Shown: piece after piece, positions 1 to 64,000 of the stretch | How positions within the stretch are numbered: the first letter of the stretch is position 1 | How the letters are laid out: each line of letters opens with the position of its first letter | Source of the DNA: Acidovorax sp. 210-6 | GTDB taxonomy: Bacteria > Pseudomonadota > Gammaproteobacteria > Burkholderiales > Burkholderiaceae_C | Reading direction: 5' to 3' | Length of the DNA stretch: 64,000 bases | Assembly (NCBI RefSeq): GCF_010020825.1 | Contig: NZ_JAACJE010000001.1 | Coordinates: 1-64,000 of the forward strand | The notes under the pieces: generated by a model | The model's input: only the letters and a program-made list of their open reading frames with translations | Databases searched by the model: none | What the model was told of the DNA's origin: nothing | Translations under genes and position numbers: made by a program

Positions 1-444
1 GCAGTAGGGCGTACCGGCGCGCGCAAACAGCAGGCGCAGGTAGTCGTGGATCTCGGTCACCGTGCCCACGGTGGAGCGCGGGTTGTGGCTGGTGGCCTTT
101 TGCTCGATGCTGATGGCCGGCGAGAGGCCCTCGATCAGGTCCACATCGGGCTTGTCCAGCCGCCCCAGGAACTGGCGTGCATAGCTGGACAGGCTCTCCA
201 CATACCGGCGCTGGCCCTCGGCGTACAGCGTGTCGAACGCCAGGCTGGACTTGCCCGAGCCCGACAGCCCGGTGATCACCACCAGTGCGTTGCGCGGAAT
301 GTCCAGGTCGATGTTCTTGAGGTTGTGCGTGCGCGCCCCGCGGATGCAGATGTGCGCCTGGGCGCGCAGCACCTGGGCCAGCGGCCGCCCGGTCTCCGGC
401 GTGGCGGTGTCTTGCGGTGGGGATGGGGGGGGCAACGGGGTCAC
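1..444 (-). CDS. uvrA: UvrA excinuclease subunit A, N-terminal part (cut by window edge)
   Basis: Damage-recognition ATPase of the UvrABC nucleotide excision repair complex. Only the first 148 codons are present; the gene continues left of position 1. The frame shows the UvrA start region [18 protein letters not shown], a Walker A motif [10 protein letters not shown] near codon 60, and the family stretches [19 protein letters not shown] and [11 protein letters not shown]. The start is placed at a GTG (444) because no in-frame ATG lies between the conserved region and the upstream sequence. The ribosome binding site is weak, so the start is uncertain. The 5' end faces the divergent MFS gene, and a Pro-rich stretch of about 25 residues precedes the conserved domain. 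Confidence 0.93.
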
Positions 445-592
445 GGCAGAGGGCGCGGTGCGCCAGAAGGGGAACTCTCCATGATAGCCAAAAGGGCTCT
501 GGACGGTAGCCGCCCTCCTGGCCGCGCCGGATCGCGGACAATCAGGGTTTTTACCAGCGCCGCCAGGCCTGCCCTGGCGGCCCATTCTCTGC

Positions 593-1855
593 GTGCCCGA
601 ATCCACCGTGTCCTCGCCCGCTTCTCCGACCGCTGCCCCGGCCGCACCGGGGCGCCCGCATGACAGTGCCAGCGCCATGACTGCGCAGGAGCGCCGCTCC
701 AGCGTCAGCCTGGCGCTGATCTTTGCGCTGCGCATGTTTGGCTTGTTCCTGGTGTTGCCCGTTTTTGCGCTGGAGGCACGCAAGTACCCCGGTGGCGACG
801 ACCCGGCCCTGGTGGGCCTGGCCATGGGCATGTACGGGCTCACGCAGGCCTTCTTCCAGTTGCCGCTGGGCATGGCGTCCGACCGCTTCGGGCGCAAGCG
901 CGTCATCGTCGCCGGGCTGCTGGTGTTTGCCGTGGGCAGCCTGTGGGCCGCACTGGCCAACGATGTGATGGGCCTGCTGCTGGGCCGGGCGCTGCAGGGC
1001 GCGGGTGCCGTGTCCGCCGCCGTCACGGCGCTGCTGGCCGACCAGACGCGCGAGAGCGTGCGCACCAAGGCCATGGCGCTGGTGGGCATCAGCATCGGGC
1101 TCATGTTTGCGCTGGCCCTGGTGGCAGCGCCGCTGCTGGCGGCGCAGTTCGGCCTGGCGGGGCTGTTCTGGCTGACCTTCGGGCTCACCGTGGCGGGCAT
1201 TGCCACCGTGCTGTGGGTGGTGCCGCCCGAGCAGCCCCGCAGCACGCACGGGCAGCCCGGCCGCCTGGCCGACGTGCTGCGCAATGCCGACCTGATGCGG
1301 GTGAACTTTGGCGTGTTCGTGCTGCACACCGTGCAGATGGCCATGTGGGTGGCCGTGCCCGCCATGCTGGTGCAGGCCGGTTTGCTCAAGGGGGCGCACT
1401 GGCAGGCCTATCTTCCCGCGCTGGTGCTGTCCATCATCGCCATGGGCGGCCTGCTGGCCATGGAGCGGCGCGGTCGCCTGCGCGCGGCCATGCTGCTGTC
1501 CATCGGCCTGATCCTGCTGGTGCAGGTGGGTCTGGGCGTGGTGGCGCTGGGTGGCGGCATGCCATCGCTGTGGGGCCTGGGGGCGCTGCTGTTCGTGTTC
1601 TTCTGCGGCTTCAACATGCTGGAGGCCACGCAGCCCAGCCTGGTCTCGCGCATGGCGCCCGGCAGCCTGCGCGGCGCAGCCCTGGGGGCCTACAACACCC
1701 TGCAGTCGCTGGGCCTGTTTGCGGGCGGTGCCCTGGGCGGTGCGCTGGCCAAATGGGCGGGCGCCCCTGGCCTGTTCGCCGCCACGGCCCTGCTGGCGGC
1801 TCTTTGGCTGGCACTGACCTGGCCCCTGCGGCCCGTGGCCAAGGCGGGTTCTTAG
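593..1855 (+). CDS. MFS transporter, YajR-like
   Basis: Major facilitator superfamily carrier of 420 codons with about 12 hydrophobic segments. It carries the MFS loop 2-3 signature [13 protein letters not shown] and a second family patch near [20 protein letters not shown]. The substrate cannot be read from sequence. The GTG at 593 gives a 28-residue Pro/Ala-rich extension; the ATG at 677 (MTAQERRS) fits the family length better, so the true start may be 677. A GACAAT hexamer at 537-542 is a possible -10 for either start. The position between uvrA and ssb is a common arrangement in Burkholderiales, in my recollection. Confidence 0.88.
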
Positions 1856-1947
1856 CTGCGACGGGCAGCCCGGGCGCTTGCGGCACAATCGGGCGTTTGG
1901 CGCCGTGAGATACAGGCGGCGCCCATCCAACTTCGAGGTAGAGCAGC

Positions 1948-2490
1948 ATGGCATCCGTGAACAAAGTCATCATCGTCGGCAACCTGGGGCGTGACCCCGA
2001 GATGCGCACCTTCCCCAGCGGCGACCAGGTGGCCAACGTGACCATTGCCACCACCGACAAGTGGAAGGACAAGCAAAGCGGCGAGATGCGCGAGGCCACC
2101 GAATGGCACCGCGTGGTCTTCAACGGCCGCCTGGCCGAGATCGTGGGCCAGTACCTGCGCAAAGGCTCCCAGGTCTATGTGGAAGGCAGCCTGCGCACGC
2201 GCAAGTGGACCGACCAGCAAACCGGCCAGGAGCGTTACGCCACCGAAATCCGCGCCGACACCATGCAGATGCTGGGCAGCCGCCAGGGCATGGGCGGCGG
2301 ACAGGCGGGTGGTTATGACGACGGCGGCTACGGCGGCGATGCCGGCGGCTACGACCAGGCGCCGCGCCGCGCTGCTGCACCCCAGCGTCCGGCCCCCGCG
2401 CCGGCAGCACGCCCGGCCCCGGCCCCCGCGGCCCAGGCGCCGCGCGCGTCCTCGGGCTTTGAGGATATGGACGACGACATTCCGTTCTGA
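1948..2490 (+). CDS. ssb: Single-stranded DNA-binding protein
   Basis: SSB, 180 aa, a tetrameric OB-fold protein that coats single-stranded DNA in replication, recombination and repair. The OB fold occupies about residues 1-112 ([17 protein letters not shown], then [19 protein letters not shown]). It is followed by a Gly/Tyr-rich and then Pro/Ala-rich disordered linker, and the acidic tail ends in DDDIPF, the docking peptide for partner proteins. The start ATG has a purine-rich site (GAGGTAGAG) upstream. A hairpin follows the stop codon. Length and architecture are normal for the family. Confidence 0.98.
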
Positions 2491-2499
2491 TGCCCAGGC

Positions 2500-2524
2500 C
2501 CTGACCGCACGGCCGGCGGTCAGG
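2500..2524 (+). terminator. Hairpin after ssb
   Basis: A perfect 9-bp stem (CCTGACCGC / GCGGTCAGG) with a 7-base loop begins 10 bases after the ssb stop. There is no immediate T-run, only an AT-rich stretch about 10 bases further on, so intrinsic termination is possible but not certain. Confidence 0.5.
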
Positions 2525-2546
2525 ACATCATATTGCTATTAAAATA

Positions 2547-2589
2547 ATAGCTATCAGCGCTTAATTGGCGAGCGCTGGAGGCCAAAAAG
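2547..2589 (+). repeat. Family A dispersed repeat, copy 1
   Basis: Reads ATAGCT, AGCGCTT, GCGCTGGAGGCC and then an A-run, the shared signature of eight copies in this window. It lies between the convergent 3' ends of ssb and mnmA. Confidence 0.8.
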
Positions 2590-2591
2590 AC

Positions 2592-3707
2592 TCAAAGCGA
2601 CGTATCAACTGCTGCAATCACCCCGCCCCCCAGGCAGACCTCGCCGTCGTACAGCACCGCGCTCTGGCCCGGGGTCACGGCCCATTGGGCTTCGGGGAAT
2701 TGCAGGGCCACCCCGTCGGGGGAGGTCTCCAGCGTGCAGGCGGCGTCCTGCTGGCGGTAGCGCGTCTTGGCGGCGTAGGCGCCGGGCGCGGGGGCGTGGC
2801 CCGCGCACCAGCTCAGGTCCTGCGCCACCAGCCGGTGCGACAGCAGCCAGGGGTGGTCATGCCCCTGCACCACGCGCAGCGTGTTTTTCTCCAGGTCCTT
2901 GCGCGCCACGAACCAGGGCTCGTGTGAGCCGCCGCCGCGCTGGGCGCCCTTTTCCTTCACGCCGCCAATGCCCAGGCCCTGGCGCTGGCCCAGGGTGTAG
3001 AACGACAGGCCCACATGCTGGCCCAGCTTGCGCCCCCGGTCGTCCAGGATGGGGCCTGGCGCGTGGCTGATGTAGCGGTTGAGGAATTCGCGGAACGGCC
3101 GCTCGCCGATGAAGCAGATGCCGGTCGAATCCTTTTTCTTCGCGTTGGGCAGGCCAATTTCAGCGGCAATGCGACGCACCTCGGTCTTGTGCAGTTCGCC
3201 CACGGGGAACAGCGTTTTCGAAAGCTGGGCCTGGTTCAGGCGGTGCAGAAAGTAGCTTTGGTCCTTGGAGGGGTCCAGGCCCTTGAGCAGTTCGAACAAT
3301 CCGGTCGTGGCGTTCTGGCGCACGCGCGCGTAATGCCCGGTGGCAATCTTCTCGGCGCCCAGGCGCATGGCGTGGTCGAGGAAGGCCTTGAACTTGATTT
3401 CGGCGTTGCACAGCACGTCGGGGTTGGGCGTGCGCCCGGCCTGGTATTCGCGCAGGAACTCGGCGAACACGCGGTCCTTGTACTCGGCGGCGAAGTTGAC
3501 GTGCTCGATCTCGATGCCGATCACGTCGGCCACGGCGGCGGCGTCCACGAAATCGACGTTGGACGAGCAGTATTCGCTGTCGTCGTCATCTTCCCAGTTC
3601 TTCATGAAGATGCCGACCACCTCGTGGCCCTGTTGCTTGAGAAGGTGGGCGGTGACGGCGGAATCCACCCCGCCGGAGAGGCCCACCACGACGCGGTGCT
3701 TGTTCAT
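2592..3707 (-). CDS. mnmA: tRNA-specific 2-thiouridylase MnmA
   Basis: Cytoplasmic enzyme that thiolates U34 of tRNAs for Lys, Glu and Gln. It adenylates the base and transfers persulfide sulfur received from the IscS/Tus relay. The ATP-pyrophosphatase loop GLSGGVDS lies at residues 9-16. The two catalytic cysteines are Cys100 (PDVLCNAE) and the one in [12 protein letters not shown]. The start ATG at 3707 gives 371 aa, matching E. coli MnmA (about 368); a longer reading frame exists upstream but lacks family similarity. A GATAAT hexamer sits 7 bases before this ATG, suggesting a leaderless message. Confidence 0.97.
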
Positions 3708-3714
3708 GGTGCCA

Positions 3715-3720
3715 ATTATC
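3715..3720 (-). promoter_or_regulatory. Candidate -10 box of mnmA (leaderless type)
   Basis: GATAAT on the minus strand ends 7 bases before the mnmA ATG, so transcription would begin at or next to the start codon. The flanking TGGCGATAAT is identical to the one before the Nudix gene (5843-5848). No good -35 is visible. Confidence 0.4.
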
Positions 3721-3858
3721 GCCAGGGTGGCCGCCATGGCGATTTCGCCCCGGTTGCTGGCGGTATTGCCATTGCGCGAGTGCGCCGGTGCCGCGTAGCA
3801 TTCGGTAGCACCTGTGGTGGGGCACGCACATCTGCCGCAGACGATAGGAGACGCACCC

Positions 3859-5349
3859 ATGACCAAGAAGATTCTCGGGGCACTGCTGGCCCTGTTCCTG
3901 CTGCTGGCCGCTGTGCTGGCCGTCAACACGCTGCGCAAGGGCTCGCGCCAGTTGCCGGTGGAGCCGCTGGCGCCGGTGGCGGTGGACGAGGTTGCGGCCG
4001 CCCAGCGCCTGGGTGCGGCGGTGCGTTTGCCCACCATTTCCGCGCGCGACGATGCACAGCTCAGCGCCGACCAGTTCCAGGCCCTGCATGCCTTGCTGGC
4101 GCAGCAATTTCCCAGGGTGCATGCCCAACTGCAGCGCGAGGTGGTCGGGGGCTTGAGCCTGCTCTACACCTGGAAGGGCACCGACCCGCAGGCCAAGCCC
4201 GTGGCGCTGCTGGCGCACCAGGACGTGGTGCCCATCGCCCCTGGCACCGAGGGTGACTGGGCGGTGCCGCCGTTCTCGGGCGCGGTGAAGGATGGCCACA
4301 TCTGGGGCCGGGGCGCCTGGGACGACAAGGGCAACCTGCTGTCGCAACTGGAGGCGGTGGAGATGCTGCTGGCCCAGGGCTACCAGCCGCCGCGCACGCT
4401 GTACCTGGCCTATGGCGCCGACGAGGAGGTGGGCGGCCAGCGCGGTGCGGCGCAGATCGCGGCGCTGCTGCAGTCGCGTGGCGTGCAGCTCGACTTTGTG
4501 CTCGACGAGGGCCTGCTCGTGCTCGACGGCGTGATGCCCGGGCTGGCGCGGCCCGCCGCGCTGATCGGCGTGGCCGAGAAAGGCTACATGTCGGTGGTGC
4601 TGCGCCTGTCGGCCACACCGGGGCATTCGTCCATGCCACCGCCGAAGGGTACCAGTGCCATTGCCATGCTCAGCGCGGCGCTCAAGCGGCTGGAAGACGA
4701 GCAACTGCCCGGCGGCATCCGGGGCGTGGCGGCCGAGATGTTCGACACCCTGGCGCCCGAAATGGGTGGCTTCTCCAGGGTGGCGCTGTCCAACCTGTGG
4801 CTGTTTGGCCCGTTGGTACAAAAGCAGCTCGAAGGCGCTGCCAGCACCAATGCGCTGCTGCGCACCACCACGGCGCTCACCATCGTCAACGCGGGCAACA
4901 AGGAGAACGTGCTGCCCGGCCGCGCCGAGGCCACGGTGAATTTCCGCCTGTTGCCCGGCGACACCAAGGATGGCGTGCTCCAGCACATGCGCAACCAGGT
5001 ATCGCAGGCCGCACCGCAGGACCGCTTCGAGCTGTTTGCCCTGCCTGGCGCCGTGGAGGCGTCCAAGGTGGCGCCCACCGATTCGGCCCAGTACCGGGCG
5101 CTGCAACAGACCATCCGCGAGGTCTTTCCCGACGCCCTGGTGGCGCCGGGCCTGATGGTGGCGGGCACGGACTCCATCCACTACGGCGCCATCAGCGACC
5201 ATGTCTTCAAGTTCTCGCCCATCCGGGCCAACGCGGAAGACCTCAAGCGCTTTCACGGCACCAACGAGCGCCTGAGCGTGCAGAACTACGCCGAGGCCAT
5301 CCGCTTTTACCACCGGCTCATCCCGCAGGTGGCAAAGGGGGCGCAGTAA
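3859..5349 (+). CDS. M20 family metallopeptidase (carboxypeptidase/PM20D1-like)
   Basis: Di-zinc peptidase or amidohydrolase of the M20 family, 496 aa. The N-terminus has a membrane segment (residues 5-22, [18 protein letters not shown]) that looks like a signal anchor, so the enzyme probably faces the periplasm. Metal ligands and catalytic residues are visible in [10 protein letters not shown] (HxD), the later GAWDDKG, the catalytic Glu pair of ADEEVGG, and GTDSIHY. The lid/dimerisation domain begins near [14 protein letters not shown] 3859 is chosen for its AGGAG site 9 bases upstream. It is divergent from mnmA and convergent with the Nudix gene. The substrate is unknown. Confidence 0.88.
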
Positions 5350-5835
5350 TCAGCCGTTGGGCTGCAGCACGCTGTCGTCGGTGTGCACCAGGTTCAGCGA
5401 AAAGCGCTGGCCCGCCAGGTAGTCGTCCAGGCAGCGCAGCAGCAGCGGGCTGCGGTGGCGCTCGCGTGTGGCACGGATTTCCTCGGGTGTCATCCACACG
5501 GTGCGCACAATGCCCTCGTCCAGCGCGCGCCAGCCGTGGTGTGTGCCCAACTGCCCCGCAAACGCAAAGCGCAGGTAGGTGATGTCGTCGCCCGTGCGCG
5601 TGCGCCGAAAGCGGTTGAGGTACACCCCCACCACGGCCGTGGGCGTAAAGTCGTGCGCGGTTTCTTCCAGCACCTCGCGGATGCAGGCCTGGATGGGCGA
5701 TTCGCCCGGGTCCAGGTGCCCGGCCGGGTTGTTCAGGCGCAGGCCGTCGGCGGTGTCTTCCTCCACCAGCAGAAAATGCCCGTCGCGTTCGATCAGGGCG
5801 GCCACGGTGACGTTGGGTTTCCAGCGGTTTGGCAT
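5350..5835 (-). CDS. Nudix hydrolase, NudJ-like
   Basis: Small cytoplasmic pyrophosphohydrolase of 161 aa. The Nudix box is present as GHLDPGES followed by REVLEETAHD, matching Gx5Ex7REUxEE with the closing Gly-hydrophobic pair changed to Ala-His. In E. coli the related nudJ lies next to mnmA; here an M20 peptidase gene lies between them. NudJ-type enzymes act on thiamine pyrophosphate and nucleotides, but the substrate here is inferred only from family and neighbourhood. ATG 5835 is preceded by GATAAT at a 7-base distance. Confidence 0.85.
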   Translation of the reverse strand: MPNRWKPNVTVAALIERDGHFLLVEEDTADGLRLNNPAGHLDPGESPIQACIREVLEETAHDFTPTAVVGVYLNRFRRTRTGDDITYLRFAFAGQLGTHHGWRALDEGIVRTVWMTPEEIRATRERHRSPLLLRCLDDYLAGQRFSLNLVHTDDSVLQPNG

Positions 5836-5842
5836 GGCGGCG

Positions 5843-5848
5843 ATTATC
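5843..5848 (-). promoter_or_regulatory. Candidate -10 box of the Nudix gene (leaderless type)
   Basis: GATAAT on the minus strand with 7 bases to the ATG, in the same TGGCGATAAT context as at mnmA. No clear -35. Confidence 0.35.
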
Positions 5849-5966
5849 GCCAGCATCGATGACAGGGAACTGCCATGCCCTGTGTGCACTCCGAGCACAG
5901 GAATCGCGCTGCGCTTCGGTGCTGTTGCGCAGCGCCGCTGATTTCACCACCGCCCAAAGGACTGGC

Positions 5967-6947
5967 ATGCAACAAGACTCCCGCAACGCCCTGCTCACCC
6001 TGGCCCTGTTCGCCGCATTTGCCGATGGCCACAAGGCCGACAGCGAGCGCGAAGCCATCCGGCGCATCGCCGAATCGTTGAGCGACGACCAGGGAGGGCA
6101 CCCCCTGGCCACCTTGTACCAGGACGTGTTGCTCCAGCGTGTGACGGTGCCGGGTGCCGTGGCCGCGCTCACCGACCCCGCGCACCGCCAGCTGGCCTAC
6201 GAAATGGCCGTCTGCGTGTGCGATGCAGACGGCAGCCAGAGCGCCGCAGAGCAGCGCTTTCTGGCCGATCTGCGCAGCGCGCTGGGCTTGGCGCAGGACG
6301 CCGGGCTGCGCGACTTCGAGGCCCAGGCCGATGCGGTGGCCGCGCAGACCATGGCGGCGCCCCCGTCCTGGCGCGCCGGTGCAGCGGCAGCGGCCGCAGC
6401 CCCCACGGCTGCCGCTGGCACGTCCACCACACAGGATGCCGAACTGGACAAGACCATCCTCAACGCTGCCATCCTCAACGGCGCGCTCGAGCTGCTGCCG
6501 CAGTCGTGGGCTTCCATGGCCATCATTCCGCTACAGATCCGGCTGGTGTACCGCATTGGCCAGGCCCATGGCGTGGAGCTGGACCAGGGCCACATCAAGG
6601 AATTCATCGCTGCCGCCGGCATCGGCATGACCTCGCAGTACATCGAGCAGTTCGGCCGCAAGCTCCTGGGCGGCCTGGTGGGCAAGGCGCTGGGCAAGAC
6701 CATGGGCAAGGTCGGTGGCGCGGCCACGGGCATGGCCTTCTCGTTTGCCACCACCTATGCGCTGGGCCAGTTGGCCAAGCGCTACTACGCCGGGGGCCGC
6801 GTGATGGATGCGGCCCTGCTGCGCTCGACCTACGAAGACCTGCTGGCACCCGCACGCCAGATGCAGACCCAGTACCTGCCGCAAATCCGCGAGCGTGCGG
6901 CCACGCTGGACGCAGGCAAGGTCATGGCGCTGGTGCGCGGCGGCTGA
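5967..6947 (+). CDS. TerB-like N-terminal domain fused to a glycine-rich DUF697/EcsC-like C-terminal domain
   Basis: Protein of 326 aa, function unknown. Residues 1-115 resemble the TerB/DjlA helical fold: a repeated acidic motif FADGHKADSEREAIRRIAE and then CDADGSQSAAEQRFLADLR, each a D-G-x-x-x-x-E type metal-site pattern. An Ala-rich linker follows. The C-terminal half (from about residue 155) has helices rich in Gly and Ala (LLGGLVGKALGKTMGKVGGAATGMAF) that could insert in or lie on a membrane, as in DUF697 proteins. ATG 5967 has an AAAGGA site. A role in stress or metal response is suggested only by the TerB fold. Confidence 0.7.
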   Translation: MQQDSRNALLTLALFAAFADGHKADSEREAIRRIAESLSDDQGGHPLATLYQDVLLQRVTVPGAVAALTDPAHRQLAYEMAVCVCDADGSQSAAEQRFLADLRSALGLAQDAGLRDFEAQADAVAAQTMAAPPSWRAGAAAAAAAPTAAAGTSTTQDAELDKTILNAAILNGALELLPQSWASMAIIPLQIRLVYRIGQAHGVELDQGHIKEFIAAAGIGMTSQYIEQFGRKLLGGLVGKALGKTMGKVGGAATGMAFSFATTYALGQLAKRYYAGGRVMDAALLRSTYEDLLAPARQMQTQYLPQIRERAATLDAGKVMALVRGG

Positions 6948-6948
6948 G

Positions 6949-7485
6949 CTACAGGGGCGCGCTGTCCAGGCGCCGCATCATGTACACCGCGTCGCGCCCA
7001 TAGGCCGCCAGGCGCTCGCGCTGGGCGGTGTCCTGCAAGGTGTAGGCGACATAACCGTGGTGCTGCCAGAAGCCCTGCGAGCCCTGTACCGACACCAGGG
7101 CTGCACGCTGCAGCCCCCGGCGTTGCGCGCCCTGCCACAGCGTGTGCAGCAGGCGCGCGGCCATGCCCTGGCCCCCAAGCTCGGGCAGCACGGCCAGGTC
7201 GTGCAGGTACAGGGTGTCGGGGTGGGGGGCGGGTTCAAACTCGCCGTGCAGCTGTGTGACCTTGCCCATCATGGAGTCGTAGGCCGCCAGGTAGGCCATG
7301 ACGCGGCCCTGCACCTCAAGCACCAGCGAGCACTGCGTCGGGCAGGCAATGCGCTGCGCAAACACCTCGGCGCTCTCCACGTATCCGCCGCCATAGCAGG
7401 AGCGCTGCACGTCCAGCAGACCGGGCAGGTCGGCCAGGGCCAGGGGGCGGATCAGCAGGCCGACGGGCAGGGGTGGGAAAGACAC
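6949..7485 (-). CDS. GNAT family N-acetyltransferase
   Basis: Acetyl-CoA-dependent N-acetyltransferase of 178 aa. The acetyl-CoA pyrophosphate loop is visible as LPELGGQGMAARLL, preceded by the beta strand YLHDLAVLP; the C-terminal GFWQHHGYVAY is the usual GNAT motif B. The N-terminus IRPLALADLPGLLDVQRSCYG is typical. It is convergent with the TerB-like gene (1 base apart). The substrate cannot be assigned. Confidence 0.88.
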   Translation of the reverse strand: MSFPPLPVGLLIRPLALADLPGLLDVQRSCYGGGYVESAEVFAQRIACPTQCSLVLEVQGRVMAYLAAYDSMMGKVTQLHGEFEPAPHPDTLYLHDLAVLPELGGQGMAARLLHTLWQGAQRRGLQRAALVSVQGSQGFWQHHGYVAYTLQDTAQRERLAAYGRDAVYMMRRLDSAPL

Positions 7486-7564
7486 GGTGGTTCAGTGAAA
7501 AGGCGGGGAAACTGCCCGATTGTGCGTCAGTTTTCCGACGTGCCCACCGGTTGGGGTAACGTGC

Positions 7565-8926
7565 TCAGTCGGCGCCCGGCAGGCACAGCTGCAGGCGTGC
7601 GCCGCCCAGGGGCGAATCCAGCGCTTCCACGCTGCCGCCGTAGGTGTGGGCCAGGGTCTGCACGATGTTCAGGCCCAGGCCCGACCCTGGGTGCTGTTCG
7701 TCGAGTTGCACGCCGCGTTCAAACATGCGTTCGCGTTGGTCCGGCGCAATGCCGGGGCCGTCGTCGTCCACGGTGATGCACAGTGCGCTGCCTTGCGGCT
7801 GGATGTCCACCACCACGCGCTGGCGCGCCCACTTGCCGGCGTTGTCGATCAGGTTGCCCAGCATCTCGAACAAGTCCTGTTCTTCGCCCTTGAACGCCAG
7901 GTTCTGGGCCTGGGGTGCCAGCTCGAAACAGATCGCGCGCTCGGCGTGCAGGCGCTGCATGGTGCGCAGCAGGGCCTGCACCGGGGCCAGCGCAGGCGTG
8001 TGCAGGCCGGTCGCGCGCACGGCGGCCGCGGCACGGGCGTGGGCCAGGTGGTAGTCCACCTGCCGCTTGGCCAGGGCCACCTGCTCCTGCACCAATTGGG
8101 CCAGGGCGCCCTGTTCCTGGGCCGACGCATTGGCCAATATGGCCAGGGGCGTGTGCACGGCGTGGGCCAGGTTGCCCGCCTGCGTGCGTGCGCGCTGCAC
8201 CATGTCGGCGTTCTGGGTCAGCACATGGTTGAACTCGTTGACCAGAGGTTGCAGCTCCTGGGGGTAGCGTCCTTCCAGGCGCTGGGTCTGGCCGCGGTGC
8301 ACTGCGGCCAAGCCCTGGCGCAGCAGCGCCAGGGGCCGCAGGGCCAGGTGCAGTTGCACCGCAACGGCTGCCGCCAGGCACAGCGCCAAAATGCCCAGCG
8401 CGATGAGCAGCATCTGGGTGAAGCGATGCAGGGGCTCGGCCAGCAGCGCGCGGTCGCCCGCCACCACCAGGCGCAGTGGTGGTGCCTCCTCGTCGGGCAA
8501 TTGCAGGCTGCGCTCCACGGCCAGCAGGGCATGGCCCTGGCTGTCCTGCAAGGCAAGGGGCCGGAAGCCTGTGCCTGGTGGGGGCGCTGCATCGGGCAGC
8601 TGCAGCACCTGGTCCCACAGCGAGCGCGAGCGCGCCAGCGCGGCCTGGGGCTGGGGCCCCAGCCGGTCGATCTGCCAATACAGGCCCGACAGGGGTTGCG
8701 ACAAGCGTGGATCGGCGGCCATGCCGCCCACGCTGACGCGGTCAGGGGCCTGCCAGTCCACGGCGGCGCTCAACTGATCGAGCTGCACCGTCAGTTGGGC
8801 CTGCAGTTGCTGCGTGATGTGGTCCTGGAACAAGGTGCGCAGGCCCCACCCGACCAATGCGATGGTCAGCAGCATCCAGGCCAGCATGCCCGCCAGCAGG
8901 CGCAGGCGCAGGGAGCCGGCGTTCAT
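7565..8926 (-). CDS. Sensor histidine kinase, PhoQ-like
   Basis: Membrane sensor kinase of 453 aa, partner of the regulator encoded just upstream. Transmembrane segments lie at about residues 8-28 and 170-192, with a periplasmic sensor region of about 140 residues between them. The phosphoacceptor is predicted to be His255 in NLAHAVHTPLAIL, a variant of the usual HELRTPL that resembles PhoQ-type kinases. The N box is EMLGNLIDNAGKWA and the ATP lid boxes are DDDGPGIA and GSGLGLNI. Its start overlaps the regulator's stop by ATGA (8923-8926). The context suggests it senses redox, metal or flavin status for the divergent reductase operon. Confidence 0.93.
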   Translation of the reverse strand: MNAGSLRLRLLAGMLAWMLLTIALVGWGLRTLFQDHITQQLQAQLTVQLDQLSAAVDWQAPDRVSVGGMAADPRLSQPLSGLYWQIDRLGPQPQAALARSRSLWDQVLQLPDAAPPPGTGFRPLALQDSQGHALLAVERSLQLPDEEAPPLRLVVAGDRALLAEPLHRFTQMLLIALGILALCLAAAVAVQLHLALRPLALLRQGLAAVHRGQTQRLEGRYPQELQPLVNEFNHVLTQNADMVQRARTQAGNLAHAVHTPLAILANASAQEQGALAQLVQEQVALAKRQVDYHLAHARAAAAVRATGLHTPALAPVQALLRTMQRLHAERAICFELAPQAQNLAFKGEEQDLFEMLGNLIDNAGKWARQRVVVDIQPQGSALCITVDDDGPGIAPDQRERMFERGVQLDEQHPGSGLGLNIVQTLAHTYGGSVEALDSPLGGARLQLCLPGAD

Positions 8927-9594
8927 TCCGCGCAGCCCGGTTCCACCAGGCGGTAGCCCAGACCGCGCACGGTTTCGATACAGCCGGCAGGGAGCTTTCT
9001 GCGCAGGCGCCCCACGAAGACCTCGATGGTGTTGGAGTCGCGGTCGCCATCCTGCGGGTAGATGTGCTCGGACAGCTCGGTGCGCGAGAGCACCTCGCCC
9101 TTGCGCTGCATGAGCAGGGACAGCAGCTTGAACTCGTGGCTGGTGAGCTGCAGCGGCATGCCGTCCACCAGCACGCGGGCCTGGCGTGTGTCCAGCAGAA
9201 TCGGCCCGCATTGCCACTGTGCGCTGGCATGTTCGCCCAGGCGGCGCAGCAGGGCGCGCAGCCGGGCCAGCAGTTCTTCCATGTGGAAGGGTTTGGCCAG
9301 GTAGTCATCGGCACCGGCGTCCATGCCCGCGACCTTTTCGTGCCAGGCGCTGCGCGCCGTCAGGATCAACACCGGCATGTTGCGGTGGGCCGCGCGCCAG
9401 CGCCGCAGCACCGACAGGCCATCGAGTGCGGGCAGGCCCAGGTCCAGCACCACCGCGTCGAAGTCTTCCACGTCGCCCAGATGGTGGGCGGTGATCCCGT
9501 CGCTGGCGCATTCCACCGTGTGCCCGGCGGCGGTGATGGCGCGCTCCAACTGGTCGCACAGCGTGGGCTCGTCTTCAACGATGAGGATGCGCAT
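8923..9594 (-). CDS. OmpR/PhoP-type response regulator
   Basis: Two-component response regulator of 223 aa. The receiver domain has acidic pair Glu8/Asp9, phosphoacceptor Asp51 (VVLDLGLP) and Lys101 (YLAKPF). The C-terminal winged helix reads DSNTIEVFVGRLRRKL and ETVRGLGYRL. The start ATG lies inside the end of the PepSY gene (20-base overlap, 9575-9594), and its stop overlaps the kinase start, so PepSY, regulator and kinase look translationally coupled. A likely operator is the GATGAAC direct repeat at 9958-9975 in the divergent promoter region. Confidence 0.95.
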   Translation of the reverse strand: MRILIVEDEPTLCDQLERAITAAGHTVECASDGITAHHLGDVEDFDAVVLDLGLPALDGLSVLRRWRAAHRNMPVLILTARSAWHEKVAGMDAGADDYLAKPFHMEELLARLRALLRRLGEHASAQWQCGPILLDTRQARVLVDGMPLQLTSHEFKLLSLLMQRKGEVLSRTELSEHIYPQDGDRDSNTIEVFVGRLRRKLPAGCIETVRGLGYRLVEPGCAE

Positions 9595-9934
9595 CCCGGT
9601 CCTTTGTTTTTTCCTTGCGCCGCACTTCCAGCACTTTGCCGTCCACGGCATCCACCTTCAGCTTGGCCATGCGCCCGTCGTTCTGCAACAGGCGTATCTC
9701 GTAAATGTAGCGGCCGTCGTCCTCGTCGAAATCGACCTTCACTGCCTGGCCCTGGTAGTCGCGCTCCACCTTTTCGAGCACGGTGCGCAGGGGTTGCACC
9801 TTGCCCTGCACCAGGGCCTGTCGGGCCTTGTCGTGGTCGCCGTCGGCATGCAGCAGGGGGGTGGCGCCCGCCAGACACAGCGCCAAGGCGCGCGCCAGCA
9901 GGCGGCGATGGAAGGAAGTGGTGGACAGGTGCAT
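9575..9934 (-). CDS. Secreted PepSY-domain protein
   Basis: 119-aa protein with an N-terminal signal peptide (hydrophobic core about residues 13-25, ending near LLHADG). It has one PepSY domain: LRTVLEKVERDYQGQAVKVDFDED in parts, then YEIRLLQNDGRMAKLKVDAVDGKVLEV. It lies first in the operon with the two-component genes, and its last 20 bases overlap the regulator gene. PepSY domains are found in protease inhibitors and in extracytoplasmic electron-transfer systems. Its position beside a sensor kinase suggests it could be an accessory periplasmic sensor, which is inference. Confidence 0.85.
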   Translation of the reverse strand: MHLSTTSFHRRLLARALALCLAGATPLLHADGDHDKARQALVQGKVQPLRTVLEKVERDYQGQAVKVDFDEDDGRYIYEIRLLQNDGRMAKLKVDAVDGKVLEVRRKEKTKDRDAHPHR

Positions 9935-9957
9935 GGACTGGTTTGTATCGCGCTGCC

Positions 9958-9975
9958 GATGAACCGCAGATGAAC
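9958..9975. promoter_or_regulatory. Candidate response-regulator operator (direct repeat, 11-bp period)
   Basis: GATGAAC-N4-GATGAAC, start to start 11 bp, lies between the divergent PepSY-regulator-kinase and reductase operons. OmpR-family regulators bind as head-to-tail dimers to such repeats. The eptA/regulator intergenic region has a repeat of the same geometry. Confidence 0.55.
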
Positions 9976-10041
9976 GCAGGTTTCAGCAAGCGTTCAAGCG
10001 GTATTTCCAACAATGGTCTGCAACAGGAAAGGAAGCATCGT

Positions 10042-11412
10042 ATGCGGATCAAACTGGTCTTGGGTTTCTGGTTGCTGGGCATCACCCTGGCATGGTGGGC
10101 AGTGGCCCCTTCGGGGGCAGGCCTGGCGCCCGCGGCAGGTGCCGTGGGCGGGGGCGCTGCCTGGTGGGCAGCGCGCCAACAAATGATTTACCTCAGTGGC
10201 CTGTGGAGCGTGGGCCTGATGGTGCTGGCCATGCTGCTGGCGTTGCGCCTGCCCTGGATGGATCGGGCGCTCGGCGGCATGGACAAGGTGTACCGCTTGC
10301 ACAAGTGGACCGGAATTGCCGCAGCGCTGACCGCCGTGCTCCACTGGGGAGCCAAGGAGTCGGGGGGCATTCTCAAGGCGCTGTGGGGCCGTGGCAGCAA
10401 GCCTGCCCGCGATGCCGTGCTGCCCTGGCTGACCGATGCGCGGGATTTCGCCAAGGACCTGGGGGAGTGGGCTTTTTACCTGCTGCTGGCCATGATCGCC
10501 CTCACGCTCCTGTCGCGCCTGCTGAACTACAAGCACTGGCGCCTGTTGCACCGTGCCATGCCGGTGCTGTTTCTGGCACTGGTGTTCCATTCGGTAGCTC
10601 TGATGCCCCTGGCTTATTGGTCCCAACCGTTGGGCCAGCTCATGGGTGCTCTGATGGCTGTGGGCAGCGGCGCAGCACTGTGGTCCCTGGCGGGCCGGGT
10701 GGGGCGCGCGCGCACCCATGCTGCACGCATCCAGTCGATAGAGCTGCTGGGCGAGGAGCGCACGCTGGCCCCCATCGAGGTGGTGTGCGCCTTGCCGTCC
10801 AGCTGGCCGGGCCACCGTGCGGGGCAGTTCGCCTTTGTGCGCTTTGACCAGGCCGAAGGCGCCCATCCCTTCACCATTGCCAGTGCGCCGGACGCCCTGG
10901 GCAGCAGCCTCCAGGGGGAGCCGCTCGTGCGCCTGGTGATCAAGCCCCTGGGTGACTACACGCGCACCCTGCACCAGCGGCTGCGCGTGGGGCAGCCGGT
11001 GGACATCGAAGGCCCCTACGGCCGCTTTGACGGCCAGGGCTCCGCCCACCGCACCCAGGTGTGGGTGGCCGCCGGTGTGGGGGTCACGCCCTTCCTGGCG
11101 CTGCTGGAGGCGCGGCAAAAAGAGTCTGCCGCCAGCGCGCCCGCCCACATGCATTACTGCACCCGCGACGCTGCGAGCGACCCGCTGCTGCCCCGCCTGC
11201 GCACTTTGTGCGCCCAGGCGCAGCCCGCGGTGCCGCTCACCGTGCACAGCGCGGCCCAGGGCCAGCTCCTGCGCCCGCAGGACTTGCAGGGCCTCGCTGG
11301 CCCCCTGGACATCTGGTACTGCGGCCCCCAGGGCCTGGGTGACACCTTGCATGCCCATGCCAGCACCCAGCGCTCCTGGCGGCTGCACCGCGAGTCGTTT
11401 GCCATGCGTTAA
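10042..11412 (+). CDS. Ferric reductase-like transmembrane protein with FAD/NAD(P) domain
   Basis: Membrane flavocytochrome of 456 aa. The N-terminal half has about six membrane helices with two histidine pairs suited to bind two haems (RLHKWTG and VLHWG; LLHRAM and VFHSV). The C-terminal half is a ferredoxin-reductase-like module: FAD-binding HPFTIASAP, NAD(P)-binding AAGVGVTPFLALLE and the closing YCGPQGL. It would pass electrons from cytoplasmic NAD(P)H across the membrane to periplasmic acceptors or ferric iron. ATG 10042 follows a GGAAAGGA site. It heads an operon of five genes reaching 15526. Confidence 0.9.
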   Translation: MRIKLVLGFWLLGITLAWWAVAPSGAGLAPAAGAVGGGAAWWAARQQMIYLSGLWSVGLMVLAMLLALRLPWMDRALGGMDKVYRLHKWTGIAAALTAVLHWGAKESGGILKALWGRGSKPARDAVLPWLTDARDFAKDLGEWAFYLLLAMIALTLLSRLLNYKHWRLLHRAMPVLFLALVFHSVALMPLAYWSQPLGQLMGALMAVGSGAALWSLAGRVGRARTHAARIQSIELLGEERTLAPIEVVCALPSSWPGHRAGQFAFVRFDQAEGAHPFTIASAPDALGSSLQGEPLVRLVIKPLGDYTRTLHQRLRVGQPVDIEGPYGRFDGQGSAHRTQVWVAAGVGVTPFLALLEARQKESAASAPAHMHYCTRDAASDPLLPRLRTLCAQAQPAVPLTVHSAAQGQLLRPQDLQGLAGPLDIWYCGPQGLGDTLHAHASTQRSWRLHRESFAMR

Positions 11413-11434
11413 CCCACCCCGAAGGAGAAGCACG

Positions 11435-11863
11435 ATGAAACACACCTCCCCCCTGCGCACTGCACTGCTGGCCTTGGCCATGGGCCTTGCCACGCTGCCC
11501 ACCTGGGCCGATGACGACTGCGATGCGCCGGTGGCCCGCTGGCAATCGCGCGAAGCCGTGCGCCAGATGGCCACCCAGCAAGGCTGGGACGTCCAGCGCC
11601 TGAAGATCGACGACGGCTGCTACGAGGTCTATGGCAAGGATGCACAAGGCCGGTCCTTCAAGGCCAAGGTGGACCCGGAGACGCTTCGGGTCGTCAAGAT
11701 GAAGCGCCGCGACAAAGACCGGGACGGCGAGCGTTCCCGTGACCGCGACCGCCGCGCCGAGCGTGCCGCGCAGCCTGCTTCCGATGGCGCGGCTCCCGCA
11801 GCCGCTCCTGCCGCTTCACCTGTTTTCACCCCTGGCACCGCTGTGCGCGGCCAGGTCGAGTGA
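11435..11863 (+). CDS. Secreted PepSY-domain protein with charged/Ala-Pro tail
   Basis: 142 aa. Signal peptide at residues 1-25 (LLALAMGLATLPTWA). A PepSY domain follows (WQSREAVRQMATQQGWDVQRL, read in parts, then DDGCYEVYGKDAQGRSFKAKV and LRVVKM). Two Cys flank the domain (CDAP and DGCYE). Residues 88-110 are a run of Arg, Lys and Asp, and the tail is Ala/Pro-rich. The ATG follows GAAGGAG, 22 bases after the reductase stop. It is probably a small periplasmic partner of the reductase, inferred from operon position. Confidence 0.85.
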   Translation: MKHTSPLRTALLALAMGLATLPTWADDDCDAPVARWQSREAVRQMATQQGWDVQRLKIDDGCYEVYGKDAQGRSFKAKVDPETLRVVKMKRRDKDRDGERSRDRDRRAERAAQPASDGAAPAAAPAASPVFTPGTAVRGQVE

Positions 11864-11910
11864 GGCCCGGCGCCTTGCTCTGTAACCCCCTCTGAACCGG
11901 AAAGAACACC

Positions 11911-12387
11911 ATGTCCAAACCCCTTCTCACGGCCCTGGCCGCTGCCTGCGCGCTGTCCGTGCCTGCCTTGGCACAAGCGCGCCAGGTCACTCTGACCACC
12001 CAACTCAAGAACTATGGCGGCGACGGTGCTTATCTCGCCGTGTACCTGACCGATGCCAAGGGCGCCTACGCGGGCACGCTGTGGGTGGCGGGCGGCAAGG
12101 CCAAGTACTACAAGCACCTGTCCGACTGGAACCGTCTGTCGGCCGGCGACACCAAGCGCCTGGTGGGCGTGACGGGCGCCAGCGTGGGTGCGGGGCGCAC
12201 GCTCAAGGTCACGCTCGATCTGGCGGACGCCCTGATCGATGCGGGCTACGAAATCCGCGTGGACGCCTCGGTGGAAAACATGCGTGACAGCCCCAGCGAA
12301 GTGCGCGTGCCGTTGTCGGCCAGCCAGGCAGGCAAGCCACAGGCGGGCAAGCAGTACATCCAGGCAGTGAGCTTCCAGCTTCAATAA
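11911..12387 (+). CDS. DUF2271 secreted protein, candidate flavinylation target
   Basis: 158 aa with a signal peptide (residues 1-23, ending ALAQA). The mature part matches DUF2271: VTLTTQLKNYGGDGAYLAVY, WVAGGKAKYYKHLSDWNRL (read in parts), then GVTGASVGAGRTLKV. The TGAS at residues 88-91 resembles the SGA(T/S) site at which ApbE attaches FMN to Thr or Ser, and apbE lies in the same operon. FMN attachment at Ser91 is therefore a prediction. The protein would be a small periplasmic electron carrier or acceptor of the membrane reductases. Spacing is 48 bases after the PepSY gene and 9 bases before the next. Confidence 0.82.
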   Translation: MSKPLLTALAAACALSVPALAQARQVTLTTQLKNYGGDGAYLAVYLTDAKGAYAGTLWVAGGKAKYYKHLSDWNRLSAGDTKRLVGVTGASVGAGRTLKVTLDLADALIDAGYEIRVDASVENMRDSPSEVRVPLSASQAGKPQAGKQYIQAVSFQLQ

Positions 12388-12396
12388 AGGACAGGC

Positions 12397-14580
12397 ATGA
12401 ACTGGAAGACCCTCCACCGCTGGGTGGGGCTGCTGCTGGGTGCCCTGGTCCTGGTGCTGGGCATGACTGGCGCACTGCTGGCGTTCGACCCGGTGCAGCA
12501 TGCCTGGCGTGCCCGACCGGCAGACCCTGGACTGACCGTGGCCACGCTGGCCGAGCGTGTGGCGCGTGGCGTGCCCGGCGCAGAGGAAATTCGCCGCCTG
12601 CCCTCGGGCGCCATCGTGGTGTTTGGTTTTGATGGCGAACAGGCGCAGGCATCGTATGTGGACCCGGCCGATGGCCGTGTTCTGGGCGCCTACCAGGCTT
12701 CCGCGCTGCCACGCTGGGTGAAGAACCTGCACCGCGCGTTCTTGCTGGGCGACGCTGGGCGCTGGGGTGCCGCAGGCGTTGCGCTGGGTCTGGGGCTGCT
12801 GTGCGCCTCGGGCCTGGTGTTGCTGCTGCGCCGCATGGGCGGCTGGCGTCACATGGCAGGGCGTGTGCGTGGCACGCTGGCGCAGCGCATCCATACCGTC
12901 ACGGGCCGGGTGTTGCTGGCCGTGTTGTTCCTGACATCGGTCACGGCGCTCACCATGAGCGCCTCCACCCTGGGCCTGGTGGTGCTGGATGCCGGCGTCG
13001 AGCCCGAGGTGGCCTCCGTGCCCACCGGTCAGGCCGCTTTGCCCGTGGGTCAACTGGCGCCCTTGCAGGGCCTGGCGGTGCAGGACCTGCGGCGCCTCAA
13101 CTTCCCGGACGCCGCCGACCCGCAGGACACCTGGAAGCTCGCCACGCGCCAGGGCGCTGGCTGGCTGGATCGCTACACCGGCCAGCGCTTGGCTTGGCAG
13201 GACGCCACCCTGGCGCAGCAGGCGGTGGACTGGGCTGTGGTGCTGCACACGGGCGAAGCCGCCTGGCCCTGGGCCGTGGTGCTGGGGCTGGCAGGTGCGA
13301 GCGTGCCGCTGTTCTGGCTCTCGGGCCTGCTCATCTGGTGGCAGGCACGCCGCCAGGCGCCGCGCACGGCCCACAACAGCACACTGGCGCAGGCCGATGT
13401 GCTGGTCTTTGTCGCCAGTGAAGGCGGCAGCACCTGGGGCTTTGCGCAGTCGCTGCACGAAGCGCTGGTGCAGCAAGGCCACCGGGTACACACGTCGTCG
13501 CTGGAGCAGTTTCAGACCACGCCCGCCACGCGCCAGGTATTCATCCTGGCTGCCACCTACGGCGATGGCCAGGCACCTACGCATGCACGCCTGGCCCTGC
13601 AGCGCATTGCCGCCGCACCGGTGGCCGCCACACCTGTGACCGTGTTGGGTTTTGGCGACCGCCAGTACCCTGGCTTTTGCGCCTACGCGCAGGCCCTGGA
13701 TGAGGCCCTGCGCGCGCGGGGCTGGCCCACGTTGCTGCCGCTGGAGTGCATCCACCAGCAGTCCAGCCAGCAGTTCGCCCGCTGGGGCCAGGCGCTGGAG
13801 CAAGCGCTGGGGGCGCCCCTGCCCCTGCACTATGTGCCGCGTCTGCCACCCACCACGGCGCTCGCGCTGCAGGCGCGCCAGGACTACCCCGGGCGGCCCG
13901 GTCAGCCGACGGCCATTTTGCGTTTCGCCTTGCCCGCGCAAGGTGGGCTGGCGCACTTCGACGCAGGCGATCTGCTGGGTATCGTGCCGCCGGGCAGCAG
14001 CGTGCCGCGCTACTACTCGCTGGCCTCGGGCTGGCAGGATGGCTTTGTGGAAATCTGTGTGCGCCAGATGCCTGGCGGCCTGTGCTCCACGCACCTGCTG
14101 GGCCTGGTGCCAGGCGGCAGCGTGCAGGCCTTCGTCCGACCCAATCCTGGTTTTGCGCTGGGGCGCTCGCGGCGCAGCGTGGTGCTCATTGGTGCGGGCA
14201 CCGGCGTGGCGCCGCTGGCCGGTTTCATCCGACGCAACGAGGGGCACAAGCCCATGTTCCTGTACTTTGGCGGGCGCGATCCGGCGTGCGACGACTACTT
14301 CGGGCCCGAGATCGCGCAGTGGCAACAGCAAGGGCGCGTGGCGGGTGTAGCCAAGGTGTTTTCGCGCATCCCGGGGGGCGGCGGCTATGTGCAGGACGCC
14401 CTGCGCCGTGACGCCGAACATTTGCGCGGCCTGCTGGCGCACGGTGCCCTGGTGCGCGTGTGCGGCAGCCAGGCCATGGCAAGCGGAGTGGCCCAGGCGC
14501 TGGATGAGCTGCTGGCCCCGCTGCACCTGAGCGTGCAGCAGCTCAAAGCGGAGGAGCGCTATGCCGAAGATGTGTTCTGA
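12397..14580 (+). CDS. PepSY-TM / flavodoxin / FNR fusion (sulfite-reductase-flavoprotein-like)
   Basis: 727 aa. Residues 1-330 are a PepSY-associated membrane module with about four helices (LHRWVGLLLGALVLVLG, AAGVALGLGLLCASGLVLLL, VLLAVLFLTSVTAL, VVLGLAGASVPLFWLSGLL) and His residues fit for haem. From about residue 335 a flavodoxin domain begins (VLVFVASEGGSTWGFAQSL). It is followed by a CPR/CysJ-like FAD-NADPH reductase (RYYSLASG, GGLCSTHLLG, LIGAGTGVAPLAGFIRR) and a C-terminal motif ending ERYAEDVF. It would carry electrons from NADPH through FAD and FMN to the membrane. The last 20 bases overlap apbE. Confidence 0.92.
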   Translation: MNWKTLHRWVGLLLGALVLVLGMTGALLAFDPVQHAWRARPADPGLTVATLAERVARGVPGAEEIRRLPSGAIVVFGFDGEQAQASYVDPADGRVLGAYQASALPRWVKNLHRAFLLGDAGRWGAAGVALGLGLLCASGLVLLLRRMGGWRHMAGRVRGTLAQRIHTVTGRVLLAVLFLTSVTALTMSASTLGLVVLDAGVEPEVASVPTGQAALPVGQLAPLQGLAVQDLRRLNFPDAADPQDTWKLATRQGAGWLDRYTGQRLAWQDATLAQQAVDWAVVLHTGEAAWPWAVVLGLAGASVPLFWLSGLLIWWQARRQAPRTAHNSTLAQADVLVFVASEGGSTWGFAQSLHEALVQQGHRVHTSSLEQFQTTPATRQVFILAATYGDGQAPTHARLALQRIAAAPVAATPVTVLGFGDRQYPGFCAYAQALDEALRARGWPTLLPLECIHQQSSQQFARWGQALEQALGAPLPLHYVPRLPPTTALALQARQDYPGRPGQPTAILRFALPAQGGLAHFDAGDLLGIVPPGSSVPRYYSLASGWQDGFVEICVRQMPGGLCSTHLLGLVPGGSVQAFVRPNPGFALGRSRRSVVLIGAGTGVAPLAGFIRRNEGHKPMFLYFGGRDPACDDYFGPEIAQWQQQGRVAGVAKVFSRIPGGGGYVQDALRRDAEHLRGLLAHGALVRVCGSQAMASGVAQALDELLAPLHLSVQQLKAEERYAEDVF

Positions 14581-15526
14581 ATCCGCAGTCGCTGGGCATG
14601 CCACGCTGCACGGGCCCACCATGGGTACGCGCTGGTCCGTCACCTGTGCACCTCTACCCGAGGCGCAGTGGCACACCCTGCGCCAGGACCTGGCCGCTGC
14701 CGTGGAGCAGGTGGATGCGCAGATGTCTCCCTGGAAGCCCGACAGCGACCTGGTGCGCCTGAACCACGCGCCGGTGGGTGCTTGGGTGAAACTGCCGAGC
14801 GAGATGCTGGAAGTCCTGACCTGCGCACTGGACATCGGCTGCCTGAGCCAGGGCGCCTTCGACATCGGCGTGGGTGCGCTGGTGGACGCCTGGGGCTTTG
14901 GCGCGGCGCGCACCGCGCCCGATGCCGCCGCCATCGGCAGCGCACGCAGTGCCGCCCATCCACCCACTCATACCTGCCTGGAGCTGGACGCCACCCAGGG
15001 CCGCGCACGCAAGCACGCGGCGGTGCAGATCGACCTGTGCGGCATCGCCAAGGGCTACGCGGTGGACCGCATGGCGGCGGTGCTGCAACAGCAGGGGGTG
15101 CGCCATGCGCTGGTGGCACTGGACGGTGAACTGCGCGCCGTGGGGGGGCAGCCGGGCGGTGGTGCCTGGCCCGTGGCGCTGGAGCAGCCCGAGGCCGGAC
15201 GTCGCGCAGTGCGCGGGGTCATCGAGCTGCAGGATCTTGCCGTGGCCACCTCGGGCGACTACCGGCATTTCTGGGACGTACAGGGCCAGCGCCTGGCCCA
15301 CACCATGGATGCGCGCAGCGGCGCACCCGTGCACAACGGGGTTGCTTCGGTCACGGTGCTGGCACGCAGTTGCATGCATGCCGATGCCTGGGCCACCGCG
15401 CTGCTGGTGGCCGGCCCTGGTGCTGGCCTGGCCCTGGCGCAGCGCATGGGGCTGGAAGCCCTGTGGCTGCTGCACCGTGAAGGCGCTCTGGTGGAGGTGG
15501 GGCTGGGGCGCTTTGCCCCAGCGTAG
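14561..15526 (+). CDS. apbE: FAD:protein FMN transferase ApbE
   Basis: 321 aa. Transfers FMN from FAD to Thr/Ser of target proteins. Family motifs are GPTMGTRWSV near the start, DSDLVRLN, IDLCGIAKGYAVDRM, VALDGELRAVGG and the metal-binding HADAWATALLV. Unusually, the N-terminus (MPKMCSESAVAG) has no signal peptide or lipobox, although most ApbE proteins act in the periplasm. The start codon lies 20 bases inside the preceding fusion gene, showing tight coupling. The likely substrate is the DUF2271 protein or another protein of this operon. Confidence 0.94.
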   Translation: MPKMCSESAVAGHATLHGPTMGTRWSVTCAPLPEAQWHTLRQDLAAAVEQVDAQMSPWKPDSDLVRLNHAPVGAWVKLPSEMLEVLTCALDIGCLSQGAFDIGVGALVDAWGFGAARTAPDAAAIGSARSAAHPPTHTCLELDATQGRARKHAAVQIDLCGIAKGYAVDRMAAVLQQQGVRHALVALDGELRAVGGQPGGGAWPVALEQPEAGRRAVRGVIELQDLAVATSGDYRHFWDVQGQRLAHTMDARSGAPVHNGVASVTVLARSCMHADAWATALLVAGPGAGLALAQRMGLEALWLLHREGALVEVGLGRFAPA

Positions 15527-15547
15527 CCCCGCCCTCGGGAGCGCAGC

Positions 15548-15832
15548 TCAGGCGCCGGACTGCGCCGAAGCCACCCAGTGCAGCCCCTTGCCGCGGCTGA
15601 AGTAGTAGTCCCCTTGGGGGCTGATGACCACCGCGTGGTGGGTGGCCGGGTCGCTGAAATACTGCCATCCATAGCCCGGCTCCTGGGCGCTCACGCTGGT
15701 GGGCACCGGGCGCATGTCTTGCAGATTGCGTTCGGCCGTCGGGGTGCGGCGGTGGTCATGTTCGCCCGCCAGCAGCGGGGTGGACACCAGCGAGGCCAGC
15801 ACGAAGGCGGAGATAAAGGGGATGGGGTTCAT
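15548..15832 (-). CDS. Small secreted protein of unknown function
   Basis: 94 aa, not recognised. A signal peptide is clear (residues 1-22, ISAFVLASLVSTPLLAG), followed by a His/Arg-rich stretch EHDHRRTP and a mature domain with YGWQYFSDPATHHAVVISPQ and GDYYFSRGKGLHWV. The start ATG has a GAGGAGAT site. It is convergent with apbE, 21 bases away. The His cluster could bind metal, but nothing proves it. Confidence 0.7.
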   Translation of the reverse strand: MNPIPFISAFVLASLVSTPLLAGEHDHRRTPTAERNLQDMRPVPTSVSAQEPGYGWQYFSDPATHHAVVISPQGDYYFSRGKGLHWVASAQSGA

Positions 15833-15959
15833 GGCGATCTCCTCGCAAGAAAGGCCAGTCGAAAGTGACTGTGCCTAAAGTCTGCGCCGGAGGGCATGAA
15901 TCGCTGCTGAACGGCTTGTTGCACTGGCGTTCAGCAAGGGGGCGGCGCCGCCATCCATT

Positions 15960-15979
15960 CGGCGGGGCGTGCCCCGCCG
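15960..15979 (-). terminator. Strong GC hairpin after the LtaS-like gene
   Basis: Perfect 9-bp stem CGGCGGGGC / GCCCCGCCG with a 2-base loop, 5 bases beyond the stop of the minus-strand gene. No T-run follows. The 15833-15959 interval holds nothing else that I recognise except a short GGCGGCGCCGCC palindrome. Confidence 0.4.
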
Positions 15980-15984
15980 TGCGG

Positions 15985-17985
15985 TCAAGGCAGACGGTAG
16001 AGCTGCGACCGATACAGCCATGCCCCCAGCTGGACATGCGCGAGCGCGCGCTCCTCCATGGCCTTGCCGTTCTCTGGTGGCTGCGCAGCGGTGGTCAGGT
16101 GCTTGCGCGCCGGGTCGTAGTCAGCGTGCGATGCTTCCTTGCCCGGACGCAGGATCACCACCTTCTGTCCCTCCATCCAGGCATAGTTCTGCTCGTACTG
16201 CATCATCGCCCGGCCTGGGAGGCTGTCCGGCTCACGGGTCAGGTCGCGTCCGATCATTGGGTGCTTGGCATCGACCCCCATCAAGGACAGCAGTGTGGGC
16301 GCAAGATCGATCTGGCTGGCCACCGTTTTGACCTTGCGCTGCGGAATGTCCGCGCCAAAGATCAGCCCTGGAATATGGAAGCGCTCGATGGGAACCAGGC
16401 TGTCGCCGCGCACGCGGATGTCATGGTCGGCGACGACGACGAAAACCGTGTCTTTCCAGTAATCGCTGGAGCGGGCCTTTTTCACAAACTGGCCGAGTGC
16501 GTAGTCGGTGTACTTGACCGCGTTGTTGTCCGTGCCCTTGGGCTGCTCGTACAGCTCGATGCGGCCGTCCGGAAACTCGAAAGGCGTGTGGTTCGACGAA
16601 GTGAACACGAGCGTGAACGAGCGCTTGCCTTCGGCGTGCTTGGCCAGCAGCCGTTCGTGTGTCTTGTTCAGGAGATCCTCGTCCGAAACACCCCAGCTTC
16701 CCTTGAAGACCGGGGATTCGTAGTCGTTCTGGTCCGTGACGCGGGAGAAGCCGTTGGCCATGAAGAAGCCGCGCATGTTGTCGAAATGGGATTCGCCACC
16801 GTAGATGAACTCCGACTCGTAGCCCTGCTTTCCGAGAATCTGTGCCAGCGTGGAGAAGTTGTTCTGCGCCAGCGACAGCTTCACCACCGACTGCGCCGGC
16901 GTGGGCGGGAATCCTGTGACCACCGCCTCGATGCCGCGCACCGAGCGGGTGCCGGTGGCATAGAGTTGTTCAAACCACCAGCCCTGTTCCTTGAGCTTCT
17001 CGATTTCCGGTGTCACGGGGACGCCCCCCAAGGATTCGACAAAGGTGGCGCCCAGGCTTTCTTCCAGAATGATCACCAGGTTGAGCGGCCGCTCGCGCCG
17101 GATGCTTGCTTTCTGATCGGTCAGCGTCGGGATGTCCTGGTCTCCGATCAAGGGCCGCGTGTCTTGCAGGAGTTGGCGTGTGGCCTGCACCTGCTGCAGG
17201 ATGTCGCGCTCTTTCATCGACCCGTAGATTTCGCTGGAGCGTGCCTCATGCTTCATGCCGTAGATGGCGTGTGCCACCGACCAGGTCGAATTGAGGATCA
17301 GCGTGTTCACCATGGCATCGTTGGTGAGCGCGAACAGCGCGGGGTTGGCCGGGCGGTGGTCAAAGCTCGACCGGATGGCCACCAAGGCCAACAGCGCCAG
17401 CAGCGGCCAGGTCAGCCACAGTTTCAGGCGGGACCAGGACGGCGCCACCGTCAGCCACGCTCGGGTCAGCCGCACCATGGCCCACACGACGAAGATTGTG
17501 GCAAGCGTTCCGCCCACCAGGTGGAGGCGAAAGCCGTTCCACAGCATGGGGAACACTTCGGCGGGGTATTTCAGGTATTCGACGAACAGGCGGTTGGGGC
17601 GCGAGTCGTATTCGTTGATGAACGCAGGCGATGCCATCTCCAGCAGGGCCAGGAGCGCGACCGACAGAACCACCCAGTACCTGCTCAGCACACGCCAGAA
17701 CCGCCAGGTCCGGTGCATGGCCAGCACCGGTGCCAGAAGCAGCAGCGGCAAGCCGAGCAGACTCAACTGGATGATGTCCACGCGAACGCCCTGGAGCAGC
17801 ATGTCGGGCCAGATGCCGGTGGCGGCCACGCGATCCCACTGCCACAGCATCAGCGCGATGCGCGAGAGCGACAGCATCGGCAGGCCGACAAGGAACAACA
17901 GGCCGATCGGCGCGTAGGCGCCCAAAGGACTCAAGAGGGACCACAGGCGCGCAGTGGGCGCCTGGTGATTGCGGGGTTCAAACAT
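15985..17985 (-). CDS. LtaS/OpgB-like membrane phosphotransferase (alkaline phosphatase superfamily)
   Basis: 666 aa. Five membrane helices fill residues 20-215, and a periplasmic sulfatase-fold domain follows from about residue 290. Metal and nucleophile regions are visible: VIILEESLGATF (metal Glu), LYATGTRSVRG (predicted nucleophile Thr), VFTSSNHTPF and VVVADHDIRV. Family members transfer phosphoglycerol from phosphatidylglycerol to glycans, or related head groups. Each transfer leaves diacylglycerol, which fits the adjacent dgkA. It is the third gene of a minus-strand unit after eptA and dgkA. The acceptor is unknown. Confidence 0.88.
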   Translation of the reverse strand: MFEPRNHQAPTARLWSLLSPLGAYAPIGLLFLVGLPMLSLSRIALMLWQWDRVAATGIWPDMLLQGVRVDIIQLSLLGLPLLLLAPVLAMHRTWRFWRVLSRYWVVLSVALLALLEMASPAFINEYDSRPNRLFVEYLKYPAEVFPMLWNGFRLHLVGGTLATIFVVWAMVRLTRAWLTVAPSWSRLKLWLTWPLLALLALVAIRSSFDHRPANPALFALTNDAMVNTLILNSTWSVAHAIYGMKHEARSSEIYGSMKERDILQQVQATRQLLQDTRPLIGDQDIPTLTDQKASIRRERPLNLVIILEESLGATFVESLGGVPVTPEIEKLKEQGWWFEQLYATGTRSVRGIEAVVTGFPPTPAQSVVKLSLAQNNFSTLAQILGKQGYESEFIYGGESHFDNMRGFFMANGFSRVTDQNDYESPVFKGSWGVSDEDLLNKTHERLLAKHAEGKRSFTLVFTSSNHTPFEFPDGRIELYEQPKGTDNNAVKYTDYALGQFVKKARSSDYWKDTVFVVVADHDIRVRGDSLVPIERFHIPGLIFGADIPQRKVKTVASQIDLAPTLLSLMGVDAKHPMIGRDLTREPDSLPGRAMMQYEQNYAWMEGQKVVILRPGKEASHADYDPARKHLTTAAQPPENGKAMEERALAHVQLGAWLYRSQLYRLP

Positions 17986-17997
17986 GGGAGTGCGTCT

Positions 17998-18480
17998 TCA
18001 TCCGGAATGGACCGGGCTCCAGAGCCGTGACCACAAGGCCCAGCCCCAGGTGCCTGCGCACAGCAGGAGCGCCAGCAGCACAGCGGCACTCCCCAGATCC
18101 TTGGCCTGCTTGGCCAGCGCGTGCCATTCCAGGCCCACCCGGTCCACGGTGGCCTCAACGGCGCTGTTGAGCAGTTCGGTGACCATCACGAACACCACGA
18201 CAAAAACCAGCGCAAAAACCTCCAGCCAGGTCTGGCCCAGCCAGAAGGCCGCGGGCAGCAGCACGGCAGCCAGGCAGGCCTCCTGCCGAAAGGCGGTTTG
18301 TTGCCACCCTGCCTGCAAGCCTTGCAGCGAATAGCCGGTGGCGTACCACAGGCGTGTCAGGCCGGAGCGTAGCTTTTGGGGGTTGGCCGGGGTTGTGGGT
18401 GTGTCGTTCTTGGGGGAGGCTTGCACAGGCTGCGTTCCATGCTCGGGCGATGGTCTCGAAACCGCGATGTTACGCGGCAT
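17998..18480 (-). CDS. dgkA: Diacylglycerol kinase DgkA
   Basis: Small integral membrane kinase making phosphatidic acid from diacylglycerol and ATP. Three membrane helices are present, and the active-site motif ELLNSAVEATVDRVG continues to AKQAKDLGSAAV. The ATG at 18480 overlaps the end of eptA by 11 bases and gives 160 aa, still about 40 longer than E. coli DgkA because of a Pro/Thr-rich N-terminal extension. A longer start at 18516 is less likely. The gene sits between two enzymes whose reactions should release diacylglycerol, so recycling that lipid is the probable job here. Confidence 0.93.
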   Translation of the reverse strand: MPRNIAVSRPSPEHGTQPVQASPKNDTPTTPANPQKLRSGLTRLWYATGYSLQGLQAGWQQTAFRQEACLAAVLLPAAFWLGQTWLEVFALVFVVVFVMVTELLNSAVEATVDRVGLEWHALAKQAKDLGSAAVLLALLLCAGTWGWALWSRLWSPVHSG

Positions 18481-20236
18481 CTTGACGCGTTGCAGGGCGG
18501 CAGCTGGCAAAGGCATCCAACTGGGTCCGGTAGGTGCTGCTGCGCACGTCCAGCAGGCCCAGCACCGAGTGGTAGAAATGGTCGTGCGTCAGGGCTGCGT
18601 CGGTGCCTGCGCGCAGGCAGCGCTCGGCCACTTGCGTGCGGGCCAGCAACGTGCCGGGCCACAGAACCCAGGGCACATGCTTTTGCACATCGGGTGCAAT
18701 CACATAGGGCAGGCCGTGCAGGTACAGGCCGTTCTCACCCAGGGATTCGCCGTGGTCGGACAGGTAGATCAGCCCGGTCTCAAAGCGATCCTGCTGCGTC
18801 TGGAGCCAGTCGATGGTGCGGCTGACAAAATGGTCGGTCTCGACGATGCTGTTGTCGTACACGTTGACCAATTGACCGCGGCTGCAGTCCGAGGTGACAT
18901 GGGTCGCGCACTCCGGCAAGAAGCGCTTGTTGGCTGGGGACGAACGGCGGTGGTAGGCCGGGCCATGGCTGCCCATCTGGTGCAGCACCAGGACCGTGCC
19001 CTGGGGTTCGCCCGCAGCCTGGAGCGCCTTCAGGCGCTGGTCGAGCTGCTCCACCATGATCTGGTCCAGGCATTCGTCGTCCTTGCACCATTGGCTCAGG
19101 GCTGCAGCACTGGCGATCTTGTCCGCCTGGGCGTTCGAAATGCGGTTGCACACCCCTTTGCACCCGGCCTGGTTGTCCAGCCAGTCCACGCGCAGGCCGG
19201 CTTGCTGCAGCACGTCGAGCAGGTTCTCGTATTCAAACTTGCGGCCCTCGAAGCCCTCCTTGCCCAGGTGCGAGAACATGCAGGGCACCGAAGCCAGCGT
19301 GTTCGTTCCGCAGGAGCGCACATTGCGCCAGCTGATGACATGGCGTGCCTCCATCTCCGGCGTGGTGTTGCGTGGGTAGCCGTTGAGGCCAAAGTGGTCC
19401 GAGCGCGCGGTCTCTCCCACCACCAGCACCAGCAGGGGCGGTTTGTGGCCCGCTGCGACGCCAGCCGCCGTGGCGCGCTTCAGGGGTGGGGTGTAGCTGG
19501 CGCCCAGGGCGGCGTCTTCGCTGATGCGCTGGAACGGACGCTTGGACTTGAACAGCGGCTTGAGCGTGACGTTGCCCACGGACACCAACGTGGACAGCGG
19601 GTTGATCAGGAAGCGGATTTCCGTGTGGTTGCGCACCAGGGGCGCCATGGGCTTGTACAGCAGCTTGGCCCCCAGCCCGACCACGCCGAAGCCAGCCAGC
19701 ACCAGCAGGGCAGAGCGCCACAGATCGCGGCGCCAGGCGCCGGGCTGCAGCCGCACGCCCGCCCACAGCACGGCCATGGGCAGCCCCGCATACAGCAGCA
19801 CATGCAGCAGCAGGCCGCTGCCCATCAGTGCCATGGTCTCGCTGGTGTTGGTTTGCAGGGCGTTGCGCACCATGCTGGGGTCCACCACGATGCCGTAGTG
19901 CAGCATGAAGTACTGCACGGCGGCTGCGGTGACCAGCGTCACGCTCCAGCCGATGCGGCGCAAGCCCGGCCACGACAGCAGCATGAACCACAGGAAGGTG
20001 GCAGCGGTGAGCACCAGGGCGGTCCACAGTTGCTCGGTGCCGCTCAGGCTTTGTTCCTGTGCCAGTTGCGACAGCCTGGCCCACCAGGCCTGGTTCAGGC
20101 CCACGGTGCACCAGATGGCCAGCGCCAGCGCAGCCCAGCGCGGGGCGACGGTGGGGCGCGAAAAGGGGGGCAGCATGCGCTTTCGCTGCGCAGGGGCGGC
20201 AGGGGCCGCTGGGGAGGGCAGAACCAGTTCTTTCAT
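18470..20236 (-). CDS. eptA: Phosphoethanolamine-lipid A transferase, EptA/MCR family
   Basis: 588 aa inner-membrane enzyme that moves phosphoethanolamine from phosphatidylethanolamine to lipid A, lowering negative charge and polymyxin binding. Five membrane helices lie in residues 32-195. The periplasmic domain carries metal Glu275 in VVGETARSDHFG, nucleophile Thr313 in SCGTNTLASVPCMF, and LSDHGESLGENGLYLHG. Paired Cys (CKGVC, CKDDEC, CATHVTSDC) are as in family members. It is divergent from a PmrA-like regulator, with a candidate operator between, which supports regulation by that system. The chromosomal, operon-embedded setting suggests an intrinsic gene. Confidence 0.94.
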   Translation of the reverse strand: MKELVLPSPAAPAAPAQRKRMLPPFSRPTVAPRWAALALAIWCTVGLNQAWWARLSQLAQEQSLSGTEQLWTALVLTAATFLWFMLLSWPGLRRIGWSVTLVTAAAVQYFMLHYGIVVDPSMVRNALQTNTSETMALMGSGLLLHVLLYAGLPMAVLWAGVRLQPGAWRRDLWRSALLVLAGFGVVGLGAKLLYKPMAPLVRNHTEIRFLINPLSTLVSVGNVTLKPLFKSKRPFQRISEDAALGASYTPPLKRATAAGVAAGHKPPLLVLVVGETARSDHFGLNGYPRNTTPEMEARHVISWRNVRSCGTNTLASVPCMFSHLGKEGFEGRKFEYENLLDVLQQAGLRVDWLDNQAGCKGVCNRISNAQADKIASAAALSQWCKDDECLDQIMVEQLDQRLKALQAAGEPQGTVLVLHQMGSHGPAYHRRSSPANKRFLPECATHVTSDCSRGQLVNVYDNSIVETDHFVSRTIDWLQTQQDRFETGLIYLSDHGESLGENGLYLHGLPYVIAPDVQKHVPWVLWPGTLLARTQVAERCLRAGTDAALTHDHFYHSVLGLLDVRSSTYRTQLDAFASCRPATRQDAA

Positions 20237-20244
20237 GGTTGCGC

Positions 20245-20250
20245 AATGTA
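20245..20250 (-). promoter_or_regulatory. Candidate -10 box of eptA
   Basis: TACATT on the minus strand ends 8 bases before the eptA ATG. The direct repeats at 20282-20299 lie just upstream, where an activator could replace a -35 contact. Confidence 0.35.
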
Positions 20251-20281
20251 GAAAGCGCGCCTGAATATCCAGTGAAGCGGT

Positions 20282-20299
20282 CGTTCAGACTCCGTTCAG
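20282..20299. promoter_or_regulatory. Candidate PmrA-type operator (CGTTCAG direct repeat, 11-bp period)
   Basis: CGTTCAG-N4-CGTTCAG, start to start 11 bp, lies between eptA and the divergent regulator gene. A TACACT hexamer at 20326-20331 may be the regulator's -10. The geometry is that of a head-to-tail OmpR-family dimer site. Confidence 0.6.
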
Positions 20300-20359
20300 C
20301 TTTGCACGCATGCGCTGGAGCCCCATACACTGGCTACTTGTCACGCGTGGAGTCGTCAA

Positions 20360-21031
20360 TTGCGCATCTTGTTGGTGGAGGATGATCGCCCCCTGGCCCA
20401 GGCCGTGCTGGGGTACTTGCAGGCCAAGCAGTTCAGCGTGGACTGGGCAGAGAACCTGCAGCAGGCGCGCGCCCTGGTGGCCGTGACGCACTATTCCGCC
20501 GTGCTGCTGGATCTGAACCTGCCCGACGGTGAGGGCCTGCAACTGCTGCCCGCGCTGGCCAGCACCGCCGCCGCGCAGGAGTCGCGTCCCACGGTCATTG
20601 TGGTCACGGCGCGGGACCAGGTCAGCGACCGCATCCGGGGGCTCGATGCAGGTGCCGATGACTACCTGGTCAAGCCCTATGACCCCGAGGAGCTGCTGGC
20701 GCGGCTGCGCGCGGTGGAGCGTCGGCGCGGTGCGCAAAGCAGCTCCACCGTGACCCGCGGCGAGGTGCAGATCGACCTGGCGCGCGAGGTGGTGCGCAAT
20801 GGCATGGTGCCGGTGGTGCTCACCCCCAAGGAATGGGCCTTGCTGCGCGTGCTGGCCAGTCGCCCCGGCCAGACCTTTACGCGTGAGCGTTTGCTGGAGG
20901 CGCTGTACCAATGGGATGGCGCCAGCGACAGCAACACCCTGGAGGTCTTCATCAGCCGCCTGCGGCGCAAGCTGGGCAGCGATCTGATCGAAACCGTGCG
21001 CGGCACGGGCTACCGATTGATGGCGCAATGA
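20360..21031 (+). CDS. OmpR-family response regulator, PmrA/QseB-like
   Basis: 223 aa. The receiver domain has Glu8/Asp9 acid residues (VEDD), phosphoacceptor Asp51 (VLLDLNLP) and Lys105 (YLVKPY). The DNA-binding winged helix is in the C-terminal 95 residues (DSNTLEVFISRLRRKLG, ETVRGTGYRLM). Translation starts at a TTG (20360), with TGGAG upstream; the residues RILLVEDD leave little room for another start. The kinase gene follows with an ATGA overlap. Divergence from eptA and the shared repeat operator suggest it controls lipid A modification. Confidence 0.94.
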   Translation: MRILLVEDDRPLAQAVLGYLQAKQFSVDWAENLQQARALVAVTHYSAVLLDLNLPDGEGLQLLPALASTAAAQESRPTVIVVTARDQVSDRIRGLDAGADDYLVKPYDPEELLARLRAVERRRGAQSSSTVTRGEVQIDLAREVVRNGMVPVVLTPKEWALLRVLASRPGQTFTRERLLEALYQWDGASDSNTLEVFISRLRRKLGSDLIETVRGTGYRLMAQ

Positions 21032-22470
21032 ACCGCACCCGTCCTCCTGCGCGCGCGCAGAGCCTGGCCCAGCACCTGAGCCGCACGCTCATCCTGGCGG
21101 TGGTGGCGGTGTGGCTGGTCAGCACCGGGTTGGTCGCCTGGTTTGTGGACCGCCAGATCCAGCACAACTTTGACGTGGAACTGGTGGAAAGCACACACCG
21201 CCAGCTCTACCCCGCGTTGCTGGATCTGAAGCTGGTGCGTCGCGCCGATTCTGCAGGTGCCTATGTCGCCGTCGATGAGCGCGGCGAGCCCCTGGAGCCG
21301 CAGGTCACGGGCGAGGTGCCCGGCGACTACCGCGAAGAGCCCTTGCTGCTGCAATTGCGCGACGCACAGGGTGGGGTGCTGCTGCGTTCCCCGGCCGCGC
21401 CGGGGGCGCCGTTTGCGGCGCCCTTGCAGGCCGGATTCTTCGATACCCCCGAGTACCGGGTGTACAGCCTATTTGATGCGCCGCACCGTGTCTGGTTGCA
21501 ACTGGCCGACCCGCTGGAAGAGCGCAACGAGGCCAGCGAGCGCACGCTGCTGGGCCTGGTGGCTGTGTTGCTGGTCATGCTGCCGGTGCTGGCCTGGCTG
21601 ATCCACTGGATCGCGCGGCGCGAACTGCACAGCGTCAGGCGCCTGCAGCAGCAGATCACCGCCCGCAGCGGCAGCAACCTGCAGGCGCTGGACCTGGCCC
21701 ACATGCCGCAGGAGCTGCGCGCGGTGGGCGACGGCGTCAACCAGTTGCTCGGGCGCCTGGGCGAAGCGCTGAATGTGGAGCGTTCCCTGGCCGCCAATGC
21801 GGCGCACGAATTGCGCACCCCCCTGGCCCAGGTGCGCCTGCGCCTGCACACGGCCCTGGACCAGGCGCAGTCCCACCACAACAGCCCCGGTGCGACCGAC
21901 GGCTGCGTGCCCGAGACCGAAGTGCGCGCTGCCTTGCAGTCGCTGGAGACCCTGAGCCATCGCACCGAGCGGCTGTTGCAACTCTCGCGCGCCGAAGGCG
22001 CAGATCTGGCCCATTTCGGCCGCGTGAACCTGGTGCAGTTGGCCGAACAGGTGGCGCAATCGTTCTGGCAGCAGCCCCAGGCGCAAAAGCGCCTGGACTG
22101 GTTGGCGCCCGACACCGACACGCCGGTCTGGGTGCAGGGTGACATCGACGGCCTGGCCATTGTGCTGCGCAACCTCATCGACAACGCGCTGCACCACACC
22201 GATGCCCAGGTGGAGCTGGAAGTCCAGCCCGGCGAGCGCCCCGCGCTGGTGGTGCGCGACCACGGCAGGGGGCTCACTGCGGCGCAGCTGGAGCAAATCC
22301 AGTTGCGCCATGCACGCATCGGCAGCCAGCACATCGGTTACGGCCTGGGCATGTCCATCGTGCGCACCCTGGCCGACAAGCATGGCGCCGAACTGGTGTT
22401 CAGCTCCCCGCCTGCGGGCTGTGCGCAGGGCCTGGAGGTGCGGCTCGTTTTCCCCGCCGCCGCTGGGTGA
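21028..22470 (+). CDS. Sensor histidine kinase, PmrB/QseC-like
   Basis: 480 aa membrane kinase. Membrane helices lie at about residues 20-41 and 174-194, with a periplasmic sensor of about 130 residues. His260 in NAAHELRTPLAQVRLRL is the phosphoacceptor. The catalytic domain has LRNLIDNALHHT (N box), VRDHGRGL (G1) and GYGLGMSIVRTL (G2). The periplasmic part carries several acidic pairs (DERGEPLEPQ, GDYREEP) that could bind metal or cationic peptides, as in PmrB, but this is inference. Its start overlaps the regulator stop by 4 bases. Confidence 0.93.
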   Translation: MNRTRPPARAQSLAQHLSRTLILAVVAVWLVSTGLVAWFVDRQIQHNFDVELVESTHRQLYPALLDLKLVRRADSAGAYVAVDERGEPLEPQVTGEVPGDYREEPLLLQLRDAQGGVLLRSPAAPGAPFAAPLQAGFFDTPEYRVYSLFDAPHRVWLQLADPLEERNEASERTLLGLVAVLLVMLPVLAWLIHWIARRELHSVRRLQQQITARSGSNLQALDLAHMPQELRAVGDGVNQLLGRLGEALNVERSLAANAAHELRTPLAQVRLRLHTALDQAQSHHNSPGATDGCVPETEVRAALQSLETLSHRTERLLQLSRAEGADLAHFGRVNLVQLAEQVAQSFWQQPQAQKRLDWLAPDTDTPVWVQGDIDGLAIVLRNLIDNALHHTDAQVELEVQPGERPALVVRDHGRGLTAAQLEQIQLRHARIGSQHIGYGLGMSIVRTLADKHGAELVFSSPPAGCAQGLEVRLVFPAAAG

Positions 22471-22503
22471 GAGCTGCGTACCCCGCGCGGGGCCCAGCGT
22501 GGA

Positions 22504-23016
22504 CTATGGCAACGCTGAACAAGTCCCTCGCACGTCGCCCACGCCACGCCAGGCGGCCTCCTGCACCTCCAGGGGCAGTTCGTGGGCCAGGGCGGTGTGC
22601 TCGCGCTCGTGGTGGTGCTCCAGCACGTGGCGCAGTGCGTGCGCGGCGTCCAGCAGCATCAGCACCGCGTGGCGGCGTCCGGACTCGTCCTGCGGTGGCT
22701 GCTGCGCGACGGCTTGCACACGCTCCCGGTATTCCTCGGCCAGCAGGGCGATGCGCTCATGCTCCAGCAGGTACACGCGCGCCGCCCAGCGCGCACCCGC
22801 GGGCACATGGGGCAGCAGGCGGGTGTTCTCGATGGCGATGTGTTCCTGCAGGCCACCATGCCATTGCTGCAGGTGCTGTAGTGCGCTGGTGAAGTCCGCG
22901 CCCGCCACGTCGAGCAGGTGGGCGTGCAGCAGGGCATCCAGCCGTTCATGCTGGCGCTCGAAGTGACCGGGGCTGGGGGCGTGGGACATGGTGCGCTGGG
23001 TGGGGCTGTGGTGCAC
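22504..23016 (-). CDS. Hemerythrin HHE-domain protein
   Basis: Up to 170 aa, a four-helix protein with residues fit to bind a di-iron centre: HFERQHERLDALLHAHLL, WHGGLQEHIAIENTRLLPHV and VLEHHHEREHTALAHE. Such proteins bind oxygen or NO or sense iron and oxygen. The first ATG (23016) lies 8 bases after the amine oxidase stop, which favours coupling; an internal ATG at 22989 would give 161 aa. It is the last gene of the minus-strand run that starts with the SPFH gene. A link to oxygen use by the adjacent oxidase is inference. Confidence 0.83.
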   Translation of the reverse strand: MHHSPTQRTMSHAPSPGHFERQHERLDALLHAHLLDVAGADFTSALQHLQQWHGGLQEHIAIENTRLLPHVPAGARWAARVYLLEHERIALLAEEYRERVQAVAQQPPQDESGRRHAVLMLLDAAHALRHVLEHHHEREHTALAHELPLEVQEAAWRGVGDVRGTCSALP

Positions 23017-23024
23017 GCATTTTC

Positions 23025-24716
23025 TCAGCCCGCAGCCACCCCACCCGCCGCATGCCCGCGTGTGAAGGCTTCCTCGAACACCGAGTAGCCGGACCAGTCG
23101 CTGTGCGCAAACGCCAGCCGGTCTGTGGTGGGCGTGGGTAGCCAGGGCGTTTGCTCACCATTCGATAGCGCCTTGCGATGGGTGGATGGGCGCTGGAGGC
23201 CAATTTGGCTCATGAATTGCAGTGTTCCCGGCACCGGGATGGACATGGCGTGGCCATAGCGCGTGATCTCCACGCGCGTGGCGCGGCGTGCCAGGTCCGG
23301 GTGGGGCGCGCCCAGGGTGGCCAGTGCGGCGTCGGCCCAGTGCGTCCAGGGCTGGGTGGCCAGTTGTTCACGGGCCTGTGGCTGGTCGCCCAGCGCCTGG
23401 TAGTAGCTCAGCACGGTGGGTCCGGCCAGCAGGGCGCCGGTGTTCAGGCGTTGGTGGCCGGCATCCACATAGCCCAGGCCGCCGGGGTTGGCGTCCTGGT
23501 AGAGCACGTTGTCCCATGCGGGGGCGGCGCCGGGGCGGTCTTGCAGCGGCGCGTCGAGGTGTATGTTGGCCACCAGCCAGGGGGCCCATTGCAGGCGCTG
23601 GGCGGCGGCCTGCAGGAAGGCGGGTGCGGGCTGCACCACGCGTGCCGCCACGAACACGGGCAGCGCCACTACGCAGCGCGGCGCCTGCCAACGCTCGACC
23701 TGGCCGCTGGCGTGGTGCAGCGCGTCCACCTCCACACCGTGGCGTCCTTCGGCAATGCGCAGCACGCTGCAGCCGGTGCGCAACTGACCACCGGCGCGCA
23801 GCGGTGCGGCCAGGCGCTGGGTGAGCCAGCCGTTGCCCTCGGGCCAGGTGAGCACGGCTTCGCGCGCTTCGTCCACCGGCTCGCCAGGGGCATGGAACCC
23901 GTGGCGGCTGGCAAAGTAGTGGATGCCCGCCCAGGCCGACACGCGCGCCGTGCTGGCGCCGTAGTCGTCGCGGCAGCAGTAGTCCAGGTACCAGCGCAGG
24001 TGCGGGTCGTCGTAGCCGTGGGTGCCCAGCCAAGCTTCAAAAGTAATAGCATCCAGCGCTTGATGGATGGGCGCTAGAGGCCTTTTTTGCCCCAATGTCT
24101 TGAGCATGGGCATGGCAAAGCGGGCCGACTGCATGAGCGTCTGCACCTGCCGTGCAAAGCGCTGGTACTGCGCCAGCGTGCTGGGGGCCACGCCCTGTAC
24201 GGGCAGCAGGCCTTCGTGCCATTGGCCCTGGAAGTACAGCCGCTCCTGCGGGCTGTGGCACAGGTGGCGCTCGTCGTACTGCCAGCGCCCGGCCACGCGC
24301 TGGCGCAGGCCCAGTTCTTCCAGTAGGTCCTGCACCTCGCGGGCGTCGTCGCCCGGTACGGGCAGGTAGTGCGCGCCCATGGGGCAGGGCACGCCGTTCA
24401 CCGCACTGCCCCGGCTGTTGCCGCCGGCTTGGTCTTCCAGCTCCAGCAGCACAAAGTCGTTCACCCCTGCCAGGCGCAGCGCCCGCGCCGCGGCCAACCC
24501 TGCCACACCGCCCCCCGCAATCACCACCTGCGCACGCCGCACCAGCCCCGGCGCAGGCAGCGCGCCACGCGCCAGCAGGTCGCGCACCTGGTGCCCGCGC
24601 TCTAGGTCGATGCCCGCAAAGCCCCCTTGCAGCGCCCGCGGTGCCGGTTCACACCCCGCTGACAGCAGCGCGCCAGCGGCCGATGTGGCTGCGGTAAGGA
24701 ACTGGCGGCGCTGCAT
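23025..24716 (-). CDS. Tat-exported FAD-dependent amine oxidase-like lipoprotein
   Basis: 563 aa. The N-terminus RRQFLTAATSAAGALLSAGC combines a twin-arginine motif with a lipobox Cys, so the protein is probably exported folded and lipidated. The FAD-binding motif is VIAGGGVAGLAAARAL, followed by ELEDQAGGNSRG; GYSVFEEAFTRGHAAG near the end matches the C-terminal FAD contact of amine oxidases. Polyamine or amino acid oxidation is plausible beside an aminopropyltransferase but unproved. Two family A repeats lie in the coding sequence, at 23164-23208 and 24046-24089, giving insert peptides IGLQRPSTHRKALSN and QKRPLAPIHQALDAIT. The frame stays open through both. Confidence 0.85.
   Translation of the reverse strand: MQRRQFLTAATSAAGALLSAGCEPAPRALQGGFAGIDLERGHQVRDLLARGALPAPGLVRRAQVVIAGGGVAGLAAARALRLAGVNDFVLLELEDQAGGNSRGSAVNGVPCPMGAHYLPVPGDDAREVQDLLEELGLRQRVAGRWQYDERHLCHSPQERLYFQGQWHEGLLPVQGVAPSTLAQYQRFARQVQTLMQSARFAMPMLKTLGQKRPLAPIHQALDAITFEAWLGTHGYDDPHLRWYLDYCCRDDYGASTARVSAWAGIHYFASRHGFHAPGEPVDEAREAVLTWPEGNGWLTQRLAAPLRAGGQLRTGCSVLRIAEGRHGVEVDALHHASGQVERWQAPRCVVALPVFVAARVVQPAPAFLQAAAQRLQWAPWLVANIHLDAPLQDRPGAAPAWDNVLYQDANPGGLGYVDAGHQRLNTGALLAGPTVLSYYQALGDQPQAREQLATQPWTHWADAALATLGAPHPDLARRATRVEITRYGHAMSIPVPGTLQFMSQIGLQRPSTHRKALSNGEQTPWLPTPTTDRLAFAHSDWSGYSVFEEAFTRGHAAGGVAAG
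23164..23208 (+). repeat. Family A dispersed repeat, copy 2, inside the amine oxidase gene
   Basis: GATAGCG, TGGATGGGCGCTGGAGGCC and then AATTTGG, the family signature with a degenerate left half. Antisense to the gene and read there as part of QIGLQRPSTHRKALSNG. Confidence 0.65.
24046..24089 (+). repeat. Family A dispersed repeat, copy 3, inside the amine oxidase gene
   Basis: ATAGCATCCAGCGCTTGATG, then GGCGCTAGAGGCC and a T-run: a well-preserved copy. Read antisense as QKRPLAPIHQALDAIT, one base out of phase with the reading of copy 2. Confidence 0.75.
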
Positions 24717-24831
24717 GGCTTCAGCAGCCCAAGCCCAAGCCCAAGTGCCGGTGGCAGTGCCCCTGCTGCACAAAACCGGCGCGACCCAGCCCAGGGCTCC
24801 CGCGCAAGGGCCGCCCCGCCGCGCCGGGAGC

Positions 24832-24902
24832 GTCCCCCCTCCCGAATCGCGCAGCGATTCGAGAGAGGGGGGAAGGCGCGCAGCGCCACAGGGGGGTGTT
24901 CA
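24832..24902 (-). repeat. Family B repeat, copy 1 (terminator-like)
   Basis: A hairpin with stem CCCCCCTC / GAGGGGGG and an inner GAATCGC / GCGATTC stem, then GGAAGGCGCG and AGGGGGGTGTTCAC. It starts directly after the TAG stop of the minus-strand aminopropyltransferase gene. The same order of blocks is found at 45893-45949. The rest of 24717-24831 holds only Pro-codon-like GC-rich sequence. Confidence 0.7.
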
Positions 24903-26450
24903 CTAGTGCTTTCCCCACTCGCGCTCAAAGGTATGCACCAGCGCCTGGTTGGACAGGCGGTTGACCTCGGTGGGCACGCGCGCCATGTCCAGCGGGAAGT
25001 CCAGCAGCAGCGGCAGCGTGCCCAGGGTCAGGAACTTCAGGCCGTCCGGCAGCGCCTCGGGCAGACGCCAGGGCCTGCGGCTGGCGATGATGAAGCCCCA
25101 TTCGCCAAAGCTGGGCACATGCGCGTGGTAGGGCGTGGTGCGCAGCCCCACCGATTCGATGGTGTGCGCCACGGTCCAGAAGCTTGCGCGCGCCACCAGG
25201 GGCGAGGTGGTCTGCACCACGGCGTAGCCGCTGGCGGCCAGGCGCTGGTCCAACAGGGCGTAGAAGCTGTTGGTGTAGAGCTTGCCGATGGCAAAGTTGG
25301 TCGGGTCCGGAAAGTCCACCACGATCACATCGAACGTGTCCGTGCCCTGCTGCAGCCAGCCAAAGGCGTCGGCGTTGACGATGTGCACCCGCGCATCGCG
25401 CAGCGCATCGCCGTTGAGCCGGGCCAGCCGGGGGTTGTCGCGAAACTGTGCGGTCATGGCGGGGTCCAGCTCCACCAGCGTGACCGACTCGACCGTGGGG
25501 TACTTGAGCACTTCGCGCACCGCCATGCCGTCGCCGCCGCCCAGCACGGCCACCTTGCGCGGCCCGCCATGGGCGGCCATGGCGGGGTGCACCAGCGCCT
25601 CGTGGTAGCGGTACTCGTCGCGCTGGGCAAACTGCAGGTTGCCGTTGAGGTACAGCCGGTGCCCCGCCAGGCCCTGCGTCACCACAATGCGCTGGTAGGG
25701 CGAGGTGGTCGAGAACACGATGCGGTCCTGGTAGAACCGGTCCTCGGCCAGCGTGGTGATCTGGTCGGCGCCCACCATGCCTGCCGCGAGCAGCCCCACC
25801 ACCAAGGCGCAAGCGGCAATGTGCTCGCCCAGGCGGTGCAGCTCTTGGCGGAAGAGCCACAGCGCCCACACAGCCACGGCGGCATTCATCAACCCGAACA
25901 GCAGGCCGGTGCGGATCAGCCCCAGTTGCGGCACCAGCAGCAACGGGAAAGCCAGCGACACTGCGAGTGCGCCCAGGTAGTCGAAGGTGAGCACCTTGGA
26001 CACCAGGTCCTTGAGCACCACGTTGCGCTTGAGGATGCGCATGACCAGCGGGATCTCCAGCCCCACCAGCGTGCCCACCAGGAACACCATGCCGTACAGC
26101 AGCAGCCGGAACGACCCCGGCACATAAGCGTTGGCAAGAAACAGCGTGGCCGGCAGTGCACCGCCCACCAGCGCCACGAGCAGCTCGATGCGCAGGAAAT
26201 GGGCAGGCAACTGCCGCTCGAAATAGCGCGACAGCCACGAACCCACGCCCATGGCAAACAGGTAGGTGCCGATGATGGTGGAGAACTGCAGCACCGAGTC
26301 GCCCAGCACATAGGAGGCCAGGGCGCCCGCCGCCAGTTCGTAGATCAGCCCGCAGGCCGCCACCACGAAGACGCTGGCCAGCAGCGCGATTTCGATGGGG
26401 CGGGGGCCGGTGGCAGTCTGTGGTGTTGAGGAGGGTGCGGAAGCGTTCAA
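24903..26450 (-). CDS. Membrane-bound polyamine aminopropyltransferase (SpeE-like)
   Basis: 515 aa. The first 210 residues contain about seven membrane helices (LLASVFVVAACGLIYELAAG at the start). The C-terminal part is a spermidine-synthase domain: YQRIVVTQG, RLYLNGNLQFAQRDEYRYHE, GGGDGMAVREVLKYP, VELDPAM for decarboxylated SAM binding, and VVDFPDPT with the catalytic Asp and the amine-binding Asp-Pro. It should transfer aminopropyl groups to a diamine. No SAM decarboxylase gene is in this window. A family B repeat follows its stop. Context with DUF350, DUF4178 and SPFH suggests a membrane-associated polyamine role rather than bulk spermidine synthesis. Confidence 0.88.
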   Translation of the reverse strand: MNASAPSSTPQTATGPRPIEIALLASVFVVAACGLIYELAAGALASYVLGDSVLQFSTIIGTYLFAMGVGSWLSRYFERQLPAHFLRIELLVALVGGALPATLFLANAYVPGSFRLLLYGMVFLVGTLVGLEIPLVMRILKRNVVLKDLVSKVLTFDYLGALAVSLAFPLLLVPQLGLIRTGLLFGLMNAAVAVWALWLFRQELHRLGEHIAACALVVGLLAAGMVGADQITTLAEDRFYQDRIVFSTTSPYQRIVVTQGLAGHRLYLNGNLQFAQRDEYRYHEALVHPAMAAHGGPRKVAVLGGGDGMAVREVLKYPTVESVTLVELDPAMTAQFRDNPRLARLNGDALRDARVHIVNADAFGWLQQGTDTFDVIVVDFPDPTNFAIGKLYTNSFYALLDQRLAASGYAVVQTTSPLVARASFWTVAHTIESVGLRTTPYHAHVPSFGEWGFIIASRRPWRLPEALPDGLKFLTLGTLPLLLDFPLDMARVPTEVNRLSNQALVHTFEREWGKH

Positions 26451-26509
26451 GGAGCGCGCGGTTCAAGGCCGTGCTGCGCCGAGGTAGCGCGACACGGTAG
26501 GCAGGGCCG

Positions 26510-26731
26510 TCAGTGGATCGCCGCCGCCACGATGATGCTGATCCCCAGGCACATGGCGGCGACCACCATGGCCAGGGCCTTGTTCTGGTTCTCCACGATC
26601 TCGCGCCACAGGTCGTAGGGCGTGATCTTGTCCACCAGGATGAAGCACAGCCAGAAGATGACGACGCCGATCAGCGCGTAGAGCATGGACCCGAGAAAGG
26701 CTGCGGGCCGGAGCCATTCGATTCCCATCAT
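26510..26731 (-). CDS. DUF350 small membrane protein (YjfL-like)
   Basis: 73 aa with two membrane helices (FLGSMLYALIGVVIFWLCFI and ALAMVVAAMCLGISIIVAAA) joined by a polar loop DKITPYDLWREIVENQNK that is typical of DUF350. Function unknown. It starts 21 bases after the DUF4178 stop, with a GAGGAGA site. In my recollection DUF350 proteins often accompany DUF4178, SPFH and aminopropyltransferase genes, as here. Confidence 0.85.
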   Translation of the reverse strand: MMGIEWLRPAAFLGSMLYALIGVVIFWLCFILVDKITPYDLWREIVENQNKALAMVVAAMCLGISIIVAAAIH

Positions 26732-26752
26732 GTGGTGTTTCTCCTCTTGAAG

Positions 26753-28246
26753 TTACTTGTGGCTGCCGCCGCTGGAGTAGCCGCCCCACGAGCCGCCGGA
26801 GCTGCGCGAGTAGCTGCTGCCTGATGAACCCGAGCAGTCGCTCAGGATGATGAGCACGATGAGTAGGATGACCGCGATCAGGATCACCGTGCCGCAGCCC
26901 GCGCCCTTGGCCGCCACAAAGGGGCCCACGTCGTCGCGCTGGAGCAGGTCTTTCTTGTTCTCCAGCCCGAAGGCCTTGGCCACGGTGTCTGCCGAGAGCT
27001 TGTCGCCGCTGGACCAGGTGACCTCGTTGGCGCCTTGCTCCATGGACAGCAGGCCCTTGCTGCTGGCGAAGTCGCGGTTGCTGGTTTTCTGCCCGCGCGT
27101 GACCTGCCAGTAGAACTCGCCCAGCACGTAGGTGGTTTCGGCCTCGTAGTTGTACTTCAGGTCGTACTTGGTGCCCATGTAGGTGGCACTGCGCCCGTTG
27201 CCCGACAGTTGCGGTGCGCCGGTGGTGGGGCGTACAAAGCTCCAGCCGTCTTCGGCGTCCACCAGGAAGGCGAAGCCGCGCTTCTGGTTGTAGAGCAGGT
27301 ATTCGTTCCAGCCAAAGTGCTCGTCGTCGCCGGGCTCCACGCCCATGCGGTGCTGGAAACCCACCACCTGCCAGTGCACGCCCTTCAACTGGCCCTTGGT
27401 GCCCAGCGCGATGAGGGGCTGCACGGGCTCGTCCTGCTCGGCCGAGCGCAGTTCGCCGCCCACGCCGCTGTCCAGGCTGATGATGCTGGCGCAGGAGCCG
27501 CAGGTCAGGCTCTTGGTGCTGGCGAGCTGCACCTGCACGGGTGCGCCGCAGTGCGGGCAGTTGAACTGGCGGCCTTTTTCGTCCTTGGCCGATTCGTCCT
27601 TCAGGCCTTGCAGCTGGAGGTCTTCGAGCAGCACCGCGCGGCCGCGCTCCACCTGCGGCGGCTGGCGGCTGTAGTCGATGGAGAGCACCTCGCCGTCGCT
27701 GCTGCGCAGCTCGACCATGCCGAAGGGCTCGCCCAGCGGGGGCAGCTTGGGCAGTTCGCCCTGGGCCGAGATCAGGCTCGCCTGGCCGCTGAAGGCCACG
27801 CTGTAGGGCTTGCCGTTGATGGCGGTGGTGCTGCCCACGCGAAAGCGCGCGGCCTCGGGCAGCTCGCGTCCGGGATCGATGGGGCGGGTGAAGACATAGG
27901 CGCCGTTGTCCTCGCCCAGGCTGGCCATGGTGCCGTCTTCGAGGAAGGCGATCCATTCGGTCCAGGTACCCGCCTCGTTCTTGAACTGCAGGCGTCCGAT
28001 CAGTGTGAAGGGCTGTTCCTTGCCGTCCAGCTGGACGCGCCCGCTGGCCATGAGCTGCAGCGGGCTGTGGTCGTCGAACAGCTCGGCCATCTTGCCGATG
28101 CGCGAGAGCACCTCGCCCTGGCGCACCACGGTGCTCTGGCAGTAGCCGCAAACGGCGTGGGTGGACTGCGCGCTGCGGAATTCAACCGGCGCGCCGCAGC
28201 CTGGGCAGGGCGCCCGGTAGCTGCGTTGGGTGGGGCTGGTGGCCAT
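26753..28246 (-). CDS. DUF4178 protein with two zinc ribbons and a membrane tail
   Basis: 497 aa. Two treble-clef-like zinc ribbons are visible: CPGCGAPVEF with CGYC near the start and CPHCGAPVQV with CGSC near residue 215. Each is followed by a beta-rich DUF4178 domain (LIGRLQFKNEAGTWTEWIAF; WQVVGFQHRM and WNEYLLYN). A helix AGCGTVILIAVILLIVLIIL at about residue 450 anchors the protein, and the extreme C-terminus is Ser/Gly/Tyr-rich (SSYSRSSGGSWGGYSSGG). The biochemical role is unknown. It lies between the SPFH and DUF350 genes. Confidence 0.86.
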   Translation of the reverse strand: MATSPTQRSYRAPCPGCGAPVEFRSAQSTHAVCGYCQSTVVRQGEVLSRIGKMAELFDDHSPLQLMASGRVQLDGKEQPFTLIGRLQFKNEAGTWTEWIAFLEDGTMASLGEDNGAYVFTRPIDPGRELPEAARFRVGSTTAINGKPYSVAFSGQASLISAQGELPKLPPLGEPFGMVELRSSDGEVLSIDYSRQPPQVERGRAVLLEDLQLQGLKDESAKDEKGRQFNCPHCGAPVQVQLASTKSLTCGSCASIISLDSGVGGELRSAEQDEPVQPLIALGTKGQLKGVHWQVVGFQHRMGVEPGDDEHFGWNEYLLYNQKRGFAFLVDAEDGWSFVRPTTGAPQLSGNGRSATYMGTKYDLKYNYEAETTYVLGEFYWQVTRGQKTSNRDFASSKGLLSMEQGANEVTWSSGDKLSADTVAKAFGLENKKDLLQRDDVGPFVAAKGAGCGTVILIAVILLIVLIILSDCSGSSGSSYSRSSGGSWGGYSSGGSHK

Positions 28247-28289
28247 GCTGGGGGCTGCTGCTGGCGCCGCGCGCTGCGGTTTTATGAGG

Positions 28290-28338
28290 TTTTTGGCCTC
28301 TGGCGCTCATCCCTCCTGCGCCAACAGCTATTGTTTTT
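28290..28338 (-). repeat. Family A dispersed repeat, copy 4 (inverted)
   Basis: TTTTTGGCCTCTGGCGCTC, then TGCGCCAACAGCTATT: the reverse complement of the family signature. It fills the gap between the SPFH and DUF4178 genes. Confidence 0.75.
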
Positions 28339-28349
28339 ATAGCGTTTGC

Positions 28350-29411
28350 CTACACCAGCTTTTTGAGCAGTTCGGCCTTCTTGGCGTCGAACTCTTCCTG
28401 CGTGAGGATGCCCTTGGACTTGAGATCGCCCAGCTTCTCCAGCGTGGCCATCACGTCCTCGGGCTTGACGCCCAAGGCGGCTGCGGCGGCCGCCGGGGCT
28501 GCCGCAGCGGCTTGTGCGGCCTGGGCTGCGCCGCCCTGCAGGCCGGCCTGCAGGTTCTGCGCCAGCACCTGGCCCAGGGCCACACCGGCGCCCAGGCCCA
28601 TGGCATCGCCCGCGATGCCGCTGCCGCCGCCACTGGCTTCGGCAAATTTGGGGATGGCCTGCGCGGTCTGGTACTGCATGAACTTGGCCATGTCGTTGCC
28701 GACCATGCCCATGCCGATCTTCTGGTCGAGGATCTTCTGCAGCTCCTCGGGCAGCGAGACGTTCTGCACCGTCAGGCTCTCGATGACGAGACCGATCTTG
28801 GCAAAGTGGGGCGCCAGCTCCTTGGCCAGTGCGTCGGCAAACATCACCTGGTTGGCCGCAAGGTCCAGGAAAGGCAGGCCGCTGCCGGCGATGGCGTTGC
28901 TGATGTTCTGCAGCACCATGCCGCGCAACTGGCCTTCCAGGTCGCCCACGGGGTAGATGTCGCGCGTGCCGGAGATCTCGGTGTGGAACAGCTTGGGGTC
29001 GGCAATGCGGTAGGCGTAGTTGCCGAACGCACGCAGGCGCACCGCGCCGAAGTCCTTGTCGCGGATCGTGATGGGCTGGGGCGTGCCCCACTTCTGGTCG
29101 ATCTGCTGGCGCGTGCTGAAGAAGTACACGTCGCTCTTGAAGGGCGACTGGAACAGCTTGTCCCAGTTCTTCAGGTACGTGAGCACCGGCAGGGTCTGCG
29201 TGGTCAGCTTGTAGGTGCCGGGGCCGAACACGTCGGCCACCTGGCCTTCGTTGACGAACACCGCCATCTGCGACTCGCGCACCACCAACGTGCCGCCGTT
29301 CTGGATTTCCATGCCCTCCATCGGGAAGCGCCAGGCCAGCGTGCCGTCGCCGTCCTCGGTCCACTGGAGGATGTCAATGAACTGTTTCTTGATGAAGTCC
29401 ATGAGGGCCAT
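28350..29411 (-). CDS. SPFH-domain protein with C-terminal SHOCT motif
   Basis: 353 aa. An N-terminal virion-core/SPFH (band 7-like) domain spans about residues 10-245 (LVVRESQMAVFVNEGQVADV, VLTYLKNWDKLF, RLRAFGNYAYRI). A Gly/Ala-rich low-complexity region follows, and the last 30 residues are a SHOCT segment (EKLGDLKSKGILTQEEFDAK). SPFH proteins scaffold membrane microdomains, and SHOCT often follows membrane or oligomerising parts. There is no N-terminal membrane helix. ATG 29411 has a GGGAG site. It is the first gene of the minus-strand run to 22504. Confidence 0.88.
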   Translation of the reverse strand: MALMDFIKKQFIDILQWTEDGDGTLAWRFPMEGMEIQNGGTLVVRESQMAVFVNEGQVADVFGPGTYKLTTQTLPVLTYLKNWDKLFQSPFKSDVYFFSTRQQIDQKWGTPQPITIRDKDFGAVRLRAFGNYAYRIADPKLFHTEISGTRDIYPVGDLEGQLRGMVLQNISNAIAGSGLPFLDLAANQVMFADALAKELAPHFAKIGLVIESLTVQNVSLPEELQKILDQKIGMGMVGNDMAKFMQYQTAQAIPKFAEASGGGSGIAGDAMGLGAGVALGQVLAQNLQAGLQGGAAQAAQAAAAAPAAAAAALGVKPEDVMATLEKLGDLKSKGILTQEEFDAKKAELLKKLV

Positions 29412-29455
29412 GTGTGCTCCCGTTCGCAAAGAAAGAGGGTGTAGAGGGACTGGCC

Positions 29456-29461
29456 ATCATA
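29456..29461 (-). promoter_or_regulatory. Candidate -10 box of the SPFH operon
   Basis: TATGAT on the minus strand, 44 bases before the SPFH start, giving a short leader that holds the ribosome binding site. The -35 is not clear. Confidence 0.3.
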
Positions 29462-29566
29462 GCAACCGCCCGCGGCATTGGAACAGCGGGCTTGCGCGAT
29501 CTTTCGTGACGGATTGCACAGCATCCAGGGTATCGCCGCCATAGGCAGATTCGATAGCGCATGCAG

Positions 29567-29583
29567 ATGATAATCGTTATCAT
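29567..29583. promoter_or_regulatory. Fur-box-like palindrome
   Basis: ATGATAA-TCG-TTATCAT. It matches the inner Fur consensus ATGATAATCATTATC at 14 of 15 positions. It lies 45 bases before the DUF2061 ATG and 155 bases before the divergent SPFH gene. The other bases of 29412-29628 hold no gene that I can support. Confidence 0.65.
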
Positions 29584-29628
29584 TGAGTCATGCCGCTACG
29601 GCAGAACCCAACGCCACAGGAGGCCGCC

Positions 29629-29892
29629 ATGACCCGCATCCGCCGCGCAGCCCGCGAAAACAAGACCATGCTGATGAAGACCGGCAGCTACTACGTCGTG
29701 CACGTTTGCGTGGCTGCGATGGTGGCCTACGCCGTGACGGGCAACCTGTGGGCAGCGCTCACGCTCAGCCTGCTGGAGCCCACGGTACAGGCCGTGGCCT
29801 TCTTCTTTCACGAAAAAGCCTGGGACCGCGCCGGGCGCAAGGCCCAGGCCGAAGCCTTGGCGGCGCAGGCCGCGCTCACGCCTTCACATTGA
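29629..29892 (+). CDS. DUF2061 small membrane protein
   Basis: 87 aa with two membrane helices (YYVVHVCVAAMVAYAVTG and LWAALTLSLLEPTVQAVAFF) and the DUF2061 features RENKTMLMKTGSYYVVH and FFFHEKAWDR. Function unknown. The ATG follows an ideal AGGAGG site. The Fur-box-like element upstream suggests iron control, which is inference. Its last 17 bases overlap the end of the convergent flagellar-type gene. Confidence 0.83.
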   Translation: MTRIRRAARENKTMLMKTGSYYVVHVCVAAMVAYAVTGNLWAALTLSLLEPTVQAVAFFFHEKAWDRAGRKAQAEALAAQAALTPSH

Positions 29893-30178
29893 GCAAGCTG
29901 CCGAGCGTGCGTTCCTGGGTGCGCAGCACCTGCACGCTGGCCTTGAAGGCATAGGTGGCGGACATCTGATCCACCACCTCCTGCTCCAGTGCCACCCCCG
30001 TGCCGGGCGCGCGCTGCACGCTGGCGTCCACGCCGCCCTGCTCCGCCCGCGCCGCCTGGCTGACCACGCTGCGCCGGAAATTGGGCGTGTTCATGTTCGC
30101 CACGTTGTGCGCAGAGGCGTCCAGCCGCATTTGGGCGGCCGACAGACCTGAGGATGCGATGGAGAGCAAGGAGGACAT
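29876..30178 (-). CDS. Flagellar basal-body rod-domain protein, orphan
   Basis: 100 aa. The N-terminus SIASSGLSAAQMRLDASAHN continues VANMNTPNF, which is the flagellar rod/hook signature of FlgB/FlgC/FlgG-type proteins. The C-terminus QMSATYAFKASVQVLRTQERTLGSLL matches the rod C-terminal helix. It is very short compared with FlgG or FlgE and no other flagellar gene is near. It may be a stray rod-like subunit or a reduced paralogue. Confidence 0.82.
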   Translation of the reverse strand: MSSLLSIASSGLSAAQMRLDASAHNVANMNTPNFRRSVVSQAARAEQGGVDASVQRAPGTGVALEQEVVDQMSATYAFKASVQVLRTQERTLGSLLNVKA

Positions 30179-30239
30179 GGTGTCAGCTTATCGGCATACC
30201 GGTGGAAAAATCAAGCGGATATTCGATGTTCAGCCTGGA

Positions 30240-31436
30240 TCATCGGATTTCTGCCAGCCGCAGGCGATTGCCCGCCTTCCAGGCAATCCAGGCGCCTTGT
30301 TCCGTTGCTGCCGTGGTAGCCGGGCCTTGGTCAAGCTCCAGCCCAGCGGGGCTGACCGAAAGCCAGTGGCTTGCGCCGCTGCGCGAGAACAGCACACCCA
30401 AGCGCCGAGATGCCGTGCGGTCGTTGGCCTCCTGCTTGCTTGGCCAGTCGCCCCAAGATGCCAAGACGATGGAACCTGCGCAAGCCACAGAGACAAACTT
30501 GCCACTCTCGTCCAAGGGTTGGATTCCCGGTGAGGTGATTTGCGTGTCCACCTCGGTCCAGCCGGTGCCATCCTGGTTGTACGACAGGTGTGCATCGTTG
30601 GTGGTGCTGTGGTGGCCCAGCCAGCGCGTGCCCCCGCTGCGGCAAAAGCTGGGATCGAAAGCGTTGGACATCGCAGACCCTGCACCTTCCAACGTGCCTG
30701 CCGGGGTCACCTGGGCTGACCAGAGCGCGACCGCCATGCCTTGTGCGCCAGCACGATGGTCACGCCAGACAATTTCTGCGCCTGTGCTGGCGCTGCAGTG
30801 CAGACTGGCGCCCGAACTGCGGATGTCGCTGCGTATCACCGGGGGCAACCATTGCGTGCCATCAAACAGCACCAGCACCAATGGACCATCGCTTTCAGAG
30901 GGCTGCGCTGACCAGGCGACCACGCGCCGCAACTGCCCCTGGACGCTGTACACGCAGGCTGTGGGCAGGGGAGGCCCCGCAGGCCGGTCGCCCAGACGCA
31001 CGGGGTCGCCCCATTGCTGCCCGCCATCCGTACTCACGCGGGCGCGCATGGCGTTGCCTGCCAGATCTGCGTAAACGACCAGTAGCTGCTGCCCTTCGCC
31101 TGCAAGGGTGGCACCGCCGGCGCCTGTGGCCAGCGGAGTTTTTTGGGTTCCAGAACTGCTCCATCGCGTAGCGAAAAGTGTGCCGTCTTCCGCGTGCAAG
31201 GTGACGGGCACATCCGCAATGGTCAAGCCACGGCCATTGGTCAGCGGAACCGAGATGCTTTGGGCAGTAGTGATCAGCTCACGCATGCTGACCTGGGGCG
31301 GATCAAAGGGTGCGGGGCCTGAAGGCGTTGTTGGCCCTCCTGGTCCTGTAGGGCTAGGTGGCTCAGGCGCCGGGGCAGACCCCCCACCACACGCATGCAA
31401 CAGCAGACTCAGCGCCAAAACGAAAACACGCAGCAT
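30240..31436 (-). CDS. Lipoprotein with sialidase-like (Asp-box) beta-propeller
   Basis: 398 aa. Signal peptide with lipobox LLHAC (Cys16), then a Gly/Pro/Ser-rich linker. The rest is beta-rich with an Asp-box motif STDGGQQWGD and weaker relatives (SYNQDGTGWTE, FSRSGASHWL), typical of BNR/sialidase-fold propellers. No catalytic sialidase Arg triad or FRIP motif can be assigned, so a binding or structural role is more likely than an enzyme. Codon use looks less GC-biased than the neighbours (more A/T third positions), a mild hint of foreign origin. Confidence 0.72.
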   Translation of the reverse strand: MLRVFVLALSLLLHACGGGSAPAPEPPSPTGPGGPTTPSGPAPFDPPQVSMRELITTAQSISVPLTNGRGLTIADVPVTLHAEDGTLFATRWSSSGTQKTPLATGAGGATLAGEGQQLLVVYADLAGNAMRARVSTDGGQQWGDPVRLGDRPAGPPLPTACVYSVQGQLRRVVAWSAQPSESDGPLVLVLFDGTQWLPPVIRSDIRSSGASLHCSASTGAEIVWRDHRAGAQGMAVALWSAQVTPAGTLEGAGSAMSNAFDPSFCRSGGTRWLGHHSTTNDAHLSYNQDGTGWTEVDTQITSPGIQPLDESGKFVSVACAGSIVLASWGDWPSKQEANDRTASRRLGVLFSRSGASHWLSVSPAGLELDQGPATTAATEQGAWIAWKAGNRLRLAEIR

Positions 31437-31505
31437 GGCAACCTCCGCAGTGGAGGCCAGTGTAGAGCCGCCTCTGCTGGTCGTGCAATAGCCTCTGCGC
31501 CGATT

Positions 31506-32444
31506 TCAGGAGTGTGCCGCCAGCAAACACTGCGCAAAGGCCTGCGCCGCGCGCGGCGGCTGGGGTGAGCGGCGCAGCACGCTGACGAACTGGCAGCGGT
31601 AGAAGAACTGCGCCGGCTGCACGGCCTGCATCAGGCCCTGGCGCTCGAAGGCCTCGGCGTAGTGGTCGGGCAGGAAGCCCAGGTAGCGCCCCGAGAGGAT
31701 CAGCGTGGCGATCGACTCCTGGTCGAAACCCGTGGCCTTGCGCGGCAGGCGCGCGCCGTGGCTCAACTCCATGTTGGGCGAGTGGTAGCCCAGGCCCGCG
31801 AACTGCCAGGCGCGCAGGCTGTCCCAGTCCAGGCCGGCGTGGTCCTGGCCGAACAGTGGATGGCGTGCGCCGCAGTAGAGCAGCATGGTTTCGGTGAACA
31901 GGTTGGCGTACACCAGGCTCTGCGAGCTGCGGTGCGCCGGGATGATGCCGAGGTGGAAGCTCCCGTCGATCAGCCCGCGCTCGATGGCGGGGATGGCGGC
32001 CACATGCATCTGCAGGCTCACGTCGGGGGCCTTTTCGGAAAACAGCGCGATGGCCTCGCCGATGTGCGCCGCCGGGTTGCTGGCCGTCTTGTCGAACACG
32101 GCCACCTCCAGCCGCCCACCCATGCGGCGGTGGATGTCGTCGATGCTGCTGCGGAACGCATCGACCGCGCTGAGCAGGCGCAGGGTTTCGTCGTACACGC
32201 GCTGGCCCTCGGGCGTGAGGGCAAAGCCCGCACGGCCGCGCCGGCACAGCGTCAGCCCCAGGCGCGTCTCCAGGTCTTTCATGTGGCGGCTCACGGTGCT
32301 GGTGCCGATGTTCAGCTCCAGCTCGGCGGCCGACAGGCCGCCGCACTCGGCCACGCTCTTGAACACCTGCAGCAGGCGCAGGTCCATGTCGCTGAGCTGG
32401 CCGAGCACGGCGCGCTCGCGGGTGGGGGGTGGTTTTACTTGCAT
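31506..32444 (-). CDS. LysR-type transcriptional regulator
   Basis: 312 aa. N-terminal winged helix-turn-helix (MDLRLLQVFKSVAECGGLSA, then LNIGTSTVSRHMKDLETRLG) and a periplasmic-binding-like effector domain from about residue 105. It is divergent from the aminotransferase/mmsA genes, the usual place for their regulator, so it probably responds to beta-alanine or a related omega-amino acid. A perfect 8-bp dyad (32434-32459) covers its own start codon and would allow autorepression. Confidence 0.9.
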   Translation of the reverse strand: MQVKPPPTRERAVLGQLSDMDLRLLQVFKSVAECGGLSAAELELNIGTSTVSRHMKDLETRLGLTLCRRGRAGFALTPEGQRVYDETLRLLSAVDAFRSSIDDIHRRMGGRLEVAVFDKTASNPAAHIGEAIALFSEKAPDVSLQMHVAAIPAIERGLIDGSFHLGIIPAHRSSQSLVYANLFTETMLLYCGARHPLFGQDHAGLDWDSLRAWQFAGLGYHSPNMELSHGARLPRKATGFDQESIATLILSGRYLGFLPDHYAEAFERQGLMQAVQPAQFFYRCQFVSVLRRSPQPPRAAQAFAQCLLAAHS

Positions 32445-32459
32445 AAATCGTCAAGTAAA
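32434..32459. promoter_or_regulatory. Candidate LysR operator dyad over the LysR start codon
   Basis: TTTACTTG-N10-CAAGTAAA, perfect 8-bp arms. The symmetric T and A are 12 bases apart, close to the LysR T-N11-A rule. The LysR ATG (32442-32444) lies in the spacer. Confidence 0.55.
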
Positions 32460-32461
32460 CA

Positions 32462-32490
32462 TTGATATTTGAGTATTTGAGAGATTAACA
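32462..32490 (+). promoter_or_regulatory. Candidate promoter of the aminotransferase/mmsA genes
   Basis: TTGATA, a 17-base spacer and TTAACA, just downstream of the LysR dyad and 64 bases before the aminotransferase ATG. Confidence 0.45.
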
Positions 32491-32553
32491 CTTGTCGGAA
32501 CAATGGCGGATTGCAAGCCATCCGGCTGCCGCACCCGAACCAGGAGACCCCCC

Positions 32554-33914
32554 ATGAGCTTCGTCCACATCGAACAACCCGCCACCGACGCGCCGCGCCT
32601 CGATGCCGCCTGGCTCGACGCCCACTGGATGCCCTTCACCGGCAACCGCAATTTCAAGGCGAATCCGCGCATGGTGGTGGGCGCCAGCGGCGCCTACTAC
32701 ACCGACAGCGAAGGCCGCAAGATCTTCGACGGCCTTTCGGGCCTGTGGTGTTCGGGTCTGGGCCATGGCCGCCGCGAGATCGCCGAGGCCGTGGGCCAGG
32801 CCGCGGCGCGGCTGGACTACGCGCCGGCTTTCCAGTTCGGCCACCCGGCCTCGTTCGAGCTGGCCAACCGGATCAAGGACCTCACGCCCGCCGGGCTGGA
32901 CTACGTGTTCTTCACCGGTTCGGGTTCCGAGTCGGCCGACACCTCGCTCAAGATGGCCCGCGCCTACTGGCGCGCCAAGGGCCAGGGCACCAAGACGCGC
33001 CTGATCGGCCGCGAAAAGGGTTACCACGGCGTGAACTACGGCGGCATCTCGGTGGGTGGCATCGTGGGCAACCGCAAGCTGTTCGGCCAGGGCGTGGAGG
33101 CGGACCACATTCCCCACACCCAGCCGCCGGCAGGCACCTTCCAGAAGGGCATGGCCGAGGACGGCGGCCGCGCGCTGGCCGACAAACTGCTGGACGTGAT
33201 CGCGCTGCACGACGCGAGCAACATCGCTGCGGTGATCGTCGAGCCCTTCTCGGGCTCGGCCGGCGTGGTGATCCCGCCGGTCGGTTACCTTGCGCGCATC
33301 CGCGAGATCTGCACGCAGAACAACATCCTGCTGATTTTTGACGAGGTCATCACCGGCTTTGGCCGCTGCGGCACCTGGACCGGGGCCGAGGCCTTTGGCG
33401 TGACGCCCGACATCCTGAACTTCGCCAAGCAGGTCACCAATGGCGCCCAGCCGCTGGGCGGCGTGGTGGCCAGCAAGGAGATCTACGACACCTTCATGGC
33501 CGCAGGGGCGGCCCCGAGTACATGCTGGAGTTCCCGCACGGCTACACCTACTCGGCCCACCCCGTGGCCTGCGCGGCGGGCAACGCGGTGCTCGACATCC
33601 TGCAGAAGGAAGACATGCCGGGCCGCGTGAAGGCGCTGGCGCCCTATTTCGAGAATGCCGTGCACGGCCTGAAAGGGGCCAAGCATGTGGCCGACATCCG
33701 CAACTATGGCCTGGCCGCCGGCATCACCATCAGCGCCGTGCCCGGTGAGCCCGCCCGCCGGCCCTACGAGATCGCCATGAAGTGCTGGGACAAGGGCTTC
33801 TACGTGCGCTACGGTGGCGACACCATCCAGCTCGCGCCGCCCTTCATCAGCACCCAGGCCGAGATCGACCGCCTGGTCAGCGCGCTGGGCGATGCCCTGC
33901 ACGAAACCGCCTGA
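32554..33914 (+). pseudogene. Omega-amino acid (beta-alanine):pyruvate aminotransferase, frameshifted
   Basis: Class III PLP aminotransferase. The first part (from ATG 32554 with AGGAG upstream) is intact to about 33500: DGLSGLWCSGLGHGRREIAE in parts, FTGSGSESADTSLKM, LIFDEVITGFGRCG and the PLP lysine in FAKQVTNGAQPLGGV. The downstream part (PEYMLEFPHGYTYSAHPVAC to DALHETA at 33914) is in another frame. The shift lies at 33504-33511 in a G-rich run: one base missing or two extra. A full enzyme would have about 453 aa. This is either real inactivation or a read error; downstream mmsA is intact. Confidence 0.85.
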
Positions 33915-33926
33915 ACTCCTGTTTTG

Positions 33927-33970
33927 ATAGCTGCTGGCGCCTGATAAATAAGCGCTAGAGGCACTTTTTG
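33927..33970 (+). repeat. Family A dispersed repeat, copy 5
   Basis: ATAGCTGCTGGCGCCTGAT, then AAGCGCTAGAGGC and a T-run. It fills the gap between the aminotransferase and mmsA. Confidence 0.8.
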
Positions 33971-33983
33971 CTTGAAAATCATC

Positions 33984-35501
33984 ATGAACCACGACAAGAA
34001 CGTCACCACCACCATCGGCCACCTGATCGACGGCCAGATCGTTGCCGACACCGAGCGCACGCAGCCCGTCTTCAACCCCGCCACCGGCCAGTCGGCCACC
34101 AGCGTGGCGCTGGCGAGCCAGGCCACCGTCGAGGCGGCCATCGCCTCCGCCGAGGCCGCCTTTCCCGCCTGGCGCAACACGCCGCCGCTCAAGCGCGCGC
34201 GGGTGATGAGCAAGCTGAAGGTGTTGCTCGAAGAAAACGCCGACAAGATCGCCGCCATGATCACCGCCGAACATGGCAAGGTGCTGGCCGACGCGCACGG
34301 CGAGCTGCAGCGCGGCATCGAGAACGTGGAATACGCGAGCTACGCCCCCGAGCTGCTCAAGGGCGAGCACAGCCGCAATGTGGGACCCAGCATCGATTCG
34401 TGGAGCGAATTCCAGGCGCTGGGCGTCACGGCGGGCATCACGCCCTTCAACTTTCCGGCCATGGTGCCGCTGTGGATGTGGCCCATGGCCGTGGCCTGCG
34501 GCAACACCTTCGTGCTCAAGCCCTCCGAGCGCGATCCGACCAGCGCCCTGTTCATTGCTCAGCTGGCGTTGGAAGCGGGCCTGCCGCCCGGCGTGCTGAA
34601 CGTGGTCAACGGCGACAAGCTGGCCGTGGACACGCTGCTGCAGGACCCGCGCGTGAAGGCGGTGAGTTTCGTCGGGTCCACGCCCATCGCTGAATACATC
34701 TACGCCGAAGGCTGCAAGCACGGCAAGCGCGTGCAGGCCCTGGGCGGCGCCAAGAACCACGCCGTGCTCATGCCCGACGCCGACGTCGGCAACGCCGTCA
34801 GCGCGCTCATGGGCGCGGCCTATGGGTCGTGCGGCGAGCGCTGCATGGCCATCCCGCTGCTCGTGGCCGTGGGCGACGAGGTGGGCGATGCCGTGGTGGC
34901 GGGCCTGAAGGCCGAGATCGCCAAGATGAAGGTCGGCCCGGGCACCGACAACGGCAACGACATGGGCCCGCTGGTGACGAAGCAGCACTTCGAGAAGGTG
35001 AAGGCCTATGTGGACAGCGGCGTGGCCGAGGGCGCCACGCTGGTGGTCGATGGCCGGGGCGTGCAGGTGGCCGGCCATGAGGAAGGCTACTTCCTGGGCG
35101 CCTGCCTGTTCGACCACGTCAAGCCCGGCATGAAGATTTACCAGGAAGAAATCTTCGGCCCCGTGCTCGGCGTGGTGCGCGTGAAGACGCTGCAGGAAGC
35201 CATGCAGCTCATCAACGACCATGAATACGGCAACGGCACCTGCATCTTCACGCGCGACGGCGAGGCCGCGCGCTACTTCACCGACCACATCCAGGTCGGC
35301 ATGGTGGGCGTGAACGTGCCCCTGCCCGTGCCGGTGGCCTACCACTCGTTCGGCGGCTGGAAGCGCAGCTTGTTCGGCGACCTGCACGCCTATGGGCCGG
35401 ATGCCGTGCGCTTCTACACCAAGCGCAAGACCATCACCCAGCGCTGGCCTTCGGCCGGCGTGCGAGAAGGGGTGGTGTTCAGCTTCCCGAGCAGCCGCTG
35501 A
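33984..35501 (+). CDS. mmsA: Methylmalonate-semialdehyde dehydrogenase (CoA-acylating)
   Basis: 505 aa aldehyde dehydrogenase that turns malonate or methylmalonate semialdehyde plus CoA and NAD into acetyl- or propionyl-CoA. Motifs: TPFNFPAMVPLWMWPMA, KPSERDPTSA, VSFVGSTPIAEYIY and catalytic Cys in YGSCGERCMA. The later PVAYHSFGGWKRS is as in the family. ATG 33984 is preferred; a TTG at 33972 is possible. No good ribosome site is seen, and a family A repeat sits directly upstream. It should act after the aminotransferase in beta-alanine breakdown. Confidence 0.93.
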   Translation: MNHDKNVTTTIGHLIDGQIVADTERTQPVFNPATGQSATSVALASQATVEAAIASAEAAFPAWRNTPPLKRARVMSKLKVLLEENADKIAAMITAEHGKVLADAHGELQRGIENVEYASYAPELLKGEHSRNVGPSIDSWSEFQALGVTAGITPFNFPAMVPLWMWPMAVACGNTFVLKPSERDPTSALFIAQLALEAGLPPGVLNVVNGDKLAVDTLLQDPRVKAVSFVGSTPIAEYIYAEGCKHGKRVQALGGAKNHAVLMPDADVGNAVSALMGAAYGSCGERCMAIPLLVAVGDEVGDAVVAGLKAEIAKMKVGPGTDNGNDMGPLVTKQHFEKVKAYVDSGVAEGATLVVDGRGVQVAGHEEGYFLGACLFDHVKPGMKIYQEEIFGPVLGVVRVKTLQEAMQLINDHEYGNGTCIFTRDGEAARYFTDHIQVGMVGVNVPLPVPVAYHSFGGWKRSLFGDLHAYGPDAVRFYTKRKTITQRWPSAGVREGVVFSFPSSR

Positions 35502-35537
35502 CGGTGCGGCCCCGTGCGGGCCGCTTCCAGGCCCCTT

Positions 35538-35572
35538 GCCCTGCAGTCTTTCGGTCTGCAGGGCATTTTGTT
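35538..35572 (+). terminator. Rho-independent terminator after mmsA
   Basis: Perfect 9-bp stem GCCCTGCAG / CTGCAGGGC with a 9-base loop, followed by ATTTTGTT. Confidence 0.8.
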
Positions 35573-35574
35573 AT

Positions 35575-35591
35575 GTGAAATCGATTTTCAC
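35575..35591. promoter_or_regulatory. Inverted repeat upstream of maeB
   Basis: GTGAAA-TCGAT-TTTCAC, 153 bases before the maeB ATG and directly after the mmsA terminator. It could be an operator for an unknown regulator. A TACAAT hexamer near 35661 is a possible -10. The rest of 35592-35743 shows no gene. Confidence 0.35.
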
Positions 35592-35743
35592 GAAAATGCG
35601 TCACAATGGCGACGCCCGGGTCCGCAAAGCTGCTTACCAGGGTATTTACTGAACGCCACCTACAATCAGACCCCCCCGGACCCTGGGGTCCGGCCGCGCA
35701 AAGCCCGCCGCAGGGCGCGCGGTTCCGCCAACTGGAGACTTCC

Positions 35744-38059
35744 ATGCCCGAGAACGCACCGGCCCCGATCCCCCACCTCGACAAGCGCGCGCTGCTGCGC
35801 AAGGCCGCCCTCGAGTACCACGAGTTTCCGAAGCCCGGCAAAGTGGCCATCGCCGCCACCAAGCAGCTTGTGAACCAGCACGACCTGGCGCTGGCCTACT
35901 CTCCCGGCGTCGCCGCGCCCTGCGAGGAAATCGTGAAGGACCCGGCCGCCGCGTTCCGCTACACCAGCCGGGGCAACTTGGTCGGCGTAGTCACCAACGG
36001 TACGGCCGTGCTGGGCCTGGGCGACATCGGGCCGCTGGCGGGCAAGCCGGTGATGGAAGGCAAGGGCGTGCTGTTCAAGAAGTTCTCGGGCATTGATGTG
36101 TTCGACATCGAGATCAACGAGAAGGACCCGGACAAGCTGGTCGAGATCATTGCGGCGCTCGAACCCACCTTCGGCGGCATCAACCTCGAAGACATCAAGG
36201 CGCCCGATTGCTTCTACGTTGAGCGCAAGCTGCGCGAGCGCATGAAGATCCCGGTCTTCCACGACGACCAGCACGGAACGGCCATCGTGGTCGGCGCCGC
36301 CATCCTGAACGGACTGAAGGTGGCGGGCAAGGACCCGTCGAAGGTGAAGCTGGTCGCTTCGGGCGCGGGCGCGGCGGCACTGGCCTGCCTGGGTCTGCTG
36401 GTCAAGCTGGGCATCCAGCGCGAGAACATCTGGGTGACCGATCTGGCCGGCGTGGTCTACGAGGGTCGCACCGAGCTGATGGACGAGGACAAGCAGTTCT
36501 TCGCGCAGAAGACCGACCAGCGCACGCTCAGTGAAGTGATCGCGGGCGCCGACGTGTTCCTCGGCCTGTCGGCTGGTGGCGTGCTCAAGAAGGACATGGT
36601 GGCCAAGATGGCCGAGCGTCCGCTGATCTTCGCGCTGGCCAATCCGAACCCCGAGATCCAGCCCGAGGATGTGCAGGCCGTGCGCGACGACGCCATCATG
36701 GCCACGGGCCGTTCAGACTACCCGAACCAGGTCAACAATGTCCTGTGCTTCCCCTACATCTTCCGTGGTGCCCTCGATTGCGGAGCGACGACCATCACGC
36801 TGGAAATGGAAATCGCCGCGGTGCATGCCATCGCCGACCTGGCCCAGGCCGAACAGAGTGAGGTGGTGGCAGCGGCCTATGTGGGTGAGAAACTGGCCTT
36901 TGGCCCCGAATACCTGATCCCCAAGCCGTTCGACCCGCGCCTGATGATGAAGATCGCGCCGGCCGTGGCGCAGGCGGCTGCCGACAGTGGCGTGGCGCAG
37001 CGTCCCATCGCCGACATGGATGCCTACCGCGAGCAGTTGCAGACCTTCGTCTATGCCTCGGGCACGATGATGAAGCCCATCTTCCTGGCCGCCAAAACCG
37101 CCGCGAAGAAGCGCGTGGCCTATGCCGAGGGCGAGGAAGAGCGCGTGCTGCGCGCCGCGCAGATCGTGGTGGACGAGCGTGTCGCCCGTCCTACGCTGAT
37201 CGGACGCCCGTCCGTGATCGCCCAGCGCATCGAGAAGTTCGGCCTGCGCCTGCAGGAAGGGCGCGACTACGATGTGGTGAACGTCGAACAGGACCACCGC
37301 TACCGCGATTTCTGGCAGACCTACCACCAGATGACGGCGCGCAAGGGCATCACCGCGCCGATCGCCAAGATCGAGATGCGTCGGCGTCTGACGCTGATCG
37401 GCGCCATGATGCTGCACAAAGGCGAGGTCGATGGGCTGATCGTGGGCACCTGGGGGCACACATCGCACCACCTCAATTACATCGATCAGGTCATCGGCCG
37501 CCGCGCAGGCGTGGCGACCTACGCCTGCATGAATGGTCTGATGTTGCCCGACCGCCAGGTGTTCCTGGTGGACACGCACGTCAACTACGACCCGACCGCC
37601 GAGCAGCTCGCCGAGATCACCATGATGGCGGCCGAGGAAATGCTGCGCTTTGGCATCAAACCCAAGGCCGCGCTGCTGTCGCACTCCAACTTTGGCTCCA
37701 GCGACCAGCCCAGCGCCGTGAAGATGCGCCAGACGCTGGAACTGCTGCGCGTGCAGGCGCCCTGGCTGGAGGTGGATGGCGAGATGCACGGCGACGTGGC
37801 GCTCAACGGCGCTTCGCGCGCGGCGCTTATGCCGCACAGCAGCCTCATTGGTGATGCCAACCTGCTGGTGATGCCGAACATTGATGCGGCCAACATCTCC
37901 TACAACCTGCTCAAGACGGCAGCAGGCGGCAACATCGCCATCGGCCCGGTGCTGCTGGGTGCGGCGCAGCCGGTGCATATTCTGACAGCCAGCGCCACCG
38001 TGCGCCGCATCGTCAACATGACGGCGCTGACCGTGGCAGACGCAAACGCCCAAAGATAA
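35744..38059 (+). CDS. maeB: NADP-dependent malic enzyme with phosphotransacetylase-like domain
   Basis: 771 aa, close to E. coli MaeB (759). Decarboxylates malate to pyruvate, making NADPH. The malic domain covers residues 1-430 ([67 protein letters not shown]). The C-terminal half is a phosphotransacetylase-like domain ([45 protein letters not shown]) that is regulatory in known MaeB proteins. ATG 35744 is chosen for the GGAG site; an upstream reading frame has no family similarity. Confidence 0.96.
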
Positions 38060-38071
38060 GCACAAAGAGAA

Positions 38072-38141
38072 AAGCAAGCGCTAACTTTCAGGGGCTGTCA
38101 AGCCCCGTATTCCTGCCTAAAGATTGGGCAAATGCTTGCTT
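38072..38141 (+). terminator. Nested stem-loop terminator after maeB
   Basis: Outer arms AAGCAAGC / GCTTGCTT (38072-38079, 38134-38141), with the T-run directly following, enclose a tight hairpin GGGGCT-GTCA-AGCCCC at 38091-38106. Confidence 0.6.
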
Positions 38142-38171
38142 TTTTCGGGGGGTTCAGTCACACTTACGGCT

Positions 38172-38191
38172 CGAAATTTCGGGTTAACCCG
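38172..38191. promoter_or_regulatory. Two overlapping perfect palindromes before the RNase gene
   Basis: CGAAATTTCG (38172-38181) overlaps CGGGTTAACCCG (38180-38191) by two bases, 23 bases before the RNase start codon. A regulatory site is possible. Confidence 0.35.
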
Positions 38192-38214
38192 TAGTTTCTG
38201 AAAGGTGTCGATTG

Positions 38215-38622
38215 ATGCTGAAGGCTTGGTCCAGCGGGGCGCACAAGGCTGTCGCTGCATTGATGTTGGGTGTTGTCTGTGCGTTGCTGCCCCAGCCGGG
38301 CATGGCGCGCAACCAGCCGTCCACCGGCGGCCTGGACACCATCCGTATTGAACAGTTGCCGCTCCAGGGGCGCCAGACCTATGCGCTGATCCGCCAGGGT
38401 GGCCCCTTCCCTTACGACAAGGATGGCACCGTCTTTGGCAATCGCGAAAGGCTGCTGCCTCAGCACAAGCGCGGCTACTACCGCGAGTACACCGTCAGAA
38501 CGCCAGGTGCGCGCAACCGGGGTGCCCGGCGCATTGTGTGTGGAGGCCTGCAGCCCCGGACGCCGGATGCCTGCTACTACACCAGCGACCACTACGCCAG
38601 TTTTCGCGAAATTGTCGAATGA
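38215..38622 (+). CDS. Secreted guanyl-specific ribonuclease, RNase Sa/barnase family
   Basis: 135 aa. Signal peptide at residues 1-31 (AVAALMLGVVCALLPQPGMA). The mature part matches RNase Sa: GGPFPYDKDGTVFGNRE, GYYREYTVRTPGAR, NRGARRIVCGG and YYTSDHYASF. Catalytic residues by alignment to RNase Sa (Glu54, Arg65, Arg69, His85) are Glu91, Arg102, Arg106 and His126, all present, so the enzyme should be active. It would cut RNA after G outside the cytoplasm. A barstar gene follows after a terminator. The ATG at 38215 has a GAAAGGTG site. Confidence 0.92.
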   Translation: MLKAWSSGAHKAVAALMLGVVCALLPQPGMARNQPSTGGLDTIRIEQLPLQGRQTYALIRQGGPFPYDKDGTVFGNRERLLPQHKRGYYREYTVRTPGARNRGARRIVCGGLQPRTPDACYYTSDHYASFREIVE

Positions 38623-38684
38623 ACCCCTGCACCCAGCGAGCCTGCCTGCTCTGTGCTTGGGGATCCATGACCGAGCCACAGCCT

Positions 38685-38723
38685 CCCGGGGACTTGCATT
38701 GATTGCCCCGGGTGTTATTTTTT
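38685..38723 (+). terminator. Rho-independent terminator between RNase and barstar
   Basis: 7-bp stem CCCGGGG / CCCCGGG with a 14-base loop, then TGTTA and six T. It lies after the RNase stop and 25 bases before the barstar start. Confidence 0.75.
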
Positions 38724-38748
38724 GGACTTGAAAGAAAGAGAAGCGGAG

Positions 38749-39174
38749 ATGGATACACCACTTCGTAAAGACCAGGAAAATCCTCTGCGCGGTGTTCGCC
38801 CCAACATCGTGCAGTCGATCCGCGCCTTCCGGGTGCACGATCTGCAGGACGCAGCCGCACGGCTGGGTCAGCATTTCCTGTACGCCAATCTGGCGCACGC
38901 ACAGTCCAAGCAGGATGTGCTGGACCTGATCGCGCAGCAGTTCACCTTCCCCGCGCATTTCGGGAAGAATTTCGATGCGCTGTCCGACTGCCTGACCGAT
39001 CCGCTGCACAAGTCCGGCCCGCAGCCTGGCTTCATCGTGGTGCTGGAGCAGATCCCTGCCACCGCCAAGTTCGACAAGGAAGCCCGCGAGCAGCTTCTGG
39101 ACGTGTTCCGCGACGCAGCCGACTACTGGGCCGATCGCAAGATACCGTTCCGGTGTTTCTATTCTTTTCTGTAG
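38749..39174 (+). CDS. Barstar-family ribonuclease inhibitor
   Basis: 141 aa. The barstar fold is seen at KQDVLDLIAQQFTFPAHFGK followed by NFDALSDCLTDP, the segment that plugs the RNase active site (barstar Asp39 region). An N-terminal extension of about 45 residues precedes it and there is no signal peptide, so it stays in the cytoplasm. It is probably the immunity partner of the RNase gene upstream and protects the cell from enzyme that fails to be exported. The ATG 38749 start has an AGAGAAGCGGAG stretch. A TTG at 38722 is a less likely start. Confidence 0.88.
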   Translation: MDTPLRKDQENPLRGVRPNIVQSIRAFRVHDLQDAAARLGQHFLYANLAHAQSKQDVLDLIAQQFTFPAHFGKNFDALSDCLTDPLHKSGPQPGFIVVLEQIPATAKFDKEAREQLLDVFRDAADYWADRKIPFRCFYSFL

Positions 39175-39365
39175 CCCGTTCTGCAACCACCGGCCAAGCA
39201 GAACGGGCCAGCGAGGCCCAGGCGAACCCCGCCGCCGTACAGGGAATCGACATCGGCGGCGATTGCGCCGAGAAAATGCCCACCGACAAGCTGGTGGACA
39301 TCTCTCCTCTGGCACTGCGCATGAGCAGTCCATTCAACTCGGGATACTGGCTCACCGCTGCCTGA
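39153..39365 (+). CDS. Doubtful small ORF after barstar
   Basis: 70 codons from a GTG that overlaps the barstar end by 22 bases. Not recognised: an N-terminal hydrophobic stretch (FLFFSVARSA) and then AVQGIDIGGDCAEKMPTDKL. Codon third positions look gene-like over part of it, but there is no ribosome site and no family. It may be a remnant. It covers most of the 310-base gap between barstar and radA; the remainder holds a hairpin and a -10-like box. Confidence 0.22.
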   Translation: MFLFFSVARSATTGQAERASEAQANPAAVQGIDIGGDCAEKMPTDKLVDISPLALRMSSPFNSGYWLTAA

Positions 39366-39388
39366 GTGCGTTGGCGCCGACCCTTCGC

Positions 39389-39409
39389 AGCCCGTCCTCG
39401 TGACGGGCT
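39389..39409 (+). terminator. Hairpin before radA
   Basis: Perfect 8-bp stem AGCCCGTC / GACGGGCT with a 5-base loop, without a strong T-run. It would end transcripts from the barstar side. Confidence 0.5.
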
Positions 39410-39453
39410 GTGTCGTTCATGGAGCCGCATCAAGGTAGCGCACCTGCAGCCGC

Positions 39454-39459
39454 TATAGT
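39454..39459 (+). promoter_or_regulatory. Candidate -10 box of radA
   Basis: TATAGT, 25 bases before the radA ATG. No matching -35. Confidence 0.3.
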
Positions 39460-39484
39460 CGCAAGCCAACGCCGACCTGTGCCC

Positions 39485-40858
39485 ATGTCCCGAGACAAAA
39501 CCCTCTACTCCTGCGCTGAATGCGGCGGAACCACGCCCAAATGGCTGGGCCAGTGCCCCCACTGCCGGGCGTGGAACACCTTGACAGAAGCCCTGGCCGA
39601 GCCCGCCACGGCACGCAACCGCTACGGGCAAGGCCATGCGCTGAATGCAGCGCAACCCGTGGCGCCGCTATCGGCCATCGAGGCTTCGGAAGTGGCGCGT
39701 GCGGCCAGCGGGATCGAGGAGCTCGATCGGGTGCTGGGTGGCGGCATCGTCGAGGGGGGCGTGGTGCTCATCGGCGGCGACCCGGGCATTGGGAAATCCA
39801 CGCTGTTGCTGCAGGCGCTCGATGCCCTGCAGCGTGCAGGCCTGCCCACGCTGTATGTCACGGGCGAGGAAAGTGGTGCCCAGGTCGCTCTGCGCTCGCG
39901 CCGCTTGGGTTTGGAGCACAGCCAAGTGCAGGTGCTGGCCGAAACCCAGCTGGAGAAAATTCTGGCCACCGTGGAGGCCACACAACCGGCGGTCGCTGTG
40001 ATCGACTCGATCCAGACCATCTATTCCGACCAGTTGGCCTCGGCCCCCGGTTCGGTGGCACAGGTGCGCGAATGTGCGGCGCATCTCACGCGTGCGGCCA
40101 AGGGCACCGGAGTGGCCATGGTGTTGGTTGGCCATGTGACCAAGGAGGGGGCGTTGGCCGGTCCACGCGTGCTGGAGCACATGGTGGACACGGTGCTGTA
40201 CTTCGAAGGTGACACGCATTCCAACTTCCGTCTGGTGCGCGCCATCAAGAACCGTTTTGGCGCCGTCAACGAAATTGGTGTGTTCGCCATGACGGAACGC
40301 GGGTTGCGCGGCGTCAGCAACCCCAGTGCGATCTTTCTGAGTCAGCACAGCGAGCCGGTTCCAGGAAGCTGCGTGCTGGTCACGCTGGAGGGCACGCGAC
40401 CCATGCTGGTGGAAATCCAGGCGCTTGTCGATGGTGGCGGTCCCTCGCCCCGGCGCCTGTCGGTGGGGCTGGAGCGCGACCGCCTGGCCATGTTGCTGGC
40501 GGTGCTGAACCGCCATGCAGGTGTGGCCTGTGGCGACCAGGACGTGTTCGTCAACGCCGTGGGCGGGGTGCGCATCAGTGAGCCGGCGGCCGATCTGGCG
40601 GTGATGCTGTCCATCACCTCCAGCCTGCGCAGCCGGGCGCTGCCCAAGGGCTTCATCGCTTTTGGCGAAGTCGGGCTGGCAGGGGAAGTACGGCCCGCGC
40701 CCCGTGGGCAGGAGCGCTTGCGCGAAGCCGCCAAGCTGGGTTTTACGGTGGCCGTGATTCCCAAGGCCAACGCACCGCGCCAGCCCATCGAAGGGCTGGA
40801 GATCCATGCGGTGGAGCGCATCGAGGAAGCCATGTCCGTGGTGAGAGGCCTGGGCTGA
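39485..40858 (+). CDS. radA: DNA repair protein RadA
   Basis: 457 aa branch-migration ATPase that helps RecA-mediated recombination. N-terminal zinc finger CAECGGTTPKWLGQCPHC (residues 10-27), Walker A GGDPGIGKST, the RadA-specific KNRFG motif (AIKNRFGAVNEIGVF) and the C-terminal Lon-like domain (FIAFGEVGLAGEVRPAP). ATG 39485 places the zinc finger as usual. Length and motifs are normal. Confidence 0.97.
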   Translation: MSRDKTLYSCAECGGTTPKWLGQCPHCRAWNTLTEALAEPATARNRYGQGHALNAAQPVAPLSAIEASEVARAASGIEELDRVLGGGIVEGGVVLIGGDPGIGKSTLLLQALDALQRAGLPTLYVTGEESGAQVALRSRRLGLEHSQVQVLAETQLEKILATVEATQPAVAVIDSIQTIYSDQLASAPGSVAQVRECAAHLTRAAKGTGVAMVLVGHVTKEGALAGPRVLEHMVDTVLYFEGDTHSNFRLVRAIKNRFGAVNEIGVFAMTERGLRGVSNPSAIFLSQHSEPVPGSCVLVTLEGTRPMLVEIQALVDGGGPSPRRLSVGLERDRLAMLLAVLNRHAGVACGDQDVFVNAVGGVRISEPAADLAVMLSITSSLRSRALPKGFIAFGEVGLAGEVRPAPRGQERLREAAKLGFTVAVIPKANAPRQPIEGLEIHAVERIEEAMSVVRGLG

Positions 40859-40913
40859 TCCGTCACGCAAGCAGCCTGTCAGTCCCCTGCGGTCTGATGC
40901 CGGGGCGCCGCCG

Positions 40914-40919
40914 TAAAAT
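40914..40919 (+). promoter_or_regulatory. Candidate -10 box of ilvE
   Basis: TAAAAT, 38 bases before the ilvE ATG, which has an AAAGGA site. No clear -35. Confidence 0.4.
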
Positions 40920-40957
40920 CCCACGATTCGCGAAACCGCAAGCAAAGGACACCTCCC

Positions 40958-41896
40958 ATGAGCCCCGTAGTTCCCTCGATGGCCGACCGTGACGGCAAGA
41001 TCTGGATGGACGGCCAGATGGTCGATTGGCGCGACGCCAAGATCCACGTGCTGACCCACACGCTGCACTACGGCTGCGGCGCCTTTGAGGGCGTGCGGGC
41101 CTACAACACGGTGAACGGCACCGCCATCTTCCGCCTGCAGGAGCACACCGAACGCCTGTTCAACAGCGCCAAGATCCTGCGCATGAAGATCCCGTTCACC
41201 ATGGACGAGGTCAACGAAGCGCAAAAGGCCGTGGTGCGTGCCAACAACCTGGAGTCCTGCTACCTGCGCCCCCTGACTTGGATCGGCGACAAGAAGCTGG
41301 GTGTCTCGCCCAAGGGCAACACCATCCACTTGATGGTGGCCGCCTGGGCCTGGGGCGCCTACCTGGGCGAGGAAGGCATGAAGCGCGGCATCCGCGTCAA
41401 GACCAGCAGCTACACGCGCCACCACGTCAACATCACCATGACGCAGGCCAAGGCGGTGAGCAACTACACCAACTCCATCCTGGCCAACATGGAAGCCACG
41501 GACGAGGGCTATGACGAAGCGCTGCTGCTCGACAGCGCAGGCTTCGTGTCCGAAGGCGCTGGCGAGAACCTGTTTGTCATCAAGAACGGTGTGATCTACA
41601 CGCCCGACCTGTCGGCCGGTGCGCTCAACGGCATCACGCGCAACACGGTGTTTCACATCGCCAAGGACCTGGGCCTAGAGATCGTGCAAAAGCGCATCAC
41701 GCGCGACGAAGTGTACATCGCCGACGAGGCCTTCTTCACCGGCACGGCGGCCGAGGTCACGCCCATCCGTGAACTCGATCGCATCGAAATCGGCGCGGGC
41801 AGCCGCGGCCCCATCACCGAAAAAATCCAGAGCGCGTTCTTTGACATCGTCAACGGACGCAATCCGAAATACGCCCACTGGCTCACCAAGGTATAG
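40958..41896 (+). CDS. ilvE: Branched-chain amino acid aminotransferase
   Basis: 312 aa class IV PLP enzyme for the last step of Ile, Leu and Val synthesis. Visible are HYGCGAFEGVRAY, the PLP lysine in TMTQAKAVSNYTNSILA, EALLLDSAGFVSEGAGENLF and EVYIADEAFFTGTAAEVTPI. It is followed closely by a glycosyltransferase gene (14 bases) and a zf-CHCC gene, and may be cotranscribed with them. Confidence 0.96.
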   Translation: MSPVVPSMADRDGKIWMDGQMVDWRDAKIHVLTHTLHYGCGAFEGVRAYNTVNGTAIFRLQEHTERLFNSAKILRMKIPFTMDEVNEAQKAVVRANNLESCYLRPLTWIGDKKLGVSPKGNTIHLMVAAWAWGAYLGEEGMKRGIRVKTSSYTRHHVNITMTQAKAVSNYTNSILANMEATDEGYDEALLLDSAGFVSEGAGENLFVIKNGVIYTPDLSAGALNGITRNTVFHIAKDLGLEIVQKRITRDEVYIADEAFFTGTAAEVTPIRELDRIEIGAGSRGPITEKIQSAFFDIVNGRNPKYAHWLTKV

Positions 41897-41910
41897 AGCC
41901 GTTGTAGGGT

Positions 41911-42939
41911 ATGCGTATCGTCCACGTCATCCTGACCAACCGATTTGCCGGGAGCGAGCGTTACGCCATTGAGCTGGCCAATGCACAGTCTGCAAGCCAC
42001 GATGTCACCCTCATCCTGCGCAGGACGGCGCACCGCGATCGTCCCACGGGCTATTCCCACAAGGTCGATCCGCGGGTGAAGATCCTCTGGGTGGGGCGGT
42101 GGCTGGGGCGTTGGCAGGCGCGCCGTTGGATACGTCGCTTGAGGCCCGATGTGGCGCATGCCCATTTGAGCGATGGTTGCAAGGCCCTCGGGGGCCTTCA
42201 GGATCTGCGTGGAACGGTTTTGCGTGTGGCTACATTGCACATGCGGTACAAGCCACAGCAGCACCAGAACCTCGACGCGCTGGTCGCCATCGCGCCCTGG
42301 CAGCTGAAGGAAGTGCCATCGCAACTGCGCGCCCATACGGTCCATATCAACAACTGGACGCTGCCGTATGCACCCAGCCCTGGCGCGCGCGCGCTCATGC
42401 GGGCGCGCCACGGCATTGCGGAGGATGCCTGGGTTCTGGGCTCTGTGGGGCGTGTGGAGCACACCAAGGGCCTGGACGTACTTTTGGATGCCTTCGAGAT
42501 GGCTGCGTTGCCTGGGGCTTGTCTGGTGATTGTGGGACAGGGGGCCGAGGTCGAAGCCTTGAAACAGCGCAAGGTACCCGGCGTGTTGTTTGTGGGTTTT
42601 GCTGAAAAGCCTCAGGACTGGCTTGCCGCATTTGATGTGTTTGTGAGCTCCGCCCGCGAGGAGTCCTTTGGGTTGGTGATGCTGGAGGCCGCTGCGGCGG
42701 GCCTGCCTATCATTGCGACCGCGACCGAGGGCGCCCGGCATCTGGCCGATGACGTGGTGGAGACCATCGTGCCCGTGGAAGACCCGGCTGCATTGGCCAA
42801 GGCTTTGCGGGATGCGTTTGAGGAAAGGCCGCTCCGCCGGCAAAAGGACCTGCGCAAGTACGCTGTGGAAACGAGCGTTGCCGAGATCTTTTCCTTTTAC
42901 CAGCGTGAGCGGTCCGTGGTGGTGAAGGCGGGTGCGTGA
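41911..42939 (+). CDS. GT4-type glycosyltransferase
   Basis: 342 aa GT-B fold glycosyltransferase. The N-terminal domain begins MRIVHVILTNRFAGSERYA; the C-terminal nucleotide-sugar domain has VGRVEHTKGLDVLLDAF and the E-x7-E motif EESFGLVMLE. No membrane helices. The nearby O-antigen ligase suggests a role in lipopolysaccharide core or O-chain assembly. Sugar specificity cannot be read. Confidence 0.9.
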   Translation: MRIVHVILTNRFAGSERYAIELANAQSASHDVTLILRRTAHRDRPTGYSHKVDPRVKILWVGRWLGRWQARRWIRRLRPDVAHAHLSDGCKALGGLQDLRGTVLRVATLHMRYKPQQHQNLDALVAIAPWQLKEVPSQLRAHTVHINNWTLPYAPSPGARALMRARHGIAEDAWVLGSVGRVEHTKGLDVLLDAFEMAALPGACLVIVGQGAEVEALKQRKVPGVLFVGFAEKPQDWLAAFDVFVSSAREESFGLVMLEAAAAGLPIIATATEGARHLADDVVETIVPVEDPAALAKALRDAFEERPLRRQKDLRKYAVETSVAEIFSFYQRERSVVVKAGA

Positions 42940-43001
42940 TGTGCCTGCGGGCCTTGATACGGGCCGAATCTTGAAATCATAGTGAAATGGTGATGTGAAT
43001 C

Positions 43002-43208
43002 ATGAGCGAGAACAAAGCGATTCAATTGAATGCCGAGGACCTGGATGGGCAAGGCAATTTCCCTTGCCCCAACCCCAAGGCGGCCGTCAAGCAGTGGAGT
43101 GGTCATCCAAAGGTGTACCTGAGCGCGAAACCCGGACAAGTGGTTGCCTGCCCCTATTGCGGCACCCAATACGCGCTTGCGGCGGGAGTGAAGACGGGCG
43201 GTCATTGA
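43002..43208 (+). CDS. zf-CHCC zinc-finger protein
   Basis: 68 aa. The motif set CPNP, HPKVYL and CPYCGTQYAL places the zinc ligands Cys, His, Cys, Cys of the zf-CHCC family (related to the NDUFS6 C-terminal domain of complex I). The biochemical role in bacteria is unclear. The gene follows ilvE and a glycosyltransferase, a neighbourhood I recall from other beta-proteobacteria. No in-frame start other than ATG 43002 gives the full motif. Confidence 0.9.
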   Translation: MSENKAIQLNAEDLDGQGNFPCPNPKAAVKQWSGHPKVYLSAKPGQVVACPYCGTQYALAAGVKTGGH

Positions 43209-43233
43209 TACCGATGATCGGCCGGGAATATCC

Positions 43234-44520
43234 GTGCTTCCAGTCCGCGCGACAACGCTTCTTACTTCCCAACTGGCTTCGGTGTCGGCATTCTTGCTGG
43301 GCGCCTTGACCTTGCTGCTGCCCTCGGGCTACGCCTATGGGGCGGCTATCTTCATTGTTTTCGCGATGGCATCCTTTCCCCTATGGGCCAAGGAGCGTTT
43401 GAGCGATAGATCGGCCGTCTGGCTGGCCTTGGTGTTTGCGGTGATGGGTGCCGTGTGGATTTTTGGCGCCGACCTTGACCGTGGGCTGTCGGCGCTGAAC
43501 AAGCCGTTCCGCTATGTGCTGGCGCTGGCATGCATTCCTGTTGCCTTTTTGTACCCCCCCAAGGGGCGATGGCTGCTTTGGGGCATTGCGGTGGGTGCTG
43601 CCTTCGGTGGGCTGAGGGCCTCCTACGATATCTTTGTCCTGGGGTACGAAAGAGCCTGGTACGACGCGGCCCACCAAAGCAGCAGTGGTGTCATTCAGTA
43701 CGGAAACATGTCCGGGCTGTTTGGGCTCATCTGCTGGGTTCAGTGGGCGGTTTTCCATGAGCGCTGGAGCTGGCGCCGCTCGGCGCTGATGCTGGCCTGC
43801 GTCTTCCTGGGCGTCCTGGGCTCCTTGCTTTCTCAGACGCGTGGCGGCTGGGTCGCCCTGGTCTTGTGCATGGTTCCGCTGCTGTGGTTGATTTATCGCT
43901 ATGTGGCGAACCATCGATTCATCTATGCCGTACTTGGCTTGCTGGCCGTGGTGATGGCCTTGCTGTGGCACCAGTCCTCGTACCTGCAGGAGCGCTGGAG
44001 CCTGGCGCGTGACGAGGTGGCGGGGTTTGTCAAGAACGGTGAGGCCGACAACTCCGTGGGCCACCGGCTGGCCCATTGGAAACTGGCCTGGGACATGGGG
44101 CTGGAAAAGCCGCTGACGGGCTGGGGCGAGGCGGGATACGCCGAGCAAAAGCGTCTGCGTGTGGAAAAAGGGGAGGCTCCCCCTTCGGTCCTGTACTACG
44201 GCCATGCGCACAACGAGTGGTTTGATATGTTTGTCAAACGCGGTGTGATTGGGCTGGTGGGCCTGCTGCTGTTCTATGCCGTCCCTCTGGCCTTGTTCTG
44301 GCCCACGCAGGCCCGGGTGCAGCGCCCCGATGGAACGATAGACCCCGAGGCATTGTGCCTGCGTTTGGCGGGCATGCTTTTTCCGCTGGCGTACCTGGGT
44401 TTCGGATTGACACAGGTGTACCTCGCGCATTTCAACGGCAACATGATCTATCTGTTCATGGTCCTGTTCTTCATGGCGGCCATCCGCGGCCATCAGCGCG
44501 GCCACGGGGGGAGCGTCTAG
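43234..44520 (+). CDS. O-antigen ligase/polymerase (WaaL/Wzy-like)
   Basis: 428 aa membrane protein with about 11-12 helices. The large periplasmic loop lies at about residues 250-330 and holds the conserved HAHNEWFDMFVKRGVIGLVG, whose His is essential in WaaL; SQTRGGWVALV matches the upstream Arg motif. It would join O-antigen to lipid A-core or polymerise glycans. Translation starts at a GTG (43234). Its TAG stop shares the CTAG palindrome with the stop of the convergent kinase gene. Confidence 0.88.
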   Translation: MLPVRATTLLTSQLASVSAFLLGALTLLLPSGYAYGAAIFIVFAMASFPLWAKERLSDRSAVWLALVFAVMGAVWIFGADLDRGLSALNKPFRYVLALACIPVAFLYPPKGRWLLWGIAVGAAFGGLRASYDIFVLGYERAWYDAAHQSSSGVIQYGNMSGLFGLICWVQWAVFHERWSWRRSALMLACVFLGVLGSLLSQTRGGWVALVLCMVPLLWLIYRYVANHRFIYAVLGLLAVVMALLWHQSSYLQERWSLARDEVAGFVKNGEADNSVGHRLAHWKLAWDMGLEKPLTGWGEAGYAEQKRLRVEKGEAPPSVLYYGHAHNEWFDMFVKRGVIGLVGLLLFYAVPLALFWPTQARVQRPDGTIDPEALCLRLAGMLFPLAYLGFGLTQVYLAHFNGNMIYLFMVLFFMAAIRGHQRGHGGSV

Positions 44521-45791
44521 GCAAGCGGGGTGATGGGCAGGCGCAGCACAAAACAGGCGCCCTGGCCCTGCGGGTTGCCCTCGCAGTGCACGGTGCCTTG
44601 GTGGCGCCCTGCGATGGAGCGCACCAGGGCCAGGCCCAGGCCCACGCCACCGGCGCGCTCGCTGGCGCCGGGCAGGCGGTAGAAGGGTTCGAAGATGCGT
44701 TCGCGCAACTCTGCGGGCACGCCCGGCCCCTGATCGCACACCCGCACTTCTGCCATGCCCCCTTGCAGGTGCAGGCTGACGCTCACGGTGCCATCGCTGT
44801 AGCGGCGGGCGTTTTCCAACAGGTTGCGCAGCGCGCGGCGCAGCAGCTTGGCCACGGCATGCACTTCCAGCGGCTGGTTGCCTGCATCCAGCTCCGCGCC
44901 GGAGCGTGCGCATTCCTCTGCGGCCAACCCCACCAGATCCACCGCCTCGAACGAGCCCACATCGGCCTCGCGCGCGTCCAGGCGGCTGGCCAGCAGGATT
45001 TCGTCCACGAGCTGGTCGAGCTCGGCGATGTTGCGCAGGATCTCGGCCCGCGCACTGGCCGATGGCGCACCGTCCTGCATCAGTTCCATGCCCATGCGGA
45101 TGCGTGCCAGCGGTGAGCGCAGCTCGTGCGATGCGTTGGCCAGCAGCGACTTGTGCGAACGCAGCAGCGCTTCGATGCGCCCCGCCGCAGCATTGAACTG
45201 GCGTGACAGATCGGCCACCTCATCGTGGCCCTGCACGGGCACGCGGGCTGCCAGATCGCCTTCGCCAAAGCGCTGCACTCCGCGCTGCAGTACCTCCAGG
45301 CGCGACATCAGGCGACGGATGATGGGAAACACCCCCAACGCCACAGCCAGCCCCACCAGCACCAGCATCCACAGGAAGCCAAACGGTGGCCGCGTCCAGA
45401 AGGCCAGGCTCTGCGGAGGGGGCGGTGCGCGCAGGGCGGCTGCGCGCTCATGGCGCTCGCGGCGATCCATGCGCTCGCGCCCTTGAAAACGGGGCTCCAA
45501 CTCCAGCTCGAAGGTTCGACCGTCGGTGGTCTGCAACTGGTAGAGCACCCCTTCCGATGGATGTTGCGGCTGGCGTGTGGCCGTGCCTTGCAGCACCACG
45601 CGGCCCTGCAGATCGCGCAGCACCACCTCCCGCGCAGGGGGAGCAATGCGCAGCGCGTTCTGCTCTGCCGCCGTGCGCCAGGCCCAGCCCACCACCAACG
45701 TGAGCACCGCCACGCCCCCGACCACGGCCAGCCAGATGCGCAGGTACAGGCGCTGCGAAAAGGTGCGGGAGATGGAGCGGAGCATCGACAT
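44517..45791 (-). CDS. Sensor histidine kinase, RstB-like
   Basis: 424 aa. Membrane helices at about residues 18-38 and 138-156, with a short periplasmic part between. A HAMP linker follows; His222 in NASHELRSPLARIRMGMEL is the phosphoacceptor. The ATP domain has LRNLLENARRYS, VCDQGPGVP and GGVGLGLALVRS. ATG 45791 has GGTG at the right distance; a GTG at 45800 and an ATG at 45785 are alternatives. A family B repeat lies between it and the regulator gene. The signal is unknown. Confidence 0.92.
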   Translation of the reverse strand: MSMLRSISRTFSQRLYLRIWLAVVGGVAVLTLVVGWAWRTAAEQNALRIAPPAREVVLRDLQGRVVLQGTATRQPQHPSEGVLYQLQTTDGRTFELELEPRFQGRERMDRRERHERAAALRAPPPPQSLAFWTRPPFGFLWMLVLVGLAVALGVFPIIRRLMSRLEVLQRGVQRFGEGDLAARVPVQGHDEVADLSRQFNAAAGRIEALLRSHKSLLANASHELRSPLARIRMGMELMQDGAPSASARAEILRNIAELDQLVDEILLASRLDAREADVGSFEAVDLVGLAAEECARSGAELDAGNQPLEVHAVAKLLRRALRNLLENARRYSDGTVSVSLHLQGGMAEVRVCDQGPGVPAELRERIFEPFYRLPGASERAGGVGLGLALVRSIAGRHQGTVHCEGNPQGQGACFVLRLPITPLA

Positions 45792-45892
45792 ATCGATCAC
45801 CGTGTGCGCGGTGCCCAGTCACGGGGGCAAGATACTGGCGCTGCCCAGGCCAGCAGACGCCGTGGAACTGGCTTTGCCAGGCCACTGGCGTC

Positions 45893-45949
45893 GTCCCCCC
45901 TCCCGCAGGAGAGGGGGGAAGGCGCGAAGCGACGCAGGGGGGTGTTCAC
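45893..45949 (-). repeat. Family B repeat, copy 2 (terminator-like)
   Basis: Stem CCCCCCTC / GAGGGGGG, then GGAAGGCGCGAAGC and AGGGGGGTGTTCAC, one base after the regulator stop on the minus strand. It may limit transcription from regulator to kinase. Confidence 0.7.
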
Positions 45950-45950
45950 A

Positions 45951-46667
45951 TCACTCCTGCTGCTTGGCAAACACATAGCCCACGCCGCGCACCGTGAGAA
46001 TGCGGCGCGGGTTTTTGGGGTCTTGCTCGATGGCGGCGCGGATGCGGCCCATGTGCACGTCGATGGATCGGTCAAAGGCCTCCAGCTCGCGCCCGCGCAC
46101 GGCTTCCATGATCTGGTCGCGCGTGAGCACGCGGCCGGCACGCTCGGCCAGGGCCACCAGCAGGTCGAACTGGTAGGAGGTCAGATCGGCCGCCTGGCCC
46201 GCCACCGAGACACTGCGCGCATCGCGGTCGATCTCCAGCGTGCCAAAGCGCAGTACGTGGGCGACGGGCGCCGCGCCTGCGTTGCGCCGCCGCAGCAGGG
46301 CGCGGATGCGTGCCAGCAGCTCGCGCGGCTCGAAGGGCTTGGGCAGGTAGTCGTCGGCGCCGATCTCCAGGCCGATGACACGGTCCATGGGGTCGCCCTT
46401 GGCCGTGAGCATCAGCACCGGCATCTGCGCCACCGGCCCGGGCAGCGCGCGGATGCGGCGGCAGACTTCCAGCCCGTCCATGTCGGGCAGCATGAGGTCG
46501 AGGATGACCAGCTCGGGCAGTGTGCCGCCGTCCTGTCCCTGCAGGCGCGCCAGGCCGCTGGCGGCGTCGGGGCAGTGCGCGAGCTGCATGCCCGACTGGC
46601 CCAGGTACTCCCCCACCATCTGGGCCAAGCGCAGGTCGTCTTCGATCATCAGCAAGGAGGTGCTCAT
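45951..46667 (-). CDS. OmpR-family response regulator, RstA-like
   Basis: 238 aa. Receiver: Glu9-Asp10-Asp11, phosphoacceptor Asp57 (VILDLMLP) and Lys110 (YLPKPF). The C-terminal winged helix has DRSIDVHMGRIRAAIEQ and LTVRGVGYVFA. It is the first gene of the pair, with the kinase 160 bases downstream behind a family B repeat, an unusually long gap for such a pair. The target genes are unknown; no 11-bp direct repeat like those of the other two systems is evident upstream. Confidence 0.93.
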   Translation of the reverse strand: MSTSLLMIEDDLRLAQMVGEYLGQSGMQLAHCPDAASGLARLQGQDGGTLPELVILDLMLPDMDGLEVCRRIRALPGPVAQMPVLMLTAKGDPMDRVIGLEIGADDYLPKPFEPRELLARIRALLRRRNAGAAPVAHVLRFGTLEIDRDARSVSVAGQAADLTSYQFDLLVALAERAGRVLTRDQIMEAVRGRELEAFDRSIDVHMGRIRAAIEQDPKNPRRILTVRGVGYVFAKQQE

Positions 46668-46800
46668 GGCGTCAGCAAAGGGGGTGCTCAGAGTGGGAGG
46701 ATGGGGGCATCATGCCTGCTACCTGTCATGTCCCCTTGTCCTTGGCGTAAAGCACAGGTAAACGTGGCGCAGCTTCACGGTTACTTTTGCTATGTATTTT

Positions 46801-46844
46801 ATAGCTGCTTGTGCTTATGTATTAGGCGCTGGAGGCCGATTTGG
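46801..46844 (+). repeat. Family A dispersed repeat, copy 6, covering the ampG 3' end
   Basis: ATAGCTGCTTGTGCTTATG, then GGCGCTGGAGGCCGATTTGG. The ampG stop codon (46822-46824) and last codons are inside it. Apart from this copy, 46668-46800 shows no recognised feature. Confidence 0.75.
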
Positions 46845-48189
46845 CCTTGGATGCTATCCACACCAGTCCCAGCACCGGCAGGCCCAGCAATGCGGTGGAC
46901 GCAAAGAACTGTGCGTAGCCAAAGGCGTTGACGTAGTCGCCCGAAAAGCCCGCCACGAACTTGGGCAGCAGCAGCATCATCGAGCTGAACAGCGCGTATT
47001 GTGTGGCCGAATAGCTGACGTTGGTCAGGCTGGAGAGGTAGGCAATGAAGGCCGCCGACGCAATGCCGCTGGCCAGGTTGTCGGCAGAGACCACGGCGAT
47101 GAGCGCCGTTACATCGTGCCCATGGCCCGCCAGCCAGGCAAACAGCAGGTTGGTGCAGGCGCTCAGCAGGGCGCCCAGCATCAGGATGCGCATCACGCCA
47201 AAGCGCATGGCGAGCGAGCCGCCCACAAAGGCGCCGACCAGCGTCATCACCACGCCGTACACCTTGGTCACAGCGGCCACCTCGTCCTTGGTGTAGCCCA
47301 TGTCCACGTAGAAGGGGTTGGCCATGATGCCCATCACCACATCGCTGATGCGGTACACGGCGATCAACGCCAGGATCAGCGCCGCCTGCCAGCGGTAGCG
47401 GCGCACAAAGTCGGCAAACGGCTCCAGCAGGGCGCCGCGCAGCCATTCGGCCGCGTTGCGTGCCGGGGGCAGCTCCACAGGCCGGGGCTCGCGCGAGAAC
47501 AGCACCGTGACCATGCCCACAGCCATGGAGGCCGCCATCACCAGGTAGGCCGTCTGCCAGGCGCCGTTCTGGTAGGCCGCGGCGCCCGTTGCAGCGGCGG
47601 CCGCGCCTGCCAGTGCGGGGGCTTCGGCACGCGCGGCAATCCACAGCACCCCGGCACCGGCCCAGATCATCGCCAGCCGGTAGCCCGTTTGGTAGGCGGC
47701 AGCCAGGGCCGCCTGGTGGTTGGCGTCGGCCGATTCGATGCGGAAGGCGTCCAGCGCAATGTCCTGCGTGGCCGAGGCGAAGGCCACCATCAACGCACAG
47801 GCCACCACGGGGCCCAGCGCCTGGCGCGGGTCGGTCAGCGCCATGCCCACCAGCCCCACCACCACCAGGCACTGCGACAGCAGCAGCCAGCTGCGCCGCC
47901 GCCCCAGCGTGTGGGTGAGCAGTGGCAGCGGCAGCCGGTCCACCAGCGGCGCCCAGGCCCACTTGAAGCCATAGGCCAGGCCCACCCAGCTCAGGTGCCC
48001 GATGGTGCTGCGGTCGATGCCTGCCTCGCGCAGGCGAAAGCTCAGCGTGCCCAGCACCAGCAGCAACGGCAGGCCAGCCGAAAAGCCGAGCGTCAGCATG
48101 CGCAGGCTGGCGGGTTCGAGGTACACGCGCAGCGTCTGGAGCCAGGACATGCGCGGTGCGGTGGGAGAAGGCGTGGTGGTGGGCGGCAT
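46822..48189 (-). CDS. ampG: AmpG-type muropeptide permease (MFS)
   Basis: 455 aa MFS permease that imports anhydro-muropeptides in cell wall recycling. About 12 helices; family patches are LGFSAGLPLLLVLGTLSFRL, WVGLAYGFKWAWAPLVDRLP and ATQDIALDAFRIE. The first 13 residues (MPPTTTPSPTAPR) are probably disordered. The last residues (KAKSASSA) are coded by a family A repeat, so the normal C-terminus has been replaced or extended. It is divergent from the M48 protease gene (30 bases). AmpG identity is good; the substrate is by family. Confidence 0.88.
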   Translation of the reverse strand: MPPTTTPSPTAPRMSWLQTLRVYLEPASLRMLTLGFSAGLPLLLVLGTLSFRLREAGIDRSTIGHLSWVGLAYGFKWAWAPLVDRLPLPLLTHTLGRRRSWLLLSQCLVVVGLVGMALTDPRQALGPVVACALMVAFASATQDIALDAFRIESADANHQAALAAAYQTGYRLAMIWAGAGVLWIAARAEAPALAGAAAAATGAAAYQNGAWQTAYLVMAASMAVGMVTVLFSREPRPVELPPARNAAEWLRGALLEPFADFVRRYRWQAALILALIAVYRISDVVMGIMANPFYVDMGYTKDEVAAVTKVYGVVMTLVGAFVGGSLAMRFGVMRILMLGALLSACTNLLFAWLAGHGHDVTALIAVVSADNLASGIASAAFIAYLSSLTNVSYSATQYALFSSMMLLLPKFVAGFSGDYVNAFGYAQFFASTALLGLPVLGLVWIASKAKSASSA

Positions 48190-48207
48190 GGGGTGTGGTG
48201 TTTTGAC

Positions 48208-48213
48208 TATTAT
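48208..48213 (+). promoter_or_regulatory. Candidate -10 box of the M48 gene (leaderless type)
   Basis: TATTAT ends 6 bases before the ATG at 48220, which has no ribosome binding site. Confidence 0.4.
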
Positions 48214-48219
48214 TCCCGC

Positions 48220-49068
48220 ATGTGCTTTCTTTGCCCCGCTCCTTCCGTAGCCTCATCGTCCCCCTGGCAGGCGCGGCGCGCCTTTGTGCTGGCCGCCGCC
48301 GCCGGGGCTGCTGCGCCTGCGCTGGCCCAGGTGGAGGTGGGTTCGGCCTCGGGCATGCGCCGCCTGGTGCCGGCCGAAACGCTGGAGTCCTCGGCCACCC
48401 AGCAGTACAGCCAGTTGCTGGCCCAGGCCCGGGCGCAGGGGGCGCTGGTGCCGTCCGGTCATCCGCAGCTTGCGCGCCTGCACGCCATCGCACGGCGCCT
48501 CATCCCTTTCACCACGCCATGGAATGACCGGGCGCGCCACTGGCGCTGGGAGGTCAACCTCATTGCCAGCAAGCAGATCAATGCGTTCTGCATGCCAGGC
48601 GGCAAGATTGCGTTTTTCACCGGCATCCTGGATCAGTTGCGCCTGACCGACGACGAGGCCGCCATGATCATGGGCCACGAGATGGCCCACGCACTGCGCG
48701 AGCACGCCCGCGAGCGCCTGGCTAAGACCCAGGCCACAAACCTGGGCCTGCGCCTGGGCGCGCAGTTGCTGGGCCTGGGCGACGTGGGGCAGCTGGCCGC
48801 CAACCTGGGCGGGCAGTTGCTCACGCTCAAGTTCAGCCGCGGTGACGAGAGCGAGGCCGACCTGGTGGGCCTGGAGCTGGCTGCCCGTGCGGCCTTCCAG
48901 CCCGCCGCCAGCGTGAGCCTGTGGCAGAAGATGGGCCAGGCCACGGGCGGCAAGGACGGCCTGGCCTTCCTCTCCACCCACCCCAGCGGGCCCGACCGCA
49001 TCCGTGAGCTGCAGCAGAACGTGCCCAAGGTCCAGGGCCTGTACGAAGCCGCGCGCCAGAATGGCTGA
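48220..49068 (+). CDS. M48 family metalloprotease, secreted
   Basis: 282 aa. A signal sequence (ARRAFVLAAAAGAAAPALA) ends near residue 33. The zinc motif HEMAH in MIMGHEMAHALREHARE and the third ligand in GDESEADLVGLELAARA mark an M48 gluzincin of the LoiP/YcaL type. The region NAFCMPGGKIAFFTGIL is family-typical. It probably cleaves misfolded periplasmic or outer-membrane proteins. ATG 48220 is preceded by TATTAT at 6 bases and no Shine-Dalgarno, so a leaderless message is likely. Confidence 0.91.
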   Translation: MCFLCPAPSVASSSPWQARRAFVLAAAAGAAAPALAQVEVGSASGMRRLVPAETLESSATQQYSQLLAQARAQGALVPSGHPQLARLHAIARRLIPFTTPWNDRARHWRWEVNLIASKQINAFCMPGGKIAFFTGILDQLRLTDDEAAMIMGHEMAHALREHARERLAKTQATNLGLRLGAQLLGLGDVGQLAANLGGQLLTLKFSRGDESEADLVGLELAARAAFQPAASVSLWQKMGQATGGKDGLAFLSTHPSGPDRIRELQQNVPKVQGLYEAARQNG

Positions 49069-49082
49069 ATGCTATTGAATTG

Positions 49083-49126
49083 ATAGCTGTCAGCGCTTTA
49101 TCCACGGGCGCTAGAGGCCAAAAACC
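49083..49126 (+). repeat. Family A dispersed repeat, copy 7
   Basis: ATAGCTGTCAGCGCTTTAT, then GGGCGCTAGAGGCC and an A-run. Between the convergent 3' ends of the M48 and metallo-beta-lactamase-fold genes. Confidence 0.8.
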
Positions 49127-49135
49127 ATTGAAGTT

Positions 49136-49774
49136 TCAAGTGCCACCCACATAGGGGTTGCTCTGGCGCTCGCGGCCGAAGCTGCTCTCAGGCCCATGGC
49201 CGGGAATGAATACCGTTTGGTTCCCCATGGGCCACAGGCGCTGCGTGATGCTGTCGATCAACTGCTGGTGGTTGCCCTGGGGAAAATCGGTGCGGCCAAT
49301 GCTGCCAGCGAACAGCACGTCGCCCACAAAGCAGCGCTCGATCTGTGGTGCGTGGAACACCACATGGCCCGGCGTGTGACCTGGGCAGTGGCGCACGGCC
49401 AGCGTCTCGTTGCCGATCTGCACCGTGTCGCCATCGGCCAGCCAGCGCGTGGGCGTGAAGTGCTGCGCGGGCGGAAAGCCAAACATCGCGCTCTGCTGCG
49501 GCAGGCCATCGATCCAGAACTGATCGCCCGGATGTGGCCCGACGATGGGCAGTTGCAGTCGCTCGGCCAGCTCGCCCGTGCCGCCGGCGTGGTCGATGTG
49601 CGCGTGCGTGAGCCAGATCTGGCTGAGCGTGAGCCCCAGGCGCTGGATTTCTGCCAGCAGCAGGTCGAGATCGCCGCCCGGGTCGATGACGGCAGCCTGG
49701 CCGGTGGCATCGCACCAGACGATGGAACAGTTTTGCTGGAAGGGCGTGACGGGAACGGTGAGGTAGCGCAGCAT
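49136..49774 (-). CDS. Metallo-beta-lactamase-fold hydrolase, glyoxalase II-like
   Basis: 212 aa cytoplasmic hydrolase. Metal ligands in THAHIDHAGG, CPGHTPGHVVF, FVGDVLFAGSIGRTD and PGHGPESSFGRER. The start QNCSIVWCDATGQAAVIDPG is typical of the short glyoxalase II-like group (YcbL-type). The substrate is probably a thioester or lactone. ATG 49774 is chosen over upstream in-frame starts because the family begins with the strand RYLTVPVTPFQQNC. Confidence 0.9.
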   Translation of the reverse strand: MLRYLTVPVTPFQQNCSIVWCDATGQAAVIDPGGDLDLLLAEIQRLGLTLSQIWLTHAHIDHAGGTGELAERLQLPIVGPHPGDQFWIDGLPQQSAMFGFPPAQHFTPTRWLADGDTVQIGNETLAVRHCPGHTPGHVVFHAPQIERCFVGDVLFAGSIGRTDFPQGNHQQLIDSITQRLWPMGNQTVFIPGHGPESSFGRERQSNPYVGGT

Positions 49775-49814
49775 GGGGACGGAAAGCGGGGTTGCAGGAT
49801 GCCGGGTGACCGGC

Positions 49815-50726
49815 TCAGGGCGCAAGTGTAGGCGCGGAGGCTGCACCGCTGCGCCGACTCTCCTGGGGCGCCGTGCGTGCCGTGGCGGCGCAACCCACCG
49901 AGGCCATCACGATGAGCCCGATGGCAAGCCACTGCATGACGCTCAGGCGCTCGTCCAGCAGCCCCAGTGCCAGCACGGCGGCCACGGCGGGCTCCATGCT
50001 GATCATGATGCCGAAGGCCTGCGGCGGCAGGCGCTTGAGCGCCACCATCTCCAGCGAGATCGGCACCGCGCTGGAGATGGCGGCCACGCCCAGCCCCACC
50101 GCCAGCACTTGCCAGGACAACAATGCCATGCCGGAATGCGCCAAGCCCACGGGCAGCACCACCAGCGCAGCCACTGTCAGGCCCAGCGAGACCGACAGGC
50201 CTGCATGCAAATGCCCGACCCGCTTGCCGAACAGGATGTAGGTCGCCCAGCACACGGCTGCCACCAGCGAGTACGCCACGCCCAGTGGGTCCAGCGTGCT
50301 CACGTCGTGCCCCAGCGGCAGCAGCAGGCCCAGCCCGGCCACGGCCAGCAGCACCCAGACGAAGTCCAGCGCCCGGCGCGACGACAGCACAGCCACCGCC
50401 AGCGGCCCGGAGAACTCAATGGCCACGGCCACGCCGAAGGGCAGCGTCTGCAGCGACAGGTAGAACATGAGGTTCATCCCACCCAGCGCGGCGCCGTAGC
50501 AGGCGATGGCGCGCAGGTCCGCGCGTGTGAGGCGCCAGCGCCAGGGGCGCCACAGCAGCAGGAGCAGCAGTGCCGAAAAGCCCACGCGCACGGCCGTGGT
50601 GCCCTGCGCGCCGACCAGCGGAAACAGCGTGTGCTTGGCCCACGAGGTGCCCAGGCCGAGGAAGGTGACCGAGCCGAAAATGGCCAGCAGCGGAATGAAC
50701 GCAGAGGTACGCAAAGAAGACGACAT
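49815..50726 (-). CDS. rhtA: EamA/RhtA-type amino acid exporter
   Basis: 303 aa inner-membrane exporter of the drug/metabolite superfamily with ten helices. RhtA-like stretches are LGTSWAKHTLFP, GGMNLMFYLSLQTLPFGVAV, EFSGPLAVAVLSSRRALDF and ISSAVPISLEMVALKRL. RhtA exports threonine and homoserine. The divergent Lrp-type regulator fits an amino acid exporter. The ATG at 50726 has a TATATT box 6 bases upstream and no Shine-Dalgarno. Confidence 0.87.
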   Translation of the reverse strand: MSSSLRTSAFIPLLAIFGSVTFLGLGTSWAKHTLFPLVGAQGTTAVRVGFSALLLLLLWRPWRWRLTRADLRAIACYGAALGGMNLMFYLSLQTLPFGVAVAIEFSGPLAVAVLSSRRALDFVWVLLAVAGLGLLLPLGHDVSTLDPLGVAYSLVAAVCWATYILFGKRVGHLHAGLSVSLGLTVAALVVLPVGLAHSGMALLSWQVLAVGLGVAAISSAVPISLEMVALKRLPPQAFGIMISMEPAVAAVLALGLLDERLSVMQWLAIGLIVMASVGCAATARTAPQESRRSGAASAPTLAP

Positions 50727-50732
50727 GCGGAA

Positions 50733-50740
50733 AATATATT
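50733..50740. promoter_or_regulatory. Palindromic AATATATT: shared -10 of rhtA and the Lrp gene
   Basis: Read on either strand it contains TATATT. For rhtA it ends 6 bases before the ATG; for the Lrp gene it lies 59 bases before the ATG. TTGCG repeats at 50739-50743 and 50750-50754 may belong to the operator. Confidence 0.4.
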
Positions 50741-50799
50741 GCGCTACCCTTGCGTCTTCTGCTCTATTTCTGGGTTTTTCACGCAACTTTCGCTCCCAT

Positions 50800-51297
50800 A
50801 TGCCCGCCGCCGATCCTTTGAAGCTCGACGCCTTCGACCTCGCCATCCTCGACATCCTGCAGCGTGACAACACCACGCCGCAGCGCGAGATCGCGCAGGC
50901 CGTGCATCTGTCGGCTCCGGCTGTGCAGCGGCGCATCCGGCGCCTGCGCGAGAGCGGGGTGGTGCGGGCCGAGGCAGCCCAACTCGACGCCAGCCTGTTG
51001 GGGCGCCCGCTCACGTTGCTGGTGGAGGTGCATGTGCACGACGAACACCCGCTGCGCACGGCTGGCCTGCGCCAGCGCATTGCAGGCGAACCGGCGGTGC
51101 AGCAGTGCTACGCCATCACCGGCGAGGCGGACTACCTGCTGGTCATCACCGCCTCCACCATGGCCGACTACGAGGCGCTGACCGGGCGTCTGTTCGGTGG
51201 CGACGACAACGTGCGGCGCTTTCGCACCTCGGTCGCGCTGGGCTGCCTCAAGGTGGGCTTGCAGGTGCCGTTGGACCGCTGCGGCCCGGTCGCATAG
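50800..51297 (+). CDS. Lrp/AsnC family transcriptional regulator
   Basis: 165 aa. An N-terminal helix-turn-helix (LDAFDLAILDILQRDNTTPQ, then REIAQAVHLSAPAVQRRIRRL) and a C-terminal RAM effector domain (VEVHVHDEHP, YAITGEADYLLVI). It is divergent from rhtA by 73 bases, so it probably controls that exporter and itself in response to an amino acid. Confidence 0.92.
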   Translation: MPAADPLKLDAFDLAILDILQRDNTTPQREIAQAVHLSAPAVQRRIRRLRESGVVRAEAAQLDASLLGRPLTLLVEVHVHDEHPLRTAGLRQRIAGEPAVQQCYAITGEADYLLVITASTMADYEALTGRLFGGDDNVRRFRTSVALGCLKVGLQVPLDRCGPVA

Positions 51298-51315
51298 CGC
51301 GCCCCGGCGCGCGGC

Positions 51316-53265
51316 TCACAGGTTGGTGGCCGCCGTCACTTCGGACATGTCGGTCAGGCCTTGCAGCACTTTCTCGATTCCGTCCTGGCGCAGTGTCTTC
51401 ATGCCTGCGGCGAGCGCCGAGAGGCGGATTTCGGTGGCCGAGGAGCGGTGGCGGATGTGCTGGCGGATGGGCTCGTCGCTCAGCATCAGCTCGTGGATGC
51501 CCATGCGGCCCTTGTAGCCGTGCGATTCGCACTGAGGGCAGCCCTGGCGGCGCCACAGCGTGATGCTGCCGTCGTCCTTGCCGTAGGCCTTGCGCCAGCG
51601 TGCGATGAGCGCATCGCGCGCTTCGGCGCTGTTGGCGGCGCTGCTCTCCAGGTACTGCGAAGCCATGGCTTGCAGCGTGTCGTGGTGGGCGGCATGGGGT
51701 TCGCGGCACTGGGTGCACAGGCGGCGCACCAGGCGCTGGGCCAGGATGGCCAGCAGCGAGTCCGAGAAGTTGAACGGGTCCAGCCCGATCTCCAGCAGGC
51801 GTGCAATGCTCTCGGGCGCCGAGTTGGTGTGCAGGGTGGACAGCACCAGGTGGCCCGTGAGCGAGGCCTCGATGGCGATGCGCGCGGTCTCCTCGTCGCG
51901 CATTTCGCCGATCATGATCACGTCGGGGTCGGCGCGCAGAAAGGTGCGCATGGCCGCCGCGAAGGTCCAGCCGATGCGCGCGTTCATCTGCACCTGGCGC
52001 AGACCGCTCTGGGTGATTTCGATCGGGTCTTCGGCCGTCCAGATCTTGCGGTTGGAGGTGTTGAGATCGCGGATCACCGAATGCAGCGTGGTCGTCTTGC
52101 CGCAGCCCGTGGGGCCCACCACCAGCACCAGACCGTAGGGCTTCTTCACCATCTCGCGCAGCGCCTGCAGGTTGGTCGGGCTCAGGCCAATGTTCTCCAG
52201 CGGCAGCGGCTTGGCACCGGCCAGCAGGCGCAGCACCACGTCCTCCAGGCCGCGCGAGGTGGGCACCGTGACGACGCGCAGCTCCACCGGCGGCCCGCCA
52301 AAGCGCGAGAAGTCGATCTTGCCGTCCTGCGGTTTGCGGTGCTCGGAAATGTCCATGGTGGCCATGATCTTGATGCGCGCCACCATGGCATAGCGAAAAC
52401 GTGCGGGCAGCTCCAGGTAGGGCACCAGGTCGCCATCGATGCGCAGGCGCACACGCACGTTGCCGGGCGCGGGTTCGGTCTCGATGTGGATGTCCGACGC
52501 ACGGTGCGCAATGGCTTCGTCGATGATGGAGTTGATCAGCCGCACCAGCGTGTTGTCCGATTCGGTCACCACATCCGTCGCCACGGCGTCGGAGTCCGGC
52601 GCCATGCTGTTGAGGTTGCTGACCAGCTCTTGCGAGCTGGGGCGCGCCGCCGCGCTGGCGTTGCCTGTCGCGCCGTTGCGTGCGGCCCCATTGGCGTTGC
52701 CCTCCTTGGGGGCGTCGGTATGCACGCTGTAGGCCTTGGCAATGGCGGGCATCAGCGTGCCGGGGGCGGCCTGCAGCGGCACCAGGCGGCGCTGGCTCAG
52801 GAAGCGCAGTTCGTCGAGCAAGGCGCGGTCGTAGGGGTCGGCCATCAGTACCACCAGCGCGTCATCGCGCGCCAGCAGCGGCAGTACCGACTCGCGCTCG
52901 GCCACGGAGCGCGGCACCAGCGCCACGGCCACCGGGTCGGGCTGCAAGTGGCCGGGGTGCACCACATACTCGCCCAGCCAGGCGGCAATCGCCTGGCGCA
53001 ACTGATCCTGCGATACCAGCCCCAGTTCCGTCAGGATCTGACCGATGGGCCGCTGGCGCCCGCGGTCGCGCTCGCTCTGCTGCATGCGCAGGCTCTGCAT
53101 CAAATCGGTGGGCTGGAGCATGCCCGCGTTGATCAGCGCTTCGCCCAAATGCCGTGCCCTGCCCACCACGGGGTGCGGCGAAGTCACCAGGTCCCACAGC
53201 TCGTCGGTGTTGCGGGGCTCGAAATACTGGCTGGAGGCGGTGTCCTGCGTGGTGGTGTCTGCCAT
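51316..53265 (-). CDS. GspE/PilB-family secretion/pilus ATPase
   Basis: 649 aa. An MshEN-like N-terminal domain (GEALINAGMLQPTDLMQSL; GQILTELGLVSQDQLRQAIA) precedes the ATPase core: Walker A GPTGCGKTTT, the Asp box TAEDPIEI, Walker B DVIMIGEMRDEETA and the His box LSTLHTNSA. A zinc motif CTQC with CPQC follows. Such ATPases drive type II secretion or type IV pilus assembly, but no other pilus or Gsp gene is in the window. A low-complexity Asn/Ala linker sits at about residues 190-215. Confidence 0.93.
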   Translation of the reverse strand: MADTTTQDTASSQYFEPRNTDELWDLVTSPHPVVGRARHLGEALINAGMLQPTDLMQSLRMQQSERDRGRQRPIGQILTELGLVSQDQLRQAIAAWLGEYVVHPGHLQPDPVAVALVPRSVAERESVLPLLARDDALVVLMADPYDRALLDELRFLSQRRLVPLQAAPGTLMPAIAKAYSVHTDAPKEGNANGAARNGATGNASAAARPSSQELVSNLNSMAPDSDAVATDVVTESDNTLVRLINSIIDEAIAHRASDIHIETEPAPGNVRVRLRIDGDLVPYLELPARFRYAMVARIKIMATMDISEHRKPQDGKIDFSRFGGPPVELRVVTVPTSRGLEDVVLRLLAGAKPLPLENIGLSPTNLQALREMVKKPYGLVLVVGPTGCGKTTTLHSVIRDLNTSNRKIWTAEDPIEITQSGLRQVQMNARIGWTFAAAMRTFLRADPDVIMIGEMRDEETARIAIEASLTGHLVLSTLHTNSAPESIARLLEIGLDPFNFSDSLLAILAQRLVRRLCTQCREPHAAHHDTLQAMASQYLESSAANSAEARDALIARWRKAYGKDDGSITLWRRQGCPQCESHGYKGRMGIHELMLSDEPIRQHIRHRSSATEIRLSALAAGMKTLRQDGIEKVLQGLTDMSEVTAATNL

Positions 53266-53348
53266 GGCGTGGGGCCGTCGGTGGATACAGCCCTACAGGT
53301 TACAACATGCAACCAGGAGGGGGTGGCTGGCGCCCTGCCGTCCCGGCG

Positions 53349-54152
53349 TTACAGAGCAAAGTCGTAGTCGATGGTCAGCGGCGCATGGTCGCTGAAGCGC
53401 TGCGCCTTGTACACCTGGGCCGTGCGGGCTGTAGTGGCCAGGCTGGGGGATGCCAGGTGGTAATCCAGCCGCCAGCCCACGTTCTTGGCCCAGGCCTGGC
53501 CCCGGTTGCTCCACCAAGTGTAGGCCTCGTCGGTGGTGTGGGGGTGGAGCTGGCGGTAAACGTCCACCAGACCGCCGTCTGGGTCAGTTGTGTGCAACAA
53601 CTTTGTCATCCAGGCGCGCTCTTCGGGCAAAAAGCCGCTGTTTTTCTGGTTGCTGCGCCAGTTTTTCAGGTCGATCTGCTGGTGCGCGATGTTCACGTCG
53701 CCGCACAGGATGAATTCCCGTTGCGCCTTGGCGCGCATGAGGTGTGGGTGGAACTGCTCCAGAAAGCGGAACTTGGCCTCCTGCCGCTCTTCGCCCGAGG
53801 AGCCGCTGGGAAAGTACGCGCTGATGATGGACAGCTTGCGCTGGGGTGTGTCAAAGCGCAGTTCCAGGTAGCGGCCTTCGGCGTCGAACTCGGGGCTGCC
53901 AAAGCCGGCGATCACATCGCTGGGTTCGTGCCGGGTATAAACACCCACGCCCGAGTAGCCCTTCTTCTCGGCAAAATGGAAATGGCCTTGCAGGCCCGCC
54001 AACTGCTCGAAGCGCCCCTGGACATCGGCCGCCTGGGCCTTGACTTCCTGCACGCAAATACAATCCGGGACGGTGGCGGCGATCCAGGGCTCCACGCCCT
54101 TGGTGGCGGCGGAGCGGATGCCGTTGAGGTTGAGGCTGGTTAAACGGAACAA
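53349..54152 (-). CDS. xth: Exodeoxyribonuclease III
   Basis: 267 aa AP endonuclease/3'-exonuclease of base excision repair. Motifs: LTSLNLNGIRSA, CVQEVKAQ (catalytic Glu), YSGVGVYTR, FILCGDVNIAHQQIDL (Asp-x-Asn), DYHLAS and SDHAPLTIDYD. The start is a TTG at 54152 (MFRLTSLNLNG) with GGAG 9 bases upstream; a GTG at 54161 has no such site. The pyrE start lies only 12 bases away on the other strand, so each gene's promoter must lie within the other coding region. Confidence 0.92.
   Translation of the reverse strand: MFRLTSLNLNGIRSAATKGVEPWIAATVPDCICVQEVKAQAADVQGRFEQLAGLQGHFHFAEKKGYSGVGVYTRHEPSDVIAGFGSPEFDAEGRYLELRFDTPQRKLSIISAYFPSGSSGEERQEAKFRFLEQFHPHLMRAKAQREFILCGDVNIAHQQIDLKNWRSNQKNSGFLPEERAWMTKLLHTTDPDGGLVDVYRQLHPHTTDEAYTWWSNRGQAWAKNVGWRLDYHLASPSLATTARTAQVYKAQRFSDHAPLTIDYDFAL
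54059..54064 (+). promoter_or_regulatory. Candidate -10 of pyrE inside exodeoxyribonuclease gene
   Basis: TACAAT, 100 bases before the pyrE ATG, within the divergent xth coding sequence. A TTGACT upstream is only 13 bases away, too close for a normal -35. Confidence 0.25.
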
Positions 54153-54164
54153 GGGAATCACTCC

Positions 54165-54863
54165 ATGGTCGATCAAGGCACGCCCACCGGTTCGCAAGAC
54201 GGTCTGGCGCAGGATTTTGTGCGGTTTGCCGTGGAGTCCGGCGTGCTGCGGTTTGGCGAGTTCAAAACCAAGGCGGGCCGCATGAGCCCGTATTTTTTCA
54301 ACGCCGGGCTGTTCGATGATGGCGCCAAGCTGGGCCGCCTCGCGCAATTCTATGCAAAAGCCCTGCTGGCCAGCGGTATCGAATTCGACATGGTGTTCGG
54401 CCCGGCGTACAAGGGCATTCCCCTGGCCGCCACCGTGGCGGTGGAACTGGCGCGCCTGGGCCGCAATGTGCCCTTTGCCTACAACCGCAAGGAAGCCAAG
54501 GACCACGGCGAGGGCGGCACGCTGGTGGGTGCGCCATTGCGCGGGCGCGTGCTGATCGTGGACGATGTGATGTCCGCAGGAACGGCAGCGCGCGAATCCA
54601 TTGCCCTGATCCGCAGCGCAGGCGCCACGCCCCATGCTGTGGCCATTGCGCTGGACCGCCAGGAAAAAGCCACCGAGAATGGCCAGGATGTGCCGTACAG
54701 TGCCGTGCAGTACGTGCGCGAGCAATTGGGGCTGAAGGTCTGCGCTATCGCTACACTGGCAGACTTATTGCTTTATCTATCGCACCATGGCGACGGCGAA
54801 ATGGCGCCCCACCATGAAAGGGTGTTGGCCTACCGCCAGCGTTACGGTGTCCACCAAGGATGA
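54165..54863 (+). CDS. pyrE: Orotate phosphoribosyltransferase
   Basis: 232 aa enzyme of pyrimidine synthesis joining orotate and PRPP to give OMP. Visible are GRMSPYFFNAGLF, FGPAYKGIPLAATVA, AYNRKEAKDHGEGG and the PRPP loop VLIVDDVMSAGTAARE. ATG 54165 has an AAGGGA site. The next gene starts 4 bases after the stop, so the two are probably cotranscribed. Confidence 0.96.
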   Translation: MVDQGTPTGSQDGLAQDFVRFAVESGVLRFGEFKTKAGRMSPYFFNAGLFDDGAKLGRLAQFYAKALLASGIEFDMVFGPAYKGIPLAATVAVELARLGRNVPFAYNRKEAKDHGEGGTLVGAPLRGRVLIVDDVMSAGTAARESIALIRSAGATPHAVAIALDRQEKATENGQDVPYSAVQYVREQLGLKVCAIATLADLLLYLSHHGDGEMAPHHERVLAYRQRYGVHQG

Positions 54864-54867
54864 TGCA

Positions 54868-55557
54868 TTGAACCATCTTCGCGGATGTCCTGCGGTTTTG
54901 GGCCTGCTGCTGGCGGCTCTGGGTTCTGCTGCCTGCGCGCAGGCGGTGGTGCCTGGGTCGGGCATCTACTCCTGTGTGGACAAAAATGGCCGGCGCCTGA
55001 CCTCAGACCGCCCCATACCCGAGTGCATAGACCGTGAGCAGCGCGAACTGGGCCCCACGGGCACCGTCCGACGCGTGATCGGCCCCACGCTCACCGAGCA
55101 CGAGCGTGAAGCCCTGGAAGTCCAGCGGCGCAAGGACCTGGAGGAGCGCAACCGCATTGCCGAGGAGCGCCGCCGCGAGCGTGTGCTGCTGGCGCGCTAC
55201 CCCGACAAGGCCGCCCACGACGCCGAGCGCGCCACCGCCATCGCGCATGTCGATGAAGTCACGGCCACCGCAAAGAAGCGCATTGCCGAGTTGCAGGAGC
55301 GGCGCAAGAAGATCGACGTGGAGATGGAGTTCTACCGCAAGGACCCCGCCAAGGCCCCCATGCACTTGCAGCGCCAGTTGCTCGAAAACACCGAAGAAAT
55401 GGCCGAGCAGCAGCGCTTCATTTCGGGGCAGGACCAGGAAAAACGCCGCGTGCACCAGCGCTTTGATGCCGAGCTGGCACAGCTCAAGGAGCTGTGGGCA
55501 GCGCGCGTGGTTCCGCCACAGGCCGCCACAGCCACGGTGCCTGCGGCCTCACGCTGA
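54868..55557 (+). CDS. DUF4124 periplasmic coiled-coil protein
   Basis: 229 aa. Signal peptide (LRGCPAVLGLLLAALGSAAC, ending ACAQA). A DUF4124 domain (GIYSCVDKNGRRLTSDRPIP with ECIDREQREL) is followed by a long charged helical region (ALEVQRRKDLEERNRIAEER) that is probably coiled coil. Function unknown; DUF4124 proteins often bind or cap glycans or proteins in the periplasm. Translation starts at TTG 54868, with AAGGATGA upstream, 4 bases after pyrE. Confidence 0.82.
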   Translation: MNHLRGCPAVLGLLLAALGSAACAQAVVPGSGIYSCVDKNGRRLTSDRPIPECIDREQRELGPTGTVRRVIGPTLTEHEREALEVQRRKDLEERNRIAEERRRERVLLARYPDKAAHDAERATAIAHVDEVTATAKKRIAELQERRKKIDVEMEFYRKDPAKAPMHLQRQLLENTEEMAEQQRFISGQDQEKRRVHQRFDAELAQLKELWAARVVPPQAATATVPAASR

Positions 55558-55608
55558 GCCTTCTGGCGGCCTGCGTGGCGCGGCCGCCCGCCTGCCACTT
55601 CCCTCGTT

Positions 55609-57057
55609 TCAGCCTTCCAGGCGTTTGCGCAGCAGTTCGTTGACCTGTGCCGGGTTGGCCTTGCCCTTGCTGGCTTTCATGGCCTGGCCTACCAGGGCGT
55701 TGAAGGCCTTGTCCTTGCCCGCCTTGAACTGCGCCACGTTGTCGGGGTTGGCTGCGATCACCTCGTCGATGATTTTTTCCAGGGCGCCGCTGTCATTCAT
55801 CTGCTTGAGGCCCTTGGCCTCGATGACGGCATCGACCTCGCTGGCCTCGCCGCTCCACAACGCATCGAATACTTGGCGTGCAGCATTGTTGCTGATCGTA
55901 CCGTCGCTGATGCGCTGGATGAGCGTGGCCAGCTTTGCGCTGTCAACCTTGGCATCCTCGATGCCGATTTCTTCGCTGTTGAGGCGGCGTGACACTTCGC
56001 CCATGATCCAGTTGCTGGCCAGCTTGGCTTGGCCACTGGCCTGTGCTGCCGCTTCGAAATAGCTGGCCATGGCCTTGCTCTGCGTGAGCGTGGTGGCGTC
56101 GTATTCGGGCAGGCCGTAGTCCTGCACGAAGCGCGCTGCCATGGTGCGGGGCAGCTCGGTCATCTGCGCGCGCGTGGCTTCCACCCATTCGGGCGCGATC
56201 ACCAGCGGCGGCAGGTCCGGGTCGGGGAAGTAGCGGTAGTCGGCCGCGTCTTCCTTGGTGCGCATGGCGCGCGTCTCGCCCGTGTCGGGGTTGAACAGCA
56301 CGGTGGCCTGCTCGATGGCGCGGCCGTCCTCCAGCTCCTCGATCTGCCAGCGGATCTCGTAGTCGATCGCCTGCTGCATGAACTTGAAGCTGTTGAGGTT
56401 CTTGATCTCGCGGCGTGTGCCCAGCGGCTGGCCGGGCTTGCGCACGGACACGTTGGCGTCGCAGCGGAACGAGCCTTCCTGCATGTTGCCGTCGCAGATG
56501 CCGATCCAGGTGACGATCTTGTGCAGTTCCTTGGCGTAGGCCACGGCCTCTTCGGTCGAGCGGATGTCGGGCTCGGTCACGATCTCCAGCAGCGGCGTGC
56601 CGGCGCGGTTGAGATCGATGCCGCTCATGCCGTGGAATTCTTCGTGCAACGACTTGCCGGCGTCTTCCTCCAGGTGGGCGCGCACCAGGCGCACGGTCTT
56701 CTTCTCGTCGCCGAGGAAGAAGCTCACCTCGCCGCCCTGCACCACCGGGATCTCGAACTGGCTGATCTGGTAGCCCTTGGGCAGGTCGGGGTAGAAGTAG
56801 TTCTTGCGCGCGAAGATGCTCCGGGGCGCGATATGCGAGCCCAGGGCCAGGCCCAGCTTGATGGCGCAGGCCACGGCCTCGCGGTTCATCACGGGCAGGG
56901 TGCCGGGCAGGGCCAGGTCCACGGCGCAGGCCTGGGTGTTGGGCTCGGCGCCGAAGGCGGTGCTGGCGCGGCTGAAGATCTTGCTGTGCGTGGCCAGCTG
57001 GGTGTGGGTCTCGAAGCCGATGACGACTTCGTACCCGTGGATCAGTTTCGCAGACAT
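55609..57057 (-). CDS. gatB: Asp/Glu-tRNA amidotransferase subunit B
   Basis: 482 aa kinase subunit of GatCAB, which converts Glu-tRNA(Gln) or Asp-tRNA(Asn) to the amide form. Motifs: [69 protein letters not shown] and [13 protein letters not shown]. The C-terminal YqeY-like tail ends [12 protein letters not shown]. It lies in the order gatC-gatA-gatB, with a nested palindrome in the gatA-gatB gap. Confidence 0.97.
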
Positions 57058-57087
57058 GGGGAGCTGTCCTTGGCTATCAAAAAGAGG

Positions 57088-57163
57088 AGCTGCCAGCGCT
57101 TGATTTAATTGGGTTTCAGCATGATTTGATGCTGAATTTGTTTGCTATCAAGCGCTGGTAGCT
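57088..57163. repeat. Family A composite, copy 8: nested palindrome between gatA and gatB
   Basis: Outer 17-base arms at 57088-57104 and 57147-57163 pair with one mismatch (AGCTGCCAGCGCTTGAT in the left arm). Inside, TTCAGCAT / ATGCTGAA (57115-57122, 57129-57136) form a perfect 8-bp stem with a 6-base loop. Each arm resembles the left half of family A. Confidence 0.75.
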
Positions 57164-57170
57164 ATGGTTT

Positions 57171-58658
57171 TCAGAGCGGACTGCGCAGGTGGAAATCCGT
57201 GGCCTGCTGCAGGCGGTGGGCTGCGTTGAGCAGGCGCGCCTCTTGAAAGTAGTTGCCGATCAGCTGCAGGCCCACGGGCATGCCGCCCTCGCCAAAACCT
57301 GCGGGCACGCTCATGCCGGGCAGGCCGGCCAGCGAGCCCGGCAGCGTGAAGATGTCGGCCAGGTAGTCGGCCAGCGGGTCGCTGCCATGCTCGCCGAGTT
57401 TCCAGGCCACACTGGGCGCCACGGGGCCGGCGATCAGGTCGCAGTCCTTGAAGGCGTTCTGGAAGTCGTCGGCGATCATGCGGCGGATCTTCTGCGCCTG
57501 CAGGTAGTAGGCGTCGTAGTAGCCGTGCGAGAGCACGTAGGCGCCGATCATGATGCGGCGCTTGACCTCGTCGCCAAAGCCTTCGGCGCGGGTCTTCTTG
57601 TACATGTCGAGCAGGTCGCCGTAGTCCTTGGCACGGTGCCCGAACTTCACGCCGTCGAAGCGCGAGAGGTTGGACGAGGCCTCGGCCGGGGCGATGATGT
57701 AGTACACCGGGATCGACAGCTCGGTGCGCGGCAGGCTGATGGGCACCAGCTTCGCGCCGAGCTTCTCGTATTCCTTCAGCGCGCCATCGACGGCGGCGCG
57801 CACGTCGGGCGCCAGGCCCTCGCCGAAGAATTCGGCCGGGATGCCGATGCGCAGGCCGTCGAGGCTCTCATGAAGCTTGGCGCTGAAGTTCTCGACGGGC
57901 AGGTCCAGCGAGGTCGAATCGCGGTCCGGATCCGGGCCGCACATGGCGGAGAGCAGCAGTGCGCAGTCCTCGGCTGAGCGGGCCATGGGGCCGGCCTGGT
58001 CCAGGCTGGAGGCGAAGGCGATCATGCCGTAGCGGCTGGCGCGGCCATAGGTGGGCTTGATGCCGGTGATGCCGCAGAACGAGGCCGGTTGGCGGATCGA
58101 GCCGCCGGTGTCGGTGCCGGTCACGGCGGGCGCCAGGCGCGCGGCCACGGCCACGGCGCTGCCGCCCGACGAGCCGCCAGGGATGCGGCTGGTGTCCCAG
58201 GGGTTGCGCACGGGGGCCGGGGCGTCAAAGCCCACCGGGGCGACGGCGGAGTTTTCGTTGGCCGAGCCCATGGCGAACTCGTCGCAGTTGAGCTTGCCCA
58301 GCGTCACGCAGCCCGCCTGTGCCAGGCGGGTGACGACGGTGGCGTCAAACGGCGAGCGATAGCCCGCCAGCATCCTGGAGCCTGCGGTGCTGGGGAAGTC
58401 GCGCGTGACGAAAATGTCCTTGTGCGCCAGCGGCACGCCTTCCAGGGCGCCAGCCGTGCCGGCGGCAAGGCGCGCGTCGGCGGCGCGTGCCTGGGCCAGG
58501 GTGGCTTCTTCGTTCAGGGCCACGAAGGCGCCCAGGTGCTGGTGCGTTTGGGCGCGATCCAGGAAGTGCTGGGCGGCCTCGACGGCGGAGACGCGGCGTT
58601 CGCGCAGTTCGGTGGCGAGCTGGGCCACGCCCAGGTCGTGCAATGCGGGTTGGGTCAT
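57171..58658 (-). CDS. gatA: Asp/Glu-tRNA amidotransferase subunit A
   Basis: 495 aa amidase subunit that releases ammonia from glutamine. The amidase signature triad is visible: Lys in [10 protein letters not shown], cis-Ser in [17 protein letters not shown] and nucleophile Ser in [16 protein letters not shown]. It starts 7 bases after the gatC stop. Confidence 0.97.
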
Positions 58659-58665
58659 GCGGGGC

Positions 58666-58965
58666 TCACTCGATCACTTTGGGCACCAGGAACAGGCCGC
58701 GTTCGACGGCCGGTGCGCTTTGCTGGTTGGCTTCGCGTTGGTTGGGCTCGCTGGCCACGTCTTCGCGCAGGCGCAGCTGCACATCCTGGATGGCGGCCAC
58801 CGGGTGGGCCAGCGGCTCCACGCCCTGGGTATCCACAGCCCGCATCCGTTCCACGATGTCAAAAAAACCATTCAGCTGGGTAAGCATGCGCTCACTTTCC
58901 TGGGGTGCGAGTTCGAGCCGTGCCAAATGGGCGATGCGGCCAATGTCCTGGGGTGTCAGTGCCAT
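58666..58965 (-). CDS. gatC: Asp/Glu-tRNA amidotransferase subunit C
   Basis: 99 aa. Small subunit that holds GatA and GatB together. The family start [20 protein letters not shown] and the motif [21 protein letters not shown] are clear. It is the first gene of the gatCAB operon and divergent from mreB; 58966-59181 between them carries the promoters. Confidence 0.95.
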
Positions 58966-59044
58966 AGAGAGGGGTACCTACAGAAACCGGATGTAAAGCT
59001 TGAACAACGGGATTTCCGGGGTGAGTTATTCACAGGGGATGCGG

Positions 59045-59050
59045 TATTAT
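59045..59050 (+). promoter_or_regulatory. Candidate -10 box of the mreB operon
   Basis: TATTAT, 131 bases before the mreB ATG, giving a long leader. The -35 is weak. Confidence 0.35.
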
Positions 59051-59181
59051 CCCGCCTTTGCCGCACGAGGCTGCACAAGGCTGTCTGTTAGCAGGCAGTT
59101 GCGCGCAATAGAGTCAATTTGAATGCCACAAAACCGGCGATGGCAAGCCGAAGCGCCTGCCCTGCCCGAGAGGATTTTTGA

Positions 59182-60225
<1,044 letters not shown>

Positions 60226-60297
60226 GGCCCTTGGCCCCCACCCATCCAGCGCGCTGGTGGGGTCGGGCGCCCAAGCCACCGCACCGCCAGAACGCCC

Positions 60298-61221
60298 ATG
60301 CCGCTCGGAACCCTGGAACGCAGCGCCCCTTCCTTGTTCCGGCAGGGGCCTTCGGCCCTGTCCCAATTGGTGCTCTACAGCGCGTTGGCGCTGTTTTTGA
60401 TGGTGGCAGACACCCGGTTGCGCATCACCGACCCGCTGCGCAAGACGGTGGCTGCCATCCTGTATCCCGCCCAGTGGCTCATGCTCCAGCCAGTGGAGTG
60501 GGCCAGCCATGGAACCGGGTACGTCCAGTCCCTGCAGGATGCCAAGGCCCAGGCCGAGGCGGCGCGTGCGCAGATGGCACGGCAGGCCTTGCAGGCCCAC
60601 CAATCGGACACCCTGGCCCAGGAGAACGAGGCGCTGCGCAAACTGCTGGGCCTGCGCGAGCGGCTGGCAGTGCCCTCGCTGGCAGCGCAGATCCTCTATG
60701 AAACGGCCGATCCCTACACCCGCCGGGTCATGCTGGACCGGGGGCAGGATGCTGGTGTGCAGCCGGGCTCTCCCGTGCTGGATGGCGTGGGGGTGCTGGG
60801 CCAGGTCACGCGGGTCTTTCCGTTTGTGAGCGAGGTCACGCTGGTCACCGACCGGGACCAGGCGATTCCCGTGCTCAATGCGCGCACGGGTGCGCGGGGG
60901 GTGGCGTATGGCGACCCGGTGGCCAGCCACGGCGGTGGCATGGAGCTGCGCTTTGTCTCGGCCAATGCCGATGTACAAGACGGGGATGTGCTGGCAACCA
61001 ATGGCCTCGATGGTGTCTATCCTGCAGGCCTGCCCGTAGCCCGTGTGGTGCGTGTGGAACGCCGGGCGGACTCGGCGTTTGCGCGCATCTACTGTGAGCC
61101 GGTTGCCGCCACCCAAGGGGCGCGCCATGTGCTGGTGCTGCAACCGGAAGCTTTGCGGCTGCCCCAGCGCCCGGAGCCCACGGTCGAGGAAGCCCCTGTT
61201 CGCAAGAAGGGGCGTAAATGA
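60298..61221 (+). CDS. mreC: Rod shape-determining protein MreC
   Basis: 307 aa bitopic membrane protein of the elongasome. One helix near residues 24-41 (LVLYSALALFLMVA), a coiled coil (QAEAARAQMARQALQAHQSD) and the periplasmic beta-barrel domain (VMLDRGQDAGVQPGSPVLDG; LVTDRDQAIPVLNART). The C-terminal tail is charged. It follows mreB by 72 bases. Confidence 0.95.
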   Translation: MPLGTLERSAPSLFRQGPSALSQLVLYSALALFLMVADTRLRITDPLRKTVAAILYPAQWLMLQPVEWASHGTGYVQSLQDAKAQAEAARAQMARQALQAHQSDTLAQENEALRKLLGLRERLAVPSLAAQILYETADPYTRRVMLDRGQDAGVQPGSPVLDGVGVLGQVTRVFPFVSEVTLVTDRDQAIPVLNARTGARGVAYGDPVASHGGGMELRFVSANADVQDGDVLATNGLDGVYPAGLPVARVVRVERRADSAFARIYCEPVAATQGARHVLVLQPEALRLPQRPEPTVEEAPVRKKGRK

Positions 61222-61279
61222 TGTGCAGGCGCTCGCGGTGGACGTCAGGCGGCACAGCTTGTGCTGATGGAGGCTGCGC

Positions 61280-61795
61280 ATGATCATGCCCCGTGGGCAG
61301 CAACTGCTGCTGCCCGTCAACCCAGGCTTCATCACGGCCAGTCTGCTGTTGGCCTTGGCCATCAACCTGCTGCCTTTGGGGCCCATGGTCTGGATGCCCG
61401 ATGCGCTGATTCTTGCCCTGGCTTTCTGGGGCGTGCACCAGCCATGGCGCGTGGGCATGGGCATCGGTTTTGTGCTGGGCTTGTGCATGGATGTGCACCA
61501 GTCTTCCCTGCTGGGCCAGCACGCTCTGGCCTACACCGTGCTGATGTACGGGACCCGCGTGTTCCATCGGCGGGTGTTGTGGCTGCGTCCGTTGCAGCAG
61601 CCCTGGCAGATGGTGGGTCTGTTCGCGGCCGCCCACACGGCCTACGTGTTGGCAGGCCTTCTGGCGGCGCGGGGCATGCCGGGTTGGGGTGTCGTGCTGG
61701 CGCCTTTGTTGGAGGCCCTCTTGTGGCCCGTGGTCAGTTGGATGCTGCTGGCGCCGCAGCGCCGCTCGGTCGATGGGCAGGACAAGCTTCCGTGA
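61280..61795 (+). CDS. mreD: Rod shape-determining protein MreD
   Basis: 171 aa membrane protein with five or six helices (LLLALAINLLPLGPMVWMPD; GIGFVLGLCMDVHQSSLLGQ). ATG 61280 has a GGAGG site 7 bases upstream. It works with MreC and PBP2 in wall elongation. Confidence 0.92.
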   Translation: MIMPRGQQLLLPVNPGFITASLLLALAINLLPLGPMVWMPDALILALAFWGVHQPWRVGMGIGFVLGLCMDVHQSSLLGQHALAYTVLMYGTRVFHRRVLWLRPLQQPWQMVGLFAAAHTAYVLAGLLAARGMPGWGVVLAPLLEALLWPVVSWMLLAPQRRSVDGQDKLP

Positions 61796-61826
61796 TCGCC
61801 GTGCTTTCCAGGAGCGGGGCTGAGCG

Positions 61827-63770
61827 ATGACTGAACTGCGCAACGTCGAAGCCGAAGCGCGCCGCTTTCGCGTCCGGGTGGTGGTGCTGGGCCTGGTGGT
61901 GCTGCTGGCGCTGGGCTTGTTGGTGGTGCGGTTGGTGTTCCTGCAGGTGCATCGCCACGACGACCTGGCAGACCAGGCCGAAAGCAACCGCACGGCGGTG
62001 GTGCCCATCGTGCCCAACCGCGGTCTCATTCTGGACCGCAACGGTGTGGTGCTGGCCACCAACTATTCGGCCTACACGCTGGAGATCACGCCTTCCAAGG
62101 TGGATCATCTGGAGCAAACCATCGACGGCCTGGCCGAGATCATCGAAATCCAGCAGCGGGATCGGCGCCGCTTCAAGCGGCTCATGGAAGAGACCAAGGG
62201 CTTCGAATCCTTGCCCATCCGTACCCGCCTGAGCGATGAGGAGGTGGCCCGCTTCACGGCGCAGCGCTACCGTTTCCCGGGTGTGGATGTGAAGGCACGC
62301 CTGTTCCGCAACTATCCCTTGGGCGAGGTGGGCAGCCACGCCATCGGCTACATCGGCCGCATCAACCAGGCGGAGAAAGCGCGAATTCAGGATTCCGAGG
62401 ACGAAGCCAACTACCGTGGCACCGAGTACATCGGCAAGCTGGGCATCGAGCAGAGCTTTGAGGGGCCGTTGCACGGCACCACGGGGGTGGAGCAGATGGA
62501 GACCTCGGCGGGTGGGCGTGCCGTGCGAAAGCTCAACAGCTTTCCTGCCACACCAGGCAAGACCGTGGTGCTGTCGCTGGACATCAAGCTCCAGAAAATG
62601 GTGGAGGAGCTCTATGGTGAGCGCCGGGGCGCCCTGGTGGCCATCGATCCGCGCAACGGCGAGGTGCTGGCGCTGGTGAGCAAGCCCACCTTCGATCCCA
62701 ACCTGTTTGTGGAGGGCATCGACGTGGACAACTGGAATGCCCTGAACACGTCGATCGACAAGCCGCTGCTCAACCGGGCGCTGCGTGGTACCTACCCGCC
62801 GGGCTCTACCTACAAGCCCTTCATGGCCATGGCGGCACTGGAAACGGGCAAGCGCACACCGTCTGCCATCACGCACGATGGCGGTTCCTGGACCTTTGGC
62901 GGCCATGTGTTCCGCAGTCATGGGGACCATGGGCTGGGCGCTGTGGACATGCACCGCAGCATCGTGCAATCGAGCAACGTGTACTACTACCAGCTTGCCA
63001 ATGACATGGGCGTGGATGCCATGCACGACTTCATGAAGCCCTTGGGCTTTGGTCAGATCACGGGCATCGACTTGCAGGGCGAACTGCGCGGCGTCTTGCC
63101 CAGCCAGGCCTGGAAGCGCGAGGCCTACCGGCGCCCCGAGCAGAGGAAGTGGTACGCCGGAGAGACGATCTCACTGGGCATTGGGCAGGGCTACAACAAC
63201 TTCACCATGCTGCAACTGGCCCTGGCCACTGCCACGCTGGCCAATGGGGGGACGCGCTACCAGCCCCACCTGGGCAAGGCCATGGTGGATGCGGTCTCGC
63301 GCGAGACCACGGCCCTGCCCCAGGTGCCCGGGGTGGATCTGGGCTACCGGCCCGCCCATGTCGATGTAGTGCGCAAGGCCATGGTGGGGGTGACGCAAAG
63401 CGGCACCTCCACACGTGTTTTTGCCGGGGCGCGTTACCTTTCGGGGGGCAAGACCGGCACGGCGCAGGCCGTCACCATTGGCCAGAAGGACCGCTACAAC
63501 GCGGCCCGGATGGAAGAGCGCCAACGCGATCATTCGCTCTACATTGCCTTTGCACCGGCCGATGCACCGCGCATCGCGGTGGCCGCGATTGTCGAAAACG
63601 CCGGTTTTGGCGCGGCCCATGCAGCGCCCATCGTGCGCCGGGTGTTCGACTACTGGTTGCTGGGCGAATACCCCAGTGAAGAAGACATGGCCGCCGTGCG
63701 CAAGGGCCTGGCGTCGGCGCCGCTGGGCAAGCCGCGCCCCGTGGCCGACGTGCCACTCACTGCGCCTTGA
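61827..63770 (+). CDS. mrdA: Penicillin-binding protein 2 (MrdA)
   Basis: 647 aa transpeptidase of lateral wall synthesis. N-terminal helix (VVLGLVVLLALGLLVVRLV), a pedestal domain (NRGLILDRNGVVLATN, EVGSHAIGYIGRIN) and the transpeptidase domain with SxxK in PGSTYKPFMAMA, SxN in IVQSSNVYYYQ and KTG in SGGKTGTAQAV. It is the last gene of the mre operon; its end overlaps the convergent EamA gene by 14 bases. Confidence 0.97.
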   Translation: MTELRNVEAEARRFRVRVVVLGLVVLLALGLLVVRLVFLQVHRHDDLADQAESNRTAVVPIVPNRGLILDRNGVVLATNYSAYTLEITPSKVDHLEQTIDGLAEIIEIQQRDRRRFKRLMEETKGFESLPIRTRLSDEEVARFTAQRYRFPGVDVKARLFRNYPLGEVGSHAIGYIGRINQAEKARIQDSEDEANYRGTEYIGKLGIEQSFEGPLHGTTGVEQMETSAGGRAVRKLNSFPATPGKTVVLSLDIKLQKMVEELYGERRGALVAIDPRNGEVLALVSKPTFDPNLFVEGIDVDNWNALNTSIDKPLLNRALRGTYPPGSTYKPFMAMAALETGKRTPSAITHDGGSWTFGGHVFRSHGDHGLGAVDMHRSIVQSSNVYYYQLANDMGVDAMHDFMKPLGFGQITGIDLQGELRGVLPSQAWKREAYRRPEQRKWYAGETISLGIGQGYNNFTMLQLALATATLANGGTRYQPHLGKAMVDAVSRETTALPQVPGVDLGYRPAHVDVVRKAMVGVTQSGTSTRVFAGARYLSGGKTGTAQAVTIGQKDRYNAARMEERQRDHSLYIAFAPADAPRIAVAAIVENAGFGAAHAAPIVRRVFDYWLLGEYPSEEDMAAVRKGLASAPLGKPRPVADVPLTAP

Positions 63771-64000
63771 TGACGACCCTGGGGGCCGGTTGGGACTGGC
63801 TGAACACCAGGGCGGTGACGATCATGGCGGCACCTCCCCAGCCGGCCCAACCCAGGTGTTCGCCCAGCAGCGCCCAGGCCGTGAGTGCGGCAAACACTGG
63901 TTCCAATCCAAAGACGATGGCACTGCGCATGGCATCCACGCGCTGTTGACCCCAGGCCTGCAACGTCACCACCACCACACTCGCCAGCAGACCCAGGTAC
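63757..64000 (-). CDS. EamA/DMT-family transporter, C-terminal end (cut by window edge)
   Basis: The last 80 codons of a membrane carrier; the 5' part is beyond position 64000. The visible EamA stretches are FGLEPVFAALTAWALLGEHL and GWGGAAMIVTALVFSQ, i.e. the last two helices and the typical glutamate-proline loop. The frame stays open to the window edge, upstream of an internal GTG. The substrate is unknown. Confidence 0.85.
   Translation of the reverse strand, partial: YLGLLASVVVVTLQAWGQQRVDAMRSAIVFGLEPVFAALTAWALLGEHLGWAGWGGAAMIVTALVFSQSQPAPRVVIKAQ

Follow-up and report, generated by a model that had tools for sequence, protein, structure and literature searches.

A dispersed palindromic repeat of Comamonadaceae occurs twice, in different frames, in an amine-oxidase-like gene and tends to keep its DNA spelling there in genomes that carry the repeat family

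The Rickettsia palindromic elements (RPE) are short palindromic repeats that lie in frame within unrelated protein genes and are also present outside genes. To our knowledge, in-frame insertions of repeats are known mainly from Rickettsia and its relatives. Other short repeats have been described in various bacteria. The REP elements of the GTAG and CGTC superfamilies are abundant short palindromes that are mostly dispersed, and the main text of a survey on these elements makes no mention of Acidovorax, Delftia, Rhodoferax, Polaromonas, or Comamonas (PMC3733652). The betaproteobacterial repeat elements (BRE) are approximately 90 bp long, have an average GC content of 69% in Bordetella, and are often arranged in tandem; they also occur in Comamonadaceae, with some copies lying wholly inside coding sequences, and the genomes listed for them include R. 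ferrireducens T118 with four copies and none with more than 29 (PMC3110155). The RU sequences of enterobacteria and the QMITEs of Coxiella, as described in the abstracts, are small mobile repeats of 103-400 bp, copies of which lie inside or overlap annotated genes (PMC2759123, PMC5896051). Among titles and the opening parts of abstracts, no published description of the repeat of Comamonadaceae considered herein was found, the nearest betaproteobacterial topic being the BRE.

The window analyzed in the present study is a 64-kb stretch (64,000 nucleotides) of the genome of Acidovorax sp. 210-6. Repeat copies were scored with a covariance model, R1, which was built from 12 copies of the same genome with both copies in the gene of interest (the genic copies) excluded. 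The features are as follows.

23028..24716 (stop codon 23025-23027), minus strand: FAD-dependent amine-oxidase-like gene, from the translation, Pfam, and a structure model
24032..24094, minus strand: site 1 repeat copy, read as LGQKRPLAPIHQALDAITFEA; whole repeat (R1 66.5 bits, E 1.6e-14)
23151..23213, minus strand: site 2 repeat copy, read as SQIGLQRPSTHRKALSNGEQ; true insertion, judging from the orthologue alignment (R1 43.2 bits, E 1.7e-8)
2533..2595, minus strand: further repeat copy (R1 72.1 bits, training set)
28283..28345, plus strand: further repeat copy (R1 65.2 bits, training set)
33913..33975, minus strand: further repeat copy (R1 56.5 bits, training set)
46787..46849, minus strand: further repeat copy (R1 59.8 bits, training set)
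49069..49131, minus strand: further repeat copy (R1 70.7 bits, training set)

The gene at 23028-24716 is translated on the minus strand without an inner stop into a protein of 563 amino acids, which matched the Pfam families Amino_oxidase (3.9e-19) and NAD_binding_8 (1.5e-11). The predicted structure of this protein had a mean pLDDT of 84.2 and was nearest to putrescine/monoamine oxidases, and its N-terminus, judged by eye, looks like a signal sequence. The closest named relatives among the orthologue loci were from Giesbergeria and Acidovorax, both of Comamonadaceae. The neighbors on the same strand, at 24906-26450, 26513-26731, and 26756-28246 (minus), encode a spermine/spermidine synthase domain protein, a DUF350 protein, and a DUF4178 protein, respectively, which suggests a polyamine-related gene cluster. 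The GC content at the third codon position was 0.35 at site 1 and 0.61 at site 2, with 0.85 in the remaining gene, and the codon make-up at both sites is foreign to the gene.

In the orientation of the gene, the sequence of site 1 is CAA AAA AGG CCT CTA GCG CCC ATC CAT CAA GCG CTG GAT GCT ATT ACT, and site 2 reads CAA ATT GGC CTC CAG CGC CCA TCC ACC CAT CGC AAG GCG CTA TCG AAT. The GGCCT core is split as A/GG CCT at site 1 and as GGC/CT at site 2, and the frames are one base apart. The initial annotation of this stretch had described two copies of one repeat that lie inside a single gene and are read in different frames, and this description stands (AGG CCT versus GGC CTC), with both peptides being present in the translation. 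A duplicated protein motif, which the annotation had dismissed because the core is divided into codons differently at the two sites, was also ruled out here by the use of different frames. The dispersed palindromic repeat that it had placed behind both sites was confirmed, since R1, which contains neither genic copy, detected both, and at least 150 copies are present in the own genome. Judged from the R1 scores of these sequences, a chance resemblance of the two genic copies to the repeat is excluded.

The repeat is approximately 55 bp long, forms two hairpins, and is dispersed through the genomes of Comamonadaceae, which are soil and water bacteria. Its consensus in the 12 other copies of the own genome was about CAAATTGGCCTCCAGCGCCCGTCCATCAAGCGCNAGCAGCTATTAATTTNATAGCA, which in a short form may be written as about TTRAGTCAAATTGGCCTCYAGCGC-N11-GCGCNAGCAGCTATYAAWTTNATAGC. 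Seven copies were found by R1 in the window, namely, the two genic copies and five others, all from the training set, with scores of 56-72 bits; by extrapolation, seven copies per 64 kb would correspond to some 450 in a genome of 4.2 Mb. The own genome holds at least 150 copies, all 150 candidates scored (of 3863 obtained at a first look) having matched with E values not larger than 3.6e-6, and a genome titled Rhodoferax ferrireducens also had at least 150 matches. The GC content of the repeat in the own genome was 0.29-0.57, and the consensus of 96 own-genome copies showed conserved motif positions and a variable remainder. The hairpins, AGCGC..GCGC and GCTAT..ATAGC, were paired in 85.2% of cells across the 96 copies (12.9-44.2% when slid). 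The repeat is a highly abundant, REP/MITE-like repeat of Comamonadaceae; regarding MITE features, it has two internal hairpins rather than terminal repeats. Hairpin covariation over the 96 copies was not above that of shuffles, and, thus, a role as a structured RNA is not supported. A scan of positions 20000-50000 against Rfam with E values up to 1 gave no match overlapping any repeat copy, which rules out a curated RNA family within this segment. A GC-rich version of the repeat (GC 0.52-0.63) was observed in genomes G338 and G339 (L348-L367), where the stem of several copies is lengthened to GCGCCC..GGGCGC; this longer stem was also noted in genic site 2 of L098 and L090.

Regarding site 2, all of the 24 orthologues from other families of Burkholderiales (L154-L177) were empty. 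The number of residues between the anchors was 19-21 in these families, 33 or 37 in six loci of the Rhodoferax/Curvibacter type (L097 is not among the six, here and below), and 40 in the window, and site 2 is, in this alignment, a clear insertion. Repeat-like inserts were present in most of the loci of Acidovorax, Giesbergeria, Simplicispira, Diaphorobacter, Comamonas, Rhodoferax, and the Curvibacter type, and were not recognizable in the orthologues of Variovorax, Polaromonas, and Xenophilus. In the frame used at site 2, the terminal ATAGC of the repeat would introduce a stop codon, TAG; among the 82 loci with a residue at this position, a count that includes duplicate genomes, the codon was GAG in 69, GAA in five, CAT in three, GAT in two, and GCG, CAC, and TAC in one each. 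In genomes of the L090/L098 type, a third repeat-like copy (20-28 bits) follows site 2 on its downstream side by approximately 180 bases and is located where the gene ends (3') or slightly beyond, as in L090 (4656-4718), L098 (4639-4701), and L115 (4656-4717).

Site 1 carries the repeat without an insertion of full length. The residues between the anchors numbered 38 in the window, 31-33 in the 24 orthologues from other families, 33 in the six Rhodoferax/Curvibacter-type loci, and 33-34 in fifteen Variovorax-type loci. The other families are only 5-7 residues shorter than the window and share ALD..F..WL, which, as read from this alignment, is ancestral, and the five extra residues in the clade of the window correspond to the 5' end of the repeat. 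In the Rhodoferax/Curvibacter-type loci, the DNA of site 1 matched the repeat model with 27.6-42.9 bits (E not larger than 0.002) in five of six and with 19.6 bits (E 0.23) in the sixth, and this match came without added length. The repeat match, the nearly unchanged length, and the ancestral ALD..F..WL together indicate that the repeat replaced, or was formed from, an ancestral stretch, and was not added to it. In the ProA-like gene of L139 (1960-2021), a repeat match of 37.2 bits was observed even though the residues look natural, and this is possibly another ancestral coding stretch with repeat spelling, similar to site 1.

The initial annotation had expected insert-free orthologues to have gaps at both sites and both inserts to be loops. 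The former expectation agreed with the alignment at site 2, which is missing from 24/24 orthologues, and failed at site 1, at which they are 5-7 residues shorter. The latter agreed with the predicted structure at site 2, which is loop-like and of low confidence (mean pLDDT 72 for residues 501-510 and 67 for 511-520), but not at site 1, which is predicted to be ordered (pLDDT 82, 89, and 98 across residues 201-230) with helices at 216-222 and 226-232. Shared residues in repeat-less orthologues at both places, which the annotation had named as evidence against its view, were found in part at site 1 (ALD..F..WL), because this motif is ancestral and the Rhodoferax/Curvibacter-type DNA matches the repeat without added length, and were not found at site 2.

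In-frame copies were also detected in other genes. Thirteen of the 96 own-genome copies examined lie in coding-like open frames, two of the 13 being those in the amine oxidase gene; one of the 13 (L237) may precede the true start, and another (L139, ProA-like) may be natural sequence. Eight of the 11 coding-like copies outside the amine oxidase gene are read in the opposite orientation, several yielding a peptide similar to IKTIAxSAxxTGAxGQ. From the look of their sequences, we tentatively take other repeat-bearing genes to encode a carboxylase, an RdoA-like kinase, a patatin-like protein, GspD, RlmI, ProA, and RecQ. The copy in L265 (1028-1090) apparently codes for an N-terminus resembling a signal peptide in a GspD-like secretin. 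In-frame copies were seen in aconitase, UvrA, PurL, and PepN, in which the repeat piece adds 15 residues relative to 3sn2 (aconitase), seven relative to 6jta (PurL), and a net seven relative to 4qme (PepN), while that of UvrA lies in a region unaligned to the solved homologue. Among the 23 UvrA loci of the genus, 17 had a repeat match at the insert, three (L399, L400, and L405) had a longer segment without a match, and three (L409, L411, and L412) were empty; two of the empty loci are from repeat-poor genomes (G001 with no copies and G022 with four) and one is from a rich genome (G004, 147 copies). Many of these 23 loci also had a second and weaker repeat match (20-33 bits), which was located approximately 1.6 kb away from the insert, for example, in L392 (130-192), L396 (106-167), L395 (3484-3546), and L406 (3538-3600). 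Regarding aconitase, the longer segment was present in all of 21 full loci, with a repeat match of at least 19 bits in only 13 of the 21, and the aconitase insert of G009 (143 copies) has GC-rich codons.

The spelling of the DNA at the two sites was compared between genomes that are rich and poor in the repeat family. Where the amino acid was the same, the A/T-ending codon of the window was kept in 122/215 cases at site 1, 81/123 at site 2, and 379/1428 in the rest of the gene among 29 family-rich genomes, versus 26/119, 8/41, and 250/988, respectively, among 22 family-poor genomes. The repeat spelling is kept beyond the level of the rest of the gene only in genomes still carrying the family. 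The best stretches of 20 codons on the sites kept 102/184 and 82/114, and the best stretch away from the sites kept 43/93, in a count that took the genomes of L012, L014, and L015 as rich without a measured copy number and excluded L085. A genic repeat match of at least 19 bits, a threshold of our own choice, was present in 27 of 30 rich genomes and in one of 22 poor genomes (Fisher p 2e-10, uncorrected for kinship), these genomes being hand-picked rather than random and the genic match of L149 having been scored via the identical sites of L061. These values and the codon counts of rich and poor genomes are based on measured genomes only, with L085 included, and one of each set of duplicate genomes among the orthologue loci (e.g., L010 = L039) was used in the pair and codon tests. 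On a gene tree constructed without the two sites, the supported branches gave eight independent pairs; on average, 6.2 of these pairs agreed in direction and none was reversed (median p by sign test 0.031, with a range of 0.016-0.22; similar results for the 41-genome set); the independent contrasts are few, about eight. The codon spelling, the co-occurrence, and the clade versions described below together suggest that the genic copies are still live parts of the family and not fossils. Among the rich genomes, L085 (115 copies) had no genic match, and L021 and L024 reached 17.8 and 15.0 bits, respectively. Several rich genomes (L045, L046, L052, and L064 among others) lost the spelling at site 1 but kept it at site 2, and L097, from a repeat-poor genome (four copies) on the Rhodoferax branch, had no genic match.

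The genic copies also resemble the version of the repeat in their own clade. The repeat profile of the own clade scored best for 12 of 14 genic copies, a result equaled in one of 560 label permutations and ranging from 10 to 13 of 14 over 30 subsamples; the exceptions were site 2 of the window itself and site 2 of L086, which scored best with another clade. The base before GCGC was A in 90/102 copies of Acidovorax-type genomes and in 6/6 of their genic copies, T in 61/77 copies of the Rhodoferax type and in 6/6 genic copies, and T or G in 19/20 copies of the G338/G339 type with G in 2/2 genic copies. At site 2, this base leads to KRK in the Acidovorax type versus MRK in the Rhodoferax type. 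Seventeen columns differ between the clades; only the base before GCGC separates them cleanly, and several others are mixed. The change of G to C in AGCGC was present in all six Rhodoferax-type genic copies and formed the majority in one of three profiled families (20/28, 4/25, and 8/24). Since the profiles were drawn from matches to the model of the own clade, the samples of other clades are biased toward its version, which works against finding differences. The profiles exclude L204 in A4, which is the genic site 2 copy of L086, both L135 copies, which are from the amine oxidase gene, and three stray secondary matches, one each in L343, L269, and L203. Rows that did not have 63 letters were dropped, which reduced G000 from 94 to 82, G326 from 28 to 25, and G328 from 26 to 24, and G327, with four usable rows, was not profiled.

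A match to Y1_Tnp was present in 35 of 38 Comamonadaceae genomes, rich and poor alike, and the three genomes without a match (G347, G352, and G356) are repeat-rich. In most cases, the match was a single frame of 230-330 residues with a low score of 32-53 bits. A RAYT-linked REP was ruled out by co-occurrence, the Y1 transposase domain being independent of repeat richness, and a RAYT transposase is an unlikely agent because this domain occurs in rich and poor genomes alike.

Considering these results, we regard it as fairly probable that, after an early insertion or conversion, the in-frame genic copies have been kept near the spelling of the family by a sequence-specific process that acts on all copies of the genome. 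The genic copies are common to several genera and, thus, are old. At site 2, an insertion would have occurred early in the family, while site 1 may have arisen, also early in the family, by an insertion accompanied by the loss of a similar ancestral stretch or by the conversion of that stretch. A later sequence-specific process on all copies, most likely a putative trans-acting factor that recognizes the repeat, would then hold the coded copies near the family spelling, with the protein presumably tolerating the residues that result. When a lineage loses this process, its dispersed copies would vanish and its coded copies would be rewritten to ordinary GC-rich codons or lost. Only as a tentative extension do we propose that a dispersed non-coding family dictates part of the protein sequence of enzymes across a bacterial family, with the residues following the repeat version of each lineage as long as the family and the putative trans factor persist.

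A plain history similar to that of RPE, in which selfish repeats underwent a single in-frame insertion and persist as protein segments with the DNA resemblance as a remnant, appears doubtful to us. The insertions are in frame and shared by descent, some have decayed, and the likeness of the genic copies to their own clade is incomplete, all of which agree with such a history; however, the excess retention of codons is limited to rich genomes even though the rest of the gene diverged about equally (379/1428 versus 250/988), and, at site 1 as well as at site 2, the base preceding GCGC in the genic copies is that of the clade. The initial annotation had favored this history, and its notion of an in-frame insertion held for site 2, but not for site 1, to which nearly no length was added; the repeat also lies in frame in other proteins, with three of 23 UvrA loci being empty. 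Gene conversion, through which dispersed copies would repeatedly overwrite the genic copies in concerted evolution, is likewise doubtful as the explanation. It would account for the clade resemblance, for the loss of the spelling once donors are gone, and for the Rhodoferax/Curvibacter-type site 1, which has the repeat at an unchanged length, as expected if a similar ancestral stretch had been converted. Nevertheless, the copies of the own genome vary outside the motif positions, and the highest-scoring matches of the genic copies within this genome reached 81% across 54 bp and 86% across 43 bp, whereas homogenization would leave longer identity, which speaks against recent conversion. This diversity and the lack of a close donor make recognition by a trans factor, or a drive similar to that of uptake sequences, fit slightly better than gene conversion.

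It is more improbable that each clade's own repeat was inserted independently into the same two sites. Variovorax and Xenophilus, which are repeat-poor and have no recognizable insert at site 2, are grouped with support with L098/L090, the site 2 of which fits its own clade, and the repeat-rich Polaromonas L101 is without a site 2 insert, as independent insertions would allow; on the other hand, both sites would need to have been hit again, and the position, frame, and mostly GAG end at site 2 are common to the clades, although GAG is also one way around the TAG stop. A signal of the DNA uptake type, with a receptor or recombination bias driving all copies, including coding copies, to the dialect of the lineage, is very unlikely in our estimation. 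The conserved motif with a variable rest, the copies both in and between genes, the lineage versions, and the disappearance of the family as a whole from single lineages are in line with such a signal; however, known uptake sequences are about 10-12 bases long, which counts against this reading for a repeat of approximately 55 bases, and two hairpins over this length are unusual for one. We attach the least credence, amounting to a slight one, to site 1 being an ancestral coding stretch that resembles the repeat by chance and was neither inserted nor converted. The ancestral state of ALD..F..WL and the unchanged length in the Rhodoferax/Curvibacter type would agree with chance, but not the 66.5 bits (E 1.6e-14) and third-position GC of 0.35 in the window, the scores of the six Rhodoferax/Curvibacter-type loci (27.6-42.9 bits in five and 19.6 bits in the other), or the five extra residues in the clade of the window, which are the 5' end of the repeat.

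The phenomenon is of a known kind, namely, palindromes that code in frame, found herein in the housekeeping enzymes of free-living Comamonadaceae, for which many sequenced genomes may be compared. Sister lineages that are rich and poor in the repeat make it testable whether the inserts are fossils or are held in trans, and the latter, if true, would represent protein evolution driven by a DNA element. The residues and AT-rich codons at repeat sites need to be viewed with caution and not be taken as protein adaptation.

In comparisons with the systems described above, the repeat differs from the REP elements in that the 96-copy consensus, inspected by eye, has neither a GTAG nor a CGTC tag where the palindrome ends. 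It is set apart from the BRE, as these have been described, by its length of approximately 55 bp, its GC content of 0.29-0.57, and at least 150 matches in the genome titled Rhodoferax ferrireducens, a distinction of description and not of letters (PMC3110155). Unlike the RU sequences and QMITEs, it is shorter and belongs to another lineage, and the abstracts on these elements do not mention an upkeep of the DNA spelling of coding copies (PMC2759123, PMC5896051). Similar to RPE, the repeat of Comamonadaceae lies in frame in unrelated proteins (the amine oxidase, aconitase, UvrA, PurL, and PepN) and also outside genes. The element-sized gap in insert-free orthologues, which is a trait of RPE, is present at site 2 and in UvrA, but not at site 1 (5-7 residues) or in PurL and PepN (only seven additional residues each). 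In contrast to RPE, the repeat occurs in free-living Betaproteobacteria, has at least 150 copies of approximately 55 bp, and shows a spelling tied to the presence of the dispersed family. By analogy, and likened by description rather than by sequence, it is the phenomenon of RPE in a free-living family.
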